Origin: Candidatus Nitrosocosmicus agrestis
GTDB taxonomy: Archaea; Thermoproteota; Nitrososphaeria; Nitrososphaerales; Nitrososphaeraceae
Length of the DNA stretch: 64,000 nucleotides
Assembly (NCBI RefSeq): GCF_008389435.1
Contig: NZ_VUYS01000003.1
Coordinates: 1 to 64,000 of the forward strand
Direction: 5' to 3'
Below, piece after piece: positions 1-64,000 of this stretch (positions within the stretch are counted from its first letter, which is position 1; every line of letters starts with the position of its first letter). The translations under genes and the position numbers were made by a program. The notes below the pieces were generated by a model, which saw only the letters and a list, made by a program, of their open reading frames with translations, did not search any database and was not told where the DNA came from.

Positions 1-127
1 CCGAATGCTTTGATGACTACTTTCCGTGTAGAATGAAGAATTGTAAGTTAAAGCATGTAAGCAACTGGTTAAATCTCTTTGTCGATTATCATAACAAGGA
101 GTTAAAACGCGTTAACTGAACAGAGCC
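1..127 (+). mobile_element. Right end of an IS6-type insertion sequence (cut by window edge)
   Basis: The last 16 bases of this piece (112-127) equal the right terminal repeat of the complete element at 28577-29246: TTAACTGAACAGAGCC, the complement of GGCTCTGTTCAGTTAA. The DNA before it codes for the same transposase C-terminus. The left part lies outside the window. The orientation is the same as the complete copy, so the 28 kb between them is bounded by direct copies of one IS family. Confidence 0.88.
3..119 (+). CDS. IS6-family transposase, C-terminal fragment
   Basis: This partial reading frame runs from the window edge to TGA at 117-119 and gives 38 residues, including DDYFPCR and NWLNLFVDYHNKEL. 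It matches the end of the transposase in the 28.6 kb element, where the same segment reads YDYFPCR and NWLNLFVDFHNKEL. Because the two copies differ at many positions, they are diverged relatives and not a recent duplication. Whether the N-terminal part is intact cannot be seen. Confidence 0.85.
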   Translation, partial: ECFDDYFPCRMKNCKLKHVSNWLNLFVDYHNKELKRVN

Positions 128-341
128 CATACAACAGTCTACAATTTAATAATTGAAGAGTGTAATTTCCTAGCACCACAAAAAATTTGTATTTCTTAAT
201 CCAATTCATCCCTTGCTCAATAAAGTTCTTTTTGATTTAATTTAATCAAAACATATGCTATAGTTACTTTTTCAAAGTACGACTTTTCCAAACTATGAAT
301 AAATAAATTTGAATAGATTTATTTGAATTTATTTGGTTTCT

Positions 342-2045
342 TTACTGAAAATCTGATATTTCTCCCAATCTTTTTGTCAATTTGATGTTTTCTGAATAAT
401 CAACTGGACAGGTAATTACAGACACTGATTTGTTGTCTGCTAATGCATCAATCAGGGAAGGAAGAAGATCTTGTGTCTTTTTAACACGGTAACCTTTTGC
501 ACCAAAACTTTCTGCATATTTTACAAAATCGGGATTCTTAAAGTCCACGCCGGAATGGTGTCCAAATTCAGTATCCATTTTCCATTTTATCAATCCATAG
601 GATTGATCTTCCCATATTAAAACTACAATCGGAACTTTCTCTCTAACAGCGGTGGCTAGTTCATTTCCAAGCATAAGAAAACCTCCGTCTCCTGTTGCCG
701 CCAAAACTTTGTCACCTGGCTTCGCCATTTTCACTCCTATTGCACCTGGAAGGGCAAAAGACATTGTGGATAATCCGTTTGAAATAAGGCATGTATTAGG
801 ACAATAGGTGGGATATAACCTGGCCATCCACATCTTCAAAGCCCCTGTGTCAACTAAACCTATGTCTTTGTTTCCAAGGGCTTTACGTATGTCATACACT
901 ATCCTTTGTGGCTTTACTGGAAAAGATTCTGATTGCTTTCCATATTCTAATTCCTTTCTTAAAAGACTCTGAATTTTGCAAGAATTCGCTATGTCCGTTT
1001 CCTTTCTGGCTATTCCTTTGGTAAGTTCTAGAAGAGTTTGTGACATGTCTCCTTGGATACCAACTGTTACTGTATAATGAGCATCGACTTCAGCAGGATG
1101 AGTTGAGATGTGAATTATTTGCTTATCATCATTCGGATTTATTTTTATTGGGTCAAATTCTTGCATATCATATCCTACACACAGCAGCAGATCAGCTCTA
1201 TCAAAACCAAAGTTAACGTAATCATGATGCATAAATCCTACAGTCCCAAGGGAATTTGGGTGATCATCAGGAAATACGCCTTTACCCATAAAAGTAGTGG
1301 CTACTGGAACATTTGTATGTTCTGCAAATTTAACTAGTGCTTGTTGTGAATCACTTCTTGCAGCCCCATGACCCGCAAGGACAATTGGATTTCTTGAATT
1401 TCTTAACAAGTCCTTAGCACGAAGGAGCTGAGATTCAGAAGGCGAACCTGGATATACTCTTGAAACATGTAGGGGTTGAATTTCTTTTCTAATTGTCGTT
1501 TTTTCTAACTCTTCTGGAATGGCTAAATAACATGCACCAGGTCGTTCGGTTTGCGATATCTTGAATGCTTTTCTAACCATTACTGGCATAGTTTCAGGAA
1601 GTTTGATTTCAGAAGACCATTTTGTTACTGATTTAAACATACTCACCAAGTCTACATATTGATGCGTTTCCCTATAGGAGCGGTAAAGGCCAACCTGTGC
1701 ACTAATGGCCACAAGGGGTGAACTATCTGTATTAGCATCTGCTGTTCCCAATAGTAGATTTATGGCTCCTGGACCCAATGTAGATAAACAAACTCCTGCT
1801 TTTCCTGTAACACGTCCATACATTTCAGCCATAAAAGATGCCGACTGTTCATGATGTACTAAAACGAACCGGATCGTAGATGAGTTATACAATGCATCAA
1901 TAATGTGGATATTTTCTTCTCCTGGTATTCCAAATACATATTCTACTCCTTCATTTTCAAGGCATCTGACGAAAAGATCTGAAAAAGCCGTCAATATCGG
2001 TTCATCAAAACGCTTCATTCTATGATGACCTGATTTTTTATTCAT
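342..2045 (-). CDS. Thiamine-diphosphate enzyme, acetolactate synthase-like (AlsS type)
   Basis: A 567-residue protein with the three domains of the ThDP decarboxylase superfamily. The N-terminal pyrimidine-binding domain has the catalytic Glu in HHEQSASFMAEMYGR and the following STLGPGA motif. A middle Rossmann-like domain follows (VGYDMQEFDP). The C-terminal pyrophosphate-binding domain carries GDGGFLMLGNELATA and ends the metal site near EDQSYG. The HQYVDLVSMFKSVTKW segment and the middle-domain signature resemble catabolic acetolactate synthase (two pyruvate to acetolactate plus CO2) more than anabolic IlvB. No small regulatory subunit gene is adjacent. A close alternative is another pyruvate- or oxalyl-CoA-type ThDP enzyme. 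An internal Met at residue 10 is a possible start. The gene stands alone, with the IS end downstream. Confidence 0.8.
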   Translation of the reverse strand: MNKKSGHHRMKRFDEPILTAFSDLFVRCLENEGVEYVFGIPGEENIHIIDALYNSSTIRFVLVHHEQSASFMAEMYGRVTGKAGVCLSTLGPGAINLLLGTADANTDSSPLVAISAQVGLYRSYRETHQYVDLVSMFKSVTKWSSEIKLPETMPVMVRKAFKISQTERPGACYLAIPEELEKTTIRKEIQPLHVSRVYPGSPSESQLLRAKDLLRNSRNPIVLAGHGAARSDSQQALVKFAEHTNVPVATTFMGKGVFPDDHPNSLGTVGFMHHDYVNFGFDRADLLLCVGYDMQEFDPIKINPNDDKQIIHISTHPAEVDAHYTVTVGIQGDMSQTLLELTKGIARKETDIANSCKIQSLLRKELEYGKQSESFPVKPQRIVYDIRKALGNKDIGLVDTGALKMWMARLYPTYCPNTCLISNGLSTMSFALPGAIGVKMAKPGDKVLAATGDGGFLMLGNELATAVREKVPIVVLIWEDQSYGLIKWKMDTEFGHHSGVDFKNPDFVKYAESFGAKGYRVKKTQDLLPSLIDALADNKSVSVITCPVDYSENIKLTKRLGEISDFQ

Positions 2046-2365
2046 GCTAGGATATCTTACCTGAAGTAAACAAGATTATAAATCTGAATGTGTTACCTAT
2101 TGAAAGTCAGGAGTTCCTTAATCTATAATTGATAAATACGATTGATTGGATTACCGATCTTGGTTTCGGAATGCAAATACGGTAATGATCATCTGTCTGT
2201 AGATAAAGACGATGTCAAATAAACTCTACTAGTATTGCAGTTTTACTAATATTTGTGAAACTGACCATCCTTGTTCTTCAGAGACAAACGATGCATTCTT
2301 TAATTTTAAGTGAATAAAAATGCCGTTATGATGATAATTAATCCTCTACCAAAACATATTCTTCA
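2046..2365. other. Intergenic stretch, no gene seen
   Basis: About 320 bases of AT-rich DNA between the acetolactate-synthase-like gene and the next small gene. It must hold the promoter of the former on the minus strand. No ORF, RNA gene or repeat was recognised. Confidence 0.5.
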
Positions 2366-2575
2366 TTAGTTTTGAATTCTCTCTAATACGTCTTGGTAAT
2401 TTGTTAATGGTACTATTTCTACTGTGTTAAAGGTTGATATTCCAGATTCAATACACAGCTGCTCAATACCGTGAGCACTCTCGGAATGAACCAAAATAAA
2501 CCATTCATGTTCTAAAACTGACATATAAAAGCCGCTAATTTCCTGCACGTTATACTTTGCCGCATTGGATCGCAA
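2366..2575 (-). CDS. Small conserved-looking protein, possibly DUF3303-like
   Basis: About 69 residues, containing EHEWFILVHSESAHGIEQL and TVEIVPLTNYQDVLERI. The pattern of a short ferredoxin-like fold (strand with bulky aromatics, helix, strand ending in E-I-V-P-L) recalls small thaumarchaeal DUF3303-type proteins, but this is only a resemblance. The start is unsure. TTG at 2575 is the first usual start codon, but the frame stays open for 12 more codons upstream and an AAGGAG-like sequence lies within that extension (about 2601-2606). The true start may therefore be a non-ATG codon further upstream. Confidence 0.5.
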   Translation of the reverse strand: MRSNAAKYNVQEISGFYMSVLEHEWFILVHSESAHGIEQLCIESGISTFNTVEIVPLTNYQDVLERIQN

Positions 2576-3479
2576 TTTGTTATATGTCTCTTTAAAAATC
2601 TCCTTTTTGTATTATTGAGAGGACATGACTCAGGACTGTGAATAGCAAAAATTCCAAATAGTTTACTTGGTGAACCCACCTGTCTCGATGACTATTGTCC
2701 TAATATATTTTAAGGTATTTACATCTGTGGTAATTCTAATACTGTTGATTTATTGACAACTCATAAAAGTTCCAATTCGACTAAGTATTATCAATTGTGA
2801 AAACATTTAGCAATACTTCATCATGGAAGTTACAAATTGGTTTAGCAAATTTTTAATGAGTACCTTGCCAAAAAATATTCTTATATTAAATATCAAAATT
2901 GAGTTATCGAAGGATTAATTTGATTTCTTGTTTCTATGACAAAAATATGAAATAATTTCCTGCTATGATAGTATAGAAATTGACTCCTTTGAAATTAGTA
3001 AATATAAGAATACAATAATATGTTTTGATGAATTTCACTTTATTTACTAAATGGTAAAACCTTACTAGCTGAGTAAATATTAAATCTTTTGGATTTATCA
3101 TGGTAACAATTAAAATGAGAATTATAAAGGTGTGGCTCAATTGTATAATATCATTAACTCTGAAAAAGCCTTGAAAGATTGTCGTATTTATGTGGGAATC
3201 TCAAATATTAGGGTTTATAAATATATTATGGGGATCTTTTCTTATTTTAAATGTTAAAGTTTTAAAACTTGTTCCTGTCTTCTCATATCCTTTGAGTTTT
3301 TTGCCGGTTCATTTGATAGATTGAAATAGGCTTTAAGACCAAAAAATTACCTATTATCTTTGAATATCTCCTATTGAATTTTTGAGATTGACCTGTAAGG
3401 AAATTATAAAGTAAGTGGAATGCTCTGTTCATCATGTCAAAATTAAACCTTTTATATATCTAAATTCTAGAACAATCTG
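2576..3479. other. Long intergenic stretch, no gene seen
   Basis: Roughly 900 bases, very AT-rich. A 68-codon minus-strand frame (2934-3140) is composed almost only of Ile, Phe, Leu and Tyr and is not credible as a gene. The last ~100 bases should hold the promoter of the secreted protein at 3480. No repeat or RNA was recognised. Confidence 0.5.
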
Positions 3480-3905
3480 ATGGATACTAATCTAAAGATT
3501 CTTTTGATCGCTTTTGTCACGGGCTCAATGACCTTGGCACCAAGTCTAATTTTTATTAATTCTGTTGCCGCTGCACCTTATTACTGTAAAGACTACAAAG
3601 GAGTATCTCAGAACTGGATAAATGGATGCCAACAGGGATGGTGGGATCATAATCATTGCAACGCTTACGATCCTGACGGTGAATCCAATGCATTCTATAA
3701 CGGCTATAATGTGGGGTGGAAAAAAGGTGAATGCCAGTCTGCGCCTCCTTACTATTGCTCTAATTACTCTGGAAAAAGTAACACTTGGATAAATGGATGC
3801 CAACAGGGATGGTGGGATCATAATCATTGTTGGGGATACTCTCCAGGTACTGGTGTTTACGCAAAAGGATACAGTGTGGGTTGGACAAAAGGACAATGCA
3901 AATAG
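3480..3905 (+). CDS. Secreted cysteine-rich protein with two tandem domains
   Basis: 141 residues. Residues 1-32 form a signal peptide ending near SVAAA. Two copies of one ~50-residue module follow. Each has YYC-x2-Y-x-G-x-S, then WINGCQQGWWDHNHC, then a GY-x-VGW-x-KG-x-C ending, so every module holds four Cys and two His. Even Cys numbers in an exported protein suggest disulfides. The paired His (HNH) and Trp-rich core could also bind a metal or a surface ligand. The module is not one I can name. The start ATG directly follows an AT-rich promoter region. The gene has no close partner: the next gene downstream is on the other strand. Confidence 0.78.
   Translation: MDTNLKILLIAFVTGSMTLAPSLIFINSVAAAPYYCKDYKGVSQNWINGCQQGWWDHNHCNAYDPDGESNAFYNGYNVGWKKGECQSAPPYYCSNYSGKSNTWINGCQQGWWDHNHCWGYSPGTGVYAKGYSVGWTKGQCK
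3615..3658 (+). repeat. Direct repeat within the tandem-domain gene, copy 1
   Basis: A 44-base stretch identical to 3786-3829. It encodes the core of each module (W-I-N-G-C-Q-Q-G-W-W-D-H-N-H). Synonymous positions are identical too, while flanking parts of the modules differ, so either the duplication is recent or this block is kept alike by gene conversion. Confidence 0.9.
3786..3829 (+). repeat. Direct repeat within the tandem-domain gene, copy 2
   Basis: This is the second 44-base identical copy, 171 bases downstream of the first, encoding the same W-I-N-G-C...H-N-H core of module two. Confidence 0.9.
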
Positions 3906-4106
3906 CTTGAGAATCTTTATCTCTTTTTATTTACATTATCAGGACATTCTCATAATTAGATGGAATCAATTAGTAAAGATTCAAAAGATTGATTGTCAAA
4001 AACCTTGCTATCAATACTTGAACTTTTTCTAAAAAAATTGCTTACTGTGATTAAAAATGAAAAGATGATGAACTATAAAAATGAATTTTCATCTTTTTAT
4101 CATACG

Positions 4107-4811
4107 CTATTGTACATTAACACTTCCAACCATCCACGGATGTAGGATACAAACGTAGGGGTATATTCCGGGCTTTTCAAAGGTTACAGTAAACGTGTTT
4201 CCAGCACCAGGAAATTCTTGTTCGAAACCTTGGGGCAGAAACCAGCCCGAGTTAACATATTTTTCTGTGCCGGTCATAGTGTAATTTGCATTTGGATTCA
4301 TAAAGTTTGCACTGCCGTTTGAATCTATCACGACAGGGTTAAAGGTCCTTGCGTTTACTGCTATGAGTGTATTGGTGCCATCAGTTCCTGGTATTAATAT
4401 TGGTTCATTATTAGATCCTGGAGGAAGTGTCATGAATTCTGTGGCGTTAGATACCCCGAGAGGTGATACAACATCCGCCATAGTATTGTTATCACGAACG
4501 AACGTTACAGTGTGAGGTTCGCCTACAGTTGTTGGATTATCCCATGTTACACTTTGGCCAGCTTTAATGTTGATACTTTGAGGTATATATATTGTCCATG
4601 GAGCTGTTCCATTGCCTCCCCCTGCAGCCACCCTGACTGGTTCGCTATTCTGAGTTTGATTCGAACTGGTTGTTGCAAGAACTATTTCGGTAGCTCCATT
4701 TGTTGAAAATATCATTAAGATAGTAATAATTGTCGCTGCTATCATTATTGATGCCTTTGAGACTATTGTTGATGTTTTTGCCATCTTCAATAGCAAAAGA
4801 GAGATCCTCAT
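4107..4811 (-). CDS. Exported cupredoxin (plastocyanin-like blue copper protein)
   Basis: 234 residues with an N-terminal hydrophobic signal or anchor (about residues 20-46). A cupredoxin fold spread over the rest carries His in GEPHTVTFV, then C-x4-H-x2-M in YVCILHPWMVGSV at the C-terminus: the four ligands of a type 1 copper site. A long insert of about 80 residues separates the first His strand from the rest. In ammonia-oxidising archaea many such proteins are thought to replace cytochrome c as electron carriers outside the membrane. That role here is inferred. An alternative start is Met10 (4784). A related but smaller cupredoxin sits beside cytochrome b at 41548. Confidence 0.85.
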   Translation of the reverse strand: MRISLLLLKMAKTSTIVSKASIMIAATIITILMIFSTNGATEIVLATTSSNQTQNSEPVRVAAGGGNGTAPWTIYIPQSINIKAGQSVTWDNPTTVGEPHTVTFVRDNNTMADVVSPLGVSNATEFMTLPPGSNNEPILIPGTDGTNTLIAVNARTFNPVVIDSNGSANFMNPNANYTMTGTEKYVNSGWFLPQGFEQEFPGAGNTFTVTFEKPGIYPYVCILHPWMVGSVNVQ

Positions 4812-6334
4812 GATATATTCTTATCTGGCAGCATATATTCAATAGAATCTTTTTATCTGTACTTCTAATACCTTACATGTAAAATCTGAGACTAACTGCC
4901 AATTGCTAGTTTGTATAATTTAGAACGACCAAAGAAGTCAACATACTGGTAATGTATCTCGGGCTGTTGATTGACATAGGGGAAAGGATAAAAAATACAT
5001 CATCATATATAATTATGCAATGGAATTTTACAAACTCACTTCCAATCTCAAACTATTGATTTTTAAGATAAAAACCTCTTTAAGGCCAAAAAATAGAACC
5101 GGTAAAATGTAGATTATGAGTTGCAGCAAGATGACTATGAACTACAAGGTCTAAAAAATTTTTATTCTATTGCACACCTAATACGAATCAAGTTATACTG
5201 ATCTGTTTAATTTAACTAATTCACTAATTATAGATCGTTCTTTTACCGTGAATTTTTAATTCATTTCTTACAGTAATTATATTTTAAAAATAATAGAAAA
5301 TTGAGAGATTTGAAATTATTCGATCCCTAACTTAGGTAAGATAATCTCTTTTCGTGATTTTTTCTAGATCGTTTGTCTGATACTACGAGTATGGTGACTC
5401 TATAACACCAATAGCAATAATAATGGTAGGAGTAACATTTCAGTTAAAAAGATTATGAGATTGTAAATTGAAACTGTCCATGTAACCTAAACCTAAGATG
5501 GGCTGTAGTATTATCTTGACTAATAGATATGTTTTATTAAATTCTGTAATCGACCTTGAATACGATGCGTATATTGGAAATCGTTGATAAATTTGCAGCA
5601 GACTCATTATTGGGTGAAACATTGACGATTGTGGTATTTGTACAAGGAGCCATAACTGAAGGTTAAAATGCTGACTTGAAAACAGGTATCACATAATTGT
5701 TATTATAAAACAGAATATTACTTTATGAAAATGCAACAATGGCGCAATTGAAGAAATCCAATGGTCACAATCCCTTTACAATTTTTAGTCAAAAATCAAT
5801 ATTTAAAACTGTCGCATATTCTCATTTTCGTAACTTTTAGTTTTCTTAGTATTTTTTGATACATTAAATCTAATTTGAAATTTAACTTTGATATATTTAG
5901 TTAGTAACCTACTTCATAATTGAAAAAGTTAGTTCGCAAATATATATTATTATTATAAAATATATCAAGGTCTCAATAAAATTATTTTAATTAGAACCTG
6001 ACATAGCGAAACCAAATCTTTTTTTACACTTCACATGAATTCGTGTTCTTTTTGACAACCATTTAGTTTATGATGACCTTGTTTGCATTATTTTATCTTG
6101 GATAGACTCCTTTGCCTCATGAATTTAACCTATTTATCAAGTATTTTTAAACACTATTTCGATAGGTGTTTTTCTTCAATTTCAAGATTAGGTAGCATCG
6201 GCAAAACTGTACTTGGTTACAAAGTTTTCTGCTTATTTATAATATATATTTACTTCTCAATCTAAGAGATCATTTAAGAAATAAAAGCAAACAATAAAAA
6301 AATAAATGTTGAGGGAGCATTTGACAAACCATTA
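4812..6334. other. 1.5-kb intergenic stretch, no credible gene
   Basis: Very AT-rich. Two ~60-codon frames (5440-5622 minus, 6083-6265 plus) lack start context and have compositions typical of random AT-rich DNA. The first ~60 bases should contain the promoter of the cupredoxin gene. No hairpin, repeat or transposase remnant was recognised by eye. Confidence 0.45.
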
Positions 6335-6568
6335 ATGGATCCGAATGGCAATGGGTTAAACGACCCGAGTAGATCTCGATGGACAATTGAGATTACCCCT
6401 CTTTTTAATCAGGACAAAGTAGAACATGCGTTTAAAGATAAATATTCTATAGTTAGGAAAACTTTTGTAGACGAGAAACTAATAGAATCAGAAAATATTA
6501 TTGTAAGTAGAAAAAATCTTCTTCAACTAAAAGACAAAATTGAATCGATATTAAATGAATGTATGTAG
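6335..6568 (+). CDS. Small uncharacterised protein
   Basis: 77 residues, charged, starting MDPNGNGLNDPSRSRWTIEI. It has a predicted strand (RWTIEITPLF), a strand-turn around YSIVRKTFVDEKLIES and a C-terminal helix (RKNLLQLKDKIESIL). A GAGGGAG sequence lies about 15-20 bases before ATG 6335. The balanced amino-acid use and clear secondary-structure pattern make it look like a real cytoplasmic gene, but I recognise no family. It stands alone between long intergenic regions. Confidence 0.55.
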   Translation: MDPNGNGLNDPSRSRWTIEITPLFNQDKVEHAFKDKYSIVRKTFVDEKLIESENIIVSRKNLLQLKDKIESILNECM

Positions 6569-6835
6569 ATCTAAAACAAACATTTTGGGTGTTCATACAA
6601 TTTAAAATTTTATCTTAGGCTATAATCCTTATCTTTTAGATAATTTTAGATCCTTTAGTAGCTTTGGATCCGGTGAATTGCATTTTTAATATGTATAATT
6701 CGTTTTGAAAAATTAATTACAATACGTGGTTCTATAAATATTATATTAAATAAAAATAAAGAGATAACTCAATACCCCTTGTTCGATACTAATTCTTGAG
6801 TATTTTAAAGGCTAAAGATGACTTACGAATCTGTT

Positions 6836-7897
6836 CTATGAGATTAATTGTTTTATCCATAGCAATGTCCATGAATTTGACGGACCTTGTATTGGGCGAT
6901 AAGAGACCAATGCATCTATACCGTCAATATCTTCAGTCAAAGTCCCGTTTCTTCCCTCAAGTGCTAGTTTAAATGCAATTAAATCGTCAAAAGAAGTTCT
7001 ATTTGATGAATTCATCAAGTTTGATTTTGAGCTGGAAATAATCGTGCCGTTGCCATCTGTCAATACCATTACTTCTTTAGATTTGTCCAAATTTGCTTTG
7101 GTGTTTAGTAACTTATCAAATGTGTTAAAGTTTAGCCCTGAAGATAAAATTCCAGCCAATTGAAAAGAATTTGAACTGTTCTTAAATGATCCATTTACCT
7201 TTACATTTTCGAACAATGGTACTGCAAGCTGTGCCTGTTTTTGACCTGACGATGCTGAGATGATTACATTACCTAGAAAAGGCTTGTGAGAGTTTGTGAC
7301 ATTCTTGTAATAGTCTCGAAAGGATAGATTATGAGTCGTAAGATTTATCTGACGTGAAAAAGGTTCAAGCAAATAGACATCCCCATTAGGTAATTGAAAC
7401 AAAATCGATACAAAATTTTCGGGATACTGGGAAAGAAGATACCTTACCATGTCTCTTTTCGCCAAATCTAATCCCTCTGGAATACCATTTAGTTTTTCTT
7501 GATCGATTTGATTGATAAACGACATGTTTCTAATTTGAGGTACAAAACTAGTGGTTTCTAGTATTGCCTCGGATTTATCAATAACGTTTTCTATTTTAAC
7601 CCCTATTAAATCGAGCAATAATGCTCTTTCTTGAATACTATTATCATAACTTTGTTTGAATTGTTTCTTGCTTTGTTTATTGGATATATCTGAAATTTCG
7701 CTTGGTAAATTTGAATCCGTTTGGTTGGAAATTGGGATGTTATTTGGCTTATCAAGACTATTAGAAGTATTTGAACCCAATTGTCCATATACATTTGGGT
7801 TTGAGAATGTCAAAATTAGAATTACGATAGTGACTGCTATGATGCCGAACCTAAAAGAGTTAAGATTCTGATACTCATTCAATAAATTTTTAGTCAT
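6836..7897 (-). CDS. Exported Cache-domain protein, apparently without an output domain
   Basis: 353 residues. One N-terminal membrane helix (about 17-36) precedes an extracellular region with a double-Cache-like core: a long helix (residues 85-125), LSFRDYYKNVTNSHKPF and QAQLAVPLFENVKVNG, then a second lobe with VMVLTDGNGTIISSS. Cache domains bind small ligands outside the cell in histidine kinases and chemoreceptors. This protein ends just after the second lobe (LLWIKQLIS), so it has no second membrane helix, HAMP or kinase part. No kinase gene follows. It may be a stand-alone ligand-binding protein or a truncated receptor. The N-terminal linker is rich in Asn and Ser, as in other archaeal exported proteins. 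Confidence 0.7.
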   Translation of the reverse strand: MTKNLLNEYQNLNSFRFGIIAVTIVILILTFSNPNVYGQLGSNTSNSLDKPNNIPISNQTDSNLPSEISDISNKQSKKQFKQSYDNSIQERALLLDLIGVKIENVIDKSEAILETTSFVPQIRNMSFINQIDQEKLNGIPEGLDLAKRDMVRYLLSQYPENFVSILFQLPNGDVYLLEPFSRQINLTTHNLSFRDYYKNVTNSHKPFLGNVIISASSGQKQAQLAVPLFENVKVNGSFKNSSNSFQLAGILSSGLNFNTFDKLLNTKANLDKSKEVMVLTDGNGTIISSSKSNLMNSSNRTSFDDLIAFKLALEGRNGTLTEDIDGIDALVSYRPIQGPSNSWTLLWIKQLIS

Positions 7898-9179
7898 TAT
7901 CTAAGATGCATAAATTATTCCTGTAAAATATCTTTCTAATGAGGTTCAGATAGTTATTTTGAAAATTTATTTTTGCCTTTGATTTAATTTGATACTTTTC
8001 CTTTTGTCGTACGGGAGTCGAGATGCAACTAAATTACCTTGTATTATATTCTGTTATATTAATATTTTTTCATTTTTATTAATTTACTCTTAAACTGAAA
8101 TATATATTTAGAACATTTGCCTTCGTTTCCATAAATATGTCTCTCTCTATTTCTATCGTAATACTCTATATGTCATCTACTTTTCCTGATTTTGGAAGTG
8201 AGTCGTTGTATTATTATTTTGAAATATATAATTTTCGTGGTTATTATTTATCAACCCAAAATTGTTGTTGATTTATTTAATATTAAATACTTCTTATTGG
8301 GTCATTGCTTTGCACGCATTGAATTATTACAATGCAGGCAACCAATAACTCCATTATTGGTTGCAATCTGATTTATTTAACTGTAGGAATGCGAATCAAC
8401 TGCTTTAATACGTCTCAAAAATTTTTTGCAATAATTATTATAGTAATTTACTGTCCTATCTATAACAATGCCTTATTTAAGTACTATTTGTTAACGTGGC
8501 AACTGATTAATAAATTGAAAACAAAATATGTGATATATCTACCTCAAGTTATATTAAATCTCCTAAACTACTGTTTTAAATTGACCATTAGCCGGTTTCA
8601 TATTCGAATTGGGAGGTCTTGGATCATTGTAAGCATTAATTTTGTTCCCAACCATTCGACCGATACTTGCTTCATTGTTAAAGCAATATGGATGGGATTG
8701 ATTGATTCTTATACTGAACTAATAATTGGCTTTGTATTGCATGTAAATACTGGAACTATATTTGGTACGGTGTGGTTACTTTAGGAACGAATTACTCTAT
8801 GTAATGCTTTACATGGGTTAAGGACCGCTGTAATAGGAGGTGTATTTTGAGGATAGTTTTATCCATTCTGTGACCTCCATGTAAATACAATCAATGCTTG
8901 GTGTTCTTGATAGTGATGTATCTCTAAATCAATATGTATTATCTATATTTTCAATTTTAATGATGTGTATTTTACGATCATTTTGGGACCTTAGTTATTT
9001 CATATATATCATAGAACGTTACTTAGATACATTTTTAACAGGATGATACATATACAGGCGCTATGTATTAAAGGTCAGCTTATTATTGATTAATTTGATA
9101 TGTATAATGAAATTTCAATTTATAGTTGATATAAGTAATACTGAATAAAAAATAATATGCAAAGGAACGTCATATTACC
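7898..9179. other. 1.3-kb intergenic stretch with a strong hairpin and possible gene debris
   Basis: Contains the perfect inverted repeat at 8338-8364. A 150-codon plus-strand frame (8332-8784) starts inside that hairpin and has an unlikely Ile/Asn/Leu-rich composition. The minus strand over about 8590-8880 gives broken frames whose fragments (for example CNTKPIISSV followed by NPIHIAL) look faintly like a YVTN beta-propeller repeat, so decayed coding DNA is possible. Nothing intact was found. Confidence 0.4.
8338..8364. repeat. Perfect 11-bp inverted repeat (hairpin)
   Basis: GCAACCAATAA at 8338-8348 and TTATTGGTTGC at 8354-8364 are exact reverse complements around a 5-base spacer CTCCA. 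It lies more than 400 bases from the nearest intact gene. It could be an operator, the stem of a small RNA or an old terminator. No T-run follows on the plus strand, which argues against a simple terminator. Confidence 0.75.
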
Positions 9180-10634
9180 ATGAAGATCAAAACTGAATCT
9201 CCAGAACTCTCTGATATGTTCTACGATTGCAAGCAAAAAGGAGTTCATTTGACGATCCTACTTACCGGTGCAAGTGGATTCATCGGCAGCCGATTATTAA
9301 AAGAGCTTGTCAAAATCAAGGAGGGCAACCAAAATGACACTCTTGATTCAAAATCCTTGTCCGTAAGATGTGTAACTCGGAATAAGCGTTTTCTTTCATC
9401 TGAAACAATCAAGAAATTGGAAAATTTTGAAATTGTTGAAGCAGACCTAAGCAAATATGAAGATTGCAAACGAGCATTGGAAAATATTGATATTGCATTT
9501 TATTTGGTCCACTCGATGGAAGGTTCTTCAAGAAATTGGAAAAAATTCTCTGTTAAGGAAGCCCAGACTGCTGAAAACTTTAGTAAAGCGGCAGATGAAT
9601 GTAACGTCAAAAGGATCATCTATCTTGGAGGATTGACCCATGGTAATGAAAATGAGTTATCTCAACATATGTTAAGCAGGAAACATGTGGGTGAGATTCT
9701 GAAAAATTCAAAATCCAGTGTTACTATTTTCCGGGCAGCTGTGATACTGGGTAGTGGAGGTGGTTCGTTTGAAATGTTAAGATACTTGGTAGAAAGGTTG
9801 CCTCTTATGGTTTGTCCCAAATGGGTTCAAACAAAGTGCCAGCCAATCTTTTTGGACGATGTGGTAGCATATCTGTCTAAATCAATGCTCGTCAGAGACA
9901 CCGAGGATAAAACCTTCGATATAGGTGGACCTGACGTTCTTACATATATGGATATGATGAAGATATATGCAAGAATCCTTGGCAAGTCGATAATTATACT
10001 TATTATTCCATTTTTGACACCGAGATTGTCTTCTTATTGGGTAGATTTGGTAACTCCGATAAAAGCTTCCTTAGCCAGACCACTTATTGACAGTTTAAAA
10101 CACGAAGCAATAGTAAAAGATGACTCTATAGTACATCTCATCCCACTCAAGTTAAAATCATTTGAGGAGTCATTGCAATATTGCCTTATAGAAGAAAACA
10201 GATACAAGAAGAACAAAGATCCAAATCATGTCAGAAAGGAGAAAACATCACTTTCACTCAACTACAAAATTCTTTTAACATCTTTAATTCTGCTATTGGC
10301 CATTGGCACCACATATTACTTCTTGAACTCGAGAACACAATTTCTAGAGCCATTTTGGTTATCCATTGCCATTATTTGGTATCTGTTAATTCTTTTTGCA
10401 ATTTACTTCATTCGGTATGGAGCAAGACTAGGAGCACTGTTAGCTGGAATTCTTGCTTGGTGTACCCTCGCCTTTTGGCTGTTTGATGTCTATAGTTTTG
10501 TGTTTAGATACTCTGTGATAGTAAATGAACCTGGAAACGACGAAATTCTAAGAGATGTAATTGGGATAATAATAGCTTCATTCACGATAATTTCTTCTCA
10601 TAATATCTTTCATAAAATACATATCCATGGCTAA
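9180..10634 (+). CDS. NAD(P)-binding SDR-family protein with C-terminal membrane domain
   Basis: 484 residues. Residues ~25-340 form an atypical short-chain dehydrogenase/epimerase fold. The dinucleotide-binding motif TGASGFIG is near residue 30. It is followed by VEADLSKYEDCKRAL, the AFYLVHSMEG segment and IIYLGGLTHG, where family members place catalytic strands. The C-terminal ~120 residues hold about four hydrophobic helices. Fused SDR-membrane proteins of this layout are often annotated as NAD-dependent epimerases, and their substrate is unknown. The classical YxxxK pair is not obvious, so activity may differ from true epimerases. ATG 9180 fits. No operon partner is present. Confidence 0.75.
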   Translation: MKIKTESPELSDMFYDCKQKGVHLTILLTGASGFIGSRLLKELVKIKEGNQNDTLDSKSLSVRCVTRNKRFLSSETIKKLENFEIVEADLSKYEDCKRALENIDIAFYLVHSMEGSSRNWKKFSVKEAQTAENFSKAADECNVKRIIYLGGLTHGNENELSQHMLSRKHVGEILKNSKSSVTIFRAAVILGSGGGSFEMLRYLVERLPLMVCPKWVQTKCQPIFLDDVVAYLSKSMLVRDTEDKTFDIGGPDVLTYMDMMKIYARILGKSIIILIIPFLTPRLSSYWVDLVTPIKASLARPLIDSLKHEAIVKDDSIVHLIPLKLKSFEESLQYCLIEENRYKKNKDPNHVRKEKTSLSLNYKILLTSLILLLAIGTTYYFLNSRTQFLEPFWLSIAIIWYLLILFAIYFIRYGARLGALLAGILAWCTLAFWLFDVYSFVFRYSVIVNEPGNDEILRDVIGIIIASFTIISSHNIFHKIHIHG

Positions 10635-11146
10635 ATAGGCATTTTTTAATAATAATTTATCCAAATGCAAATTGTTTGCCAAATGCATATTTGAAATTGA
10701 CAAATAATACTTATTCAAATCTCCATCCTTAAAAGCAAAATTTTGACTCTGTAATTGCTTTTTAGCGAGTTGAAAGTCAATTAAATTCTTGCTTGCTTAA
10801 AGTTTCTCTCATCCTTTTTTCTATAAACGACGATTCGTATTTGATTTGTTAAGAGGAGTTTTGAAACGAATTTAGAAATAACTACAAGGTTTCAATTTTA
10901 GGATTCTTTATTTAAATTATTTGGTATAAAAAATTGTGATAAAATTATGCTTTAATGTTTTGTGTTTTGAAATTATCAATTTTTTACCCTTCAAAATAAA
11001 AAATATATCATAAAATGAATTAGACCTTGATATTAGCCTGTATGATAAATACAATGCATTTCTAATTTGGTGGCTTTGTTCTTATTTAGGAAAAATCTTC
11101 CAGCTTGAAAGCAATAAAATAAAAAACTAAAAAAAGGATTTTTTGA
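10635..11146. other. Intergenic stretch, no gene seen
   Basis: About 510 AT-rich bases between converging genes. No ORF of credible composition, hairpin or repeat was recognised. Several T-rich runs could serve as termination sites for either neighbour. Confidence 0.45.
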
Positions 11147-11350
11147 TTATACTGAAGCCGTTAATGAAGACTGAGTATCAAAGAATAGTGCCGAAGAAGA
11201 TGACAAACATTCCTTTTCATCACCTGCTTGTGATGCATGTGCTTCTGGAATTCCTGTAATCATGTTATTTATCCCAGGGACTACTGCATTTGTTGCAAAC
11301 AACATTACTGATGCTAAAAGAGTAATTGCCAAAATTTTTGAACTATTCAT
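11147..11350 (-). CDS. Small exported protein
   Basis: 67 residues. The first ~23 residues form a signal peptide (KILAITLLASVMLFATNAV), and a second likely cleavage zone is PEAHASQAGDEK. The short mature part is Ser-rich (CLSSSSALFF) with one Cys. It belongs to the same class of tiny exported proteins as the gene at 14461 but the sequences are not clearly homologous. The function is unknown. The gene is isolated, with long intergenic DNA on both sides. Confidence 0.5.
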   Translation of the reverse strand: MNSSKILAITLLASVMLFATNAVVPGINNMITGIPEAHASQAGDEKECLSSSSALFFDTQSSLTASV

Positions 11351-11551
11351 ATTCTTTTATCATTAAACATTTATTTAAAATTGCTGTCTCCACCTTTATG
11401 GCATATCTAATAACACACTCTATTTTTTCTGGAAGAGTTTTGATCCCTAAGAGCTTTCGAATTTATTTTATATTTATTCTTGATATGCCGGTTGTTATTA
11501 AGAACTAGGATTATCAATAAAGATATTTAGTACTAGTCATTTAGGCAAATA

Positions 11552-12136
11552 GTGACACATCACAAAAATAAAGTTACAATTCTGTCTGCAATCTTTTTAT
11601 CAGCAGCATTTGCAATATCCGGGGTTTTGTTCCATACCGTTTTTGCACAGGTTAATGGGACAGTTACTGGATTGAGTGCTCAACCCCAAGCCTCAGACTT
11701 CTCTTCTGCCTTTGATACTTTTGTTACCTCTGCTAGCGGATATGGTGTATATGAGGAAAAAAATTCTAATAACTTTAAGCCTGGAGAGGAAATAGTTTTG
11801 TATATCGAACCGGTTGGGTTTGAATACGGAACTGTAGGGGAAGGTAGTAACAATGATGACGAAAGTGGCGATGGCCAACAATTACATACCATCAACTTTT
11901 CAGCAGACTTTATAATTTCAGACACTGACGGAAATGTCCTGACTGGACAACAGGGAATTCCAGTTAGCGAAATCGTATCACATCATGAAAATAAGGAAGT
12001 CTTTATTCCCTTCACAATAACCCAGACTTCTCCATTTCCTGAAGGTGATTATGTAATTACATATACGATACACGATGATAATTCTGGAAATAGTTTTAAC
12101 GTAATAAAGGATATTACTATCTCTGACGAGTCTTAA
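11552..12136 (+). CDS. Exported beta-rich protein of unknown function
   Basis: 194 residues beginning with GTG. Residues 1-33 form a signal peptide (ending FHTVFAQ). The mature protein reads like a single beta-sandwich domain. FKPGEEIVLYIEPVGFEYG and the end FPEGDYVITYTIHDDNSG resemble immunoglobulin-like folds, where PGE and EGDY precede strands. An acidic loop (EGSNNDDESGDG) and a HHENKE segment might bind metal, but this is speculation. Other archaeal exported proteins of similar build are known only as hypothetical. The gene is transcribed alone. Confidence 0.65.
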   Translation: MTHHKNKVTILSAIFLSAAFAISGVLFHTVFAQVNGTVTGLSAQPQASDFSSAFDTFVTSASGYGVYEEKNSNNFKPGEEIVLYIEPVGFEYGTVGEGSNNDDESGDGQQLHTINFSADFIISDTDGNVLTGQQGIPVSEIVSHHENKEVFIPFTITQTSPFPEGDYVITYTIHDDNSGNSFNVIKDITISDES

Positions 12137-12639
12137 TATTTCAATTTTTTTGCTTTATTTTTACCAACGTGAGGATAACGGTGAAACTTATACGTTCAGA
12201 TGACAAGAGCTGATTATCGTCAATTCTATTAATTACATCATATTGTCTTTCGATAATTGTGATTAAATTCAATTACTGTTAGTAATGCTTTTACTTTGCT
12301 AATGTAATAATGCTGGCCCTATTAACATCGATCTATATACCTAAAAAGCACGCCAGATACATCAGCCTAAAGGGCATGTTAGAATATCTTTACAAAAATC
12401 CGATCTCCTTTAAGCAGGGACGCAGAAGATGATTTGGGGTAGATGTATTACTATTATTCTCTGCTCTAGGCTAGTTTGATGAATTTTGATTGCAAAAGCA
12501 GGACCGCCATTACCTGTCAGATGAGTATCTAAAACCACATCTCACTGGGTTTGTTTAATTTGTTCTCTTTTTGAAATTTGTTGTAGGCATGGGTTGCTGA
12601 GGTTGCGGATGCAATATCTATTCCTTTTCCCTTTAAGAA
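12137..12639. other. Intergenic stretch, no gene seen
   Basis: About 500 bases. The GC content is slightly higher than in neighbouring gaps around 12300-12450, but I found no reading frame, tRNA fold or repeat. It separates two converging genes. Confidence 0.4.
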
Positions 12640-12990
12640 TCACCTTATTAAGGTCAGAGGATCTGGTTCAGATTGTACGACTGAAATACGCGCACTATCA
12701 TCCTCTCCATTAAACTGTTCCTTTGCATCATGAAGAAACGAAGATTGTTTAGTGGTTCTCATCCGCTTGAACCACATAATTACCTTCTCCGACATAGTAA
12801 TGAGTTGGACCGAACATAGTAAGTTGTAATTGTGAGCAACAGCAGACTTTTCTGAAATCAAATGGCTATTCCTTAATTTTCTTCCTACAGATTCACAGTC
12901 ATGAAATTTTTTTTGCTTTCCAGTATCTGACACATTCATTTCGCCTATTAAATTACCCAACTTTGTACAACATTTCTTAAATTCATGCAT
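12640..12990 (-). CDS. Doubtful small protein
   Basis: 116 residues, no membrane segment, with several Cys (KKCCTKLG, HDCESVG, NLLCSV). Composition is reasonable for a coding frame but no domain is recognised, there is no clear ribosome-binding site, and it lies in a gene-poor stretch. It could be an orphan gene or the relic of a longer one. Confidence 0.3.
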   Translation of the reverse strand: MHEFKKCCTKLGNLIGEMNVSDTGKQKKFHDCESVGRKLRNSHLISEKSAVAHNYNLLCSVQLITMSEKVIMWFKRMRTTKQSSFLHDAKEQFNGEDDSARISVVQSEPDPLTLIR

Positions 12991-13488
12991 CTTTGACCAA
13001 AGTAATTAGGTTCCAATAGCATATTCAGATTAGCAAAGGATGTTAACATTGTTGTTTTTCTTTTTGTCTTTTTATAAGGTGGAGACTATTATCCTAAAAT
13101 ACAATATAGATTTCAGTCTACCTGCTTAGACGGATAATTGTTAGAACATGCTTTAATCACTTCTGAATGAATAAATCCATTTTTTATTGCCATATCGTTG
13201 GCAACAAAATAGATAATATATTTTGAAAATTGCTCAATTAAATTTGAAATGTAACTTCTGAAGGATTTCTAAAGCTGTTTCCATAATTACAAGTGATTCA
13301 GATGTGAAACTTGAACTTCCTAACCTTTCCATATTATTGTATTGGAGATAAATTTATTCTATATATCTGGTCAGCCAGAGCATAACTGTGAAATATACAT
13401 AGTCCAAATGATGAGAGAAAGCAGAAATATAATTGATCTAAATTCTATATATTATGGAATTGCTTTTGGTTTACTTGGTATTTATTGA
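12991..13488. other. Intergenic stretch, no gene seen
   Basis: About 500 AT-rich bases between two divergent small genes. It should contain both promoters. Nothing else was recognised. Confidence 0.4.
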
Positions 13489-13803
13489 ATGATTAAAGAA
13501 TTTGAGGTCATAAGAAGCACAATGACTTGCATTCATATAATAATAGGAAAAAATCCTGAGAAGGAACCTGTATTTAATTCTATTGACGACTTACTTGACA
13601 GTATCTCTAAATGCCTTGATCATGAGAACAATGCCGCCAATAGTGGTTACTACGGAAAGGAGATTCTTGATTCTTTTCTAAGCAATATTGAATGGATGAA
13701 AGCCAAAGGTATTGTCACATCAGTAAGGATAAATGGTTCAAACTATGATGGGCCAATTAGAATAGATAAAAAAAAGCTTGTTAAACATATTGTTAACTCT
13801 TAA
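13489..13803 (+). CDS. Small uncharacterised protein
   Basis: 104 residues, mixed alpha/beta composition, no membrane segment. Helical parts are FNSIDDLLDSISKCLDHEN and GKEILDSFLSNIEWMKAKG, followed by a short strand pair (GIVTSVRING) and a Lys-rich end (RIDKKKLVKHIV). The late part could be a small winged-helix-like or ligand-binding module, but no family is recognised. ATG 13489 follows an AT-rich region without a strong ribosome-binding site. It is followed on the same strand by the small zinc protein at 13923, which has its own promoter. Confidence 0.5.
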   Translation: MIKEFEVIRSTMTCIHIIIGKNPEKEPVFNSIDDLLDSISKCLDHENNAANSGYYGKEILDSFLSNIEWMKAKGIVTSVRINGSNYDGPIRIDKKKLVKHIVNS

Positions 13804-13893
13804 TAGTAGTAAACACAGTAATTGAATCTCAATATGAAAGACGAATTTTTATAAACTTTGCTCTGGTATCCAGGATGATTTGTTATATGATCT

Positions 13894-13903
13894 ATTTATA
13901 AAA
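13894..13903 (+). promoter_or_regulatory. TATA box of the small zinc protein gene
   Basis: ATTTATAAAA is centred about 25 bases before ATG 13923, so transcription should begin at or next to the start codon (leaderless mRNA, common in archaea). The spacing supports this ATG as the true start. Confidence 0.55.
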
Positions 13904-13922
13904 TGATATCTAATAGTAAAAC

Positions 13923-14060
13923 ATGAGTGTAAGTACTCCAGAAGACTTTGTAACATGCAGAATGTGTAATCATCCAAAATCGCTTCATGTTACCGTGGAA
14001 TTAGGTGATGCTCCACCGATTTGTAAATCCGTTGGTTGTAACTGTCCTGGATTTGCTTAA
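13923..14060 (+). CDS. 45-residue zinc-binding protein
   Basis: A short frame starting ATG 13923 and ending TAA 14058-14060. It reads MSVSTPEDFVTCRMCNHP, then LHVTVELGDAPPICK, then GCNCPGFA. The spaced C-x2-C-x-H, a later His, and C-x4-C-x-C pattern is what a small zinc-ribbon or knuckle would need. A TATA box at the leaderless distance supports expression. It is one of about seven tiny Cys/His proteins in the window. Its partner is unknown. Confidence 0.65.
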   Translation: MSVSTPEDFVTCRMCNHPKSLHVTVELGDAPPICKSVGCNCPGFA

Positions 14061-14460
14061 ACCCAACAAAGCGGTTCCACTAACAAAAATCAAAAAAGTA
14101 AATCTAGAATTAGATATTGTCATGATGCAAGATAATCCTTCTTTCATGATCTAGCTTATATATTAAATTAATTTATATTATGTCTTATGGTGTGGTTTGT
14201 ATATCTCATCTTAATTACCTTGCATGCATGCATGTAAGTATATATGATATATATTCAATACTTGATTTCTACCTGTTAATGGTTATAATGTAGTTTTGTA
14301 TTATTGATTTTTGAATTAGTTTTTCTGAAGTTATTTTTTATATAAGTGTATACCTGTAGTTTTGCATCGGCTGTTATTTATATTGGAATCGTTAAATAGG
14401 GAAATTGCATACGCGATACCTGGAAAAAAAGTGGAGCCACTCTAGGGTGACTGAAAATGA
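14061..14460. other. Intergenic stretch, no gene seen
   Basis: About 400 bases between converging genes, with long T-rich runs around 14280-14360. A short alternating run of TGCATGCATGCATG occurs near 14220. No gene or stable RNA was recognised. Confidence 0.4.
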
Positions 14461-14793
14461 CTAATTGGTTATACCTGGAATTGTTGAATCTCCTACAGGT
14501 GGTTGATCAATGGTAGGAATACATTCACCATTTTGTTGGGTCTGCAATCCTAGATTATTAGCTGTTAATGCATTAAATTCAGGAGAGACTGATTGTGCAC
14601 CTGATTCTGCTCCTTGCCCTTGTTCTGCTTCTTGACCTGCAGCACTGTTGCCTTTTTGTCCGGCAGCTTCATTTCCACATAGTCCCAGAGACTCATCATC
14701 AGATAATATCGTAGCCATTACGTTTGGAACATGGACTGCAATAATACCTGCTGCAATAAAGACCAAAAGAATTCCAGTTATTAATTTGTTCAT
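14461..14793 (-). CDS. Small exported low-complexity protein
   Basis: 110 residues. A signal peptide (residues 1-27, ITGILLVFIAAGIIAVHV) is followed by a Gly/Gln/Ala/Glu-rich middle (about 40-68) and a short region with two Cys (GLCGNEA and GECIPTI). The low-complexity middle suggests a flexible, surface-exposed linker, and the Cys pair may form one disulfide. No family is recognised. The gene is isolated between long gaps and may have its own promoter in the region 14794-14850. Confidence 0.55.
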   Translation of the reverse strand: MNKLITGILLVFIAAGIIAVHVPNVMATILSDDESLGLCGNEAAGQKGNSAAGQEAEQGQGAESGAQSVSPEFNALTANNLGLQTQQNGECIPTIDQPPVGDSTIPGITN

Positions 14794-15931
14794 GCCATTA
14801 CCTTAAACTCATTATATATACTACTTGTCAAGAATAGTAGCATTTCTTTGTTATTACACAAAATTAAATTCATCTGTTTGTTATATCTATTGCTGTTAGC
14901 AATTAATCCATACGAATCAACAGTCTCGCATGCAGAATTAAAGTATTTACCTTTTTGAAAAAATAGAATTCTGTCTTTGCATCTTCACGGTCAATAATCT
15001 TTTTTTAGTAATTACTGCAATCAGTGAAAAATAATGAATTATTATTTTTTTCTTTTGGTTTCTTTCGCTAATATTTCTTGGTTCTTTTTATTTTAATTTG
15101 TTTGAATTAACGCCATGATCGAGTTACTTTAGATTCTGCAAACAAAAATAAATAAAAACTTTGTATTGTTTCTCCTTTAGATTGGAATAGGACGACTGGT
15201 AGTTAAACAAGGAGGGAGGGGCACAGTATTATTGGATTTAGCCTGAAGGTAATAGAATTAACTTGCGTACATGAATTTATTCAAAAATAATGATGTCAGC
15301 TGCATTCTGAGGCGTTTTATGAAATTCTTTTGTCTAGTTATTATGTCTGCGACCTTGAAAAAAGATATCTTTCCGTTTGTTATGTCTCGATAGGAAAGCC
15401 GAACATTAAAGCATGCCAAACTCTTTTTCTTCTGGGAAATCGTGGGTATAGAATAGAAACTTGTCTGTCCAATTTCAATTCGTTTTGAAAAATACTAAAT
15501 CTTCCTGTGAGGTTGCTTATATCTATGTTTGTACAACAATGAATTTACTAGATTTCTGATAAGTAGGTTTAAGATCCGATACCTTGGACATGTTGTTTAA
15601 ATTCTGTTCGCAGAATAAAATTGATAGGATGGATTCTTTTAATCTCGTCCTCACACACGAGACGCGAAAGTGGTAAGATGATTTCTTTTGTATTTTTCAA
15701 TAAAAAATTAAAATCTAGATCGGATACCATTAAATTTTTCTATCATGGTCACTGAGTAAAAATAAAAATTCATTTGCCGGTGATGAACATATTTTATTAT
15801 TAAAAATATCAACATCGTCCAATCCGATTCTTATTTAATATGTCACCGATACTATATGGCAATGGTATTTCAGGGCGCCGTTGAATGTTGCTATAAATCT
15901 ATTGGGAAGATCCATCTAGTAAAATGAATGG
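14794..15931. other. 1.1-kb intergenic stretch, no gene seen
   Basis: AT-rich. The region 15180-15250 is richer in G and might be transcribed, but no tRNA, known RNA fold or reading frame could be supported. A short inverted repeat occurs around 15645-15663 (CTCGTCCTCACACACGAG, loosely paired). Confidence 0.4.
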
Positions 15932-16585
15932 TTATTCCCATAACCACGTTTTGGTCCAATCAGTACCATTAGCGTCCTTCCAGTATAAATATAGGCCCAC
16001 CTTGCCATCAATAGATTTCATTTCATCGCTATCCGATTCAAAGAACATACTGCCTTTTAGGAACAAATTACCAAAGCTATCATATTTTCCAGTATCCTCT
16101 GCCGTAAAGGTAGCTACATTATCATTTTGAACTATCATGCCTTTACCTGTGCTACTGATCGAAGGTGAGGAGTAGGTGGATATATATGTTCCATATTCTG
16201 TAACATTTCCTATTCCGCTCATATTTCCGGTTGCTATGTACGAATCTTTGGTTTGCTGAGGATGGATACTAACCACCTCTTTTCCAGTGTCTTTTGAATC
16301 CGCAAGTTCGTAAAATGGCTTTCCAAATGCTGCTTCCATTTTTGCTAATACCGCCTCGGGATCATATACACCTGTCTCAGTAATTTTACTTAGAGTCGTA
16401 TTAGTACCGTCCTCATTGCTTGGTGCAATTGACCCGCTAACTTTGGTGAAAATATCTGGAGATAAAATCAGAAAAGTTGTCATAATTCCAACAAAAGTGA
16501 TTCCTATCCATAAAGTCAAAATTACTGCATTTTTTATAACTGCAGGTGGATTAGGATTATTGTTTATATTGAATTTATTAATCAT
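15932..16585 (-). CDS. Membrane-anchored extracellular protein
   Basis: 217 residues. One N-terminal transmembrane helix (about 17-42, VILTLWIGITFVGIMTTFLIL) anchors a beta-rich extracellular domain. The domain contains repeated G-x-Y/F turns and ends in YWKDANGTDWTKTWLWE. Segments such as GNVTEYGTYISTY and GKGMIVQNDNVATFTAEDTG read like consecutive strands of a lipocalin-like or allene-oxide-cyclase-like barrel, but this is only a guess from pattern. It carries several N-x-S/T sequons. No neighbour suggests its role. Confidence 0.6.
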   Translation of the reverse strand: MINKFNINNNPNPPAVIKNAVILTLWIGITFVGIMTTFLILSPDIFTKVSGSIAPSNEDGTNTTLSKITETGVYDPEAVLAKMEAAFGKPFYELADSKDTGKEVVSIHPQQTKDSYIATGNMSGIGNVTEYGTYISTYSSPSISSTGKGMIVQNDNVATFTAEDTGKYDSFGNLFLKGSMFFESDSDEMKSIDGKVGLYLYWKDANGTDWTKTWLWE

Positions 16586-16779
16586 TATGTATTAGCAAAA
16601 GAAGATTTGTATATAAGATTTTACGGTTTCAGTTAGATATGTTTTCATAGTTTGACATATTACACTCCTATTGAAAACAGAAATTTAATTGATAAATAAA
16701 TTGATAACCAGGTAAATTTTTTGTGAAGGGCCACCTACATAAATAAATATCCATAATTAATAACTACTTTGAAATTCAT

Positions 16780-16938
16780 TTGGTAGGCTGGAGCTATATA
16801 GTTATATGCGAAAAGTGTGGTTATATCTCAACGGAAAAATTATCAGAAGAAAAGGCAAAAGAACTTTTGCTTGAACATGAGCAGGGTTCAAAAACATGCA
16901 CCACAGGAAATCTAAAATTAATGAAAGTTAGAACCTAA
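16780..16938 (+). CDS. Small zinc-finger-like protein
   Basis: A 52-codon frame starting at TTG 16780 (no ATG is available in frame) and ending TAA 16936-16938. It reads IVICEKCGYIST, then a Lys/Glu-rich helix, then LLLEHEQGSKTCTTGN. The C-x2-C plus late His and Cys are spaced like a single zinc finger. Its stop overlaps the stop of the convergent gene by 4 bases. Good helix-like pattern and compact arrangement support it, but the TTG start is a guess. Confidence 0.5.
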   Translation: MVGWSYIVICEKCGYISTEKLSEEKAKELLLEHEQGSKTCTTGNLKLMKVRT

Positions 16939-17138
16939 ATAGCATTCACAACGCCCGCGCTTTTGTACAACATTTTAACACATTCTGAATAAGTTCTATA
17001 TTTGAATTTTATTTCACTAATTGGTACGTCTTCATCTAAACGCTCTTTGGTCGTATCAATCTTGTACTTTTTAGATATATCATCCAAAATCGTGTTTATT
17101 GTCGAGTTCGTATACGATTCGACTATCAGGCGGTTCAT
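16935..17138 (-). CDS. Small uncharacterised protein
   Basis: 67 residues, charged, mostly helical: NRLIVESYTNSTINTILDDI, then KKYKIDTTKERLDED, then a helix around RTYSECVKMLYKSAGV. It has no cysteine cluster or membrane segment. Genes overlapping tail to tail like this one and the zinc protein at 16780 may regulate each other's mRNAs, but there is no direct sign of that. No family is recognised. Confidence 0.5.
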   Translation of the reverse strand: MNRLIVESYTNSTINTILDDISKKYKIDTTKERLDEDVPISEIKFKYRTYSECVKMLYKSAGVVNAI

Positions 17139-17486
17139 ACATAAATTATTCTCTTCCTAGTATTTATTCTTCTATATCAATCTCACAGAATTGTCATATT
17201 GCCCAAGTGTAAAGCCATTCTAAAAAGATCCTTTAGGCAACTTCCACCCCCGTGCTACACCACTTTTCTCTCAGTAAATGACAATATTGGTACGGTATCC
17301 TGTTTACTTACTCACGCCAATCCAGCCCAAGGATAATTTGTACAAGAAAAAGTGTATTCTTGTCCAAAAAAAAAAACAAAAAAATATGTGTCTATTAGAC
17401 ATTGACTTGGGCTCTAACAGCGAACTAAAAATAAAGAGTCTTCTTAACCTAAAGCCAACCTAAAAGAAGTTCTGAATCATTTTATT
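17139..17486. other. Intergenic stretch with a doubtful ORF
   Basis: Holds the promoter of the minus-strand gene and a 61-codon plus-strand frame (17278-17463) with a Lys-rich centre. The frame has no start signals and I do not accept it as a gene. Confidence 0.4.
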
Positions 17487-17971
17487 TTGCGACCACAAAC
17501 TAGTTTGACCATGGAATACTTGACTTCTGCTATTATGGGATTTTTTGCTGGTCTATTTTCAACATTTTTAATGACACTTTTTGAGTTACTTTTTTGGAAA
17601 AAATGGGGTTTGCAAGGCATTTTTGAGTGGCATGAAAACCAAATTTTGGTTAGCAAATTACTAAGAAAAGATCCAGATAAACTAATCTTTCATGGCATTT
17701 TTCTTTTGCATTTTCTAAATGGTGGGTTGGGCGGTACGGGCTCTTCGTATTTGTAGGAATATTTCCGATTTTAGTTAAATACGCTTACATCCTTGGCTTG
17801 GGATATGCCATATTTTTATGGGTTCTAACGTTACTTCAAATCCACAAGCCAATAACAGGTATTAATCCATTGAGACATCCGCAGCGGATAGGACCGCTAC
17901 TTGCCAGTCTTGCTGGTCATGTTATTTATGGAATATCTTTATCATTAGTTCTGTTAAATTATTCTTTATGA
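17487..17971 (+). pseudogene. Frameshifted small integral membrane protein
   Basis: Two adjoining frames together give a ~160-residue membrane protein. The first frame runs 17487-17756 (MGFFAGLFSTFLMTLFELLF ... FHGIFLLHFLNGGLGG). The second continues from about 17743 (YGLFVFVGIFPILVKYAYIL) through HPQRIGPLLASLAGHVIYG and ends in TGA 17969-17971. The break lies at about 17735-17745, where one base seems lost or two gained. The downstream half keeps clean membrane helices, so the lesion is recent or is a sequence error. I do not recognise the family. The first ATG of the frame may be at 17511 (MEYLTSA). Confidence 0.7.
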
Positions 17972-18101
17972 CACGTAAAGCGAATTGATCCATTCAATAC
18001 TGGTGCATCCATTCGATAAGCAAACTGATCTAGATACTTTTGAATGGAAGTGACAAAAAACCTTATTCAACTTACCTAATATTGATAAATTTAAAATTTT
18101 C

Positions 18102-19598
18102 TCAGAGGTATTTTCTGACATCAATGCTGTCCGCTCCTGGAATTTTTGCTACCTCAAACCTTTCTCTGTCTTTTAAAAGAGAAATGGTTGCATCTATTCC
18201 AAGCTTTGTAGTCAGCAAATTTTTTTGGTCACTTGATGGGTCCAGACTTGAACCTTTTGTATTTGGTATTATGATAAAATCTTTGTCTGCTTGAGTCCTA
18301 GTGGATATGGCGTAATCAACCTCCACAGGGTCTAAAGGGTTGATGTCGTCATCTACTACTATGGCCGATTTAAGTGATGGATGGCCTGCAAAAGCTGCAA
18401 GAATTGCATTTTTTGGCTCTCCTTCAAGCCTTTTCTTTATTTGTATTACTGCTGATAGCCAATTGCTTCCTCCATCTGATAAATGTACCATCTTTGTAGT
18501 AGGAACAGTATTTTTTACCACACTAAAGATTTTGGCTTCTATTGGTAGTCCCATTAAGAGTCTATGTTCAGTATAGCCTGGCAATATATCATAATAAATT
18601 GGATTATCTCTATACCAAATTTTACCTACCTCAAAAACTGGTTGCATTCTTATAAAATCATATGTCCTAAGCATTTCTACCATACGTTCTTCTGCGACCT
18701 CATCATACAAAATCCTTCCTTCTATAACAATCTCGCTGTTCTTTGGAATTTGTAAATTTGAATAATTATTATTTGTCAATTGCAAATTGCCATTTAGCAA
18801 ATAATTTGCAATTGATAGCTCGTCTATTCCGTAGGCTGCCTGGTACGCCGCAGCAATATTTACAGCCGGATGGAGACCAATAACTATACATATCTTTAAA
18901 TCTTCCTTGTGTTCTTTGGCAAAAGTAAAACATTTGTGCAGATGTCTGCCTTCGACCATCCTAATTACCATTTGACTATTGTTTAGCAGTAACATTCTAT
19001 GAATCGATGAATTTTGGCTTCCACTTTCTTGATCTTTAACATAAACAGTGGATGATGTTATAAAAGGACCAGAGTCTTTCTCAAAATGAGTAACAATAGG
19101 TAAATCGTACAAATTCTTGGTATCGTTATTATAAAAAGGTGCATTTGCAGAAATTTTCTTTGGAAAAAACTCTTGGCCAATATTGGCAAAGTTAGATATC
19201 TTTGCCTGCTTATTTGATGATTCCACTGCGTACAAAAAACGTTGTCTTGTTCCCAAAATATTGCATACAACATTAAATTTTGATTCATCCACATTGGTAA
19301 ATAACACTGCTTCTTTTTTGTCAAATTTACTCACAATGGCAGCAAGTTCAAACTTCTTTTTAACTTTCTTATTTATAGTTAAGAGTTCCTTTTTGCTCCT
19401 TATGTATTGCAAAAAACTTCTCAAATCTTGTACCGAATCTACCTTGTTCTCTATCGCCTCAGAGCTATCCGTTTCTTCCATGTGTTTAGATGAAGAACTT
19501 GATTTTGATGTATCCAGATTCTGTGCCCATTTTCCCTCCTTATTGAAGTCGCCAACATTAATTGAATTTTTAATATAATTTTTTGCTACTTTCATCAT
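18102..19598 (-). CDS. UbiD-family decarboxylase, candidate anhydromevalonate phosphate decarboxylase
   Basis: 498 residues. After a ~55-residue Ser/Lys-rich extension comes a complete UbiD fold. Marks are PIVTHFEKDSGPFITSS, VRMVEGRHLHKCF-like segments, LHPAVNIAAAY, IVIEGRI-(x4)-E-x2-EE, PGYTEHRLLMGLP and the C-terminal DRERFEVAKIPGA. The Glu residues after IVIEG match the usual prenylated-FMN catalytic Glu positions, although the common EGPFGE wording is replaced. In archaea with the modified mevalonate pathway a UbiD homologue converts trans-anhydromevalonate 5-phosphate to isopentenyl phosphate. Both subunits of the preceding enzyme, phosphomevalonate dehydratase, lie at 49.7-51.3 kb in this window, which supports that role. 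It abuts the upstream gene with no spacing, so the two are co-transcribed. UbiX is not seen here. Confidence 0.8.
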   Translation of the reverse strand: MMKVAKNYIKNSINVGDFNKEGKWAQNLDTSKSSSSSKHMEETDSSEAIENKVDSVQDLRSFLQYIRSKKELLTINKKVKKKFELAAIVSKFDKKEAVLFTNVDESKFNVVCNILGTRQRFLYAVESSNKQAKISNFANIGQEFFPKKISANAPFYNNDTKNLYDLPIVTHFEKDSGPFITSSTVYVKDQESGSQNSSIHRMLLLNNSQMVIRMVEGRHLHKCFTFAKEHKEDLKICIVIGLHPAVNIAAAYQAAYGIDELSIANYLLNGNLQLTNNNYSNLQIPKNSEIVIEGRILYDEVAEERMVEMLRTYDFIRMQPVFEVGKIWYRDNPIYYDILPGYTEHRLLMGLPIEAKIFSVVKNTVPTTKMVHLSDGGSNWLSAVIQIKKRLEGEPKNAILAAFAGHPSLKSAIVVDDDINPLDPVEVDYAISTRTQADKDFIIIPNTKGSSLDPSSDQKNLLTTKLGIDATISLLKDRERFEVAKIPGADSIDVRKYL

Positions 19599-19934
19599 TT
19601 ATTCCTCTACTGCTGATAGCACCTTTTCATTGATTATCTTCATGTCTTCTAGTTGTAATTTATTTTTTGTGTGAAGTGAAATCATGCAGATTCCATTTTT
19701 CATCAAAGAAATTCTTGAAGATAAGGTATCGATAAATAACTGATCGTTTTTATCTGGTATCACTTTAGCGGTATTTGATTTGTTTGTTACAGCTAGTGAA
19801 ACCGAAATCGAACCCAACTTTAATTCAGTCTCTGAAATTGAAATGAAGAATCCGTTATCATATTTTAGAATATTAATCAAAAACTTTCTTCCAAAAGAAT
19901 CAGAATGTGCCTCAAAAGATGTGAAAATTGACAT
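19599..19934 (-). CDS. Proteasome assembly chaperone 4 (PAC4)-like protein
   Basis: 111 residues. The pattern of an N-terminal strand region (KYDNGFFISISETELKLGSI), the SLAVTNKS segment, then DQLFIDTLSSRISLMKNG and ICMISLHTKN with a terminal helix (IINEKVLSAVEE) follows the layout of PAC4/Psmg4-like proteins. These help assemble the 20S proteasome. The match is from pattern only and could be coincidental. Its stop codon immediately precedes the start of the UbiD-family gene, so the two form an operon. The start at ATG 19934 faces the divergent small gene at 20026, so the 91 bases between them hold both promoters. Confidence 0.45.
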   Translation of the reverse strand: MSIFTSFEAHSDSFGRKFLINILKYDNGFFISISETELKLGSISVSLAVTNKSNTAKVIPDKNDQLFIDTLSSRISLMKNGICMISLHTKNKLQLEDMKIINEKVLSAVEE

Positions 19935-20025
19935 TGTAATAGGTAAAAGAAATAATACTATTCTTGTTAAATCTTTCCATTCAATCTATACTTATATTAT
20001 GAGGAAATAACATTAGACTTTATCA

Positions 20026-20199
20026 ATGAAGATTTTACAGATTGATAACACAACTTATAAAAGATTACAATCCTTGCTCGATGAATTTATCTCTATAAAG
20101 CAACAAGATGTGGATATGAATGATTTGTTAAATGAATTAATCGATAATTATCAAGAATCTCACTGGGGTGCCCTTGGAGCTGGAGCTGGAGGTGGGTAA
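20026..20199 (+). CDS. Small helical protein with glycine-rich tail
   Basis: 57 residues from ATG 20026 to TAA 20197-20199. It reads MKILQIDNTTYKRLQSLLDE, then a second helix (DVDMNDLLNELIDNYQESH), then the tail WGALGAGAGGG. The first part looks like a ribbon-helix-helix or antitoxin-type module (strand KILQID, then two helices), which would make it a DNA-binding dimer. The Gly-rich end is flexible. It lies 90 bases before mre11 on the same strand and may share a transcript, but its link to repair is unproven. Confidence 0.55.
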   Translation: MKILQIDNTTYKRLQSLLDEFISIKQQDVDMNDLLNELIDNYQESHWGALGAGAGGG

Positions 20200-20289
20200 G
20201 TTGCTTAATCAGGGTAGGCGGATAGACGAGTAAACTAGTTGATTAAAAAAATTAATGAATAAAATAAGGATTTGATCTAAATTTCCTAG

Positions 20290-21588
20290 TTGCTCATTTC
20301 TCATATCTCGGATATCCATCTAGGTTATGCCCAGTTTAACCTGCAAGAAAGAGAAGAGGATTTATACGAAGTATTTGATGAAGCTATCGATAAATCTATC
20401 AATGAACATGTAAGAGCGGTGATTCTTGCTGGCGATATTTTTCACAATCCAAAACCAAATGGCGCAGCAATTATAAGGCTGGCACGACAGTTAAAAAAAC
20501 TTAAAGAAAAATCCATACCTGTTTTGTTTATTTTAGGTGAGCATGATATTAGCAGATCAAATGATGTTCCGTTGCCATACTTATTTCATAACTTGGGACT
20601 TGCAAGAAGACTTAAACCCGATACACCATTGCAAGTTGACAACACACTTTTCTACGGTTTTAATAAGGAAAGAAGATCGAATATCGATGGTGGTTTATTG
20701 GGGCCATTTAAGAAATTGGAATTAATTCTTAAAAGTGATGTCGAAAAATACTCTATAGAAAACAGAAACCCAAAAAAGATTTTGGTATTACATCAAGGTT
20801 TGTCTGATTTTAATAAATTTGCTGGGGAGATCCAATCAAGTGACCTACCTAAGGGATTTGATTATTATGCAATGGGTCACTATCATGATCATATTGAAAA
20901 GTCCTTTCCTTATCTAAATGGTGGAATAGTAGCATATCCTGGCTCCATAGATCTTGGCCATAACGAAATAATTTCAAACGTTGAAAAGGGGTTTATAATT
21001 GCAGATACTTCAGGCGAATCTAACAATATAAATATCAACTGGATAAGGCTTGATAGACGTCGCCCCCAATTAGAATACTATATTGATTATTCCAATTTAC
21101 AGACCAACATTGATACTATTTTAGAAGAAACGAAAAGATTTGATAAAATGCCTGTAGTAAACTTGAATATAAATGGTAGCGAAATTGATCAAAGGATTTT
21201 AACCAAAAGTCTTGCAACTTTGGAAAATTCTGTATTATACTATAATTGGAATATTCGTGATGAAAAGTCAATGGATACCACCGGTTATTCTTTTGACTCG
21301 GTTAAGACTTTTGAATTAGAAAAAGAATTATCGATCTTGATTAAAAAGTCTCTATCAAAGGATCATTTGGTTGAATTGTCATTGGATTTGATGAACATGA
21401 TTAATGAATCTGATTCAAGTACAGAACCTAAATACAATGAATCCTTTAACAAGTATCGAAAAAATGAAATCATCGACCATTTGTGGAAAGCGTATGAGAA
21501 TAACAAACTAATTTATGATTCAAAACAACTAGACGAGGAAAAAGGCGGAGCAATAAAACGCTATGATAAAAAAACTAATATTGAATAA
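20290..21588 (+). CDS. mre11: DNA double-strand break repair nuclease Mre11
   Basis: 432 residues starting at TTG 20290. All calcineurin-like phosphoesterase motifs are in order: DIHLG (D8, H10), GDIFHNPK (D49), GEHD (83-86), LHQG (H168) and GHYHDH (H197, H199). In most Mre11 proteins the third motif is GNHD with a metal-binding Asn, whereas here it is Glu84. The C-terminal ~200 residues form the capping and Rad50-binding parts. Mre11 with Rad50 trims DNA ends (3'-5' exonuclease and endonuclease) before homologous recombination. The gene overlaps rad50 by 26 bases, so translation is coupled. Confidence 0.95.
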   Translation: MLISHISDIHLGYAQFNLQEREEDLYEVFDEAIDKSINEHVRAVILAGDIFHNPKPNGAAIIRLARQLKKLKEKSIPVLFILGEHDISRSNDVPLPYLFHNLGLARRLKPDTPLQVDNTLFYGFNKERRSNIDGGLLGPFKKLELILKSDVEKYSIENRNPKKILVLHQGLSDFNKFAGEIQSSDLPKGFDYYAMGHYHDHIEKSFPYLNGGIVAYPGSIDLGHNEIISNVEKGFIIADTSGESNNININWIRLDRRRPQLEYYIDYSNLQTNIDTILEETKRFDKMPVVNLNINGSEIDQRILTKSLATLENSVLYYNWNIRDEKSMDTTGYSFDSVKTFELEKELSILIKKSLSKDHLVELSLDLMNMINESDSSTEPKYNESFNKYRKNEIIDHLWKAYENNKLIYDSKQLDEEKGGAIKRYDKKTNIE

Positions 21589-23713
21589 TTTTCTGTCGCA
21601 TACAAAAACTACGCTTGATTTTCATCCGGGAATCACGGTATTTGTTGGACACAATGGCTCTGGAAAATCCAGTATTATAGATTCTATTACCTTTGCCCTT
21701 TTTGATGAACATACCCGCAAATCGAACAAAAATCTATTGAGTAGGGGATTTGAAGGATTCATCAATAATGAGTCAGGTTCATACGTTATTATGGATTTTT
21801 CAGTCGGATCCAATCATTATAGGGTACAGAGACAGATAGATTCCCAGGGACGTCTAGTTTCAGCTAAACTAGATCAAATGATAAAGGAAGAAAAACGATC
21901 AAAAACCATCGTAGGCAATGAGCGTGGTTATAGACAAGTCATTTCTGGAGAAAGAAAACAACTGGGCGAGTCTGTAATTAAAGAAGTAGAAAAGGTATTG
22001 GATATGAGCTATACTAAATTGCAAATTGCTGGTATAATTCAGCAAGGTGAGATGAGCAAAATAATCGATTCGCAACCTAGAGAATTTAAAGAACTATTAA
22101 ATAACATGATTGGCCTTGACCGATTAGATAATTCGCATTTGCATATGCATGGAATTATTGAAGAATTCAGAAAATCTCTAAGAAACAAAACTGGGGGATA
22201 TGACGATAATCATCTTGATGGTTTAAACTTGAAAATAAAAGACAATAAATCTAAAATTCTAAAATCTCGTCAATTGCTGGATGACGTGATGGTTAAAGTA
22301 TCTAACGTTGCCAAAGAACTGAGTAAATTAGACAATGAGATCGAAGTATTGGAACCTAAAATAATCAAACTCTCCGAGCTAAAGTCCTTGGAAAATTTGC
22401 TAGCGAACTATTTCAAGGAGAGATCAAGGTCTTTGAAGGTTGAAATTGACAAACTAGGTAGAATGATAAACGAGGTGGAGAATGCTTTAGATGTTTTGGA
22501 AAATAAAGACGAAGTCTTGATAACGATACAAATGGTTTCCTCTGAAAAGGATGATGTAAATAAAAAGTTAACCGATATCTCTGGAGAAATTGGAAAGTTA
22601 GAGGGATTGACCGAATGTGCAAGTAAGCTCCAGATTAAAGACGGAAAATGCCCTGTGTGTAACTCAAATATACTCTTTCTTAATCAAATGTTTGATGTCG
22701 GACATATCGCAACAGAGCTTAAACAAAAGATTCATCTAAAATCTAAAATGAGTTCTGAATTGAGTAACCTTAATAGGGAAGAACTTGATCTCAAGAAGAA
22801 AGAAAGAGCAATAGTAGCTGCAGAGAGAACAATACAAAACTATGACTATAATCCTTCCGTACAAATTAACTCTTTAAAGGACAAGTTGTATAAATTAGAG
22901 AAGGATTTTCAGACTGTTCATGATCTTGTTCCTGAGAGCCTTGATAAAGTTGAATTGTCGGCATACAAAGTGGATGAATATTCTTCTGACTTGATAGATA
23001 AAATAGCGAATTTAAGAGATGATGTGGTTGATGTGGATTCAAATCTATTTCAGCAAAAGAAGATAACCAAAAACAAGGTATCAAATGATCTGATTGAATT
23101 GCATAAGGATCGAGCAGTATTGGAAAAAACAATTATTGATCTAGAAAAGGAGACTTCACTTACAGATTCTTTAATTTCAAAGATAGAAAGTGTGTCACGG
23201 TTTATTGATGATCTAGAAAAAATTAGATCAAGGGTATTTAATAGAGACGGTATTGTGAGCTCTAGTTTAAGGACTTTTGCCATGAATCTTATTTCTTTAA
23301 AGGCTTCAGAATACATTCAGATATTCAATGTGGGTCTATCAAGGATTTCATTGATCGAAAAACCACGTGAAATCAAGATCGTGTGTTATGGTAAAAGGGG
23401 GAAAGTAGATACTGTTTCCTTAAGCGGGGGTGAAAAAGTTGCAGTCTCATTGGCCATCAGACTTGGTATTTCGTTTTTAATGGGATCTTCTAAAACCGAT
23501 TTCATCATATTGGATGAACCAACTGCTAACTTGGATGAAGAAAGGAGAAAGACGTTTGTAAAGATTATTTCAGATGTTTTTAATAAAGGGACCAGTCCAT
23601 TAAATCAATTGATCATTATTACTCATGATGAAGAAATATTTGAAAATTCTGAAATTGAGCAAGTATATAAATTCGAGATGACTGAAAGAGGATCCTCTGT
23701 TAAAGGCATTTAG
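21563..23713 (+). CDS. rad50: DNA repair ATPase Rad50
   Basis: 716 residues. Walker A GHNGSGKSS is at 29-37, the Q-loop region follows near IIQQGEMSKII, coiled coil runs ~190-360, the zinc hook CPVCN is at ~363, and coiled coil returns to ~570. ABC signature LSGGEKVAVSLAIRL (~620), Walker B FIILDEPTANLD (~647) and a His-switch region (IITHDEE) follow. Two molecules clamp DNA and join through the hook to form the Mre11-Rad50 complex. Most archaeal Rad50 proteins are 850-1000 residues, so the coiled-coil arms here are short. It is the second gene of the operon. Confidence 0.96.
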   Translation: MIKKLILNNFLSHTKTTLDFHPGITVFVGHNGSGKSSIIDSITFALFDEHTRKSNKNLLSRGFEGFINNESGSYVIMDFSVGSNHYRVQRQIDSQGRLVSAKLDQMIKEEKRSKTIVGNERGYRQVISGERKQLGESVIKEVEKVLDMSYTKLQIAGIIQQGEMSKIIDSQPREFKELLNNMIGLDRLDNSHLHMHGIIEEFRKSLRNKTGGYDDNHLDGLNLKIKDNKSKILKSRQLLDDVMVKVSNVAKELSKLDNEIEVLEPKIIKLSELKSLENLLANYFKERSRSLKVEIDKLGRMINEVENALDVLENKDEVLITIQMVSSEKDDVNKKLTDISGEIGKLEGLTECASKLQIKDGKCPVCNSNILFLNQMFDVGHIATELKQKIHLKSKMSSELSNLNREELDLKKKERAIVAAERTIQNYDYNPSVQINSLKDKLYKLEKDFQTVHDLVPESLDKVELSAYKVDEYSSDLIDKIANLRDDVVDVDSNLFQQKKITKNKVSNDLIELHKDRAVLEKTIIDLEKETSLTDSLISKIESVSRFIDDLEKIRSRVFNRDGIVSSSLRTFAMNLISLKASEYIQIFNVGLSRISLIEKPREIKIVCYGKRGKVDTVSLSGGEKVAVSLAIRLGISFLMGSSKTDFIILDEPTANLDEERRKTFVKIISDVFNKGTSPLNQLIIITHDEEIFENSEIEQVYKFEMTERGSSVKGI

Positions 23714-23788
23714 GTAAACTAAACATTAATTTGTTTTGAGCAGAAAATATTAATACACTACTTGCTCATATAGACTTACATATCAGCA

Positions 23789-24019
23789 ATGAAGCTAACC
23801 AGATTGCCACGAGAGGCACGTAGAACTCGGAAACCCAAGCAAGAAAATTGGACTAAATATCCATCAAAATCACTATGGATTCAGTGTACATATCATAGAT
23901 GCAATTACTGTTGGCGTTATTCTGGAGGTAAGAATTGGGCAGAATGTCCGATATGCCATACCATCAGTAAGGTTTCAGTTGCTCGAAAATATTATAAATT
24001 CAATAATCCTGAGATGTGA
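23789..24019 (+). CDS. Small zinc-ribbon protein
   Basis: 76 residues with a basic N-terminus (RLPREARRTRKPKQ) and two Cys pairs, C-x5-C-x2-C (CTYHRCNYC) and CPIC, about 20 residues apart, followed by a Lys/Arg end. This is a zinc-ribbon arrangement with a nucleic-acid-binding charge. It begins 75 bases after rad50 on the same strand, with an ATG following an AT-rich leader and its own probable promoter (ATATTAATACAC region). Its role in end processing is only suggested by position. Confidence 0.65.
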   Translation: MKLTRLPREARRTRKPKQENWTKYPSKSLWIQCTYHRCNYCWRYSGGKNWAECPICHTISKVSVARKYYKFNNPEM

Positions 24020-24082
24020 ATCTAATTCTATATAGAACTAAAATTACATTATCACAACCTGCAAGTATTTTGCTTTCTTTTT

Positions 24083-24376
24083 TCATTCTCCAATGAAATA
24101 TGAGTTTTCTTTCTGAGCAACTATCAACTGTAAGTTGTTACCATTCGGTAAGGGTTCGCTATGATTGTTTGGTTTATTTTCTTGATTACAAATTTTTTCC
24201 AAGTCATTATATATTAATAAAGTTTTTTCTTCCCCAAATTTTTTAGGAATTGTCTGAAGATAGAAATTTAATGAATACAAGTCTTTAAATGATTCTTCAT
24301 TAAGTTTTAACAAATTTTCGTCATATAAAATCAGGGAAATTTCTTGAATATACCTTGTTATGAGTGCAATTTTCAT
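24083..24376 (-). CDS. Uncharacterised protein downstream of herA
   Basis: 97 residues, acidic and partly helical (ISLILYDENLLKLNEESFKDLYS, LLIYNDLEKICNQEN), with a polar C-terminal linker. It starts 51 bases after the herA stop and is probably the second gene of that operon. NurA, the usual HerA partner, is about 300 residues or more with conserved acidic nuclease motifs, so this cannot be a full NurA. It might be a small partner of HerA. No family is recognised. Confidence 0.5.
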   Translation of the reverse strand: MKIALITRYIQEISLILYDENLLKLNEESFKDLYSLNFYLQTIPKKFGEEKTLLIYNDLEKICNQENKPNNHSEPLPNGNNLQLIVAQKENSYFIGE

Positions 24377-24427
24377 GATCTTAATTTTGGAATGTGGATA
24401 TTAATTTGTATTTTTATTCCCCGTATA

Positions 24428-26044
24428 TTATTCTATGAACTCTTCCTCAATATATTCTTCCCTAATGTGAGACTGGCTGTCTTCAATAGCCATTTCCTTT
24501 TTTTCATCTATTTCTTTCCATTCATTTACTGGATCGGGGTCTTTTCCCATAGTTCTTTCGACAACCTCATCAATTTTTATGAAGGAAGGTAAATTAACCC
24601 ACTGTCCAACCAACAATGCCTCACCAGGATTTAAGGAAGGTAATTGTTCGATTATCTTTCCGTTAATGGATTCACTTGAAGATTCTATTTGTGATTGATC
24701 TTCTTGTTGCACTAATTTCATTATAGCCAGAGATCCCATTTGACTTAAGACATTTGGATCCAAAGTTCTGGGTCGCTGTGAAACTATTATCATTCCTACA
24801 CCGAATTTTCTGCCCTCTCTGGCCACTTTGGATGCAATATATTTTGTATCTGTGTTCTCACTCTTGGGGATAAAAACATGAGCCTCTTCTATTACTACTA
24901 TGACTGGGCCGTGAAATAAGATTTGAGTAGATGTACCCCCATTTGTTTTCATACCATGACTTTTGGCCAATTTTCTTTGATATAGAATTGATTCTAAATA
25001 GAAAGATATTGCTACATTGGCCTGTTTTTCTGTAAATTCTATTAGATTTATTATATTTATACATCCTTCCCTAATTTGTGAAACTGGATCTAACGCGTCA
25101 GCTACAAGAATGTTGTCGAACCGTCTTCTCGCATCTTTTATTTTGTCTAGAACTCTCTCTGAGGATGAAGAAAATCTTTTCTCTTTTATTCCTATGTGTC
25201 TAATATTATCTTCTAAATATTCCCAAAAAGGATCACCTATCTTCTTCTTCAATTCATCATCTTCAAAGGCTTTTAGCAATATTGTATTCTGTATATCGGC
25301 ATTTTCTCTTATTTCAATAACTTCTCCAAACTTGTCTGCTGGAAGCAATCTGGGATTAATCTGTGCCTGGACAAAGTTAACATTCTTTCCACTTAGAAAT
25401 CTGTACTCGTCGTGATAGTCGAAAATAACCATTGTCCCTGGAATATTTGCGACTGATTTAGCTATGACGGAAACAAGGTTACTTTTTCCCATACCTGTCA
25501 TCGCTAAAATACCAAGGTGTCTTGCTGTAAGCTTGTTTGTATTTACACACACGTTGACATTGTTATTCCTGAGCAATGTTCCGATTTTGATCCATGATCC
25601 ATCTTCTGAATCAAAAATTTTACTGAGAACCTTTCTATCGGCTCTAAATACCTCTGTTCCAGGAAGGGGTGGAATTTCAGGTAATATAGCTTTTGATTTT
25701 ACTAGTTGTTCTTCAACCCCTAAAATCTTTACATTTACTTTGAAACTCTTGTCTCTCTTATTTATTTCCGCTACTATTTTGCTTTCTACTGCCTCTTCAA
25801 AATTAGAAATTTCATTTAATGCATCACTCTTAATAAAACAAGATTCTACGACACCTAAAATTGATTTATTTTGATTGTTAATTATGGTTATATATTCTCC
25901 CAATCCGATGGGCTCCTTGCCTTCAAATGTAATATATCCAGGCTTGGTAACTCCTATAACTATGCCCAAAAGGTCTCTATCCTTATTTTCATTGGATTGA
26001 TTCTCCTTCTGGCCGACCTTTAGTCCATTGGTATATTCCATCAA
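24428..26044 (-). CDS. herA: DNA double-strand break repair helicase HerA
   Basis: 538 residues. An N-terminal HAS-barrel domain (~25-120) is followed by a RecA-like FtsK/HerA ATPase. Walker A TGMGKSN is at ~183-189, MVIFDYHDEYRFL follows. Walker B with catalytic Glu is VIVVIEEAHVFIP (~370), with SQRPRTLDPNVLSQ as sensor/arginine-finger region. HerA forms a hexameric ring that moves on double-stranded DNA and, with NurA nuclease and Mre11-Rad50, makes the 3' overhang for recombination. Convergent placement beside mre11-rad50 is the classic archaeal neighbourhood, but nurA itself is not in this window. Met1 and Met2 are both possible starts. Confidence 0.94.
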   Translation of the reverse strand: MMEYTNGLKVGQKENQSNENKDRDLLGIVIGVTKPGYITFEGKEPIGLGEYITIINNQNKSILGVVESCFIKSDALNEISNFEEAVESKIVAEINKRDKSFKVNVKILGVEEQLVKSKAILPEIPPLPGTEVFRADRKVLSKIFDSEDGSWIKIGTLLRNNNVNVCVNTNKLTARHLGILAMTGMGKSNLVSVIAKSVANIPGTMVIFDYHDEYRFLSGKNVNFVQAQINPRLLPADKFGEVIEIRENADIQNTILLKAFEDDELKKKIGDPFWEYLEDNIRHIGIKEKRFSSSSERVLDKIKDARRRFDNILVADALDPVSQIREGCINIINLIEFTEKQANVAISFYLESILYQRKLAKSHGMKTNGGTSTQILFHGPVIVVIEEAHVFIPKSENTDTKYIASKVAREGRKFGVGMIIVSQRPRTLDPNVLSQMGSLAIMKLVQQEDQSQIESSSESINGKIIEQLPSLNPGEALLVGQWVNLPSFIKIDEVVERTMGKDPDPVNEWKEIDEKKEMAIEDSQSHIREEYIEEEFIE

Positions 26045-26322
26045 TTAATAGATAAGTACTTAGTGTTCTTTATATTATCATCTCTATGCATAATTTTCTT
26101 ATATGATAGAGAGATTTAATGAGATATAGACAGGATTGTTTTATCTTCGCCTAATAACATCAAAATTTTGACTATATTCTATCATCATCGTTTATTTATC
26201 ATGTTTGTTCAAAATAATTTCTTATTACAATCAACACCTATCAGATCGGGTAATTAGATCTTTAAAAAGCTAGGTATTTCATGGTTTTTATTTGCTATAA
26301 CATAATAATATTGTGATTTGAT

Positions 26323-27132
26323 GTGTCTATTTTAAATATTTTGAAAGAATGCGCTATTGCTGTGTTTGATGATACCAAGGATATTGTCGGGACCATCGAA
26401 GGAAAAGAGAAGTTCAACGTTGGAGCAGGTGGCGACATATCGACAAGAATAGACCTAAAAGCGGAAAGTGCTGTATTTGAGACATTAAAGAAAAATGGTT
26501 TCAAACCTACTATTATTGGGGAGGAATGTGGCGTAGTGGAAGGCAATGATAATGGATTTATAATAATGGATGGGATTGATGGTACTACAAACGCTAACAG
26601 TGGACTACCCTTTTACTGTTGTTCGCTAGCCTATTCACCTGACATACATCTTGCTTCTGTTACTGATTCTGTTGTATTTAATTTGGCAACTGGAGATATG
26701 TTTTATGCCGTTAAATCTCAGGGTTCTTTTATGAACGATATCCGAATTCATGTTGCCAAAGACTATTCTGCACCAATCAATGATATGGTTATCGGTTTGA
26801 ATATTTCTGGCCTTTCTGAAATACACTTTGGATCTATTTCTAAACTGGTTTCATCGGTAAGTCATATTAGACACTTGGGTGCAAATGCCCTCGAGTTATG
26901 TTATTTTGCTAGGGGATCTATCAATGCCTATATTGATATTCGAGACAAGATTCGAGCAATCGATATGGCTGCATGTTATTTGATAGCAAAGGAAGCAGGT
27001 GGTTTGATTTTTGATATTTCAGGAAATGTTCTCAATTGTAATCTTTCTGTAGACTCTAGGATGTCATTTATTGCAGTAGGCAATGAAAAAATGTATGGAT
27101 GGATTACTTCCTTACTTAAATTACCTGACTAA
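26323..27132 (+). CDS. Inositol monophosphatase / fructose-1,6-bisphosphatase family enzyme
   Basis: 269 residues starting GTG 26323 (an ATG two bases earlier is out of frame). The Mg-binding motifs of the IMPase superfamily are present: E-E-C after the IIG strand (IIGEECG), MDGIDGTTN (first metal site and phosphate loop), and IRAIDMAACYLIAKEAGG at the C-terminal domain. Archaeal members often act on both inositol-1-phosphate and fructose-1,6-bisphosphate, giving roles in polar lipid head-group or sugar synthesis. Substrate cannot be chosen from sequence alone. The gene stands alone, with a 280-base upstream gap. Confidence 0.87.
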   Translation: MSILNILKECAIAVFDDTKDIVGTIEGKEKFNVGAGGDISTRIDLKAESAVFETLKKNGFKPTIIGEECGVVEGNDNGFIIMDGIDGTTNANSGLPFYCCSLAYSPDIHLASVTDSVVFNLATGDMFYAVKSQGSFMNDIRIHVAKDYSAPINDMVIGLNISGLSEIHFGSISKLVSSVSHIRHLGANALELCYFARGSINAYIDIRDKIRAIDMAACYLIAKEAGGLIFDISGNVLNCNLSVDSRMSFIAVGNEKMYGWITSLLKLPD

Positions 27133-27333
27133 ATTATTTTATTGAAGGATTCTTACTTCGGACGTGCAAACAACAAGTCCAACTTATTAAAAACTGGTGT
27201 CAAGAATAATTTGGATTAAACGACTTTTATATCGGAATGGAGTTTGTGTATAACTCGCTATTTATTAAAATACTGAAACTCAATTTATTATAATGATAAA
27301 AGAATTTAATAACTCCTTTAAGGTATAAGCTGT

Positions 27334-27621
27334 GTGGACCTTTTTCATAAGAAGTATTCATGTGAGATAGATGGACAAAAATTTGAATCTGAAAATGACC
27401 TAATGGATCATTATCATACAGTTCACCACAAAACGATATTGAAGTGCCACAAATGTGGCAGACAATTTATCCATGAAAAGGATCGATTACACCACGTTAG
27501 AGAGGAACATGAGAAGGAGATGGATGCTAGAGTCCATAAAGGCGAACACAAACACAAGGAGAATCTTAGTCCTCAGGACCAAGTAGACGCTAACATGCGA
27601 AATTTTGGAGATAATTTCTAA
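27334..27621 (+). CDS. C2H2 zinc-finger protein
   Basis: 95 residues starting GTG 27334. The second finger is complete: LKCHKCGRQFIHEKDRLHHV plus the closing REEH (C-x2-C-x12-H-x4-H). The first (YSCEIDGQKF ... HYHTVHH) has one clear Cys, with the second ligand replaced or shifted. A His/Lys-rich region (HKGEHKHKE) and an acidic tail follow. Such proteins are common in Thaumarchaeota and may bind DNA or RNA, but their targets are unknown. A shorter relative with one finger is at 37663. Confidence 0.7.
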   Translation: MDLFHKKYSCEIDGQKFESENDLMDHYHTVHHKTILKCHKCGRQFIHEKDRLHHVREEHEKEMDARVHKGEHKHKENLSPQDQVDANMRNFGDNF

Positions 27622-27804
27622 CATACAAAATTTTTAAAAATCTTATTTGTTCAATTGTAGCATATTTGTAGATCTTTGTCTTTTTTATTTAGACTGTTAA
27701 TCGTCTCTCATATTTTAGACTGCATGTATTTTCGTACATCTTAATCGATTGCTTAACTGTTTTTACTCCTGATTCTGGTGTGAAATTTGAAATCACTTTT
27801 ATTA

Positions 27805-28029
27805 TTAAGGATAAACTTTTCCACTTTGCTCTCTTTTGGATTGCGATTGTTGATGACAAGGCTGCCCCAATAATATGAGATTATGAATACTTTCTTCCTC
27901 TTCCAATTCTCTTATAAGAGGGACTGCTGATCTAAGGTCTTCATATAACGTAACTGAAAGCAAAACAATCGAACAGTTGATTACTTTTACCTCTTTTACT
28001 TTCGATTCGATTGGAGTAGAAGGTGACAT
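27805..28029 (-). CDS. Small uncharacterised protein
   Basis: 74 residues with a VKEVKVINCSIVLLSV strand, an acidic helix (LIRELEEEESIHNLILLG) and a polar end. This could be a small regulator or a partner of the C2H2 protein convergent with it. No family is recognised and the coding status rests on composition alone. The IS element lies behind it. Confidence 0.4.
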   Translation of the reverse strand: MSPSTPIESKVKEVKVINCSIVLLSVTLYEDLRSAVPLIRELEEEESIHNLILLGQPCHQQSQSKREQSGKVYP

Positions 28030-28568
28030 GTTAATATCCTATATCTTTTTTTGAGTATCATTGATTATATAATAATAAATACATTGTTATCCAGTTCTCC
28101 CTCTGGAGTGTTAAATAAATATTTTTATATTCTTATTACTATTTCCAGTTAAATCTGGGAGTTTGTGTTTTGGCTTGTTTGCTTTTATCACAACAAACAT
28201 ATTCGACTTTAGTATATAGTTCATTATTTTTCCAATGATTATCAATCTCATACATGCCTGGCTACAATATTTTATTATAGAATCTTGACAAACCTGTTTA
28301 TTTTCACACTAGTAGACGATCCTTAAAATGAGTTCAATACATCCGGTTTTTAAAAGCCCAATTACCCTTCCATGAGCTCTTTATTGTTTGAGGAGATGTT
28401 CTAATCGATTTTCGATATGGATTCAAGTTGGGATACCGCATTACCTCATTCTTATATCCTTCTGGAATACAGTCACTTGTTATATCTGGTGCTTTGCCTT
28501 AGTATTTTATAGTTCTTTGTATGGATGTTTTTATACTGGTATTACATTGACTCTTCTATATAATAATA
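28030..28568. other. Intergenic stretch left of the IS element
   Basis: About 540 bases. A plus-strand frame (28388-28639) runs across the IS left end and so cannot be an intact native gene. Its composition (Trp, Phe, Cys and Leu rich) also argues against it. I see no gene cut in two by the insertion when the element and one target copy are removed. Confidence 0.45.
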
Positions 28569-28576
28569 GTTCAAAC
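28569..28576. repeat. Target site duplication, left copy
   Basis: GTTCAAAC directly before the IS left terminal repeat. The identical 8 bases follow the right repeat at 29247-29254. Eight base pairs is the usual duplication size for the IS6 family. Confidence 0.93.
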
Positions 28577-29246
28577 GGCTCTGTTCAGTTAAGGAAAACC
28601 TATAGCTTGAAGACGCCTTACGCCAAGTGTGCATATTAGAAATAAAACGTCTCCAGAGTATGTATATTGGGCTCTATATTTGTACTTTTCAGGCTTATCT
28701 CTTAGGAGAATATCTGCAAGATTATCATACTGCATTAAGCGAAACCACGTCACAATTTGGAATTGGATTCAAAAGTACCAACCCAAGCTTATCAAGACAA
28801 AACAAAGAAGGATATTTGAGTTCATATTGGATGAGACTTTACTCAAAGTAGGAGCAGAGTTAATATGGTTATGGATTGCCATCGAACCAGAAAACAGGCA
28901 AATTCTGGCACTATCCATTTCCAAGGAAAGAAACATGTTTGTAGCAGAAAGATTTCTTGATGGTTCGATCAAAGTTCATGGGAAGCATGTATCCAGTTTC
29001 TACAGATGGTGGAACATGGTATCCTCAAGCTTGTAGATTCTTAAATCTTGATCATCATATTCATTCCTCTCTAGAGAAAAGTTTGATAGAGAAAACAATG
29101 CAGTATATCAAGGATAGAACCAAATGCTTTTATGATTATTTTCCTTGTAGATTAAAGCATTGTAAACTAAATCATATACGGAACTGGCTAAACCTATTTG
29201 TTGATTTTCACAACAAAGAGTTAAAATCTGTTAACTGAACAGAGCC
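28577..29246 (+). mobile_element. Complete IS6-family insertion sequence (670 bp)
   Basis: Terminal inverted repeats are GGCTCTGTTCAGTTAA (28577-28592) and its complement (29231-29246), exact over 16 bases, flanked by an 8-bp direct duplication. The single transposase gene has the IS6-type DDE layout (LDETLL, STDGGTWYP, and Glu in SSLEKSLIEKTMQYIKDR) but is frameshifted. The short element has no passenger gene. IS6 elements move by replicative cointegrate formation, so direct copies such as this one and 1-127 can flank mobilised DNA. Confidence 0.95.
28629..29238 (+). pseudogene. IS6-family transposase, disrupted by a 4-bp insertion
   Basis: The first frame (GTG 28629) gives an HTH region (GLSLRRISARLSYCIKRNHV) and the first catalytic Asp, then the frame is lost. 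The second frame resumes at PVSTDGGTWYP (second Asp) and runs to TGA 29238 with the third catalytic Glu. Removing four bases around 28986-28992 (GCATGTATCC becomes GCATCC) rejoins the frames as GKHPVSTDGG. The relic at 34977-35400 lacks those four bases, so they are an insertion here. Unless the shift is bypassed, this copy cannot make transposase but could be moved by one supplied in trans. The reconstructed protein is about 202 residues. Confidence 0.88.
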
Positions 29247-29254
29247 GTTCAAAC
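29247..29254. repeat. Target site duplication, right copy
   Basis: GTTCAAAC, matching 28569-28576 exactly. Identity of the two copies indicates that the element has not recombined since insertion and that the insertion is not very old. Confidence 0.93.
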
Positions 29255-29541
29255 CATTTACCTTCTTAAATATAATAAATACCATAAATCATATCTATCG
29301 TATCACTTCGACTGTTATTAACATGATGTTATTTTTTTAACAAGTGCTAACACTAATCTCTTGTTAACATCGTGACCATCTATAATTTTATTAGAATAAC
29401 CATTGACACTTTTTAATACATTTTTTCTTATTACTTATTATTTATTACATCACAGCTACCTATAGCTAACCGATGTAATCTGTCTGACTAACTAAACGAG
29501 GCTACGCTTGGAAAGGTGGAAATGTGCTTTAGATTATGCAA

Positions 29542-30801
29542 TTAGAATGGTTGTTGATTTGTTAAATATTCTTTAACTGATTTAGTAACTATGGGAAGTA
29601 TTCTAGGATCATTTATTTTAGGAATAATATATAATTCATTCAAATGTTTGTTGTCAACCAAGTCTGCTATAGACTTTGACACTGTTATCAAAATATCTTC
29701 ATCCAAATTTTTCATCCGAAGATCTAGTAATACTCTAAATATTGCTGGGAATACCACTGCATTATTTATTTGATTTGGGAAGTCTGATCTACCAGTTGCC
29801 ACAATACTAGCACCCGATTTTTTCGCTACTTCGGGCATGATTTCAGGATGTGGATTACTAAGAGCAAATATTATTGGATTCTCATTCATAGAGTGTATTA
29901 GTTTTTCATTCAGCATGTCTGCTATTCCAGATGTGCCAATAAATACATCTGATTTTGATAATGCAATTTTGATATCGCCATTTACGTTGCTTTTATTTGT
30001 ATTTGAAGCGATCTCAATTTTAAATTCATTCGTAGTGGAATGTTCTAGAAGAGTTTGGTTTTTTTGACTTGATCTATCGTTTAAACTGGAAGCAATGTCC
30101 CTTCTGTTACTACTGATAATCCCTCTGCTGTCTAGGACGAGTATATCTTTGATTCCCACCCTATGCAGGATCTTATATATTCCATATCCTGCAGACCCCG
30201 CTCCTGCAATAACCACTTTTACATTTTGGATTTCCTTTTTGACTATTCTTAATGCATTTATCAAAGCTGCTAAAGTAATTACAGCTGTACCATGTCGGTC
30301 ATCATGAAATACTGGTATTGATAATTCTTTTTGAAGCTGTTCGACTATCTCTAAAACTTTGGGTGATTCGATATCTTCTATATTTATGGCTCCAAATGAG
30401 GGTTGAATTGATTTTACAAATTCTATTATCTTGGATTTGTCACTCATAGAGATGCAGAGTGGATACGCGTTTACGTTTGCTAGCGTTTTAAACAAAACTG
30501 ACTTGCCCTCCATGACCGGTAGTGCTGCTTCTGGTCCTATATTGCCTAATCCTAAAACTCTAGTTCCGTCACATATTATAGCTACATTATTCCATTTTGA
30601 GGTATACTCGTAAGCTAATTCAATATTTTTTTTTATCTCTTCTGACACGAATGCCACGCCTGGAGTGTAAATCGAGGTTAATGTTCCTTGATTATTTCCT
30701 TCATCGTCGTCAAATATGTTATCGGGAGAAACTCTACTTGTAATTTCAATTTTTCCTCTCAGCATACGATGAAGGTTAATTGCATCTTCCTTTTGCGTCA
30801 A
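29542..30801 (-). CDS. Malic enzyme (malate dehydrogenase, decarboxylating)
   Basis: 419 residues. The N-terminal malic domain has SIYTPGVAFVSEEI, CDGTRVLGLGNIGPEAALPV-(x3)-K and VFHDDRHGTAVITLAAL, which hold the substrate- and metal-binding Lys, Glu and Asp. The C-terminal NAD-binding domain has VVIAGAGSAGYGIYKIL and ALSNPHPEI. It converts malate to pyruvate and CO2, giving NADH or NADPH, and so links the dicarboxylate pool to pyruvate. Cofactor choice is not clear. Length is normal for the short prokaryotic form without a phosphotransacetylase tail. Upstream, the TFB gene is on the same strand with ~90 bases between. Confidence 0.92.
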   Translation of the reverse strand: MTQKEDAINLHRMLRGKIEITSRVSPDNIFDDDEGNNQGTLTSIYTPGVAFVSEEIKKNIELAYEYTSKWNNVAIICDGTRVLGLGNIGPEAALPVMEGKSVLFKTLANVNAYPLCISMSDKSKIIEFVKSIQPSFGAINIEDIESPKVLEIVEQLQKELSIPVFHDDRHGTAVITLAALINALRIVKKEIQNVKVVIAGAGSAGYGIYKILHRVGIKDILVLDSRGIISSNRRDIASSLNDRSSQKNQTLLEHSTTNEFKIEIASNTNKSNVNGDIKIALSKSDVFIGTSGIADMLNEKLIHSMNENPIIFALSNPHPEIMPEVAKKSGASIVATGRSDFPNQINNAVVFPAIFRVLLDLRMKNLDEDILITVSKSIADLVDNKHLNELYIIPKINDPRILPIVTKSVKEYLTNQQPF

Positions 30802-30888
30802 ACAGTTCTATTTGGTTAAATACTTATTAAAAATTGATCTTTAGGAATAGGACTACTGCCGGCCGAGAGGATAAAAATTTATTTTAAA

Positions 30889-31800
30889 TTAATTCAAAAA
30901 TGACGCATTTACTATGACGTTTCTCACTTCCGATAGCCGTTTTCTCAAGGTCATTATGTTGATATTGGCAGCTGAAGCGATCCTAGCTTGGGATATTTTT
31001 TGTTTGTGCTTCCTGCATGTTATATAAAGAATAGCAGCAGCTATAGAAAGTGAGTTTTTGCCAGAAAATACGTTTTCATTTTGTATAGCCATTAGAGTAT
31101 CGATAGATTCCCTTGCTGTTCTTTCACTTATTTCGGCTTCATCGGCTATCTTTCTAATAAAAATGGTTGGCTTAAATTGCACGTGTTTTATTTTGAGTTC
31201 TCTCATAAGAAGCCTATAACATCGTGCGGCAAAAATTTCGTCTGCCTCAACAATGGTTGAGATTTCTGTAAGAGTTCTTGGTATGTTGCTGCTTTTACAT
31301 GTTAGGTACACACACGATACAATCATTTCTTTAATTGATCTACCTTTAATCAATCCCTTGCTTAAGGCCTTTTTGTAATATCCAAGTGCTTCCTCTATGC
31401 ATACTGAAGAAAGAGAAAGTTTGTCCTTTATTCTATTTAACAAATCAATTACTATTTTCAAGTTTCTCTTTTTGTTCGAACAGCTTACTATTTTATTGAG
31501 AAATTCGATTTTGTTATGTTCTCTTCGATTTGAAAATCTTTTAGAAGTAGAAGTATCATAATTAGCAATGGAAGTTGACATTCCTTTATCATTTAATATG
31601 ATTGAATGTGGTAATACTGTGTTTGTATCGCTCTTGATCTTATAAAAATCAGTATCAAGCTCTGCATCATATATCTTGTCTTGAACAATTATTCCACATA
31701 ATTTACAAAACTTTTCTCCTTTTTCATAATCATAGATAATTGAGTGAATATGTTCTGATGATAATTTTTCTAAATTGTCAAGTATTAATTGATTAAACAT
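30889..31800 (-). CDS. tfb: Transcription initiation factor B (TFB) paralogue with degenerate zinc ribbon
   Basis: About 303 residues from Met at 31800. The frame extends 18 hydrophobic codons further to 31854, which is unlikely in a TFB. The N-terminal ribbon keeps only one Cys pair (FCKLCGIIVQD), and the usual first CxxC before IIYDYEKGE is replaced by EHIHS. The region is followed by the B-reader/linker and two cyclin folds (KDKLSLSSVCIEEALGYYKKAL ... and the second from FKPTIFIRKIADEAEISERT) with a final HTH (SQARIASAANINIMTLRKRL). TFB places RNA polymerase on TATA promoters. Archaea with several TFBs use them for selective expression. It is divergent from an RHH regulator gene. Confidence 0.88.
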   Translation of the reverse strand: MFNQLILDNLEKLSSEHIHSIIYDYEKGEKFCKLCGIIVQDKIYDAELDTDFYKIKSDTNTVLPHSIILNDKGMSTSIANYDTSTSKRFSNRREHNKIEFLNKIVSCSNKKRNLKIVIDLLNRIKDKLSLSSVCIEEALGYYKKALSKGLIKGRSIKEMIVSCVYLTCKSSNIPRTLTEISTIVEADEIFAARCYRLLMRELKIKHVQFKPTIFIRKIADEAEISERTARESIDTLMAIQNENVFSGKNSLSIAAAILYITCRKHKQKISQARIASAANINIMTLRKRLSEVRNVIVNASFLN

Positions 31801-31921
31801 GAATTTAGGTTGTAAGAAAAGGTATATCATGACAATGTTTACAATGTAATACATATTTCATATTAATTACACACAGCTACAATCAGTTACAGTTTTAAAT
31901 ATTGAATTCCTATAATAGTAT

Positions 31922-32452
31922 ATGAAAAATTCTTCCTCAACTGTAAGATCGTTTAGAATCGATGAATCACTTTCAGAAGTTTTAAACGGTGAGGCAGAAA
32001 GGATGGGTGTTTCTGTGAATGCGATGATCAATTCTATATTGAAACAGTATTCTGAATTTACTAGATTTCAGGCTAAACTTGATATGATGACTATAAGTCG
32101 AGAAATCTTTAAAAATCTATTGGGTCAGCTTAGCGAAAGTGAATCATATTCAATTGGGTTGGAAATGGGTAAGGATATTCCTAATGATACTATTTTATTT
32201 TGGAAAAAAAATGTATCTTACGAGTCTGTTCTAGAATATCTTGAAAAGATAATATGCACATATGGATATGTTGGTACTTTCGATGAATTAGAAACCGACA
32301 AACAGAAAATAATTGTAATAAGACACCGTTTAGGCCCTAATGGATCTAAATTTCTCCATGGGTATCTAAAATCTATGCTCAAGCAGACAGTTGATCTAGA
32401 ACCTGATATTGATGTTACTGATTATTCTGTAAAGTTACAACTAAAAGTTTAA
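31922..32452 (+). CDS. Ribbon-helix-helix regulator with C-terminal domain
   Basis: 176 residues. Residues 6-45 fit a ribbon-helix-helix fold: strand STVRSFRID, helix ESLSEVLNGEAERMG, helix SVNAMINSILKQYSEF. The rest (~130 residues) is an alpha/beta domain (IGLEMGKDIPNDTILFWKKN ... IIVIRHRLGPNGSKFLHGYL) that I cannot name. It may be a ligand sensor or dimer part, similar in plan to other thaumarchaeal RHH proteins. ATG 31922 sits ~120 bases from the divergent TFB start, so both genes likely share a control region and this protein may regulate tfb. Confidence 0.68.
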   Translation: MKNSSSTVRSFRIDESLSEVLNGEAERMGVSVNAMINSILKQYSEFTRFQAKLDMMTISREIFKNLLGQLSESESYSIGLEMGKDIPNDTILFWKKNVSYESVLEYLEKIICTYGYVGTFDELETDKQKIIVIRHRLGPNGSKFLHGYLKSMLKQTVDLEPDIDVTDYSVKLQLKV

Positions 32453-32645
32453 CCTGACGTTCTTCGATTACTTAAAAAAAATCATCATATAATTAAATCA
32501 CTGAGAAAACAAATCAACCATTTCTAGAGTGAACCGGAAAGTAATGTATAATTAATTTCTGAATTCTATTCCCGATTCTCAATAGTCTTCAAGGGTTAAT
32601 AAAATAGCAATATTATAAATAATTGTAAATCTATTTTAATAATTT

Positions 32646-32921
32646 TTATACATCAAAATGAACTCTGATAGGGAAGTTTACTGATTCATGAAAATGAAGG
32701 TTTTTAAGCCCTCTTTCATTTATTAGGAATTCTTCAATTTTACCTGAATATCGGACGATATTTGCCGTTGTATCTGGATTAATGATCTCTGTTACATTTA
32801 ATGCAATTCCATTTTGATAATCAATCTCCCATAATTCATTCACGATGCCAGTTAGAAGAACATATTCCACAGATTTAGCAGCAGAAGACGAAGGAAAATC
32901 ACTTTCTTTCTCTGTGTTCAA
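32646..32921 (-). CDS. Small uncharacterised protein
   Basis: 91 residues, mixed strands and helices, no membrane span: SVEYVLLTGIVNELWEIDYQ, ALNVTEIINPDTTANIVRYS, IEEFLINERGLKNLHF, then SVNFPIRVHFDV. The pattern (strands ending in charged loops) resembles a small beta-barrel or PRC-like fold but no family is recognised. It is convergent with the RHH gene, with ~190 bases between, and divergent from the PRC-barrel gene. Confidence 0.5.
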   Translation of the reverse strand: MNTEKESDFPSSSAAKSVEYVLLTGIVNELWEIDYQNGIALNVTEIINPDTTANIVRYSGKIEEFLINERGLKNLHFHESVNFPIRVHFDV

Positions 32922-33068
32922 CCAATTTACTATATGGGGATATAGTTATTATATCTATTGTTGAAATTCCAAAAGAGATTTCAGTTCCTAGTTCAAAAGC
33001 CAAAATTGCTTGCCTTTTTTAATTTTTTATTCTGTGGATCTTAATAAAAGTTGTTATATATATGATTC

Positions 33069-33302
33069 ATGTCCGAAAATTCAAAAATCAAGTGGTCGGA
33101 TATGATTAAGAAGGAAGCAAGAGGAATAAACGACTTTGATTTAGGCGAGGTGCAAGAAATAAGTGAAGATTACGTAATAACTGAACGAGGATTAGCACAA
33201 AAGAACAAGTTCATTATCCCAAAAATTTTGAGTTCTTGCTACGATGGTCACAATTTGCATTTTAATATTTCTGAGCAGGAGGCAAGCAAATACATGCAGT
33301 AG
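33069..33302 (+). CDS. PRC-barrel-like domain protein
   Basis: 77 residues. DFDLGEVQEISEDYVITERG, then KNKFIIPKIL, is the strand order of PRC-barrel or DUF2171-type small proteins. Such barrels occur in ribosome maturation, tRNA and stress proteins and may serve as adaptor modules. An AT-rich box (GTTATATATATG, ~33052-33063) lies just before the ATG at 33069, closer than a normal TATA distance, so the promoter is not certain. Following it is 240 bases of non-coding DNA, then a response regulator. Confidence 0.6.
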   Translation: MSENSKIKWSDMIKKEARGINDFDLGEVQEISEDYVITERGLAQKNKFIIPKILSSCYDGHNLHFNISEQEASKYMQ

Positions 33303-33539
33303 TTAATTAATCCAGATTACCGTGATAGGATTTTAGTTTTCGAAATAATTGCGGAATGACCGCACTGGTGCATTTAGAACATGATTCAAGAGTACTGGTT
33401 TTGATTAAATTCCTTTCATATATCTCACTTTTAATTATTTAATTCCTAAGATAATTATTTCTTCATTTGTAAAAAATCAAATCCTTCCCTTGAAATATTA
33501 TGGTTTATTAATACTACTTGTGTTTATACCATTGCAGAA

Positions 33540-33938
33540 GTGATCCGCATTATGATTATTGAAGATGAGCAGGATTTACTGAATCTTTACAAGGATTTTC
33601 TTGTCAATAAGGGATATCACATTTCTGTAACAAATACCACTGCTTCAAACATTATGGGCGACTACGAAGAATTTAAACCGGATTTAGTTATTCTTGATTA
33701 CAAGCTGCCAGATGGCAAAAATGGACTGGAAGCCGCGAATGAAATTTTTGCTAAGTATCCACTTGCATCAATTCTTATTATTTCTGCTTATGATTCAGTC
33801 AAACAAGCTTTTAATAGTGAGAAGAGGTTTGTTTCTAAGAACATCAAACTTCTTATCAAACCTTTTAAACTTGCAAAACTAAACGAGCTGACAATCGAAT
33901 TAGTCAATAAGCAAACTAACAAGCGAAACAGAATATGA
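33540..33938 (+). CDS. Stand-alone response regulator receiver (REC) domain
   Basis: 132 residues starting GTG 33540. The receiver fold is complete: acidic pair in IIEDEQDLL, phospho-acceptor Asp in DLVILDYKLPDGKNG, Ser in LIISAYDS and Lys in LLIKPFKL. There is no output domain, so it works as a phosphorylated partner protein, as in relay systems, or it is a CheY-like regulator. No histidine kinase gene is near. Thaumarchaeota of the Nitrososphaerales commonly have many single REC proteins scattered in the genome. Confidence 0.9.
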   Translation: MIRIMIIEDEQDLLNLYKDFLVNKGYHISVTNTTASNIMGDYEEFKPDLVILDYKLPDGKNGLEAANEIFAKYPLASILIISAYDSVKQAFNSEKRFVSKNIKLLIKPFKLAKLNELTIELVNKQTNKRNRI

Positions 33939-34216
33939 TTTGTTAAAAATATTTTCGTGATAAAGAATTTAGAAATTTTATAGGAAAATGTGGTATATTA
34001 AGATTGTATATATACCTTCACTATGATACATGGTAAATGCACCATCTTTTAAAATTCAAAATATCAGAACTAATATTAGATCTGGGTTTGGTTGGAAAAA
34101 GTATTTTGAGCAAATGAGCTTACAATGATTAGTTAAAAGTGGTTTAATGCAGATGGTTATATGGAAATCATTTCAATTAGATGAAGTGTTTCGGTAGTGA
34201 GACCTAATAAAGGATT
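33939..34216. other. Intergenic stretch, nothing recognised
   Basis: About 280 AT-rich bases between converging genes. No gene, hairpin or RNA was recognised. Confidence 0.4.
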
Positions 34217-34378
34217 TCAGCCTCCTCCTCCATCCTTTCCACCTGCAGAGTTTTCCACTTCCAGTTCCTTCAATTCATCATCCAATTCTGACTTTGTTTT
34301 AGTTATGGGTTTTAACATCTCTTTCTTTAATTTGTCATTCTCAGATAAATCGTCCTCATTATTCCTACCGTCGTCCAT
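34217..34378 (-). CDS. Small acidic protein with glycine-rich tail
   Basis: 53 residues from ATG (34376-34378, minus strand) to TGA (34217-34219). It begins MDDGRNNEDDLSENDKLKK, has a helical middle (KSELDDELKELEVENS), and ends AGGKDGGGG. It is highly charged with a heptad-like helix, so a short coiled coil is possible. The frame on the opposite strand is a shadow with Ser/Phe-rich composition. The gene was supported only by its composition and start-to-stop coherence. No family is recognised. Its tail resembles that of the protein at 20026. Confidence 0.5.
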   Translation of the reverse strand: MDDGRNNEDDLSENDKLKKEMLKPITKTKSELDDELKELEVENSAGGKDGGGG

Positions 34379-34976
34379 TTCTCTAAATACTACACGATTA
34401 TAAATAAACTTAAACTGTTCTTATTCCTATTATATGATATAAAACAGGTATTCGAACATTGATATTCTCCCAAGTTGAAACGGCCCACATAAACGCCGTT
34501 TGTTCATTTTCGCGTTGGAAGTACTATGACATTCAAATCCCGTAGCAATCCCTTACCTAGTTCGTGGTTTAGATATCTAATTTAGTGAGATTCAATTATA
34601 CTAACATAAGCTATTCACTTCCATTATATTTTTCATCCATTATATTACTTTAAAAGGCGGTTCTCTATTAAAAAAATTCTTCAACTCTTATCTGGTCAGT
34701 AGAAAAAAACTTGTTTTTTTAGTTTTATTTATCTGATGGGGTGTTATTAACGAAAACACACATCTATACATTGAATATGTCAATTTCAATCAAGTTGGGC
34801 AAAAGTTGCAGAATGCGTTCTAACAAACATTTGCCATCATCTGAATTTGCACTATCTTGACTTTCCATAAATAAACATTATCGTGTTATTATATCCGTAT
34901 GTAGTTAATTGGGGCTGGGTTGCCGTTTGGAGGTAGATTCTACACGTTCTTATACTATCCCTTTTATCTAATCTAG
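34379..34976. other. Intergenic stretch upstream of the IS relic
   Basis: About 600 bases without a gene. Unlike most gaps it shows patches of higher GC, but no credible frame. Sequence homologous to the 5' part of the IS6 element was looked for here and not recognised. Confidence 0.4.
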
Positions 34977-35400
34977 TGGAGTATTTGAGTTCAATGGGCG
35001 AGATTTTACTCCAAGTTGACTTGACTAATATAGTTGTGGCTGACCTTTGAACCAGAAAGTAAGCGTACTCGGATCACTTTTGTTAATAATATCCATAGAC
35101 ATGGAAACATATTTGATGCTCAAAGATTTCTATTTGAATTTACAAAGGACTAAGTAAAACATCTTTTTTCTACTGAAGGTAGATCTCTCACTCCTGCCTA
35201 AACTCCCGCAGTTAAAGAATCACTTTCATTGCTCTTACAAGAAAAGCATTTTTAAGAGAGGTAACCAAATGGTGTGATTGAATAGGTCTAATAACCTTAT
35301 GGTTATTTTCCTTGCAGAATAAAAAATTTCAAATTAAATAAAGCGCGGAACTAATCGAATCTAATTATGACTATCACAAAAGAAGTCAAAACCAGTTATA
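34977..35400 (+). pseudogene. Heavily eroded IS6-family transposase relic
   Basis: The DNA aligns, with many substitutions and small indels, to the 3' two-thirds of the 28.6-kb element. GTATTTGAGTTC (34980s) matches ATATTTGAGTTC of the RRIFEF region, GAACCAGAAA matches the IEPEN region, TTTCTACTGAAGGTAG matches the STDGG region, and TTATTTTCCTTGCAGAAT near 35310 matches the DYFPCR region. Stops occur in every frame and no terminal repeat is found. This is therefore an old, dead copy from the same family, in the same orientation as the other two. Confidence 0.75.
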
Positions 35401-35802
35401 AGAAAAGAACCATTCTAATCCCATAATAAGATAAACCCCAGATGCTGATGCATTTTTTTCTTTATCTTTAAAAGTTAAGTGGTATCTTTTAAAAAGAACA
35501 TGAGTCATCTTCACCTTAACAAACCTATCTAGTTTGTTAGTTGTCAATCCTAGTTAAACCGATTTAGAAGTTTGAGCAGATATTGGTATATTGGCCAAAA
35601 TTGATTAGGTATTGGGTCAGAAGAGACACAAGCTTTTATACTTCTCTCACCCAGTAGTAAAAGCAGAAATTTTACCATTAAAATATGGTTACTAGTATTA
35701 GAAATATCTGTAGTATTTTTAACTCAAAAGAGCTCGTATGTTAACGAAACCTAAAGTTAATTAATTTAAAAACTTATATGTGAAAAACGATATTCACAAT
35801 CA
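35401..35802. other. Intergenic stretch after the IS relic
   Basis: About 400 bases. It includes the upstream region of the small membrane protein, with a TATA-like AACTTATATG about 30 bases before its ATG. Nothing else was recognised. Confidence 0.4.
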
Positions 35803-36069
35803 ATGGTTAGTTATAAACCAGTTATAATCGCTGGTGCAATTCTGGCAGTTATTGGCCTTGTTGGAGTAGCCATCGTGGGACCAGTCGTAATTACCGCTGC
35901 TATTCCTGATACTGACTTTAATATACAATCTCCCCCTAATGTTACTGAATTTAATAACCCGATGGCAAATCTTGAAATTGGGTTTATGGGATTAATTATA
36001 ATCGGTTTAATCGTGGGTCTTTATGGGTGGGATATGAAGAAAGCCCAGAAGGCTGCTCTCACGACTTAA
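35803..36069 (+). CDS. Small membrane protein with two helices
   Basis: 88 residues with two hydrophobic helices (about 7-32 and 58-76) separated by a ~26-residue polar loop (DTDFNIQSPPNVTEFNNP). The protein would cross the membrane twice with both ends on the same side, the Lys-rich tail (DMKKAQKAAL) probably inside by the positive-inside rule. The family is unknown. A TATA-like element lies about 26 bases upstream of the ATG, so the transcript is likely leaderless. The downstream neighbour is the minus-strand tRNA-Asp. Confidence 0.6.
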   Translation: MVSYKPVIIAGAILAVIGLVGVAIVGPVVITAAIPDTDFNIQSPPNVTEFNNPMANLEIGFMGLIIIGLIVGLYGWDMKKAQKAALTT

Positions 36070-36245
36070 ATTTATCAAGCTAAAATCCAATTATCTCCTG
36101 TTTTTTTTGATTCGTTTGTAAAATATAATAATGTTATTTTGATATTTAGAATCATAAAATACCTGTCAATCTTTTAAAAGCTATGTAAATCCTACGAACC
36201 GGCTTCCACGTTGGATTAAGATTGTAAGTTCTTGTAATAAACAAG

Positions 36246-36343
36246 CGCCCGGGCCGGGATTCGAACCCGGGTCAAGGGAGTGACAGTCCCCCATACTGGA
36301 CCGGATTATACAATGCCTTCTTGCATTTCTATACTACCCGGGC
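36246..36343 (-). tRNA. tRNA-Asp (anticodon GTC) with an intron in the D loop
   Basis: On the minus strand the ends GCCCGGG / CCCGGGC form the 7-bp acceptor stem, with G as discriminator base. The anticodon arm GGGGA-CTGTCAC-TCCCT gives anticodon GTC, and the T arm CCGGG-TTCGAAT-CCCGG is perfect. The D arm is interrupted: GTATAG is followed by ~26 extra bases before GGTCCAGTAT. Removing them gives the common tRNA-Asp D arm. The extra segment contains a 4-bp stem (ATGC...GCAT), so it is most simply an intron spliced at a bulge-helix-bulge. The exact splice sites are uncertain by a base or two. Confidence 0.93.
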
Positions 36344-36459
36344 ACTACCTTTTCCTGATTATAAAACTAATTAAAACGTTTTGTTTTTAAATTTTATTCC
36401 AAAAAACTGGATGTTTTATACTTTTTCAAGTTTAAATCCAAGTACATTCAACCTATTTT

Positions 36460-37269
36460 ATGCTCAGTCAGGCCGATGATGATTTTCAATCAGTTTTTTT
36501 TGAACTAGCAGGCGATCTGAGGATATATATGTTGCTAAAACTATCCGTTAAACCTTACAGATTATCCCAACTGGCTGCGGACCTAGACGCTACAATGCAA
36601 GAGTCACATAGAAATATCAATCGTTTAATCGATTCGAAACTCGTAAAAAAGACTGGTGAGGGAGAACTGTTGTTAACCCCTTACGGTGAGATAATTGTAT
36701 CACTTATTCCAAATTTCAATTTCCCATTTAGGCATAAAGATTATTTTCAAGAACACACTCTCAGCAATTTACCATTAAAATTCGTTCAAAGAATCGGTTC
36801 TTTGAATAATTGTGAGGTCGTAATCGGTGTGATGGCTGTGCTCCAGAGATGGAAAGCAGTGTACAACAACTCTCGCGAATATATAAAGGAAGTAATTTCT
36901 CAAGTTCCAATTGATCTTATCGAAACAATCGCAGATCGTGTAAATAATAATGTAAAGTTTTCATATATTTTTCCGTCTGATGTCGTAATACCAAGAGGTA
37001 GAAATGAAATCTTAAAGAAATTGGGGTGGAAGAACTTGGTTTCAAAAGGGATAGTGGAACGACGAATGGTCGATAAAGTCAATATTGTCACGGTATTTAA
37101 TGAGAAGGAATCATGTTTGTCGTTTCCAACTCTTAAAGGGGAACCAGACTTGAATATAATGTTTTATAGCAAGGATGAATCCTTCCACGATTGGTGTGTA
37201 GATTTTTTTGAATATGAGTGGGACAAAGCCAAGTTATTTGACGAATCTAAACTAGGTCCTGAGATTTAA
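36460..37269 (+). CDS. Winged-helix transcription regulator with FilR1-type domain
   Basis: 269 residues. An ArsR-like winged helix (about 15-75: LKLSVKPYRLSQLAADLDA, then HRNINRLIDSKLVKKTGEG, then the wing ELLLTPYGEI) precedes a ~180-residue domain. The pattern of the second domain (IGVMAVLQRWKAVYNNS, VKFSYIFPSDVVIPRG, GIVERRMVDKVNIVTVFNEK, DWCVDFFEYEW) resembles the FilR1 or DUF1724 middle domain of archaeal regulators. It probably senses a metabolite. Target genes are unknown. The tRNA-Asp lies upstream in the opposite direction. Confidence 0.72.
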   Translation: MLSQADDDFQSVFFELAGDLRIYMLLKLSVKPYRLSQLAADLDATMQESHRNINRLIDSKLVKKTGEGELLLTPYGEIIVSLIPNFNFPFRHKDYFQEHTLSNLPLKFVQRIGSLNNCEVVIGVMAVLQRWKAVYNNSREYIKEVISQVPIDLIETIADRVNNNVKFSYIFPSDVVIPRGRNEILKKLGWKNLVSKGIVERRMVDKVNIVTVFNEKESCLSFPTLKGEPDLNIMFYSKDESFHDWCVDFFEYEWDKAKLFDESKLGPEI

Positions 37270-37306
37270 TGTAATGAAGGATGGTAGTGCCTTTATAAAT
37301 ATCACC

Positions 37307-37318
37307 TTTTTATATATG
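37307..37318 (+). promoter_or_regulatory. TATA box of the Lrp-sensor-domain gene
   Basis: TTTTTATATATG, centred ~25 bases before ATG 37338, predicts transcription starting at the initiation codon (leaderless). Confidence 0.5.
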
Positions 37319-37337
37319 TTCAAATATTACTTGGTAT

Positions 37338-37568
37338 ATGCCAGAAGCTTTTGTGCTTATGAATGCAGAATTGGGAAGTGAGGAATCTATTGTTAATGAA
37401 TTAAAAAGGATAGATTTGGTAAAACATGTTTATCAAGTTTATGGTGTTTATGATATAGTTGCACTTGTAGAAGGTGAAAGCATGGATAAAGTCAAAGAAA
37501 CTATAACTTGGAAGCTACGAAAACTGAATGGTGTTAAATCTACACTGACTATGATTGTGATGGAATAA
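37338..37568 (+). CDS. Stand-alone AsnC/Lrp ligand-binding (RAM) domain protein
   Basis: 76 residues made only of the ACT-like RAM domain: MPEAFVLMNAELGSEESIVN, VKHVYQVYGVYDIVALVEG, then VKETITWKLRKLNGVKST and a final strand TLTMIVM. The DNA-binding HTH of full Lrp proteins is absent. Such proteins form rings that bind amino acids and may associate with full-length Lrp regulators. No Lrp gene is adjacent. The TATA box is at 37307. Confidence 0.88.
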   Translation: MPEAFVLMNAELGSEESIVNELKRIDLVKHVYQVYGVYDIVALVEGESMDKVKETITWKLRKLNGVKSTLTMIVME

Positions 37569-37662
37569 TTATGTATTATTTTTTTAATTGACTTGTATAA
37601 AAAAATTCTGGTGAAATATTGTTACAGCAACTTTAATCTATTTCTTTATTTTTTAATTTATT

Positions 37663-37851
37663 ATGAAATTATTCTCAAAAAAGAATAAGAAAGAGAAAAC
37701 TAACAAGGCAGAAATGCAGCCTCATCAAAAGAAGTGTCAATATTGTGATATGGTTTTTGATGATGAGGATCGATTAAAGCGTCATACTAGAAAGGCACAT
37801 AATGATAAAAATGGTGATATGCCCAATTTTAATCCGTTTGGCCCAAGTTAG
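37663..37851 (+). CDS. Single C2H2 zinc-finger protein
   Basis: 62 residues. A Lys-rich N-terminus (LFSKKNKKEKTNK) is followed by one complete C2H2 finger, KKCQYCDMVFDDEDRLKRHT plus RKAH (C-x2-C-x12-H-x4-H), and a Pro/Asn tail. The basic start suggests nucleic-acid binding. It resembles the two-finger protein at 27334. It lies ~100 bases after the Lrp-sensor gene and ~40 before the rhomboid gene on the same strand, but different promoters may be used. Confidence 0.75.
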   Translation: MKLFSKKNKKEKTNKAEMQPHQKKCQYCDMVFDDEDRLKRHTRKAHNDKNGDMPNFNPFGPS

Positions 37852-37892
37852 TTCTAATATGATTTAAATTTGATTCAAAAGCAGTACTGAAT

Positions 37893-38912
37893 ATGTTTCC
37901 TATTCATGATGATACCCCAAGAATGAATGGGCGGCCGTATGTTAACTACGGTTTGATTGGATTAAACATTCTGGTGTTCATATATGAGGTCATACTAACT
38001 TCAAATTTTGCCAATAGATTGGCAGTAATCGAATTGTATTCAAATTATGGTTCAATCCCTAACCTAGTACTATCGGGTGAAAACTTGGGGTCGTTATTTA
38101 GCTCTATGTTTATGCATGGAAGTATTGCTCATCTCTTGGGTAATATGTTTTTCTTATATGTCTTCGGTGATAATCTGGAAGATCGTTTTGGTCATTTTAG
38201 GTATTTAATACTATATCTCTTCTGGGGAGTGTTGGCTTCATTTGCTCATGGTATATATGCAATTTCAACAGGAGATGGAAATATCCCAGCTATAGGCGCG
38301 TCGGGAGCTATATCAGGAGTACTCGGGGCATATTTAATATTCTTTCCTCACGCAAAAATTCATACTATAATTTTTGCATTCTTTATTACCACTGTTCGGA
38401 TACCGGCAATAGCTTATATTCCGTTTTGGTTTATTATGCAACTCGTATTTGCCATTATTGGTCAATCGGGAGGGGTGGCATATCTAGCACACATTGGAGG
38501 TTTCATGATTGGTCTCTTGTCTGCTTATTTGTGGAAGCTCATTCACAATATACAATCTGGCACGTCACTTTATCAAAGACATAATTATCGACCTAAACCT
38601 TCATCTCACAATTTTAATACTATCTCTACCCGGAAATATTCCAACTCTAATCACGAAAGTTCAAACGAAAATATATCTCATCCGGAGGTGATTGTTGGTG
38701 AAAATTTTGTAGACATCATTTTCGAAGCTAAATATATTAGCGATGTAGGTCAGATAGAGGTCGAATTTAATAAAACCACGAAAACATTGTATATTCGTGA
38801 TACAAACTCAAATATTATTACCTCCGTAATTGTCCCAGGCGAGAATTTGAAGAAATATATGGTCTCAAATTTTTCAGCCAAAAATGGGATAATAAAGATA
38901 AGAATAATCTAA
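37893..38912 (+). CDS. Rhomboid-family intramembrane serine protease with C-terminal soluble domain
   Basis: 339 residues. Six or so membrane helices hold the rhomboid marks: FMHGSIAHLLGNMFFLYVFG, catalytic Ser in GASGAISGVLGAYL and catalytic His in AHIGGFMIG. Rhomboids cut membrane proteins within the bilayer. After the last helix (near 220) comes a ~40-residue Ser/Asn/His linker, then a beta-rich domain of ~70 residues. That domain ends NLKKYMVSNFSAKNGIIKIR, which recalls the Hsp20/ArsA C-terminal sandwich. That identity is a guess, but archaeal rhomboids usually lack such a tail. Confidence 0.85.
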   Translation: MFPIHDDTPRMNGRPYVNYGLIGLNILVFIYEVILTSNFANRLAVIELYSNYGSIPNLVLSGENLGSLFSSMFMHGSIAHLLGNMFFLYVFGDNLEDRFGHFRYLILYLFWGVLASFAHGIYAISTGDGNIPAIGASGAISGVLGAYLIFFPHAKIHTIIFAFFITTVRIPAIAYIPFWFIMQLVFAIIGQSGGVAYLAHIGGFMIGLLSAYLWKLIHNIQSGTSLYQRHNYRPKPSSHNFNTISTRKYSNSNHESSNENISHPEVIVGENFVDIIFEAKYISDVGQIEVEFNKTTKTLYIRDTNSNIITSVIVPGENLKKYMVSNFSAKNGIIKIRII

Positions 38913-39013
38913 ATTTCAGAAATTGGGAGTAAATAATGCAGTAAGAAGACCGCCCTATCTGATAACAAGATTTTATTAATCAAGTGTTTTCTGGGAATAT
39001 GAAGATTGAAAAG

Positions 39014-39027
39014 AAACTTATATAAAG
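39014..39027 (+). promoter_or_regulatory. Promoter (BRE/TATA) of the Rieske-cytochrome b genes
   Basis: AAACTTATATAAAG contains a purine-rich BRE-like start and a strong TATA box. Its centre is about 41 bases before ATG 39062, which predicts a transcript start ~15 bases upstream of the gene. Confidence 0.55.
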
Positions 39028-39061
39028 ATTTATAAGATATCTTTCTGCATTTTTGGTTATA

Positions 39062-39676
39062 ATGTCTCAACGACAACCTCCAAAAGTTGACGGAGGAAAA
39101 ATTTCCCGTAGAGATTTTTTAAAGTTGCTTGCTGCTGCAGGTACGGTCATGACTTTTACACCATTTGTAGAATGGGGAAAATTTCTGCCCAATCCGAGAG
39201 AATCGAATGAGGAAAGATCTAAGGTTGTTTTACCTGATGGAAGCCAAGCAAATGTTAATACTTTTAAGGTTAATCACGCTGAAGCAGTGGTTTATCCTCT
39301 GTCAGAAGATCCTGTATTAAATGAGGAGGCCTTTAGGACCTGGCAATTCATTCGTCTTCCACCAGAGTTAGGTGGTGAAAAGAATGATGCAACTGCGTTT
39401 CGTATGTATAGTATGGTTTGTTTGCATCTTTGGTGTTTGTGGAAATATTGGCCCGAAGATGGAAGGAAACGTGGGGAGTGCCCATGTCATGGGTCAATGT
39501 ATGATCCATTAACCGGAGAAGCCTTTGCGGGACCTGCTTCATTACAAGCTCCTCCCTCAAACGTGTTACCAAGTTTGGATTTAGAAGTAGATGACGAAGG
39601 TAATATATGGATAAAACCTCCTAATTGGTCGCCATCCGGAAATGGTGTAGTAGGATATGGGCGTTTCCTCGCTTAG
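39062..39676 (+). CDS. Rieske iron-sulfur protein of complex III
   Basis: 204 residues from ATG 39062 (the frame opens at TTG 39053). The N-terminus has a twin-arginine signal (SRRDFLKLLAAAGT) that doubles as a membrane anchor. The [2Fe-2S] cluster ligands are in CLHLWC (C-x-H) and CPCHGS (C-x2-H), with the usual disulfide Cys. It delivers electrons from quinol in the bc-type complex to a periplasmic-side carrier. Its end overlaps the cytochrome b start by 20 bases. In ammonia oxidisers the acceptor is thought to be a plastocyanin-like protein such as the one at 41548. Confidence 0.93.
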   Translation: MSQRQPPKVDGGKISRRDFLKLLAAAGTVMTFTPFVEWGKFLPNPRESNEERSKVVLPDGSQANVNTFKVNHAEAVVYPLSEDPVLNEEAFRTWQFIRLPPELGGEKNDATAFRMYSMVCLHLWCLWKYWPEDGRKRGECPCHGSMYDPLTGEAFAGPASLQAPPSNVLPSLDLEVDDEGNIWIKPPNWSPSGNGVVGYGRFLA

Positions 39677-41438
39677 TAGAGATAATAGCCTCGTAAGGCT
39701 GTTCAAGTGGATCTATGCTGGGTTCGATCGAACTATATTTATGGGATTAAAATTTACAATTCCTACCAAGTTTGTCAGTCCTTTGGGCTTTTTGGGGATG
39801 CTTACCTTTGTTGTTTTCATAATCTTGGGGATTACCGGTGCCTTTTTGATGCTGTGGTATGAGCCAATTTTGGATAGGGCTTGGGATAGTGTAGAAAAAA
39901 TTAACGACACCATTCCTTATGGTTTCCATATGAGAAATATCCACTATCATGCTTCAAATGCTATGGTGATGCTTGCTATACTTCATATGTATTATCAATT
40001 CTTTAGTGGTAGATACAAGATTAGAAATGAAATGCTTTGGGTCACCGGTGTCCTTTTGGGTGTTTTAACTATACTTGAAGCATTCACTGGATACGATATT
40101 ATCTTTAGTGAAAGAGCTGAATTGGCAATTTCTATAGCGGCGTCTTTGACCAATTCGATTCCTATACTTGGCCCAGATATGATGAACGCGTTCTTTGGGT
40201 CTGGATTTCATGATTTCGTGCTTAGATTCTATGCTTTCCATGTGTTCTTCTTGCCTATAGTACTGTTAGGGTTGATGGTAGTACACTTTCCAAGATTCTT
40301 GGTATTCGATGTGCCTATGGTCATGGCAGTAGCTGGAGCGATCATGCTTACAGGTGGGGTCTTTCCAATCGATTTGGGACTTAAATTCGATCCCAACGTA
40401 CCGCCTGGTATTACTGTACCCGAATGGTATTTGACAGGACTTTATGCATTTTTAAGAAGTGCGTTTGACAAATTTACAACCGGTGTAGCGTGGCCAGGGC
40501 TTTTTATTTTTACTTTGTTGATTATGCCTTTTATCGACAAATACAAAAAGTTCTCCTGGAAGGATCGGCCAATCATAAGTGCATTGGGCATTACTAGTAT
40601 AGCACAGATTATTGTTACAACCTACTGGGGGTTTTATATTGATCCAGATAGGACCAAGTCGTTGCTTGAAAGATTGATGATCGATCCAATATTTTTGTAT
40701 ACTGTAATGGTACTGCTCGTGCCACTATCATTTGGTTTTACGTATTTGATGATCAAGATAGCAAAGAATGCAGAGGCAAATGCGAAGAAACAAAAACCAT
40801 CTGAAAAGAATCCTATCCAGCTGCCGGCGAAGTGGTTATACATATTGTTTGTAGCTTTAATCGGATTTCAAGTATACTTGAATATAGCCGCTTATTATGC
40901 GGTCTTGGATGGTATGAAAAACTATTCTCTTTTCCTGATTGGTATATTAATGCTGGTCTTTGCCGGTATGTTCCATTTGTACAGATACGGCCGAGGATTA
41001 TCAAAATCTAATGTAGAGATTGTTACTACAAATAAACGAAAATTTATCTTCCCTTCCATTGGAGGTTCAAAAAGGAAATCTTTGGAGGACAGATCAACTT
41101 CTATGGATCCATCAAAAATTGGACCTACTGAGGACAACCCTCTCCTTTCATCAACTGAAAAGAAGGACATACCTGTACCAGAAATTGGGACACATAAAGG
41201 CGGTAAGTCATCTCCTATGTATTCAAAAGATACAAGTCCTACTGATACCAGAAATGCAGACATTGATTTACCCGAAAATAGTGTGAGCAAAACTAAGATT
41301 AATAAACAGAGTCAGACATCAAATTTGGATCAAAACGTGAGGAGTTTTCCATACGATAAATTAAATGACGGTCAAAAAAGAGATGATGCATTTGTTGAAA
41401 CCACTAGAGATGGGGATAAGTCTACTCCTGTTAGATAG
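39657..41438 (+). CDS. Cytochrome b (fused b6/subunit IV type) of complex III
   Basis: 593 residues. The N-terminal part has the two-heme four-helix bundle with His pairs in HMRNIHYHASNAMVMLAILH and RFYAFHVFFLPIVLLGLMVVH. The quinol-site motif PEWY follows near residue 260, then three or more C-terminal helices, so both halves are in one chain. After the last helix (about 440) comes a ~150-residue hydrophilic tail, rich in Ser, Lys and Asp with no fold recognised. The tail is unusual for cytochrome b and probably faces the cytoplasm. It is translated from an overlap with the Rieske gene. It works with Rieske and cupredoxin in quinol oxidation. Confidence 0.92.
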   Translation: MGVSSLSRDNSLVRLFKWIYAGFDRTIFMGLKFTIPTKFVSPLGFLGMLTFVVFIILGITGAFLMLWYEPILDRAWDSVEKINDTIPYGFHMRNIHYHASNAMVMLAILHMYYQFFSGRYKIRNEMLWVTGVLLGVLTILEAFTGYDIIFSERAELAISIAASLTNSIPILGPDMMNAFFGSGFHDFVLRFYAFHVFFLPIVLLGLMVVHFPRFLVFDVPMVMAVAGAIMLTGGVFPIDLGLKFDPNVPPGITVPEWYLTGLYAFLRSAFDKFTTGVAWPGLFIFTLLIMPFIDKYKKFSWKDRPIISALGITSIAQIIVTTYWGFYIDPDRTKSLLERLMIDPIFLYTVMVLLVPLSFGFTYLMIKIAKNAEANAKKQKPSEKNPIQLPAKWLYILFVALIGFQVYLNIAAYYAVLDGMKNYSLFLIGILMLVFAGMFHLYRYGRGLSKSNVEIVTTNKRKFIFPSIGGSKRKSLEDRSTSMDPSKIGPTEDNPLLSSTEKKDIPVPEIGTHKGGKSSPMYSKDTSPTDTRNADIDLPENSVSKTKINKQSQTSNLDQNVRSFPYDKLNDGQKRDDAFVETTRDGDKSTPVR

Positions 41439-41547
41439 GGATAGAGATTTATTCATAATCCCATGCTGCGAATCAGTGATTAAAGTAGAAGTTGGATATT
41501 AAATGAGAAATAAAATATTTATTATTGTTAGGAGGAGTACCTAACAA

Positions 41548-42024
41548 TTGGAAAGAACTAAGAAACAGTCTCAGATTGGTGGAATTAGTATTATTTCCTT
41601 TATAGTAATTGTGACGATTAGTTTGGCTTATTATCAATTCGTTTTTACACCTGCGATGAATGCAAAACCTGAGGTAGCCGCAGAAGTTTTGAATCCTCCT
41701 GGTTCAACAGAAATCTCGATCGCGGAAGGGTCATCACAACCATCAAATCCTATCTTCTTTACACCTAAAGAGGTTCGTGCTACATTAGGTGAATCCAATA
41801 AAGTGATTTGGACCAATCATGATGTAACTGCCCACTCTGTAACAACGGATGATAATTATGTTGACCCCACTAATGGTAGATTTGACACTTTGTCTACAAT
41901 CGGTTTAATTCCTCCACAGGGTACTTTTGACTTCACTTTTACCCAAGAAGGAGACTATCTATATCATTGTGAACCTCACCCGTGGATGACTGGAAAGGTG
42001 TCTGTCACAGAGAGCTTTTCTTAG
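41548..42024 (+). CDS. Membrane-anchored cupredoxin (plastocyanin-like)
   Basis: 158 residues starting TTG 41548. One N-terminal helix (about 12-31) anchors a blue-copper domain outside the cell. Copper ligands are His in HDVTAHSVTTDD, and C-x4-H-x2-M-like spacing in YLYHCEPHPWMTGKVSV (Cys, His, Met). It probably accepts electrons from the Rieske protein, since it follows cytochrome b by 110 bases. A GGAGGAG ribosome-binding site (41532-41538) precedes the start by ~10 bases, supporting TTG. It is convergent with the next gene. Confidence 0.88.
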   Translation: MERTKKQSQIGGISIISFIVIVTISLAYYQFVFTPAMNAKPEVAAEVLNPPGSTEISIAEGSSQPSNPIFFTPKEVRATLGESNKVIWTNHDVTAHSVTTDDNYVDPTNGRFDTLSTIGLIPPQGTFDFTFTQEGDYLYHCEPHPWMTGKVSVTESFS

Positions 42025-42032
42025 TTATCAAA

Positions 42033-42425
42033 TTATTTTTTTATTTTAATATATTTTACATCCGAGGCTATTTCTTTATGTTCTTGGATTAGCGTAACTC
42101 TAAATTTCACATTTGTAAAGTCCTTTTTGGGTATATGTTTTGTAACTATTCTAAATTCAAAATTTTTAGGATCCTTTAATTCCTTTTTCATAATAGACAT
42201 TCTTGCATAAGGGTAACTTTTTTTCTTACCTTCTATCTCTGTATATGTAAACACATCAGAAGAGTCTTCAATTTGAGAGTTAATGCTAATACTATCATAT
42301 CTTCCATCATAGTTGATTGAAATATTTCCTGTCGTTTCTTGATCTGGTATTATGACTGTATCTTTAAATTCAAGAGTTATGGTTTTATCTTTTACTTTGT
42401 TGTTGGCAGGCCTGATCTTCTCCAA
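42033..42425 (-). CDS. Uncharacterised beta-rich protein
   Basis: 130 residues. Strand-rich pattern: KDKTITLEFKDTVIIPDQET, GNISINYDGRYDSISINSQI, YARMSIMKKELKDP, FEFRIVTKHIPKKDF, VKFRVTLIQEHKEI. This gives at least seven strands and reads like an arrestin-like or immunoglobulin-like sandwich. There is no signal peptide, so it would be cytoplasmic. Its stop lies 8 bases from the convergent cupredoxin stop. No named family. Confidence 0.55.
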   Translation of the reverse strand: MEKIRPANNKVKDKTITLEFKDTVIIPDQETTGNISINYDGRYDSISINSQIEDSSDVFTYTEIEGKKKSYPYARMSIMKKELKDPKNFEFRIVTKHIPKKDFTNVKFRVTLIQEHKEIASDVKYIKIKK

Positions 42426-42503
42426 TTTATATTGATTTTTTGTAACGGTCTTTTTTATTTTTATGGATTATGAAGATTTCTAGAATTTTCAATTAAAATA
42501 TCA

Positions 42504-43130
42504 TTAAAGATTTTTCCATACTCTTCTTTCACGATCAAATACAAATATGAAAAGATGGATTTGACTAAAAGTGCTTAATTGATTAGCATAGATATCTGTG
42601 TTTAAAGGTTCACAATTGATCTCATCGGTTAGGGGTGGTGATTTTACGATCTTATTTAACACGTCAGTAAGGTTTTCAATGGTTATCTCTATCCTTTCTA
42701 GTCCTTTAATGAAATCTGTATCTCTTTTTTCCACGAGTAAAAAAATTAACTTTCGACAAAATAATAATTCCTTCTCTACCTCATCGTATTGGAGTTGTCG
42801 TTGCTCAATAATTTTCTCATTGCCTTGAGTTGACAGTGCTATTGTATCCTCAAGGTATTCTGTAATAGTTATCTTTAACTTTAGACCTTTATTTCCTCTT
42901 CTTTTTTTGATGTTTTTTGTTATCTCAACAAGTTCGCTCCATTTTTCCATTGGAATGGATCCGAAGAAATCTTCTGCGCTATTTTTGATAAATTCTATTT
43001 CTAAAGTACTAGCAAAATCGGGGGTTTTCGAGACATTGGTTTCGATTATATCATGATTATTGAATATGCTATTAATGGTTTCTATTTCGCCTAGGGAAAG
43101 ACCCCAATGATTCAGCATGATTTGATACAA
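42504..43130 (-). CDS. Uncharacterised protein
   Basis: 208 residues with Met1 and Met5 (MLNHWGLSLG) as possible starts. The second half is helical (YDEVEKELLFCRKLIFLLVE, GLERIEITIENLTDVLNKI), the first half mixed. There is no signal peptide or membrane span. No family recognised. It is followed after ~80 bases by another minus-strand gene and is ~57 bases before the next upstream one, so the genes from 43463 to 42033 may form one transcript. Confidence 0.55.
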   Translation of the reverse strand: MYQIMLNHWGLSLGEIETINSIFNNHDIIETNVSKTPDFASTLEIEFIKNSAEDFFGSIPMEKWSELVEITKNIKKRRGNKGLKLKITITEYLEDTIALSTQGNEKIIEQRQLQYDEVEKELLFCRKLIFLLVEKRDTDFIKGLERIEITIENLTDVLNKIVKSPPLTDEINCEPLNTDIYANQLSTFSQIHLFIFVFDRERRVWKNL

Positions 43131-43187
43131 CTAACGAAATTACTTAATAAAAAAAGGAAAATGTGAGTATTATTAAAGCCTCGCTCC

Positions 43188-43463
43188 TTACCAATGGTGT
43201 TTTTCGTCTGGCATTAATCCTATCTGTTCTTTTTGGAAATATTTCTCTAATTCTTGGGTCCATTTCTCCTTTGCAGCTTGACCCCCAAGACCTTTTCTCC
43301 TTAACCAAAATGAAATTGCACTCAGTAAGAACACTGCAAATAACATAGTTCCAACTATGTAAATCATTACATCATAGAATAAGGGGTCGTATTGGGGCCC
43401 GATTTGTAGGCCAAAGTTTTGGAACATACTACCTGCTTGAGACACTACATTTAACAAGCTCAT
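43188..43463 (-). CDS. Single-span membrane protein
   Basis: 91 residues with one hydrophobic helix (about 33-50, MIYIVGTMLFAVFLLSAISF) followed directly by a Lys/Arg-rich stretch (WLRRKGLGGQAAKEKW) and an amphipathic helix (TQELEKYFQKE). By the positive-inside rule the C-terminal part lies in the cytoplasm. This looks like a small subunit of a membrane complex or a membrane tether, but no family is recognised. A TATA-like ATATATAT upstream on the minus strand (about 43490) supports expression. Confidence 0.6.
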   Translation of the reverse strand: MSLLNVVSQAGSMFQNFGLQIGPQYDPLFYDVMIYIVGTMLFAVFLLSAISFWLRRKGLGGQAAKEKWTQELEKYFQKEQIGLMPDEKHHW

Positions 43464-43580
43464 TATATTATGAGCCTGACAACTAAGATATATATATTTT
43501 GGTTGCTTGTTTATCTAAACTCGCATTATCTTGAGCTGTCTTTGCCTCGCTCTGCAATACCTAAATATAAAATCTGACAA

Positions 43581-44903
43581 TTATATGATTTCCTTTAAAT
43601 TTCCCATATAACTTTGGAGCACCTCTGGTATCCTAATTGTGCCGTGCTCAGTTTGATAGTTTTCCAAAATGGCGACTAAGGTTCTCTGTACTGCTACTAG
43701 TGTGCTGTTCAATGTATGAACAAAATTAGTCTCTTCATTTGGATTATTTCTATATCTAATCTTAAGTCCTCTTGCTTGATAATCGGTGCAATTTGAACAT
43801 GAACAAATCTCTCTAAATGCCATCTGAGCTGGAAACCATGCTTCAATATCATAGGTTTTCGCAGAGACTTTGCCCAGATCTCCACTACATAAAACAATAG
43901 TCCTATATGGAATATCTAACATCTGATAGAATCTTTCAGTAACTTTTAAGAGTTTCTCGTGTTCTTTCCACGACTCTTGTGGATCGCAGAATATGAATTG
44001 TTCTATCTTGTCAAATTGGTGGACTCGAAATAAACCTTTCATGTCTTTACCGTGTGCTCCAGCTTCTTTTCTGAAACATGGGCTAATTGCAGCATATCTA
44101 ATTGGAAGTTTTTTACCCTCTAAAATTTCATCCATATGCATAGAAGCCATTGGATGTTCGGAAGTACCTATAAGATAAAGATCTTCATTTTCTATTTTAT
44201 ATATGGTTTCTTCGAAATCGCTCAAAATTACTGCTCCTTCCATCGCTTCTTTTCTTATCAAATATGGTGGTTGAATTATTGTATAACCCTCTTTTGACAA
44301 ATAGTCGAGAGCAAAGGTGGATAATGCTAGACCTAATTTCACAAGTTCATTTTTGAGGAAATAAAAACGCGCACCTGAAATTTTCCCTGCTCTCTCTAAA
44401 TCTACTAAATCATGGGCATAAGCGATTTCGATGTGACCTTTATCTCCTAATCCGCCACTTTTTTTACTTACTTTTGCCTCATCTGCATGTAATCTCGTAT
44501 CGTATATTTTCGAAGTGTTCCCACTAAAATTACTAAGAATGACATTATGATTTTCGTCTTTTCCAATGGGTACACTCTCATGTGGAAAGTTTGGGATACT
44601 CTTGATTAATGTAAGATAAAGTTGTTCGTTATCTTTGTATTCTTCCTCGAACTTTTTGATTGTAGATCCAATGTGCTCCATCTCTGCAACACTGTTTGAA
44701 ACATCTTTGTTATTTTTTTTCTTTAACGCGATTTCTTTCGCTATTTTATTCTTTTGTTGTTTAAGTTTTTGTAGTTCTATGATTAGAGAACGTCTTTTTT
44801 TATCTGTTTCAAACAGCTTATCAGTTTGAAATTCCACATTTCTTTTGATTAGCATATCTCTAATTGCGTCAGGATTCTCTTTGATTATTTTGGAGTCAAT
44901 CAT
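43581..44903 (-). CDS. serS: Seryl-tRNA synthetase
   Basis: 440 residues. The N-terminal tRNA-binding coiled-coil arm (about 30-105) is followed by the class II catalytic core: motif 1 around GARFYFLKNELVKLG, motif 2 CFRKEAGAHGKDMKGLFRVHQF and the anticodon-independent motif 3 near the end with the R-x-P-E-V-L-Q element. This is the ordinary bacterial/eukaryotic-type SerRS, not the methanogen type. It charges tRNA-Ser. Its start overlaps the upstream pcc1 stop by 8 bases, giving an operon rps15-recJ-pcc1-serS. Confidence 0.95.
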   Translation of the reverse strand: MIDSKIIKENPDAIRDMLIKRNVEFQTDKLFETDKKRRSLIIELQKLKQQKNKIAKEIALKKKNNKDVSNSVAEMEHIGSTIKKFEEEYKDNEQLYLTLIKSIPNFPHESVPIGKDENHNVILSNFSGNTSKIYDTRLHADEAKVSKKSGGLGDKGHIEIAYAHDLVDLERAGKISGARFYFLKNELVKLGLALSTFALDYLSKEGYTIIQPPYLIRKEAMEGAVILSDFEETIYKIENEDLYLIGTSEHPMASMHMDEILEGKKLPIRYAAISPCFRKEAGAHGKDMKGLFRVHQFDKIEQFIFCDPQESWKEHEKLLKVTERFYQMLDIPYRTIVLCSGDLGKVSAKTYDIEAWFPAQMAFREICSCSNCTDYQARGLKIRYRNNPNEETNFVHTLNSTLVAVQRTLVAILENYQTEHGTIRIPEVLQSYMGNLKEII

Positions 44904-45177
44904 TTTTAATCACATCCCTTGCTAGCGCAATATGTTCCATAATCTCATCAATTGTGTTTATTAATGTGTTAATATTATTTTCTTTGATGATATTCTTTTT
45001 TTCATATTGTAAATCAATGATAAATACTTCATCATGTATATTCATATTCAGACCCAAGTAGGGGGGTAAATTTATGTTGTCGGCTGTTAAAGTTTCTAAT
45101 AACATTGACGCCTCCTTTCGATTCGCGCACTTTATTTTAACGCTAGTATCTACACATAAATCAGGATTTTCTGGCAT
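44896..45177 (-). CDS. pcc1: KEOPS complex subunit Pcc1
   Basis: 93 residues with the Pcc1/CTAG layout: strand VDTSVKIKCANRKEASMLLE, the helix LETLTADNINLPP, strands LNMNIHDEVFIIDLQ, and a C-terminal helix (INTIDEIMEHIALARDVI). Pcc1 dimerises the KEOPS complex that makes t6A at position 37 of ANN-decoding tRNAs. It overlaps the previous gene by 17 bases and the next by 8. This neighbour order (S15, RecJ-like, Pcc1) is known from other archaea and supports the call. Confidence 0.85.
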   Translation of the reverse strand: MPENPDLCVDTSVKIKCANRKEASMLLETLTADNINLPPYLGLNMNIHDEVFIIDLQYEKKNIIKENNINTLINTIDEIMEHIALARDVIKND

Positions 45178-46678
45178 TATTTAATAATCCTTTAATTTTT
45201 GCCAAAAATACTTCCAAATCTTTCATTGGTACCAATATTTCTAATATGTCCAGTCCCGCTCGAAAATAATGATTTAAGAATAATGATCCACTATATGTTG
45301 GGTCTATTTTCTCTAACATTTGTTTAAGGTTTTCAGTAAATTCAATAAAATTAATATCACACGATGCTCCTTTTACGATTATATATTTATAAACCTCCTC
45401 ATTTTCCATGTCAATGTATCTCAGACAGGTCATTCTGTCGCTATAAGAACCTGACTTACCTAACATGATTGCGAACATTGGTGCAACTATGTTATCAAAT
45501 ACCCCTTCTCCATTTACAAAAACGACTGTCAGATCTTCATAAAATCTCCATTTTTCACTAAGAATTCTAAGTCCTGTCTCTTTGATTGTTTCATCTTCCT
45601 TTTTCATAAATTCACTAATCTCTGCCAAAGATTCTTCCCGGTCACCAAGGGCTAGGGAAAAAGCAGTTCCAATTTTCTTGGCATAAATGCAAGATTCTAA
45701 AACTCTGGAAAAAGAATAAATCCCGCTACATATACTGCTTATCTCCTCAAACGTGAGATGATAGTTATTCCTCCATGATTGGATTAAATTAGATTTAATT
45801 GTCTTGCTAGTTTTACCTGTGATTCTGTTTTTAGTCCTGCTATCTTCTATGCATTTTTGAAGATAATCTAAAATAATTCCATAATCGTCATCATCTAGCT
45901 CATTGGTGCTTTTGATCCTGTTTTCCTGTACAAATTTTACCTTGGTTTCTTTGAGACCTTCTATTATCTTATCTCTATTCCAGGTCAATCCTCTAATGAA
46001 GTAGGATGTATTACTTTCTAGAGCATTAACAATTGATTTGTTCTGTTTGTTTACAAAAGTAAAACCCTTTTGTCTTTGAATCAAATGCAAATCAGATGCA
46101 ATAGTAACTATTTCCTTGTCCAAATCGAATAAATCAACGTCATTTTTTACTCCTTGTTTAGAGACTTGCGCAACTAAGAGTAAATATATCTTTAAGTTTA
46201 TATTTCTATCAAATTCATTTACTATATCGTAGACACATTTTGATGTTGTAGTTACATCTTGATTGTCAATATCCTTGTCACTTTTACTATTCTTCAAAAA
46301 ATTTGAATTATTCTTTTCTATTATTCTGTTATTAACCTCCACTATCGTTTCAGAATTTATAAACAAACACCTGTTATCTGGTAATAAAGTCTCAAGCGAA
46401 CTTAATACTTTGTTTTCAAAATCCAGAAATATGTAATAATAATGTCGTTCTTCCAATACTTCTTTGAGACCATCTTTATTCAGAAGTGTTTTGGGGTTGA
46501 TACATCTAACGCACGCATTTCCTATAATATCAGATATTGACTGTAAGAGAATGGTACTACCAATAATTCCATCAACAGTTTCGTTTGAAATAATAAAAAT
46601 GTCTTTTTTTTTTCGTACTGAATCTAAAATTGTTTGAGCTGCTAGCCTCTGGGAGTCTTTGATATCAACTTCTCCCAT
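45161..46678 (-). CDS. RecJ/Cdc45-like protein, DHH motif apparently lost
   Basis: 505 residues. The overall plan follows archaeal RecJ-like (GAN/Cdc45) proteins: N-terminal DHH-type domain (SNETVDGIIGSTILLQSI, YYYIFLDFENKVLSSLE), a long helical insert (~200-330), and a DHHA1-like C-terminal part (VFVNGEGVFDNIVAPMFAI, GSLFLNHYFRAGLDILEIL). The catalytic signatures (DHDADG at the start, DHH in the third strand) are not seen, and FLDFENK stands at the DHH place. This argues for an inactive scaffold like eukaryotic Cdc45, binding GINS and MCM at replication forks. It lies between S15 and Pcc1, the usual archaeal location. Confidence 0.78.
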   Translation of the reverse strand: MGEVDIKDSQRLAAQTILDSVRKKKDIFIISNETVDGIIGSTILLQSISDIIGNACVRCINPKTLLNKDGLKEVLEERHYYYIFLDFENKVLSSLETLLPDNRCLFINSETIVEVNNRIIEKNNSNFLKNSKSDKDIDNQDVTTTSKCVYDIVNEFDRNINLKIYLLLVAQVSKQGVKNDVDLFDLDKEIVTIASDLHLIQRQKGFTFVNKQNKSIVNALESNTSYFIRGLTWNRDKIIEGLKETKVKFVQENRIKSTNELDDDDYGIILDYLQKCIEDSRTKNRITGKTSKTIKSNLIQSWRNNYHLTFEEISSICSGIYSFSRVLESCIYAKKIGTAFSLALGDREESLAEISEFMKKEDETIKETGLRILSEKWRFYEDLTVVFVNGEGVFDNIVAPMFAIMLGKSGSYSDRMTCLRYIDMENEEVYKYIIVKGASCDINFIEFTENLKQMLEKIDPTYSGSLFLNHYFRAGLDILEILVPMKDLEVFLAKIKGLLNNARKS

Positions 46679-46681
46679 TCT

Positions 46682-47128
46682 CTACTCTAATTTGGCAATA
46701 ACTGATTTATATTTCCAATCTTTAGATATCATGCCCTCTCTCTTATAATACCTGGATAATCTATGTATCTTTGATTCTATCAGTTCAAGAGACCTGACGT
46801 TTCGCTTATCACTATTGTGCACGCCCAGATGTTTTTGTAGTCCGAGTGCTTTTCTCACAAGCCTTTCAAGGTCTTCAGGCATTGACCTTTTAATATCATT
46901 CTCTTCTAAAATTTGAGATATGGTCATTCCGATAATTGGTTTAACTAAGGGTACTGCAAATTCATCCCTTAGTCTTAAGCCTATCTCACTTGCTGGCATT
47001 CCATCCTTTCCAAATTCTACTATCTTCTTAACAATCTCTTGGCCGTCGATCGTCCAAGTTGGAGCATTTTTTGAAGTAGGCCTTACTGAATGTGATTTAC
47101 CGTGTGTATGTGCATGCGTCCTTGCCAT
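46682..47128 (-). CDS. rps15: 30S ribosomal protein S15 (uS15)
   Basis: 148 residues. The archaeal/eukaryotic N-terminal extension (HTHGKSHSVRPTSKNAPTW) is followed by an HTH-like segment and the rRNA-binding core (DLERLVRKALGLQKHLGVHN, then LIESKIHRLSRYYKREG). It binds the central domain of 16S rRNA. It is the first gene of the operon leading to recJ-like, pcc1 and serS, with only 3 bases to the next start. Confidence 0.96.
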   Translation of the reverse strand: MARTHAHTHGKSHSVRPTSKNAPTWTIDGQEIVKKIVEFGKDGMPASEIGLRLRDEFAVPLVKPIIGMTISQILEENDIKRSMPEDLERLVRKALGLQKHLGVHNSDKRNVRSLELIESKIHRLSRYYKREGMISKDWKYKSVIAKLE

Positions 47129-47223
47129 TATTCTCTGAATTCATATGTTAAAGTGCATATCTTAAATGTTGTTATTTTTATTAACATAAAAGTTATATAA
47201 TTGCTGTATGAGTAAATTTTAAT

Positions 47224-47649
47224 ATGAACAAGGCACACTTAATGGTAGCGGCTTTTTCATTGGTAATGGGTTCTATACTATTATTACCAGCTTTAAATAT
47301 TGCATTTGCACAGTATGGTGGTCAAGGAAATCCCGGAGCATCAACTCTAGAAGAGCAGCTTCAATTGGCTAAAGAGAAAATTACTAACGCTCAGCAGCAA
47401 GGTGCATACGGTTCTGGAACCGCTATGTTTGGATCAAACTTGGATAGCACTGTTTTGACTATAATTGTCATTGTTGTGATTATGGGTGCTATATCAGGTG
47501 CATTCTTCGCAGCTGGAAAAACTGGCAAGAAAGCCGTCGTTTCAGCAGGTTCTGGTGGATCATACACAACTGGTAAGTTTTGCACTAATTGTGGTACCCA
47601 ATTGGGTGATAACCAAAAATTCTGCGGAAGCTGTGGTACAAAAGCCTAA
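47224..47649 (+). CDS. Exported membrane protein with C-terminal zinc ribbon
   Basis: 141 residues. A signal-like first helix (about 5-30, ending NIAFAQ) is followed by a Gln/Ala-rich stretch (LEEQLQLAKEKITNAQQQG) and a second hydrophobic helix (about 78-100). The protein ends in a double-Cys ribbon, FCTNCGTQ and FCGSCGT, as in zinc-ribbon proteins. A Gly-rich linker (SAGSGGSYT) joins them. If the first helix is cleaved or spans the membrane, the ribbon lies in the cytoplasm. Such zinc-ribbon membrane proteins occur in several Thaumarchaeota, with unknown role. A hairpin terminator follows. Confidence 0.7.
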   Translation: MNKAHLMVAAFSLVMGSILLLPALNIAFAQYGGQGNPGASTLEEQLQLAKEKITNAQQQGAYGSGTAMFGSNLDSTVLTIIVIVVIMGAISGAFFAAGKTGKKAVVSAGSGGSYTTGKFCTNCGTQLGDNQKFCGSCGTKA

Positions 47650-47678
47650 ACCTTTTATTTTTTTCCAAATAAAGGTTT
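47648..47678 (+). terminator. Hairpin terminator after the zinc-ribbon membrane protein
   Basis: AAACCTTTTATTT (47648-47660) pairs with AAATAAAGGTTT (47667-47678) with a single bulged T and a short loop. The sequence starts inside the stop codon, and a T-rich stretch follows. Archaeal termination mainly needs T-runs, so the hairpin is suggestive but not proof. Confidence 0.6.
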
Positions 47679-47706
47679 TAAATGGAATTTGACGGTTTTT
47701 TTTGGT

Positions 47707-47718
47707 AAAGTTTATAAG
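47707..47718 (+). promoter_or_regulatory. TATA box of the phasin-like gene
   Basis: AAAGTTTATAAG, centred ~28 bases before ATG 47741, predicts transcription starting at or close to the start codon. Confidence 0.5.
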
Positions 47719-47740
47719 AAAGATCTACTAAGTTTATGCT

Positions 47741-48250
47741 ATGAGTAATGAAATAAAACAAACTAATTCTGTTACATCAAATACTATCGAAAAGAATGTA
47801 TCGTCGTACATAAACTTAACAGAACAATCTGTTGAAAAGACATTGGATACTATTAAAGAGAACTTGATAAAATCAATTGATGAATATGTAAAGATCCAGC
47901 CTAGATTCCTGCAGTCTGTATCAGATTTTCAACTAGAAATTATCCAATCATCAAAAGATGTCATCAATAAAACAATTGCCCATCAAAAAGGTTTGATTAA
48001 AGAATTTGTAAACGTGTCACAAGCACAGCCAAACGAAACCTATCAACAATTATTTAACAAAACAAATGAAAATGTGGATAACTTTGTAAAAGCTTTTACT
48101 GCTGGAAACCAGTTTAACTTTGATGCTATAGATACCACTCGCGAAAACGTCAAGTTATACAATAAGGCTCTGGATGCATTTACTGATTATAGCACTAACA
48201 CATTTAATGCATGGACATCATTTGCTAGATCCTTTTACAGAAATAAATAA
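47741..48250 (+). CDS. Helical phasin-like protein
   Basis: 169 residues, almost entirely helical with no Cys or Trp apart from one C-terminal W (AWTSFARSFYRNK). The N-terminal 20 residues are polar, then amphipathic helices (SVEKTLDTIKENLIKSIDEY, SDFQLEIIQSSKDVINKTI, NVDNFVKAFTAGNQF). This composition matches phasins, which coat polyhydroxyalkanoate granules. Nitrososphaerales are known to have PHA synthases, which supports the suggestion, but no PHA gene is in the window. It could also be another membrane-associated or coiled-coil protein. Confidence 0.5.
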   Translation: MSNEIKQTNSVTSNTIEKNVSSYINLTEQSVEKTLDTIKENLIKSIDEYVKIQPRFLQSVSDFQLEIIQSSKDVINKTIAHQKGLIKEFVNVSQAQPNETYQQLFNKTNENVDNFVKAFTAGNQFNFDAIDTTRENVKLYNKALDAFTDYSTNTFNAWTSFARSFYRNK

Positions 48251-48403
48251 CTTTTTTCCATCAATTATTTTTTCTTCTGCTTCTACAAGCCTGCACAGGA
48301 TTATCTCTCGTCACTCTATAATGCTTAATTATTAAATATTGGACATTTGTCTTTCTCTATTTAACATTTTTAAATTCTCACAACGTAATGGATATCTATC
48401 GCA

Positions 48404-49351
48404 TTGATTCCTTGCTGTAATAAATGCCATAAAAATAATGCTGTGTTCAGCCGCCAATACTCGGGAGAAATCCTCTGTAAAAGGTGCTTTCTAAACTCTA
48501 TTGAAAAAAAAACCATTCAGACAATTTCAAAATACAGTATGATTCGATATGGTGAAAAGATTGCAGTAGGAGTTTCGGGAGGAAAAGATAGTCTCGTACT
48601 ACTCCATATACTTAACAAAATAGCAAATCAAAACAACTATAAATTAATCGCAATAACAATAGATGAAGGAATTGAAGGTTACAGAAATGAATCATTATCA
48701 ATAGTTAAAGAATTTTGTAACAACATCAACGTCCCATATTTCATTTTTAGTTATGACGAATTGTTTGGTATAAACATGGATGAAGCAATTGAAACAAGAC
48801 CGTCAAAGAAGACGACCTCCTGTTCAATTTGTGGGACATTCAGACGAAGGGCGTTGGATTTGGCTAGTATAAGAATTGGAGCTGGTGTGTTAGCAACCGC
48901 ACATAACTTGGATGATTATTTACAAACTTTTATGATAAACTTGTTTTCTGGCGATGTAGATAGAATTGGATGGATGTATCCACAACCCATCGAATACCAT
49001 AATGGATTGAAGAAAATAAAACCTTTCGTAGAGCTTTATGAAAGTGAAATTGTATTTTATGCTTTTCATAGTGGAATCGCATTTCAATCTGATCAATGCC
49101 CTTATATGCATGAAAGTATTCGTACTGATTTCAGAGAGTTCTTTAATAATTTGGAAAAAATAAGACCAGGCATAAAATACAATTGCTTTAATTCTATGAA
49201 TAAATTGTCCAAAATAGTAAAAACATTTAAAAAAAACATCAACGTCAAGAATTCCTGCTTAATTTGTGGAGAGACATCTACCAATCAAATTTGCTCAGTT
49301 TGCACTACTATCCAGATGCTGGATCTTGATAAAAAAAATTATTATGATTAA
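48404..49351 (+). CDS. tRNA 2-thiolation protein, TtuA/Ncs6 family
   Basis: 315 residues starting TTG 48404. An N-terminal zinc finger (CCNKCHK ... CKRC) and a C-terminal finger (CLICGETSTNQICSVC) flank an adenylating PP-loop domain: SGGKDSLVLL, with the CSICGTFRRRALDLA region and ATAHNLDDYLQTFMINL carrying cluster-binding and nucleotide-binding residues. Members use a thiocarboxylated ubiquitin-like donor or sulfide to thiolate uridine 34 or 54 of tRNA. Which uridine is not clear here. It overlaps the convergent next gene by 4 bases. Confidence 0.9.
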   Translation: MIPCCNKCHKNNAVFSRQYSGEILCKRCFLNSIEKKTIQTISKYSMIRYGEKIAVGVSGGKDSLVLLHILNKIANQNNYKLIAITIDEGIEGYRNESLSIVKEFCNNINVPYFIFSYDELFGINMDEAIETRPSKKTTSCSICGTFRRRALDLASIRIGAGVLATAHNLDDYLQTFMINLFSGDVDRIGWMYPQPIEYHNGLKKIKPFVELYESEIVFYAFHSGIAFQSDQCPYMHESIRTDFREFFNNLEKIRPGIKYNCFNSMNKLSKIVKTFKKNINVKNSCLICGETSTNQICSVCTTIQMLDLDKKNYYD

Positions 49352-49557
49352 AAGTTATTTTTTTTCTCTTTTTTGGAGGATTGCCACCAGTCTAAATAAT
49401 CTTCGCTTTTATTATTTTGTTCCCTAGTATTTATCCTTTCATGTAGTTCTTCAAATTTCTCTCTGGATGCGAAAAGACCACAACCTCTGCATATAAAGTT
49501 CTTTGTAGTAGAATCAAAACTTAAACTTCCTCCACATTCAGGACAAAATTTTACCAA
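49348..49557 (-). CDS. Small zinc-ribbon protein
   Basis: 69 residues. CPECGGSLSFDSTTKNFICR-x-C forms a complete four-Cys zinc ribbon (C-x2-C-x~13-C-x2-C), followed by a helical, acidic-basic tail (KFEELHERINTREQN ... WWQSSKKEKK). The ribbon resembles the N-terminal domain of TFS/RPB9 and other RNA-polymerase-related ribbons, but the protein lacks the second domain. Function unknown. It ends in a 4-base overlap with the TtuA-like gene. Confidence 0.7.
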   Translation of the reverse strand: MVKFCPECGGSLSFDSTTKNFICRGCGLFASREKFEELHERINTREQNNKSEDYLDWWQSSKKEKKNNF

Positions 49558-49725
49558 TAACGTAATTATTCATGAATATTAAAAAAGGTTTTGAATTCTT
49601 TAGGATAAAATTTTACCCCGACACATGGATTTTATTCATCATCCCATCACAATTGGTCCGTTCGCCCATCGAATACCATGTATCGAGGTAACTCTTATTT
49701 GGTAAATGTTCTATTAAGATTTTTA

Positions 49726-50151
49726 CTAAGATAGTTTAATTATCTCTTTTTTTGTATCCAGAGTGATCAGAGTCTGTTGTTTGAATGTTAGTGATTCGTA
49801 AAATGAAGTTACTTTTTCCAATTCTTTTTTGCCAATAGAAGCTAGTGGGATATTTGAAATTGCACATCCTGAGGCTGTAGTTATGTCCACTATATTTGTA
49901 CAAATCATGCCATTAGGTGATACGTTGTTTTTTTTAAGTGCAAAAATGGTATAAGCACCTACACTACTCCCACTCGAATTGGGAAAAATCAAAATGGTAC
50001 CTTTGAGATTTTGTTTAGCATTTGAGCCATGTTCATATGAGAGATCACCAGTAGAGCTGTTTACCATACCAAGAAAATTTATTGGCTCCCTTACCAATAA
50101 CAATTTGCCCCACGCCTTGCCACTTACTATTCTTTTACATTTAATGTTCAA
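49726..50151 (-). CDS. Phosphomevalonate dehydratase, small subunit (aconitase X small, DUF126)
   Basis: 141 residues with the DUF126 marks: VSGKAWGKLLLVREPINFLG, STGDLSYEHG, GTILIFPNSSGSSVGAYTIF, ALKKNNVSPNGMI and GCAISNIPL. With the DUF521 subunit it makes aconitase X, which in archaea removes water from mevalonate 5-phosphate to give trans-anhydromevalonate 5-phosphate. The gene starts 34 bases after the large-subunit stop and is co-transcribed with it. Confidence 0.88.
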   Translation of the reverse strand: MNIKCKRIVSGKAWGKLLLVREPINFLGMVNSSTGDLSYEHGSNAKQNLKGTILIFPNSSGSSVGAYTIFALKKNNVSPNGMICTNIVDITTASGCAISNIPLASIGKKELEKVTSFYESLTFKQQTLITLDTKKEIIKLS

Positions 50152-50184
50152 GTCAAACGATCATTCCATTTATTCTCTAGCAAC

Positions 50185-51345
50185 TCACTGTGTATAGTTA
50201 TCCACAATTGATTTTAAGCTTGAAAGCTTTACCGATACCTTATTTGATGTTTTCATGTAGTACGAAGCTTTAACGCTATTTGTAATGATGCTGTCATAAT
50301 CTTTTTTACATATAAGCGGAGTCAAACATGTGCATGCATCGCATACAAAACTAGCACCAGATCTTTCCAAGGATTTTGTTATTCCTAATTTTTCACCTCT
50401 GCAATACACCGTCCTTGGACAAAATATTTTGCATGGTTTGGAGAATTTTTTTCCATCCATGAGAGTCTGAATTTTGTTTAATTCGTTCATTCCTAACTGC
50501 GGACTTCCAAAAGTTATAATTTCGCCATCGTCGGCTGTACTCAGTTCATCATAGGTGTTTTTCATTTCCTTCTCACCAAAGTCGATTCTTTCTACTGCAG
50601 TAGATCTATCCCCTACCCGAAACATTCCACAGGATCCTGAGGTACCTATTCCTGCTGAGAGTGACTTTAATTCCAACATGTCCAATCTCTCAGATACATT
50701 ACATAAACCAGCACAATTTTTTTTTGCATTCTTGCCTGTGAAGTAACCTAACAACCCATAATCTAATTCATCTTTCAAAACTAGCTCATTTTTGATTTCC
50801 AATTGAGGGGTTCGATTTTCTTCGATTCGTAACTCTGAATAAGGTGACTTTCCTGTGAGGGCGCTGGCTAGAGCGCTTAGTGCACTTTCCTTGTTTGTTA
50901 CTAAGTCTAAATGTGAATTTGCCAAAACTGCTGCATTACTTTCTGCAAAGCTTACTTGCGTCCCACCAATTGGTAAGGACATTATTTCATATGGTATACA
51001 TGAAAATGTAGGAATAGTGCCTATTTTCTCATAAGATTGGGCTATTTGTATTTGTTTTGCGATAAATTCCGGAGGCAGATCAGGTAAATTCTCTCTGTCA
51101 AATCCCATGGGATTTATGGTAGTTCTTACTTTTGTCTTACCCTCCAAACTAATTTGTCTAAGAAACTCTAACCCACTATCACCGATAGTATTATAGTTTA
51201 CACCTGATACATGTGCCCACTGAATTGGAATTAACTTATCCGCATCAGTCGCTTCGCCAATCGCTACAAGTATTCGGTAAGCAGAAGCTATTGCTTCGCC
51301 GTATTCTCCTGATAAGCCCTTTTCTTCTTCATGCGTAAGAAGCAT
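50185..51345 (-). CDS. Phosphomevalonate dehydratase, large subunit (aconitase X catalytic, DUF521)
   Basis: 386 residues from Met at 51345 (MLLTHEEEKGLSGEYGEAIA). The frame extends 15 codons further to 51390 but family members start at the LT-x-EE segment. Marks are IPIQWAHVSGVNYNTIGD, PMGFDRENLPD, FAESNAAVLANS, GGTQ, and Cys residues in CIFCP-like KIFCPRTVYC and CDACTCL that carry the iron-sulfur cluster. With the small subunit it dehydrates mevalonate 5-phosphate. The next pathway enzyme (UbiD family) is at 18102. The upstream gene is the divergent DUF763 pseudogene. Confidence 0.92.
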   Translation of the reverse strand: MLLTHEEEKGLSGEYGEAIASAYRILVAIGEATDADKLIPIQWAHVSGVNYNTIGDSGLEFLRQISLEGKTKVRTTINPMGFDRENLPDLPPEFIAKQIQIAQSYEKIGTIPTFSCIPYEIMSLPIGGTQVSFAESNAAVLANSHLDLVTNKESALSALASALTGKSPYSELRIEENRTPQLEIKNELVLKDELDYGLLGYFTGKNAKKNCAGLCNVSERLDMLELKSLSAGIGTSGSCGMFRVGDRSTAVERIDFGEKEMKNTYDELSTADDGEIITFGSPQLGMNELNKIQTLMDGKKFSKPCKIFCPRTVYCRGEKLGITKSLERSGASFVCDACTCLTPLICKKDYDSIITNSVKASYYMKTSNKVSVKLSSLKSIVDNYTQ

Positions 51346-51429
51346 TAATTTACTTACCAAGTTGTAATATAATATTATTTTTCCTTCCAATTATAGGTAA
51401 CATTTTATAAAATATATAAAGCTATTGAC

Positions 51430-52630
51430 ATGAAAGTAACAACAGATGATCTAATGATTCCTGGCACAAATGCTCTAACTTTGCCATTGCATTCAGGGAC
51501 TCCTCCACGATATTTGGTGAGGAGGATGATTAAACTATCTGGTTACATCTCAAAAGTTCTGATAGATAGTTACGGTACTCTTGAGTTTTTGAAAAGATTG
51601 TCAGATCCGCTTTGGTTCCAAGCATTTGGATATGTTCTTGGTTTTGATTGGCATTCTTCAGGAGTAACGACCGTAGTTATGAGTGTATTGAAACAGTCTG
51701 TATTACCCGAATCCCATGGCATCTCAATTACTGGAGGCTAAGGAAAAAAATCTAAAGAAACATTGAAGGAGATATCTACCATCTGTAAGGATTCCTTCAA
51801 TTTTTGTGATTCTATAATAAGTGAATTGTTATATGCTAGTAAAATGAGTGCAAAAATTGATAATTCTGCAATCCAAGATGAATACCATCTATATCATCAT
51901 AATTTGGTTTTTGATGAAGAAGGGTATTGGTGTATTATACAACAGGGTATGAATATCGACAATCATACTTCGAGACGATATCATTGGCTGTCCACTAGAA
52001 TAAAGGATAGGTGTTTTGTAATTGAGCCACATACCGGGCTGATAGGGGATATTTATCAAAGTAATAGGGTATTAGATATGACTAGCAAGAATTCTCTTGA
52101 GAATCAAAAAATTTGTGTAGATGTATTAAATGATCACAAGAATATTAAAGACCTTTATTTATCAATAAAACCATTAGTTTCTCGTTCGAGATATCAAACT
52201 TGATACTTGGATGATAGATAAGGGGATGACTACTGGATCTCTAAATCTTTTGCAACCAATCTCAAACGCGCTGTATTCGATGCCTGCGCGAGTTGACTGG
52301 GATTTGGTAAGGCAAATTCATGAAATCCAGCCTAAAAATTATGAAAACTTCTTATCAATTAAGGGAGTAGGCCCTAGCACTGTAAGGGCAATTTCTCTTA
52401 TAGCTGAACTGATATTTGGATGTAAAGCATCATGGGATGATCCGATCCGTTTTACGTTCGCTTTCGGAGGAAAAGATGGTGTACCTCATCCAATAGATAG
52501 AAAAAGCTACGACCAGTCTATTTCATTCTTGCAATCTGCAATCGAGAGTGCTGAAATATCTTCGGATGAGAGGAAAAAAACTCTCAAACGACTGGCAAAG
52601 TATACTTCCAAACTTACAAATTTTGACTAA
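51430..52630 (+). pseudogene. DUF763 family gene broken by one stop and one frameshift
   Basis: Three consecutive pieces together cover the whole DUF763 family. The first (51430-51741) includes LPLHSGTPPRYLVRRMI and DPLWFQAFGYVLGFDWHSSG. An in-frame TAA (51739-51741) ends it, but the frame continues (GKKSKETLKEIS) through EEGYWCIIQQGMN and IEPHTGL up to 52203. The frame then changes, by about one base near 52183-52188, and resumes as RDIKLDTWMIDKG, with IKGVGPSTVRAISLIAELIFG and AFGGKDGVPHPIDRKSY, to TAA 52630. Every conserved motif survives, so the damage is recent, or is a sequencing artefact. DUF763 function is unknown. Its helix-hairpin-helix suggests DNA binding. Confidence 0.85.
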
Positions 52631-52651
52631 CAAACATTCAATGTAAATTTT

Positions 52652-53968
52652 TTAAGGGAGAATTCTTGACATTGTCCTAGGAAAAAGCACTACATCCTTT
52701 ATGTCCTCAAAATTCAAAATCCATCGCAAGAATCTCTCTACGCCTAAGCCAAAACCTCCATGGGGGACAGATCCATATTTTCGCAAATCCAGATACCAAG
52801 AATAGCTATCTATTTTAAGATCACTATTCTTGATTTTATTTGATAATTTAGTTAAGTCATCTTCACGAATTCCTCCGCCAGCAATCTCTCCATAGCCGAA
52901 GGGGGCCAAAAGATCAACTGCCAATCCAGTATTTTCATCAGAAGGGTTCTGTTTAACATAGAAGGGTTTAATGCCTACTGGATATTCTGTAACAAAAATT
53001 GGATTGGTCGCATTCTTTGTTAGTTCTCTTTCTGATTCGATGTTTAGGTCATCGCCCCACTCGATTGCTCTTTCATATCCTTCTTCGTCTCTCACTTTGC
53101 AATCTAACGATCTCAATCTGTCAATAGCCTTCTCATACTTAATTTTTTCAAAAGGTGTGGAAATTGATTTTAATTTGCCTAAAACGTCTTTGTTCAGAAA
53201 TTCAATTTCTCTTCGGTTCAATTCTATCAAATTTTTGACAAGACTATAAATCAAATTTTCTTGAATCGTAATCAAATCAGAAAGATCGATCCATGGTATT
53301 TCCGCCTCTAAATGACTGAATTCTGCTAAATGTCTGACCGTTCTGGATTTTTCGGCTCTAAAAGAATTGCTGATTGACCATACGGGGCCTAAACTGTAGA
53401 TCATTGATTCCAAATATAATTGTGAACTCTGTGAAAGATATGCCGTTTCATCAAAGTATTTCACCTCAAATAGCGTTGATCCTCCTTCTACTGCACCTTT
53501 CACAAGTAAAGGTGGAGTTACCTCCATCCAGTTTTCTTTTTGAAACCATTCTCTGGCATACCTAAGAAAAGAACTCCTTAGTTTTCCAACGTTAATCATT
53601 TTTCTTGTTCTTAGTGTTAAATGCCTAAAATCCAAAAGGATTTCGTCACTCTGATACTCGCCAATTGGATAATCAATGTTCGCTATATTATATACCATTA
53701 AGTTGTTCACTTTTATTTCGTATCCACCTTCGATTGCTCGCGGGTCCTTTACCAATCTGCCTTTAACTTCAACCGAGGATTCAATGGTTAAATTCTTCGC
53801 CAGATTGGACGGACATACGGCTTGAATTACATCTCCTCTATCATCTCTAATTATGATGAAAGATTTTTCCTTTTGCTTCCTAATTCGATGTACCCATCCT
53901 CTAATACAGACGATCGAGTCTACTGTTATATCATTTTTAATGTCATGGATTCTTTTTATCATGATCAT
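52652..53968 (-). CDS. asnS: Asparaginyl-tRNA synthetase
   Basis: 438 residues. An OB-fold anticodon domain (IVCIRGWVHRIRKQKEKSFI) comes first. The class IIb catalytic core follows: FRHLTLRTRKMINVGKLRS, the AsnRS-typical KGAVEGGSTLFEVKYF and SQSSQLYLE segments, motif 2 NSFRAEKSRTVRHLAEFSHLE-E and motif 3 GGFGLGVERFLRWIL. Against the related AspRS, the AEKSRTVRHLAEF wording favours asparagine. It acts with tRNA-Asn. The gene is convergent with the DUF763 remnant and is followed upstream by a 540-base gap. Met1 or Met3 may be the start. Confidence 0.9.
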   Translation of the reverse strand: MIMIKRIHDIKNDITVDSIVCIRGWVHRIRKQKEKSFIIIRDDRGDVIQAVCPSNLAKNLTIESSVEVKGRLVKDPRAIEGGYEIKVNNLMVYNIANIDYPIGEYQSDEILLDFRHLTLRTRKMINVGKLRSSFLRYAREWFQKENWMEVTPPLLVKGAVEGGSTLFEVKYFDETAYLSQSSQLYLESMIYSLGPVWSISNSFRAEKSRTVRHLAEFSHLEAEIPWIDLSDLITIQENLIYSLVKNLIELNRREIEFLNKDVLGKLKSISTPFEKIKYEKAIDRLRSLDCKVRDEEGYERAIEWGDDLNIESERELTKNATNPIFVTEYPVGIKPFYVKQNPSDENTGLAVDLLAPFGYGEIAGGGIREDDLTKLSNKIKNSDLKIDSYSWYLDLRKYGSVPHGGFGLGVERFLRWILNFEDIKDVVLFPRTMSRILP

Positions 53969-54512
53969 TAAAAACTGCAGATATTTTATTTATCTTTGCA
54001 AAACAGTATTGTTATCTCATACTTTAATTTTTACTCTCCACTCGTTTCCAAAGTTGAAAAATTTCAAACTAATGCATTTATCTTGTCTAAAATGATCTTT
54101 TTGAAATATCCTTAAATCCACAACTCCCCTAAAATCATATTCATTAAAAATATTATTAAAATAATTTCAGATGTTTCTAGGATTAATTTAGAGGCAGATT
54201 GATTTTAAAAATAGTTTAAATTCAAAGTACTTTTCAAAATATTCGAATTACGATGTTTATAAATGTGCATAGGGATATCTTGGATTATTCTTACATTGAT
54301 TAGGATGATATTATATGAGTGTGAAAAATCAATGGGTCATCTATACGCTTGTATATGCTGCTGATAAGAAAGTTAATAATATAAACCTGTCTGTTTGAAT
54401 TATTAGTATCATCTATATTATAATTTCAATACCATCAAAGCTAAAAAATCACTAATACATACCTATTGGTCTTAGTATTGCTCCGTTTTTATTTTTTAAA
54501 TTATTTATTATT
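53969..54512. other. Intergenic stretch between divergent genes
   Basis: About 540 very AT-rich bases that should contain the asnS promoter (minus strand) and that of the winged-helix gene. No frame with start signals, tRNA or repeat was recognised. Confidence 0.45.
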
Positions 54513-54521
54513 TTGGATAAA

Positions 54522-54785
54522 ATGAAAAATAGAAGCCGCCTAGAAATTATAGCCATGATCTTGGAAACTGTAGGTGATGACGGTGCAATACAGGCTAAAA
54601 TAATGTACAAGGTATATCTTTCTTTCCTACAAATGAAAGAATATCTGTCCCAGCTAATGAAGAATGACCTGATCATTTATGATGACGGAGCCCAAATTTA
54701 CAAAATGACTGAAAAAGGCAGACGATTTCTAACACTGTATAAACAAATGACTGAGTCTATTACAATGACAAAGCCAATCCTTTAA
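54522..54785 (+). CDS. Small winged-helix transcription regulator
   Basis: 87 residues from ATG 54522 (an in-frame TTG is at 54513). The helix-turn-helix runs from EIIAMILETVGDDGAIQAKI to LSFLQMKEYLSQLMKNDLI, and the wing is YDDGAQIYKMTEKGRRFLTL. This is the compact archaeal winged-helix type (COG3432-like, similar to the ArnR1 DNA-binding part) that often dimerises through a final helix. It lies ~60 bases before the Rieske ferredoxin gene on the same strand and could regulate that gene. Confidence 0.75.
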   Translation: MKNRSRLEIIAMILETVGDDGAIQAKIMYKVYLSFLQMKEYLSQLMKNDLIIYDDGAQIYKMTEKGRRFLTLYKQMTESITMTKPIL

Positions 54786-54815
54786 TTTTTTTCTTTTATC
54801 CTGTTATTTTTGATC

Positions 54816-54826
54816 ATTTATAAATA
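54816..54826 (+). promoter_or_regulatory. TATA box of the Rieske ferredoxin gene
   Basis: ATTTATAAATA, centred about 26 bases before ATG 54847. This places the transcript start at that ATG and favours it over the in-frame TTG at 54832. Confidence 0.6.
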
Positions 54827-54846
54827 AGTATTTGCAACAGTCAAAT

Positions 54847-55203
54847 ATGATTTTTGATACTGGGTTGAAATTAAGTGATTTGTCCTCGGGTGTATTTAAG
54901 AGAATTACTATCGAAAAGGAGGATATTGTAATTGGTTTAAAAAATAATATGTTGTATGCCTTTAATAATGTTTGTCCTCACAAAGGGGCTTCATTATCAA
55001 AGGGTAGTCTTAATGGTGATAATATAGTATGTTATATGCATGGGTACGAATACAATATCTTTACAGGTAAATTAGTAAATATGAAGTCCTGGAAAAAGGA
55101 TGATACTTGGATCGAGCAAAATGAACGATGGAGATATTCTGATGATTTAAAAATCTATAAAACCATGATTGACAATGAAAAGGTCTTTATCGATTTAAAC
55201 TGA
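54847..55203 (+). CDS. Rieske-type ferredoxin
   Basis: 118 residues from ATG 54847 (an upstream TTG at 54832 would add 5 residues). Cluster ligands are C-x-H in NVCPHKGASLS and C-x2-H in NIVCYMHGYEYN, about 19 residues apart. That is the spacing of soluble Rieske ferredoxins. No membrane anchor or export signal, so it is cytoplasmic. Such proteins pass electrons to dioxygenases or act in redox control. No oxygenase gene is nearby. Own promoter at 54816. Confidence 0.88.
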   Translation: MIFDTGLKLSDLSSGVFKRITIEKEDIVIGLKNNMLYAFNNVCPHKGASLSKGSLNGDNIVCYMHGYEYNIFTGKLVNMKSWKKDDTWIEQNERWRYSDDLKIYKTMIDNEKVFIDLN

Positions 55204-55250
55204 TATCCTAAAGTCATATCATTGTAGGGTTTGATTTTAGTATCTGTCTC

Positions 55251-55397
55251 CTATTCTGGGACTGAATCGCTCACAAGTTTATTGTTTTCAATTTTAACAA
55301 ATAAAAACCTATTATCCTTGAAAATCAAGGTCAATTCGTTTTCACTTTCTTCAACATCGAGCAATTCTTGCCCCTTTATACCGTCAAATTTTGTCAT
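55251..55397 (-). CDS. Small acidic beta-rich protein
   Basis: 48 residues from ATG (55395-55397) to TAG (55251-55253) on the minus strand. It reads MTKFDGIKGQELLDVEESEN, then ELTLIFKDNRFLFVKIENNK, LVSDSVPE. Alternating charged and hydrophobic residues suggest two antiparallel strands. The frame on the opposite strand is Ser/Leu-rich and reads as a shadow. The gene would be the last of the minus-strand group following 55454. Function unknown, and the coding status rests on composition. Confidence 0.55.
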   Translation of the reverse strand: MTKFDGIKGQELLDVEESENELTLIFKDNRFLFVKIENNKLVSDSVPE

Positions 55398-55453
55398 AAT
55401 AAAAATCAAATACAAGTCATATTTAAATTAAATTAAAATGTATTATCTTGTCG

Positions 55454-55966
55454 CTAAAAGTCTATGACTATGCTATTGGATTCTTTGGATATCTGTGATT
55501 TTTCGATGAAATCGTGTTTGCCCCAAGATACACGTGCCATGACGGAGATACTATTTTTTCCTTTGCCAAAAGATTCTACGGTGATTTCTAAATCCTTATG
55601 AAAGTCAAACAACTGTCGTCTAGCCTCCTCTTCTTCAAGTGGATAAAACGGTTCTTCATCTTTTACAATCATGATCCATATTCTATGATTTATCTTAGGA
55701 TTTCTAGTCCAGAAAAATATGCCTTTTCTGATTAATTTTATTTTGTCTACTACCTTCCCATTGTTCTTGACATCAAGGTTTATTGACAATCTCAAATAAT
55801 TATCATGTTTGTTGTAGGCCCTTTCCCAATTTTTTTGAACAAACACATCTCTTATTAAACCTTTGATGCTAAAATCCAGAGACATCGAAATCGAATTTGC
55901 TCCAAATACTTTTTCATTAGATTTGGAAAGGCTAATGTCACTAATATAATTGGCATTTTCCGTCAA
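55454..55966 (-). CDS. Uncharacterised beta-rich protein
   Basis: About 170 residues from TTG 55966. The open frame extends to 56101 but would run into rpoL, which starts at 56022 on the other strand. No ATG is near, and the true start may lie anywhere between. The pattern is strand-rich with a conserved-looking central part, IFFWTRNPKINHRIWIMIVKDEEPFYPLEEEEARRQLFDF, given here only in part: FFWTRNPKINHRIW and EEPFYPLEEEEARRQL. It is probably cytoplasmic. I recognise no family. Confidence 0.55.
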   Translation of the reverse strand: MTENANYISDISLSKSNEKVFGANSISMSLDFSIKGLIRDVFVQKNWERAYNKHDNYLRLSINLDVKNNGKVVDKIKLIRKGIFFWTRNPKINHRIWIMIVKDEEPFYPLEEEEARRQLFDFHKDLEITVESFGKGKNSISVMARVSWGKHDFIEKSQISKESNSIVIDF

Positions 55967-56021
55967 TTTAGATACTGAGAAGGTATCATTTATATCCTCA
56001 ATATGTAGTTGTCTTTTATAT

Positions 56022-56300
56022 ATGCATGCTGAGGTTACACATGCTAAAGACAAGGAATTAGAATTTAAGATACATGATATAGATATCTCTATTTTATACA
56101 TAATTCAACATGAATTACAAAAAAATCCCGACAACAAATTTGCTGGAGTAGTACTAAAACATCCACTTATACGTGAATACCGGCTCAAAATGTTGACCAA
56201 CAAGATTGATCCACAAAAGGCATTGGAAGAATCGGTACAATCTGCAATAAAATATACTAATGATCTCGCTGGAATTATGAAATTGACTATTGGGAGTTGA
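56022..56300 (+). CDS. rpoL: DNA-directed RNA polymerase subunit L (Rpb11-like)
   Basis: 92 residues from ATG 56022, where the conserved start of the family lies. The marks of RpoL are DIDISILYIIQHELQKNPDN, FAGVVLKHPLIREYRLKM and KIDPQKALEESVQSAIKY, with the HPL motif. It pairs with RpoD to form the assembly platform of RNA polymerase. Next come tfs and pcn on the same strand with short spacing (19 and 57 bases), an arrangement recognised in archaeal genomes. Confidence 0.9.
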   Translation: MHAEVTHAKDKELEFKIHDIDISILYIIQHELQKNPDNKFAGVVLKHPLIREYRLKMLTNKIDPQKALEESVQSAIKYTNDLAGIMKLTIGS

Positions 56301-56319
56301 TTGAGAGGGTGAAAAACCT

Positions 56320-56670
56320 ATGAAGTTCTGTCCAAAATGCGACTCCCGATTAAGGAATAGACAAGAAGAACAAATTCTGACTTGCCTAAAATGCGGTCAC
56401 GTTATTGTGGGAGAGAATGAACCAAGTATATCTAATCCGGTTAACAGTGTTGCTACAACTGTATCAAGTTATGATTACTCTGATAACACGCTGAAAATAA
56501 TGGACTCTGAAAAACCTATTGAAGGCTTACCCACTACAAATATTGAGTGCCCTAAATGTCAGAATAACTTGGCATTTTGGTGGATGTTACAAACGCGTTC
56601 GGCAGATGAAGCTACAACACAATTCTTTAGATGTACCAAATGCAGTCACACCTGGAGAAATTACTCTTAA
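56320..56670 (+). CDS. tfs: Transcription factor S (TFS, TFIIS-like)
   Basis: 116 residues. The N-terminal zinc ribbon (FCPKCDSRL ... CLKCGHV) and a flexible linker lead to the C-terminal ribbon (CPKC ... FRCTKCSHTWRNYS). The catalytic RSADEATTQFF motif, with the acidic DE pair that promotes RNA cleavage in the polymerase active site, lies between them. TFS rescues stalled RNA polymerase. The gene is tightly placed between rpoL and pcn. Confidence 0.93.
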   Translation: MKFCPKCDSRLRNRQEEQILTCLKCGHVIVGENEPSISNPVNSVATTVSSYDYSDNTLKIMDSEKPIEGLPTTNIECPKCQNNLAFWWMLQTRSADEATTQFFRCTKCSHTWRNYS

Positions 56671-56727
56671 TTTTTCATTAATAGTGATCGGACGTATTAA
56701 ACCACAACTAAATAGTTGATCAAATTG

Positions 56728-57477
56728 ATGTTTACAGCAAAAACAAAATCGCCTGAGGAATGGAAGATAATTAATTCTGCGATATCTACTTTAGTGGATG
56801 AGGCAACTTTTGAAGCTACTTCTGAAGGTATCTCTTTTAGAGGTATGGACCCATCTCATGTTGCTCTGATTGATATTTTTTGGCCTAATACTGCTTTTGA
56901 CAGTTACCAATGTGATTCCGAGCTTAAATTTGGTGTCCGTATTTCTGAATTCTCAAAGTTGATCAAAAGAACAGATAAGAAAGATGAGCTAGAAGTCTCT
57001 ATTACAGATCAAGATGTATTAAGGATTAGAACTAGTGGAAGTTACAAAAGAGAATACAAAATGCGACTCATCGAAAGTTCTTCGGGGTCTACTCCATTGC
57101 CAAAATTATCATTTAATTCAAAACTAGTCTTATCTTTGTCTGCTTTTGATAAAATCCTCTCAGACATAGAGGTTGTATCGGAGTATGTTGAAATTGAATC
57201 ATTTCCTGAACGAATCGAGTTCTTGGGAAAAAGCGACACCGGCGAAGCAATGGTTACTATGGAGCCTAACAGCGAGGGACTGGAAGATATTGAAGTGAAA
57301 GAGGAATCAAAAGCTACCTATAGTCTGGATTACTTGCTTAAGATTGTGAAATCTGTCAGCTCTGTCGGTGTTACCTCTGCAATAGAGTACTCCACAAAAA
57401 TGCCAATACGACTTGAATTTAGAATCGCAAATATTGGACGTATTCATTTTTACCTCGCTCCTCGAGTTCAGGATTGA
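56728..57477 (+). CDS. pcn: Sliding clamp PCNA
   Basis: 249 residues from ATG 56728 (the frame opens at TTG 56716, but MFTAKTKSPEEW matches the family's start). Two PCNA folds carry FEATSEGISFRGMDPSHVAL, KLIKRTDKKDELEVSI and the interdomain loop. The C-terminus has MPIRLEFRIANIGRIHFYLAPRVQ. PCNA forms a trimeric ring that tethers polymerases, FEN1 and ligase to DNA. It is the third gene of the rpoL-tfs-pcn group. Confidence 0.95.
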   Translation: MFTAKTKSPEEWKIINSAISTLVDEATFEATSEGISFRGMDPSHVALIDIFWPNTAFDSYQCDSELKFGVRISEFSKLIKRTDKKDELEVSITDQDVLRIRTSGSYKREYKMRLIESSSGSTPLPKLSFNSKLVLSLSAFDKILSDIEVVSEYVEIESFPERIEFLGKSDTGEAMVTMEPNSEGLEDIEVKEESKATYSLDYLLKIVKSVSSVGVTSAIEYSTKMPIRLEFRIANIGRIHFYLAPRVQD

Positions 57478-57580
57478 GGATCTTATTATTCGATGTTTAA
57501 CTTTATTTTGTTTGTTTTGACCATGCACAAAGGGAATTATCTATTTCTAATTCACTTAGTTAAATGAGTGATCCATAAAG

Positions 57581-58984
57581 ATGAGAATTGTAATGAAATT
57601 TGGTGGATCAGTATTGGATAGTCCATCAAAAATTATGACCATTGTAAAAATAATTAAATCCTACTATGACAATGAAAAAAAACCTGAAATGATATGCGTT
57701 ATCTCGGCGATGACTGGAGTTACAGACAGGATAATCCTACTTTCAGAACAGATAGTAAGAGGAGATAAAAAAGCAATTGATAATTTTGTTACTGAAATAA
57801 CTCAAAATCATATTGAAATTTTAAATCCAGTCATTCAAGATCCAATTTTGAGATCTGAAGCCAGGGAAGTTATCTTAGATATTATACAGGAATTTAAAGC
57901 TATATTGGATGGATTAGTGTTGATTTCGGAAATCACTCCCAGATCTTTGGATCATATGCTTTCCTTTGGAGAACGTCTAATGGCTCCAATAATTTGTTAT
58001 TGCTTGAGAGATCAAGGAATTGATACAAAATATTTTACAGGGAAAGAGATCGGAATTATCACTGATTCAAATTACGGCGAAGCTAGTCCACTTATGAATA
58101 CCACTAAATTTAGAGTGAGTTCAAAACTTGTACCTATGATAGCTCAGGGTATAGTCCCTATTGTGACCGGTTATATTGCTGGTGACCAGTACAATCATAC
58201 CACTACTTTGGGCAGAAGTGGATCTGACTATACCGCTACAATAATCGCATCATGTATTGATGCAGATGTAGTGTATTTGTGGAGCAACGTAGATGGATTG
58301 ATGACTGCTGATCCTTCAATAGTAGATGGTGCTAGGGTATTAGAAGAGATATCTTACAACGAAGCTGCGGAAATGGTTTTATTTGGCGCCAAGTACATCC
58401 ATCCTAGAGCTCTTGAACCAGTACTAGATTCAAATATTCCTCTAAAAATTAGGAATGCATTTAATTTGGATCATCCTGGAACAACCATCACAAAGAATCT
58501 CAAAATTTCGAGTAATATTGTCAAGTCCATAATCGCTATTAGAAACACCGCTCTCTTAGATGTTGGCGGTGGAGGTATGGTAGGTGCCCCCGGTACAGCC
58601 GCAAGTATATTTGAAACTCTGGCGAATAATAAGGTAAATATTATGATGATATCTCAGGGCCCTTCTGAGTCTAGTATTTCCATAGTCTTAAGACATGATG
58701 ACTTGGGAAAGGCAATTGCTTCTTTGGAACTAAAACTTTTGGGAAGAATTATCAAACATCTCAATGTATTGGAGAATGTTTCAATTGTGACTGTAGTTGG
58801 TTCGGGCATGCGAGGAATAAAAGGTATTGCTGGCAGGGTCTTTACTGCCATTGCTAAGAGTAATGTTAATGTAATCATGATAGTGCAAGGTTCCTCGGAA
58901 TTAAATCTTGCTTTTGTTATAAACGATAGTGATTGCAATAAAGCGGTAAGGGCGTTGCACAAAGAGTTTGATTTGGATCATTAA
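57581..58984 (+). CDS. Aspartokinase
   Basis: 467 residues. The kinase domain has MKFGGSVLDSP at the start, the SFGERLMAPIICYCLRDQGI region, and GRSGSDYTATI and VDGLMTADPSIV substrate/ATP loops. Two ACT domains (about 310-467, VNIMMISQGPSESSISIV and VNVIMIVQGSSELNLAFVI) are feedback sites for lysine or threonine. It phosphorylates aspartate at the start of the lysine, threonine and methionine branch. The gene stands ~100 bases after pcn and is monocistronic. Confidence 0.94.
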   Translation: MRIVMKFGGSVLDSPSKIMTIVKIIKSYYDNEKKPEMICVISAMTGVTDRIILLSEQIVRGDKKAIDNFVTEITQNHIEILNPVIQDPILRSEAREVILDIIQEFKAILDGLVLISEITPRSLDHMLSFGERLMAPIICYCLRDQGIDTKYFTGKEIGIITDSNYGEASPLMNTTKFRVSSKLVPMIAQGIVPIVTGYIAGDQYNHTTTLGRSGSDYTATIIASCIDADVVYLWSNVDGLMTADPSIVDGARVLEEISYNEAAEMVLFGAKYIHPRALEPVLDSNIPLKIRNAFNLDHPGTTITKNLKISSNIVKSIIAIRNTALLDVGGGGMVGAPGTAASIFETLANNKVNIMMISQGPSESSISIVLRHDDLGKAIASLELKLLGRIIKHLNVLENVSIVTVVGSGMRGIKGIAGRVFTAIAKSNVNVIMIVQGSSELNLAFVINDSDCNKAVRALHKEFDLDH

Positions 58985-59134
58985 TCATAAATATACCTGC
59001 CCACTACGTCCAGTATAGCTGGATTCACCTTATTTGGATTCTGATAATTCTTAAAACTAAGGGCTACAAAAATCGGAATTTTTTTCTAATAAAGAAAAAA
59101 GATAAATGAACAAAGGACTCTAGTTTTTTTTGAT

Positions 59135-59908
59135 TTGAGTACTGGAAAGTTGTACGTCGTAGGGGTTGGTCCCGGCCATCATGATCACATGACATTTCGT
59201 GCAAAAGAAGTCATTGAGCAAAGTCAGATTATAGTAGGTTACGATACTTATGTTACATTAGTTGAAGATCTCATTGAAGGTAAAGAAGTCTTTAGATATC
59301 CTATGACTCAGGAAGTCGATCGAGCAAATCAGGCTATACAGTTTGCAGAGGATGGTAAAATAGTTTCATTAGTTTCTTCGGGTGATCCTGGAATCTATGG
59401 GATGGTTGGTTTGATTTATGAAATCTTGGCTGAGAAAGGTTGGACCAAAAATCATGGAATTGAAGTAGAATGTGTTCCGGGAGTTTCTTCATTAAATTCT
59501 TGTAGTGCTTTGATTGGCTCACCGCTGATGACTGATTTTGCTGTCGTTAGTATGAGCGATCTATTAGTTCCCTGGGAAATAATTGTTAAAAGAGTTGAAG
59601 CAGCAGCACTTGGAGATTTTGTTACAGTCGTTTATAATCCATCAAGCAAAAAGAGGATACATCAGCTTAAGGATGCAAGAGATATTTTCCTTAGGCATAG
59701 GAGCCCTAACACACCTGTTGCAATTATAAAGGGCGCTTTTCGTGAAAGTCAGTCGATTGTAATCACAGATTTAGAAAGAATGCTTGATTATCCTGATCTT
59801 ATGGGTATGATTACGACTATTATCATTGGCAATTCATCTTCGTATAATTACAATGATTTGATGATAAACCCCCGAGGGTATCGATCAAAATATCAACTAG
59901 TAAAGTAG
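59135..59908 (+). CDS. cobJ: Precorrin-3B/cobalt-factor III C17-methyltransferase (CobJ/CbiH)
   Basis: 257 residues starting TTG 59135. The class III SAM-methyltransferase fold has LYVVGVGPGHHDHMTFRAKE, IIVGYDTYV, SLVSSGDPGIYGM (SAM loop) and VECVPGVSSLNSCSALIGSP. TVVYNPSSKKRI is typical of the C17 enzyme. It contracts the corrin ring in B12 synthesis. The other corrin genes are not in this window, so the gene is separated from them, apart from the uncharacterised gene 40 bases downstream. It may also be annotated cbiH. Confidence 0.92.
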   Translation: MSTGKLYVVGVGPGHHDHMTFRAKEVIEQSQIIVGYDTYVTLVEDLIEGKEVFRYPMTQEVDRANQAIQFAEDGKIVSLVSSGDPGIYGMVGLIYEILAEKGWTKNHGIEVECVPGVSSLNSCSALIGSPLMTDFAVVSMSDLLVPWEIIVKRVEAAALGDFVTVVYNPSSKKRIHQLKDARDIFLRHRSPNTPVAIIKGAFRESQSIVITDLERMLDYPDLMGMITTIIIGNSSSYNYNDLMINPRGYRSKYQLVK

Positions 59909-59948
59909 AATTTGATAGGTTTCCAATATTTTTTAGTTATCTATAAAT

Positions 59949-60590
59949 TTGCTGGGTGGTTTATCAAATAACATCTTGTCAGATAATGCTTTTACCTATG
60001 GTAATTTAATATTATTATATTCTAACTTTAACTATGAGAATGTAGGCCCAAAACCAGATAGTTTTAGACCTAGTGGTCAATTAACTTATATCGATCTTCC
60101 TGATTTCGTTAAAGCTCGAATCACTTTGTGTATTAATACATTTGATATAATTATGAAATCTAAGCCTGATAAGTTTCATACTAAAGTCATTCTGATAGCC
60201 GATAGTCAATTTAGCCAAATAATTGTTAATTATTTGAACCAGAATGGTGTATCGAGTCAGTATATCGAACAAGACAATACCTCAAAAAGTATTGAATCTG
60301 TGTTAAATAATCTAAATGCTCGGATTAATACGCTTAATAACCCTCCGGCTATTTATTTTGTTGGATCTGTTTGGCAAAAGGAGGTCTTCGACTCTATTAT
60401 AGTTTCAAATTTTAAAGGTAAATTAAAGGTGGTTTTTGAAGGTGCTCTAGATCATCGACCTTATGATCTTATCCAGAGGGACAAGTTGACGGAAGAACCA
60501 AAGAAAGGTTCGAATTATTATAAACAGAAGGTTAAAAACAAAGCCATTGATTCTTTGCTCAATTACATTTTTTCAAATAAGAAAAAGTAA
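59949..60590 (+). CDS. Uncharacterised protein next to cobJ, faintly DUF218-like
   Basis: 213 residues starting TTG 59949. It has a Rossmann-like order of strands and helices: TKVILIADSQFSQIIVNYLNQNG, SIESVLNNLNARINTL and AIYFVGSVWQKEVFDSIIVS. A SanA/YdcF (DUF218) type fold is possible, since that family has ILI, a GV-(x5)-E stretch and LVTS-type strands in this order, but the usual Asp/Glu and Ser/Asn residues are not obvious. It may be part of the corrin pathway because it follows cobJ at 40 bases on the same strand. No firm identification. Confidence 0.55.
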   Translation: MLGGLSNNILSDNAFTYGNLILLYSNFNYENVGPKPDSFRPSGQLTYIDLPDFVKARITLCINTFDIIMKSKPDKFHTKVILIADSQFSQIIVNYLNQNGVSSQYIEQDNTSKSIESVLNNLNARINTLNNPPAIYFVGSVWQKEVFDSIIVSNFKGKLKVVFEGALDHRPYDLIQRDKLTEEPKKGSNYYKQKVKNKAIDSLLNYIFSNKKK

Positions 60591-60711
60591 AAGAGCGATA
60601 ACCACTTCCTGTTAATGTTGATGTACAAGTCAGAAAAGTTAATATCAGCATCAATCAAAAGGAAATGATGTTGCGGTCATCGTCTAGTTTGGTTAGGACA
60701 CTGGCCTTCCA

Positions 60712-60733
60712 TATATATTATTTATGTGGAGAA
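60712..60733 (+). other. Intron 1 of tRNA-Gly, anticodon loop (37/38)
   Basis: About 22 bases after the anticodon TCC and position 37, at the canonical archaeal intron site. The flanks TCCA...TGGA can pair to give a bulge-helix-bulge, and the splice points could move by one or two bases. The exon continues AAGCCCG. Confidence 0.8.
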
Positions 60734-60748
60734 AGCCCGTAACCCGGG

Positions 60749-60777
60749 ACTTTGTCGGAATTCAGACAAAGCGGGAA
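60749..60777 (+). other. Intron 2 of tRNA-Gly, in the T arm
   Basis: About 29 bases between the T-stem CCGGG and the T-loop TTCAAAT. It contains a perfect 7-bp stem CTTTGTC/GACAAAG with loop GGAATTCA. Its removal restores CCGGG-TTCAAAT-CCCGG exactly. Introns at this place in the T arm are non-canonical, known in some archaea. Confidence 0.82.
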
Positions 60778-60797
60778 TTCAAATCCCGGTGACCGCA

Positions 60798-61258
60798 TAT
60801 AAAGTAATATGATCTCTCGTGATATTGAATCTAGCGTTCATTGGTGACTTAATCTAAAAATATTGAAAATGTGACTTTGATTTTAAACTACAATATGGAA
60901 GTTAAGATTTTAGATAACTAAATGAGGCGTCTATGATGAATTGAAAGTATTGTCATAAATATATTTACAAACGAGGTTGTAGTAGTATATCGATATTAGT
61001 TGTAATTCCCTTCATTCAAATTATTTATTGATGATTTTCAAGTTTTTTTATTACTTGATCTCATAGAAATACCCCTGATTACTTATTCTGCCTTATTTTA
61101 AACATACTTTAATAGAACTTTCAAAAAATTGCAATTTCTCTTATACTGGGAGGGAAAAAAACTACTCTAAGATCCACGATAAGATTGATATGTTGATTAG
61201 GTTTGGATATACATTTGCTCTCCTACCAATTTTTATATCTTTATCTTAGAGTTATTAA
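60798..61258. other. Intergenic stretch after tRNA-Gly
   Basis: About 460 bases, AT-rich. It ends with a TATA-like TTTTTATATC about 25-30 bases before ATG 61259. No gene or repeat was recognised. Confidence 0.4.
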
Positions 61259-61795
61259 ATGAGTGAATCTAATCTTGTTAAAACTACTGAGCAACAGCCT
61301 CATGATCAAAGAATCTGTCCATGCTTGTGGTTTGATTCACAGGCCGAGGATGCCGCAAACTTCTATGTTTCAATTTTTAAAGACTCAAAGATTGTGGGTG
61401 TCACTCGATATGGTAAGGAGAGATTTGAAATTCACCATATGAAAGAAGGAACAGTAATGACTGTAGAATTCCAACTATAGGGACAAAAATACCTCTGATT
61501 AAATGGGGGTCCATTATTTCAATTTAATGAATCTATTTCCTTTCAAATTGCATGTGATACTCAAGAGGAGATAGATTATTATTGGACCAAACTTTCAGAT
61601 GGAGGAGATACCAATGCACAACAATGCGGTTGGTTAAAGGACTGATATAATCTTTCATGGCAAGTAATCCCTAGGTTTTTATCTCAAATGATGAAAGACA
61701 ACAACGCACGGAAATCCCAGAGTATTATACATGCAATGTTACGCATGAAAAAGATCAATATTCCAGATCTACAGGCTGCATATAATAATGGATGA
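61259..61795 (+). pseudogene. PhnB/VOC-family gene with three in-frame stop codons
   Basis: The single uninterrupted frame 61259-61795 (179 codons) contains a complete PhnB-like (3-demethylubiquinone methyltransferase-like VOC) protein: [69 protein letters not shown] and YNLSWQVIPRFL, then AMLRMKKINIPDLQAAY. It is broken only by TAG 61478-61480, TGA 61496-61498 and TGA 61643-61645. There is no indel over the whole length. So the frame was lost by base changes only, or the stops are read through. The normal protein would be about 178 residues with fold and active-site regions intact. Confidence 0.85.
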
Positions 61796-61906
61796 TTTGT
61801 TACAATATGTCCCTATCCGAATATCTTTATTTTGATATACTAACAGATATTTTCGGTGTCATTTCCGCCTTTTAGGATTCCATCAGAATTTTCAAAAAAA
61901 ATAGTT

Positions 61907-62767
61907 TTAATCGATCTTCAAGGTCTTGTTTGCCACAACAAGACCAGTTAGTGTCATAATACCTGCAAATATTAGCAAATAGTAAAAGTAGATCCAGTTG
62001 ACACCTGAAAGATTTCCGGATATAATTATTTCTCTACCAAACGATGATGAAAATGAAACTGGATTGAGATTAGATATAAAAAGCATCCAAGGTGGAAAAT
62101 TGTCATTTGGAAATAAAGCAGTGCTTGCGAACATTAAAGGTAAATTTATAAAATTCGATATAACCGTTGGAATCTGCCAGTCAGAACTGGTCATCGTTAG
62201 AATGAGATATATGGAAGATAAACCCAAACTCAGCAGCAATAATGAAATCATGAACATTATGATTCCGTACGCGTCTGGGATTTGAACCCCTAAAATTATC
62301 ACTCCTAGAAATACTATAGGTACTTGAAGCATACCTCTTGAAGTAGCTCCAAATACTTTTGATAGGAAAATAATATAGTTCCTCGTCGGAGAGACCATAA
62401 TTCTTCGAACATATCCAGATTTCTTGTCTTGGATTAAGCTTAAGGAACTAAACATTCCTACAAACAGCATAGATGTAGAAAGTTGACCGGCAAGCAAAAA
62501 TGCAATGTAATTGTCGGTATGAAAAAAGTCTTGAAGGAATTCGAGGGGTGCAAAGGCAAAACTACTTCCAAAGAATACTATCCATAATAGTGGCTGTACT
62601 ATACTGAGTACGATTACGGCAGGATTTCTGAAAGTATTTTTTATTTCTCTTACATAAAGACCAATGAATTGATTAAAAGACCTAACGATTTTAAACAATG
62701 AGATCGATTTTTTATTGTCCATTTTCTTATTCTTGGTTATGTTATCGTACAGTTTCAATCTCTTCAA
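61907..62767 (-). CDS. ABC-2 type exporter permease
   Basis: 286 residues with about six membrane helices in the ABC-2/DrrB arrangement. The N-terminal segment FIGLYVREIKNTFRNPAVIVL precedes the first helix, then VQPLLWIVFFGSSFAFAP. The typical KKSGYVRRIMVSPTRNYII loop and P-N-x-x-FPPWM segment before the last helices (LTGLVVANKTLKI end) follow. It forms the membrane channel of a drug-, lipid- or polysaccharide-type exporter. Its start overlaps the ATPase gene by 26 bases. The substrate is unknown. Confidence 0.9.
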   Translation of the reverse strand: MKRLKLYDNITKNKKMDNKKSISLFKIVRSFNQFIGLYVREIKNTFRNPAVIVLSIVQPLLWIVFFGSSFAFAPLEFLQDFFHTDNYIAFLLAGQLSTSMLFVGMFSSLSLIQDKKSGYVRRIMVSPTRNYIIFLSKVFGATSRGMLQVPIVFLGVIILGVQIPDAYGIIMFMISLLLLSLGLSSIYLILTMTSSDWQIPTVISNFINLPLMFASTALFPNDNFPPWMLFISNLNPVSFSSSFGREIIISGNLSGVNWIYFYYLLIFAGIMTLTGLVVANKTLKID

Positions 62768-63740
62768 ATCTCTTTCCGGTGAGCTGAAGAAATATTGACT
62801 CTAAATTGGGTTTTTCGATCTTAATTGATTCTATATTATTACTGTTGTTAACCGTAATTTTTGAAATCAATTCTGACAAAATAGTCTCAGCGCTATTTAC
62901 TCTAAACCTTAGTTTCATTGATTTATCTATATCTGGTTTGATACTCTCTGCATCTTTTGGCAATCCAATCTGAGAGATTTCTAATATTCCTTCAATTTTT
63001 AGCAAATGGTCAAATTCAAATGTATTAAAAAAGGATATTTCAATGATGTCTCCCATAGAAAGCGATTTCAATTGTGTAGGTGATCCTTTCGCAATGATTT
63101 TGCCATTGTTTATGATTGCTATGTTGTCGCATAACGCATCTGCCTCTTCGATATAATGCGTTGTAAGAAAAATTGTAACTCCATACTTAGAGTTAATATT
63201 TTTAATTAGCCTCCATAATAGTTTTCGAGTACTTACATCTAGTCCAATCGTAGGTTCATCCATAAATAAAATTTTAGGATCATGCAACAAGGCCATTATG
63301 ATCTCTAGTTTTTTTTTCATTCCCGTCGATAATTTCCCAACTCTTTTTTGGTCTACATCTTTTAACTCCAAGTATTCAAGAAGATTAGTAGCTTTTTCCT
63401 TCCACCCTTTACCTATATTGTGTAACCTTGCTTGAATGTGTATGTTCTCCATTACTGTCAATGACTCGTCCAGTATCACTTCTGAGGAAATCCATCCTAT
63501 GTTCTCCCTAACTTTAAGTGATTGTGTATCTGCATCATGACCCGCAACATACGCCTTCCCTTTGGTCGGTTTGGTTAAACCCGTTAATATCTTTATAAGC
63601 GATGTCTTGCCTGCACCATTAGGTCCCAGTAATCCGAAAATGCTCTCATACTTTATTACTAGATCCAAATTATCAATCACCCTAAGGGAACCATATATTT
63701 TTGAAATCCCTTTGCATTGTATGGCGAGATTCTCAGTCAT
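62742..63740 (-). CDS. ABC exporter ATP-binding protein (DrrA-like)
   Basis: 332 residues from Met at 63740 (MTENLAIQCKGISKIYGSLR); the frame opens 7 codons earlier. Walker A GPNGAGKTS, Q-loop LTVMENI region, signature LSTGMKKKLEI, Walker B ILFMDEPTIGLD and H-loop LTTHYIEEADALCD are all present. A ~90-residue C-terminal extension, as in DrrA proteins, ends in SIFLQLTGKRFEE. It powers the permease encoded next. A perfect inverted repeat lies ~60 bases upstream. Confidence 0.93.
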   Translation of the reverse strand: MTENLAIQCKGISKIYGSLRVIDNLDLVIKYESIFGLLGPNGAGKTSLIKILTGLTKPTKGKAYVAGHDADTQSLKVRENIGWISSEVILDESLTVMENIHIQARLHNIGKGWKEKATNLLEYLELKDVDQKRVGKLSTGMKKKLEIIMALLHDPKILFMDEPTIGLDVSTRKLLWRLIKNINSKYGVTIFLTTHYIEEADALCDNIAIINNGKIIAKGSPTQLKSLSMGDIIEISFFNTFEFDHLLKIEGILEISQIGLPKDAESIKPDIDKSMKLRFRVNSAETILSELISKITVNNSNNIESIKIEKPNLESIFLQLTGKRFEEIETVR

Positions 63741-63802
63741 GGGGGAAATATACCGAACCAAAAAATGCTATCATTATTTAATTTTCTAAACTAGATAAAT
63801 AC

Positions 63803-63823
63803 TTTGGTCCTATTTGGACCAAA
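63803..63823. promoter_or_regulatory. Inverted repeat upstream of the ABC exporter (possible operator)
   Basis: TTTGGTCC (63803-63810) and GGACCAAA (63816-63823) are exact complements around TATTT. The pair lies 60-80 bases before the ATPase start on the minus strand, where archaeal promoter/operator elements occur. It also sits between the end of the oxidoreductase gene and the exporter, so a terminator is an alternative reading. Confidence 0.55.
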
Positions 63824-63831
63824 TAAACAAG

Positions 63832-63999
63832 TCAGTTTAACATGTATGGTATATCTGAACTACTAGTGGGATAACTATACAAAGTACTATTTCTAAGGTC
63901 AGAAGTAGTCAATCCTAGCTTGATTGCAAGCGAAAATATGTTAATTACTTCTTCTGCATGAGGACCTATCAAATGTGCACCTAAAATTTTGTCTGTTTC
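63832..63999 (-). CDS. Pyridine-nucleotide disulfide oxidoreductase, C-terminus (partial)
   Basis: The minus-strand frame from the window edge to TGA 63832-63834 reads ETDKILGAHLIGPHAEEVIN and ends TLYSYPTSSSDIPYML. That is the dimerisation domain of glutathione/mercuric-reductase or dihydrolipoamide-dehydrogenase-like flavoproteins: G-A-H-x-I-G-P-x-A-E and the YPT motif with the Ser. The exact member cannot be told without the N-terminal FAD domain and disulfide. The gene is upstream of the ABC exporter on the same strand. Confidence 0.8.
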   Translation of the reverse strand, partial: ETDKILGAHLIGPHAEEVINIFSLAIKLGLTTSDLRNSTLYSYPTSSSDIPYMLN

Positions 64000-64000
64000 G

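Follow-up and report, generated by a model that had tools for sequence, protein, structure and literature searches.

The stretch at positions 60673-60797 on the forward strand of the window (the whole 64,000-nucleotide stretch of DNA analysed here) is almost certainly a functional Nitrosocosmicus tRNA-Gly(UCC) gene carrying two protein-spliced introns. Its host is a soil ammonia-oxidising archaeon of the genus Candidatus Nitrosocosmicus (Nitrososphaeraceae), with a 3.22-Mb genome in 43 contigs that is 98.9% complete. The gene is made of five pieces, three exons and two introns (Table 1), which read in order GCGGTCATCGTCTAGTTTGGTTAGGACACTGGCCTTCCA, TATATATTATTTATGTGGAGAA, AGCCCGTAACCCGGG, ACTTTGTCGGAATTCAGACAAAGCGGGAA and TTCAAATCCCGGTGACCGCA. 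Removal of the two inserts, of 22 bases in the anticodon loop and 29 bases in the T arm, leaves a 74-nt product, as the initial annotation had proposed: a full cloverleaf with the anticodon TCC and the conserved T loop TTCAAAT. The acceptor, D and T stems are then perfect, also as claimed; the one mismatch, U28-C42, lies in the anticodon stem, about which nothing had been said. This mismatch is kept across the Nitrososphaeraceae and in many intron-less relatives, and is replaced by a pair in a few (L170 and L171). The gene ends with the discriminator A and does not encode the CCA.

Table 1. Features of the tRNA-Gly(TCC) gene and its upstream region (window coordinates)
Feature	Position	Strand	Remarks
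Candidate TATA-like promoter box, AAGTTAATATC	60636..60646	+	About 27-37 bases 5' of the tRNA start
Exon 1, positions 1-37: acceptor 5', D arm, anticodon TCC	60673..60711	+	Almost unchanged throughout genus and family
Intron 1, 22 nt, position 37/38; BHB, exon CTTC with intron GGAG	60712..60733	+	Cleanly missing from L158 and from orthologues without introns
Exon 2, positions 38-53: 3' anticodon stem, variable region, 5' T stem	60734..60748	+	Scanner and sequence
Intron 2, 29 nt, position 53/54, T arm (between T stem and T loop); BHB	60749..60777	+	Cleanly missing from seven Nitrososphaeraceae genomes
Exon 3, positions 54-73: T loop, 3' T stem, acceptor 3', discriminator A	60778..60797	+	Read from the sequence

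The scanner used here removes introns bounded by a bulge-helix-bulge (BHB) and then scores the resulting cloverleaves. Its best solution consists of exactly these two introns, with a score of 70.9, compared with 47.6 for the runner-up among 2,128 tiles covering both strands of the window, and with a maximum of 47 in 400 dinucleotide shuffles of the region. General tools perform less well. The Rfam tRNA model matches 60673-60797 from end to end, but the inserts bring its score down to 26.6 bits, below the cut-off of 29 bits, and ARAGORN, run with or without anticodon-loop introns, finds no tRNA there. Annotators should be warned that, as a result of this blindness and of the sub-threshold score, the genome would falsely appear to be devoid of Gly(UCC).

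Splice sites and the proposed path to the mature tRNA

In the standard archaeal BHB, the cuts fall between the second and third bases of each bulge. As judged from their pairing, both introns of tRNA-Gly(TCC) match this layout. Intron 1 is inserted one base 3' of the anticodon; nucleotides 32-35 of the exon form the four pairs of its central helix, flanked by the 3-nt bulges CA|T and AA|A, and a 5-bp inner helix (ATATA/TATGT) follows. For the noncanonical intron 2, four pairs join exon nucleotides 48-51 (CCCG) to CGGG in the intron, the bulges are GG|A and AA|T, and the inner helix is the clean 7-bp hairpin noticed in the initial annotation (CTTTGTC/GACAAAG); no clear outer helix was found past the central helix of this intron. 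The modelling of both sites, suggested at the outset, thus yields a four-pair BHB at each, consistent with the archaeal mechanism. The register of intron 2 is unique on the sequence; that of intron 1 could be shifted by one base on the sequence alone, and the BHB picks 37/38. Removal of the 53/54 insert gives a conventional tRNA, and seven homologues lack an intron at the same site.

From features that can be read directly (the sequence, the BHB pairing, its conservation and covariation, the natural versions lacking an intron at each site, and the genes for both enzymes), we infer the transcription, cutting and ligation of tRNA-Gly(UCC), as well as the order of these steps. Each intron would fold with its flanking exon into a BHB, in which the exon pairs with the 3' part of the intron over 4 bp, between two 3-nt bulges. 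The two-subunit archaeal tRNA-splicing endonuclease would cut inside the bulges, RtcB would ligate the exons into the 74-nt tRNA, and the CCA would be added after ligation. Since the T-arm BHB occupies nucleotides 48-51, the mature T stem presumably forms only once intron 2 has been removed. It is possible, if on balance doubtful, that the T-arm intron goes back to an ancestor of the Nitrososphaeraceae and is shared by almost the whole family, that it has to be removed before the T stem can form, and that splicing and T-loop modification may be held to a fixed order in these archaea.

The genome encodes the enzymes expected for such a path. Two paralogues of the tRNA-splicing endonuclease are present (L073 and L074, PF01974/PF02778): the first, of 199 aa, closely resembles endonuclease chains of crenarchaea and aligns with the catalytic Tyr, His and Lys; in the second, of 240 aa, the His position is replaced. 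An RtcB ligase is encoded as well (L173), so that by gene content the host possesses a heteromeric-type endonuclease and a ligase. The two paralogues probably assemble into a heterotetramer. Thaumarchaeota are reported to have an alpha2beta2 endonuclease, an enzyme type that has been connected with noncanonical introns (PMC4090602); the presence of two paralogues together with RtcB would fit it.

Conservation, natural intron losses and rival readings

The gene is found in all 15 genomes of the genus, 14 of which carry the intact two-intron form. The single genus copy with broken exons (L057 1501-1612, G012:C222) shows several single-base losses and changes; it looks like the product of assembly or read errors, in a genome that is 84% complete, or like a real decaying copy. 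Fifty of the 58 copies parsed in the family have both introns, seven only that at 37/38 and one only that at 53/54. Both introns occur together in 11 of the 12 Nitrososphaeraceae genera; the twelfth is represented by a single genome, 75% complete, that gave no match. The exons are near-invariant over these 11 genera as they are over the 14 genus members. The introns diverge among relatives in sequence and in length, from 16 to 42 bases for intron 1 and from 19 to 33 for intron 2. At both sites, every one of the 45 distinct introns tested has all four central BHB pairs. By a statistic that ignores sequence relatedness, the inner helices covary: arms of the same gene pair better than arms swapped between genes (4.29 versus 2.77 and 4.73 versus 4.02, of 5 pairs), a level reached in none of 5000 permutations. 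No evidence of covariation comes from the central helix of intron 2, which is invariant because it has to match an invariant exon.

Relatives that lack one or both introns fix the two junctions. Intron 2 alone is missing from seven copies (L097-L100, L152, L157 and L159), in which the sequence is continuous through the proposed junction. All seven belong to genus g6 (genomes G026, G027, G032, G035, G036, G038 and G041); they read CCCGGG|TTCAAATCCCGG without interruption and have otherwise near-identical exons. Three other genomes of the same genus (G025, G040 and G042) retain the T-arm intron. Intron 1 alone is missing from one copy (L158, genome G029), which keeps the T-arm intron. Both are missing from L125-L144, L146-L150 and L169, with a straight read-through at the proposed junctions; this uninterrupted gene is found in family f11 (probably Nitrosopumilaceae) and in members of f10, f12 and f18. 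The simplest history would be that both introns were gained en route to the Nitrososphaeraceae and that losses occurred later in g6. In other families of the order and class, among them f2-f9, Gly(TCC) was sought with a sequence pattern that proved too strict: most of its matches (e.g. L175-L178) are not tRNA-like, and only L174 and L186 are true tRNAs.

A box resembling TTTAATATC stands at a similar upstream distance in most family copies, L099 and L100 being the exceptions. In these two copies, which both lack the T-arm intron, a TATATA-type box replaces TTTAATATC and the upstream region is different, setting them apart from the other family members.

Could the locus be a pseudogene or a remnant with random insertions, Gly(UCC) being supplied by another gene? 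Two insertion sites, a sub-threshold Rfam score and the degraded-looking copy in one relative might suggest so. However, a second intact Gly(TCC) gene, which the initial annotation had named as the sign of a pseudogene, was not found in the 98.9% complete genome, either among 44 matches to the tRNA model or by DNA similarity. The inventory combined the Rfam search with individual loci, about ten of which (several Leu/Ser/His-like or fragments) were left unresolved by the simple scanner, so the absence of another such gene is strongly though not absolutely supported. The other two Gly tRNAs of the genome read GCC (L009) and CCC (L014), and in seven ORFs of the window glycine is most often encoded by GGA (65 of 159 codons). 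Together with exons that hardly vary across the genus and 11 genera of the family, and with a BHB kept by every insert, this makes a pseudogene extremely improbable, and we reject it.

It is also very improbable that only the anticodon intron is spliced and that the 29-nt T-arm insert stays in the mature tRNA as an extra arm. The insert does make a stable hairpin, and in the predicted minimum-energy fold of the precursor its CGGG pairs with CCCG at 61-64, mimicking a T stem, instead of forming the BHB. This fold has -53.3 kcal/mol versus -34.0 for the double-BHB form; the same program misfolds the spliced tRNA (-32.3 versus -25.3 for the cloverleaf) and its precursor fold thus says little against the BHB. 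Free-energy folding, which does not favour the BHB, was kept out of the evidence. A retained insert would part the T stem from the T loop. Moreover, it is precisely absent from seven Nitrososphaeraceae genomes and from the intron-less relatives, and the BHB geometry holds in 45 of 45 distinct T-arm inserts of 19-33 nt. These points argue for splicing of both introns.

Relation to known introns and other tRNA loci of the genome

The initial annotation considered a double intron with one in the T arm unusual outside Thermoproteales. This was overstated. Position 53/54 stands in the published list of noncanonical archaeal tRNA intron positions, and Pyrobaculum islandicum tRNA-Pro(UGG) has as many as three introns (PMC4090602). 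The introns described there resemble the present ones in the 53/54 position, in the BHB with 3-nt bulges and a 4-bp central helix, and in the 37/38 intron alongside; they differ in that our host is an ammonia-oxidising member of the Nitrososphaeraceae rather than of the Thermoproteales, and in that here the intron of one tRNA is conserved family-wide. For Thaumarchaeota, 107 noncanonical tRNA introns have been counted with a dedicated tRNAscan-SE 2.0 model trained on such introns (PMC8450103); they share phylum and intron type with tRNA-Gly(TCC), which would be expected in that class. Caldiarchaeum subterraneum is likewise an archaeon with multi-intron tRNAs, two-intron ones among them, and with T-arm introns, but in other tRNAs, its two-intron tRNA-Thr(GGU) being interrupted at 24/25 and 45/46 (PMC3293823). 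In the Nitrososphaeraceae, moreover, the two-intron form is the usual one. With 53/54 already listed, Thaumarchaeota a known source and T-arm introns present in Caldiarchaeum, the case belongs to a known intron type, and two-intron tRNA-Gly(TCC) is a well-supported case of archaeal tRNA splicing as already known, with nothing out of the ordinary. Our literature search, whose scope did not extend to the per-gene tables of PMC8450103, found no paper naming this tRNA-Gly(TCC) gene or its T-arm intron. Outside Thermoproteales, the gene provides a clear instance of a two-intron tRNA that has been conserved, and the natural deletion of each intron pins the splice sites.

More noncanonical introns occur in the host genome, for example in tRNA-Asp and both tRNA-Glu, so the arrangement of tRNA-Gly(TCC) is normal for the lineage. 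In the window, tRNA-Asp(GTC) (36246-36343, reverse strand) has a 23-nt noncanonical D-loop intron at about 36306-36328, near position 15/16; ARAGORN miscalls this gene as Arg(ccg) and Rfam matches it only partially. The genes for tRNA-Glu(TTC) (L037, about 101-180) and tRNA-Glu(CTC) (L038, about 101-159) carry D-loop introns that end in CACAG and lie at about the same site as that of tRNA-Asp, which suggests that these related tRNAs share one site of insertion. A noncanonical intron is also present near the 5' side of tRNA-Gln(TTG) (L036).

The contig that carries tRNA-Glu(TTC) (L037, G000:C8:4982-5061) has a second copy of the 3' half of this gene 3.8 kb downstream (L041, G000:C8:8817-8870), the arrangement that would be expected if the two were attachment-site copies on either side of a small integrated mobile element. 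Finally, a tRNA-like gene whose acceptor end is poor (CCTCAGG...CCTGATA) and whose apparent anticodon is TGC (L022 1501-1574, G000:C24:34196-34269) stands beside a regular intron-containing tRNA-Ala(TGC) (L020), and is possibly a pseudogene or an element-borne tRNA.
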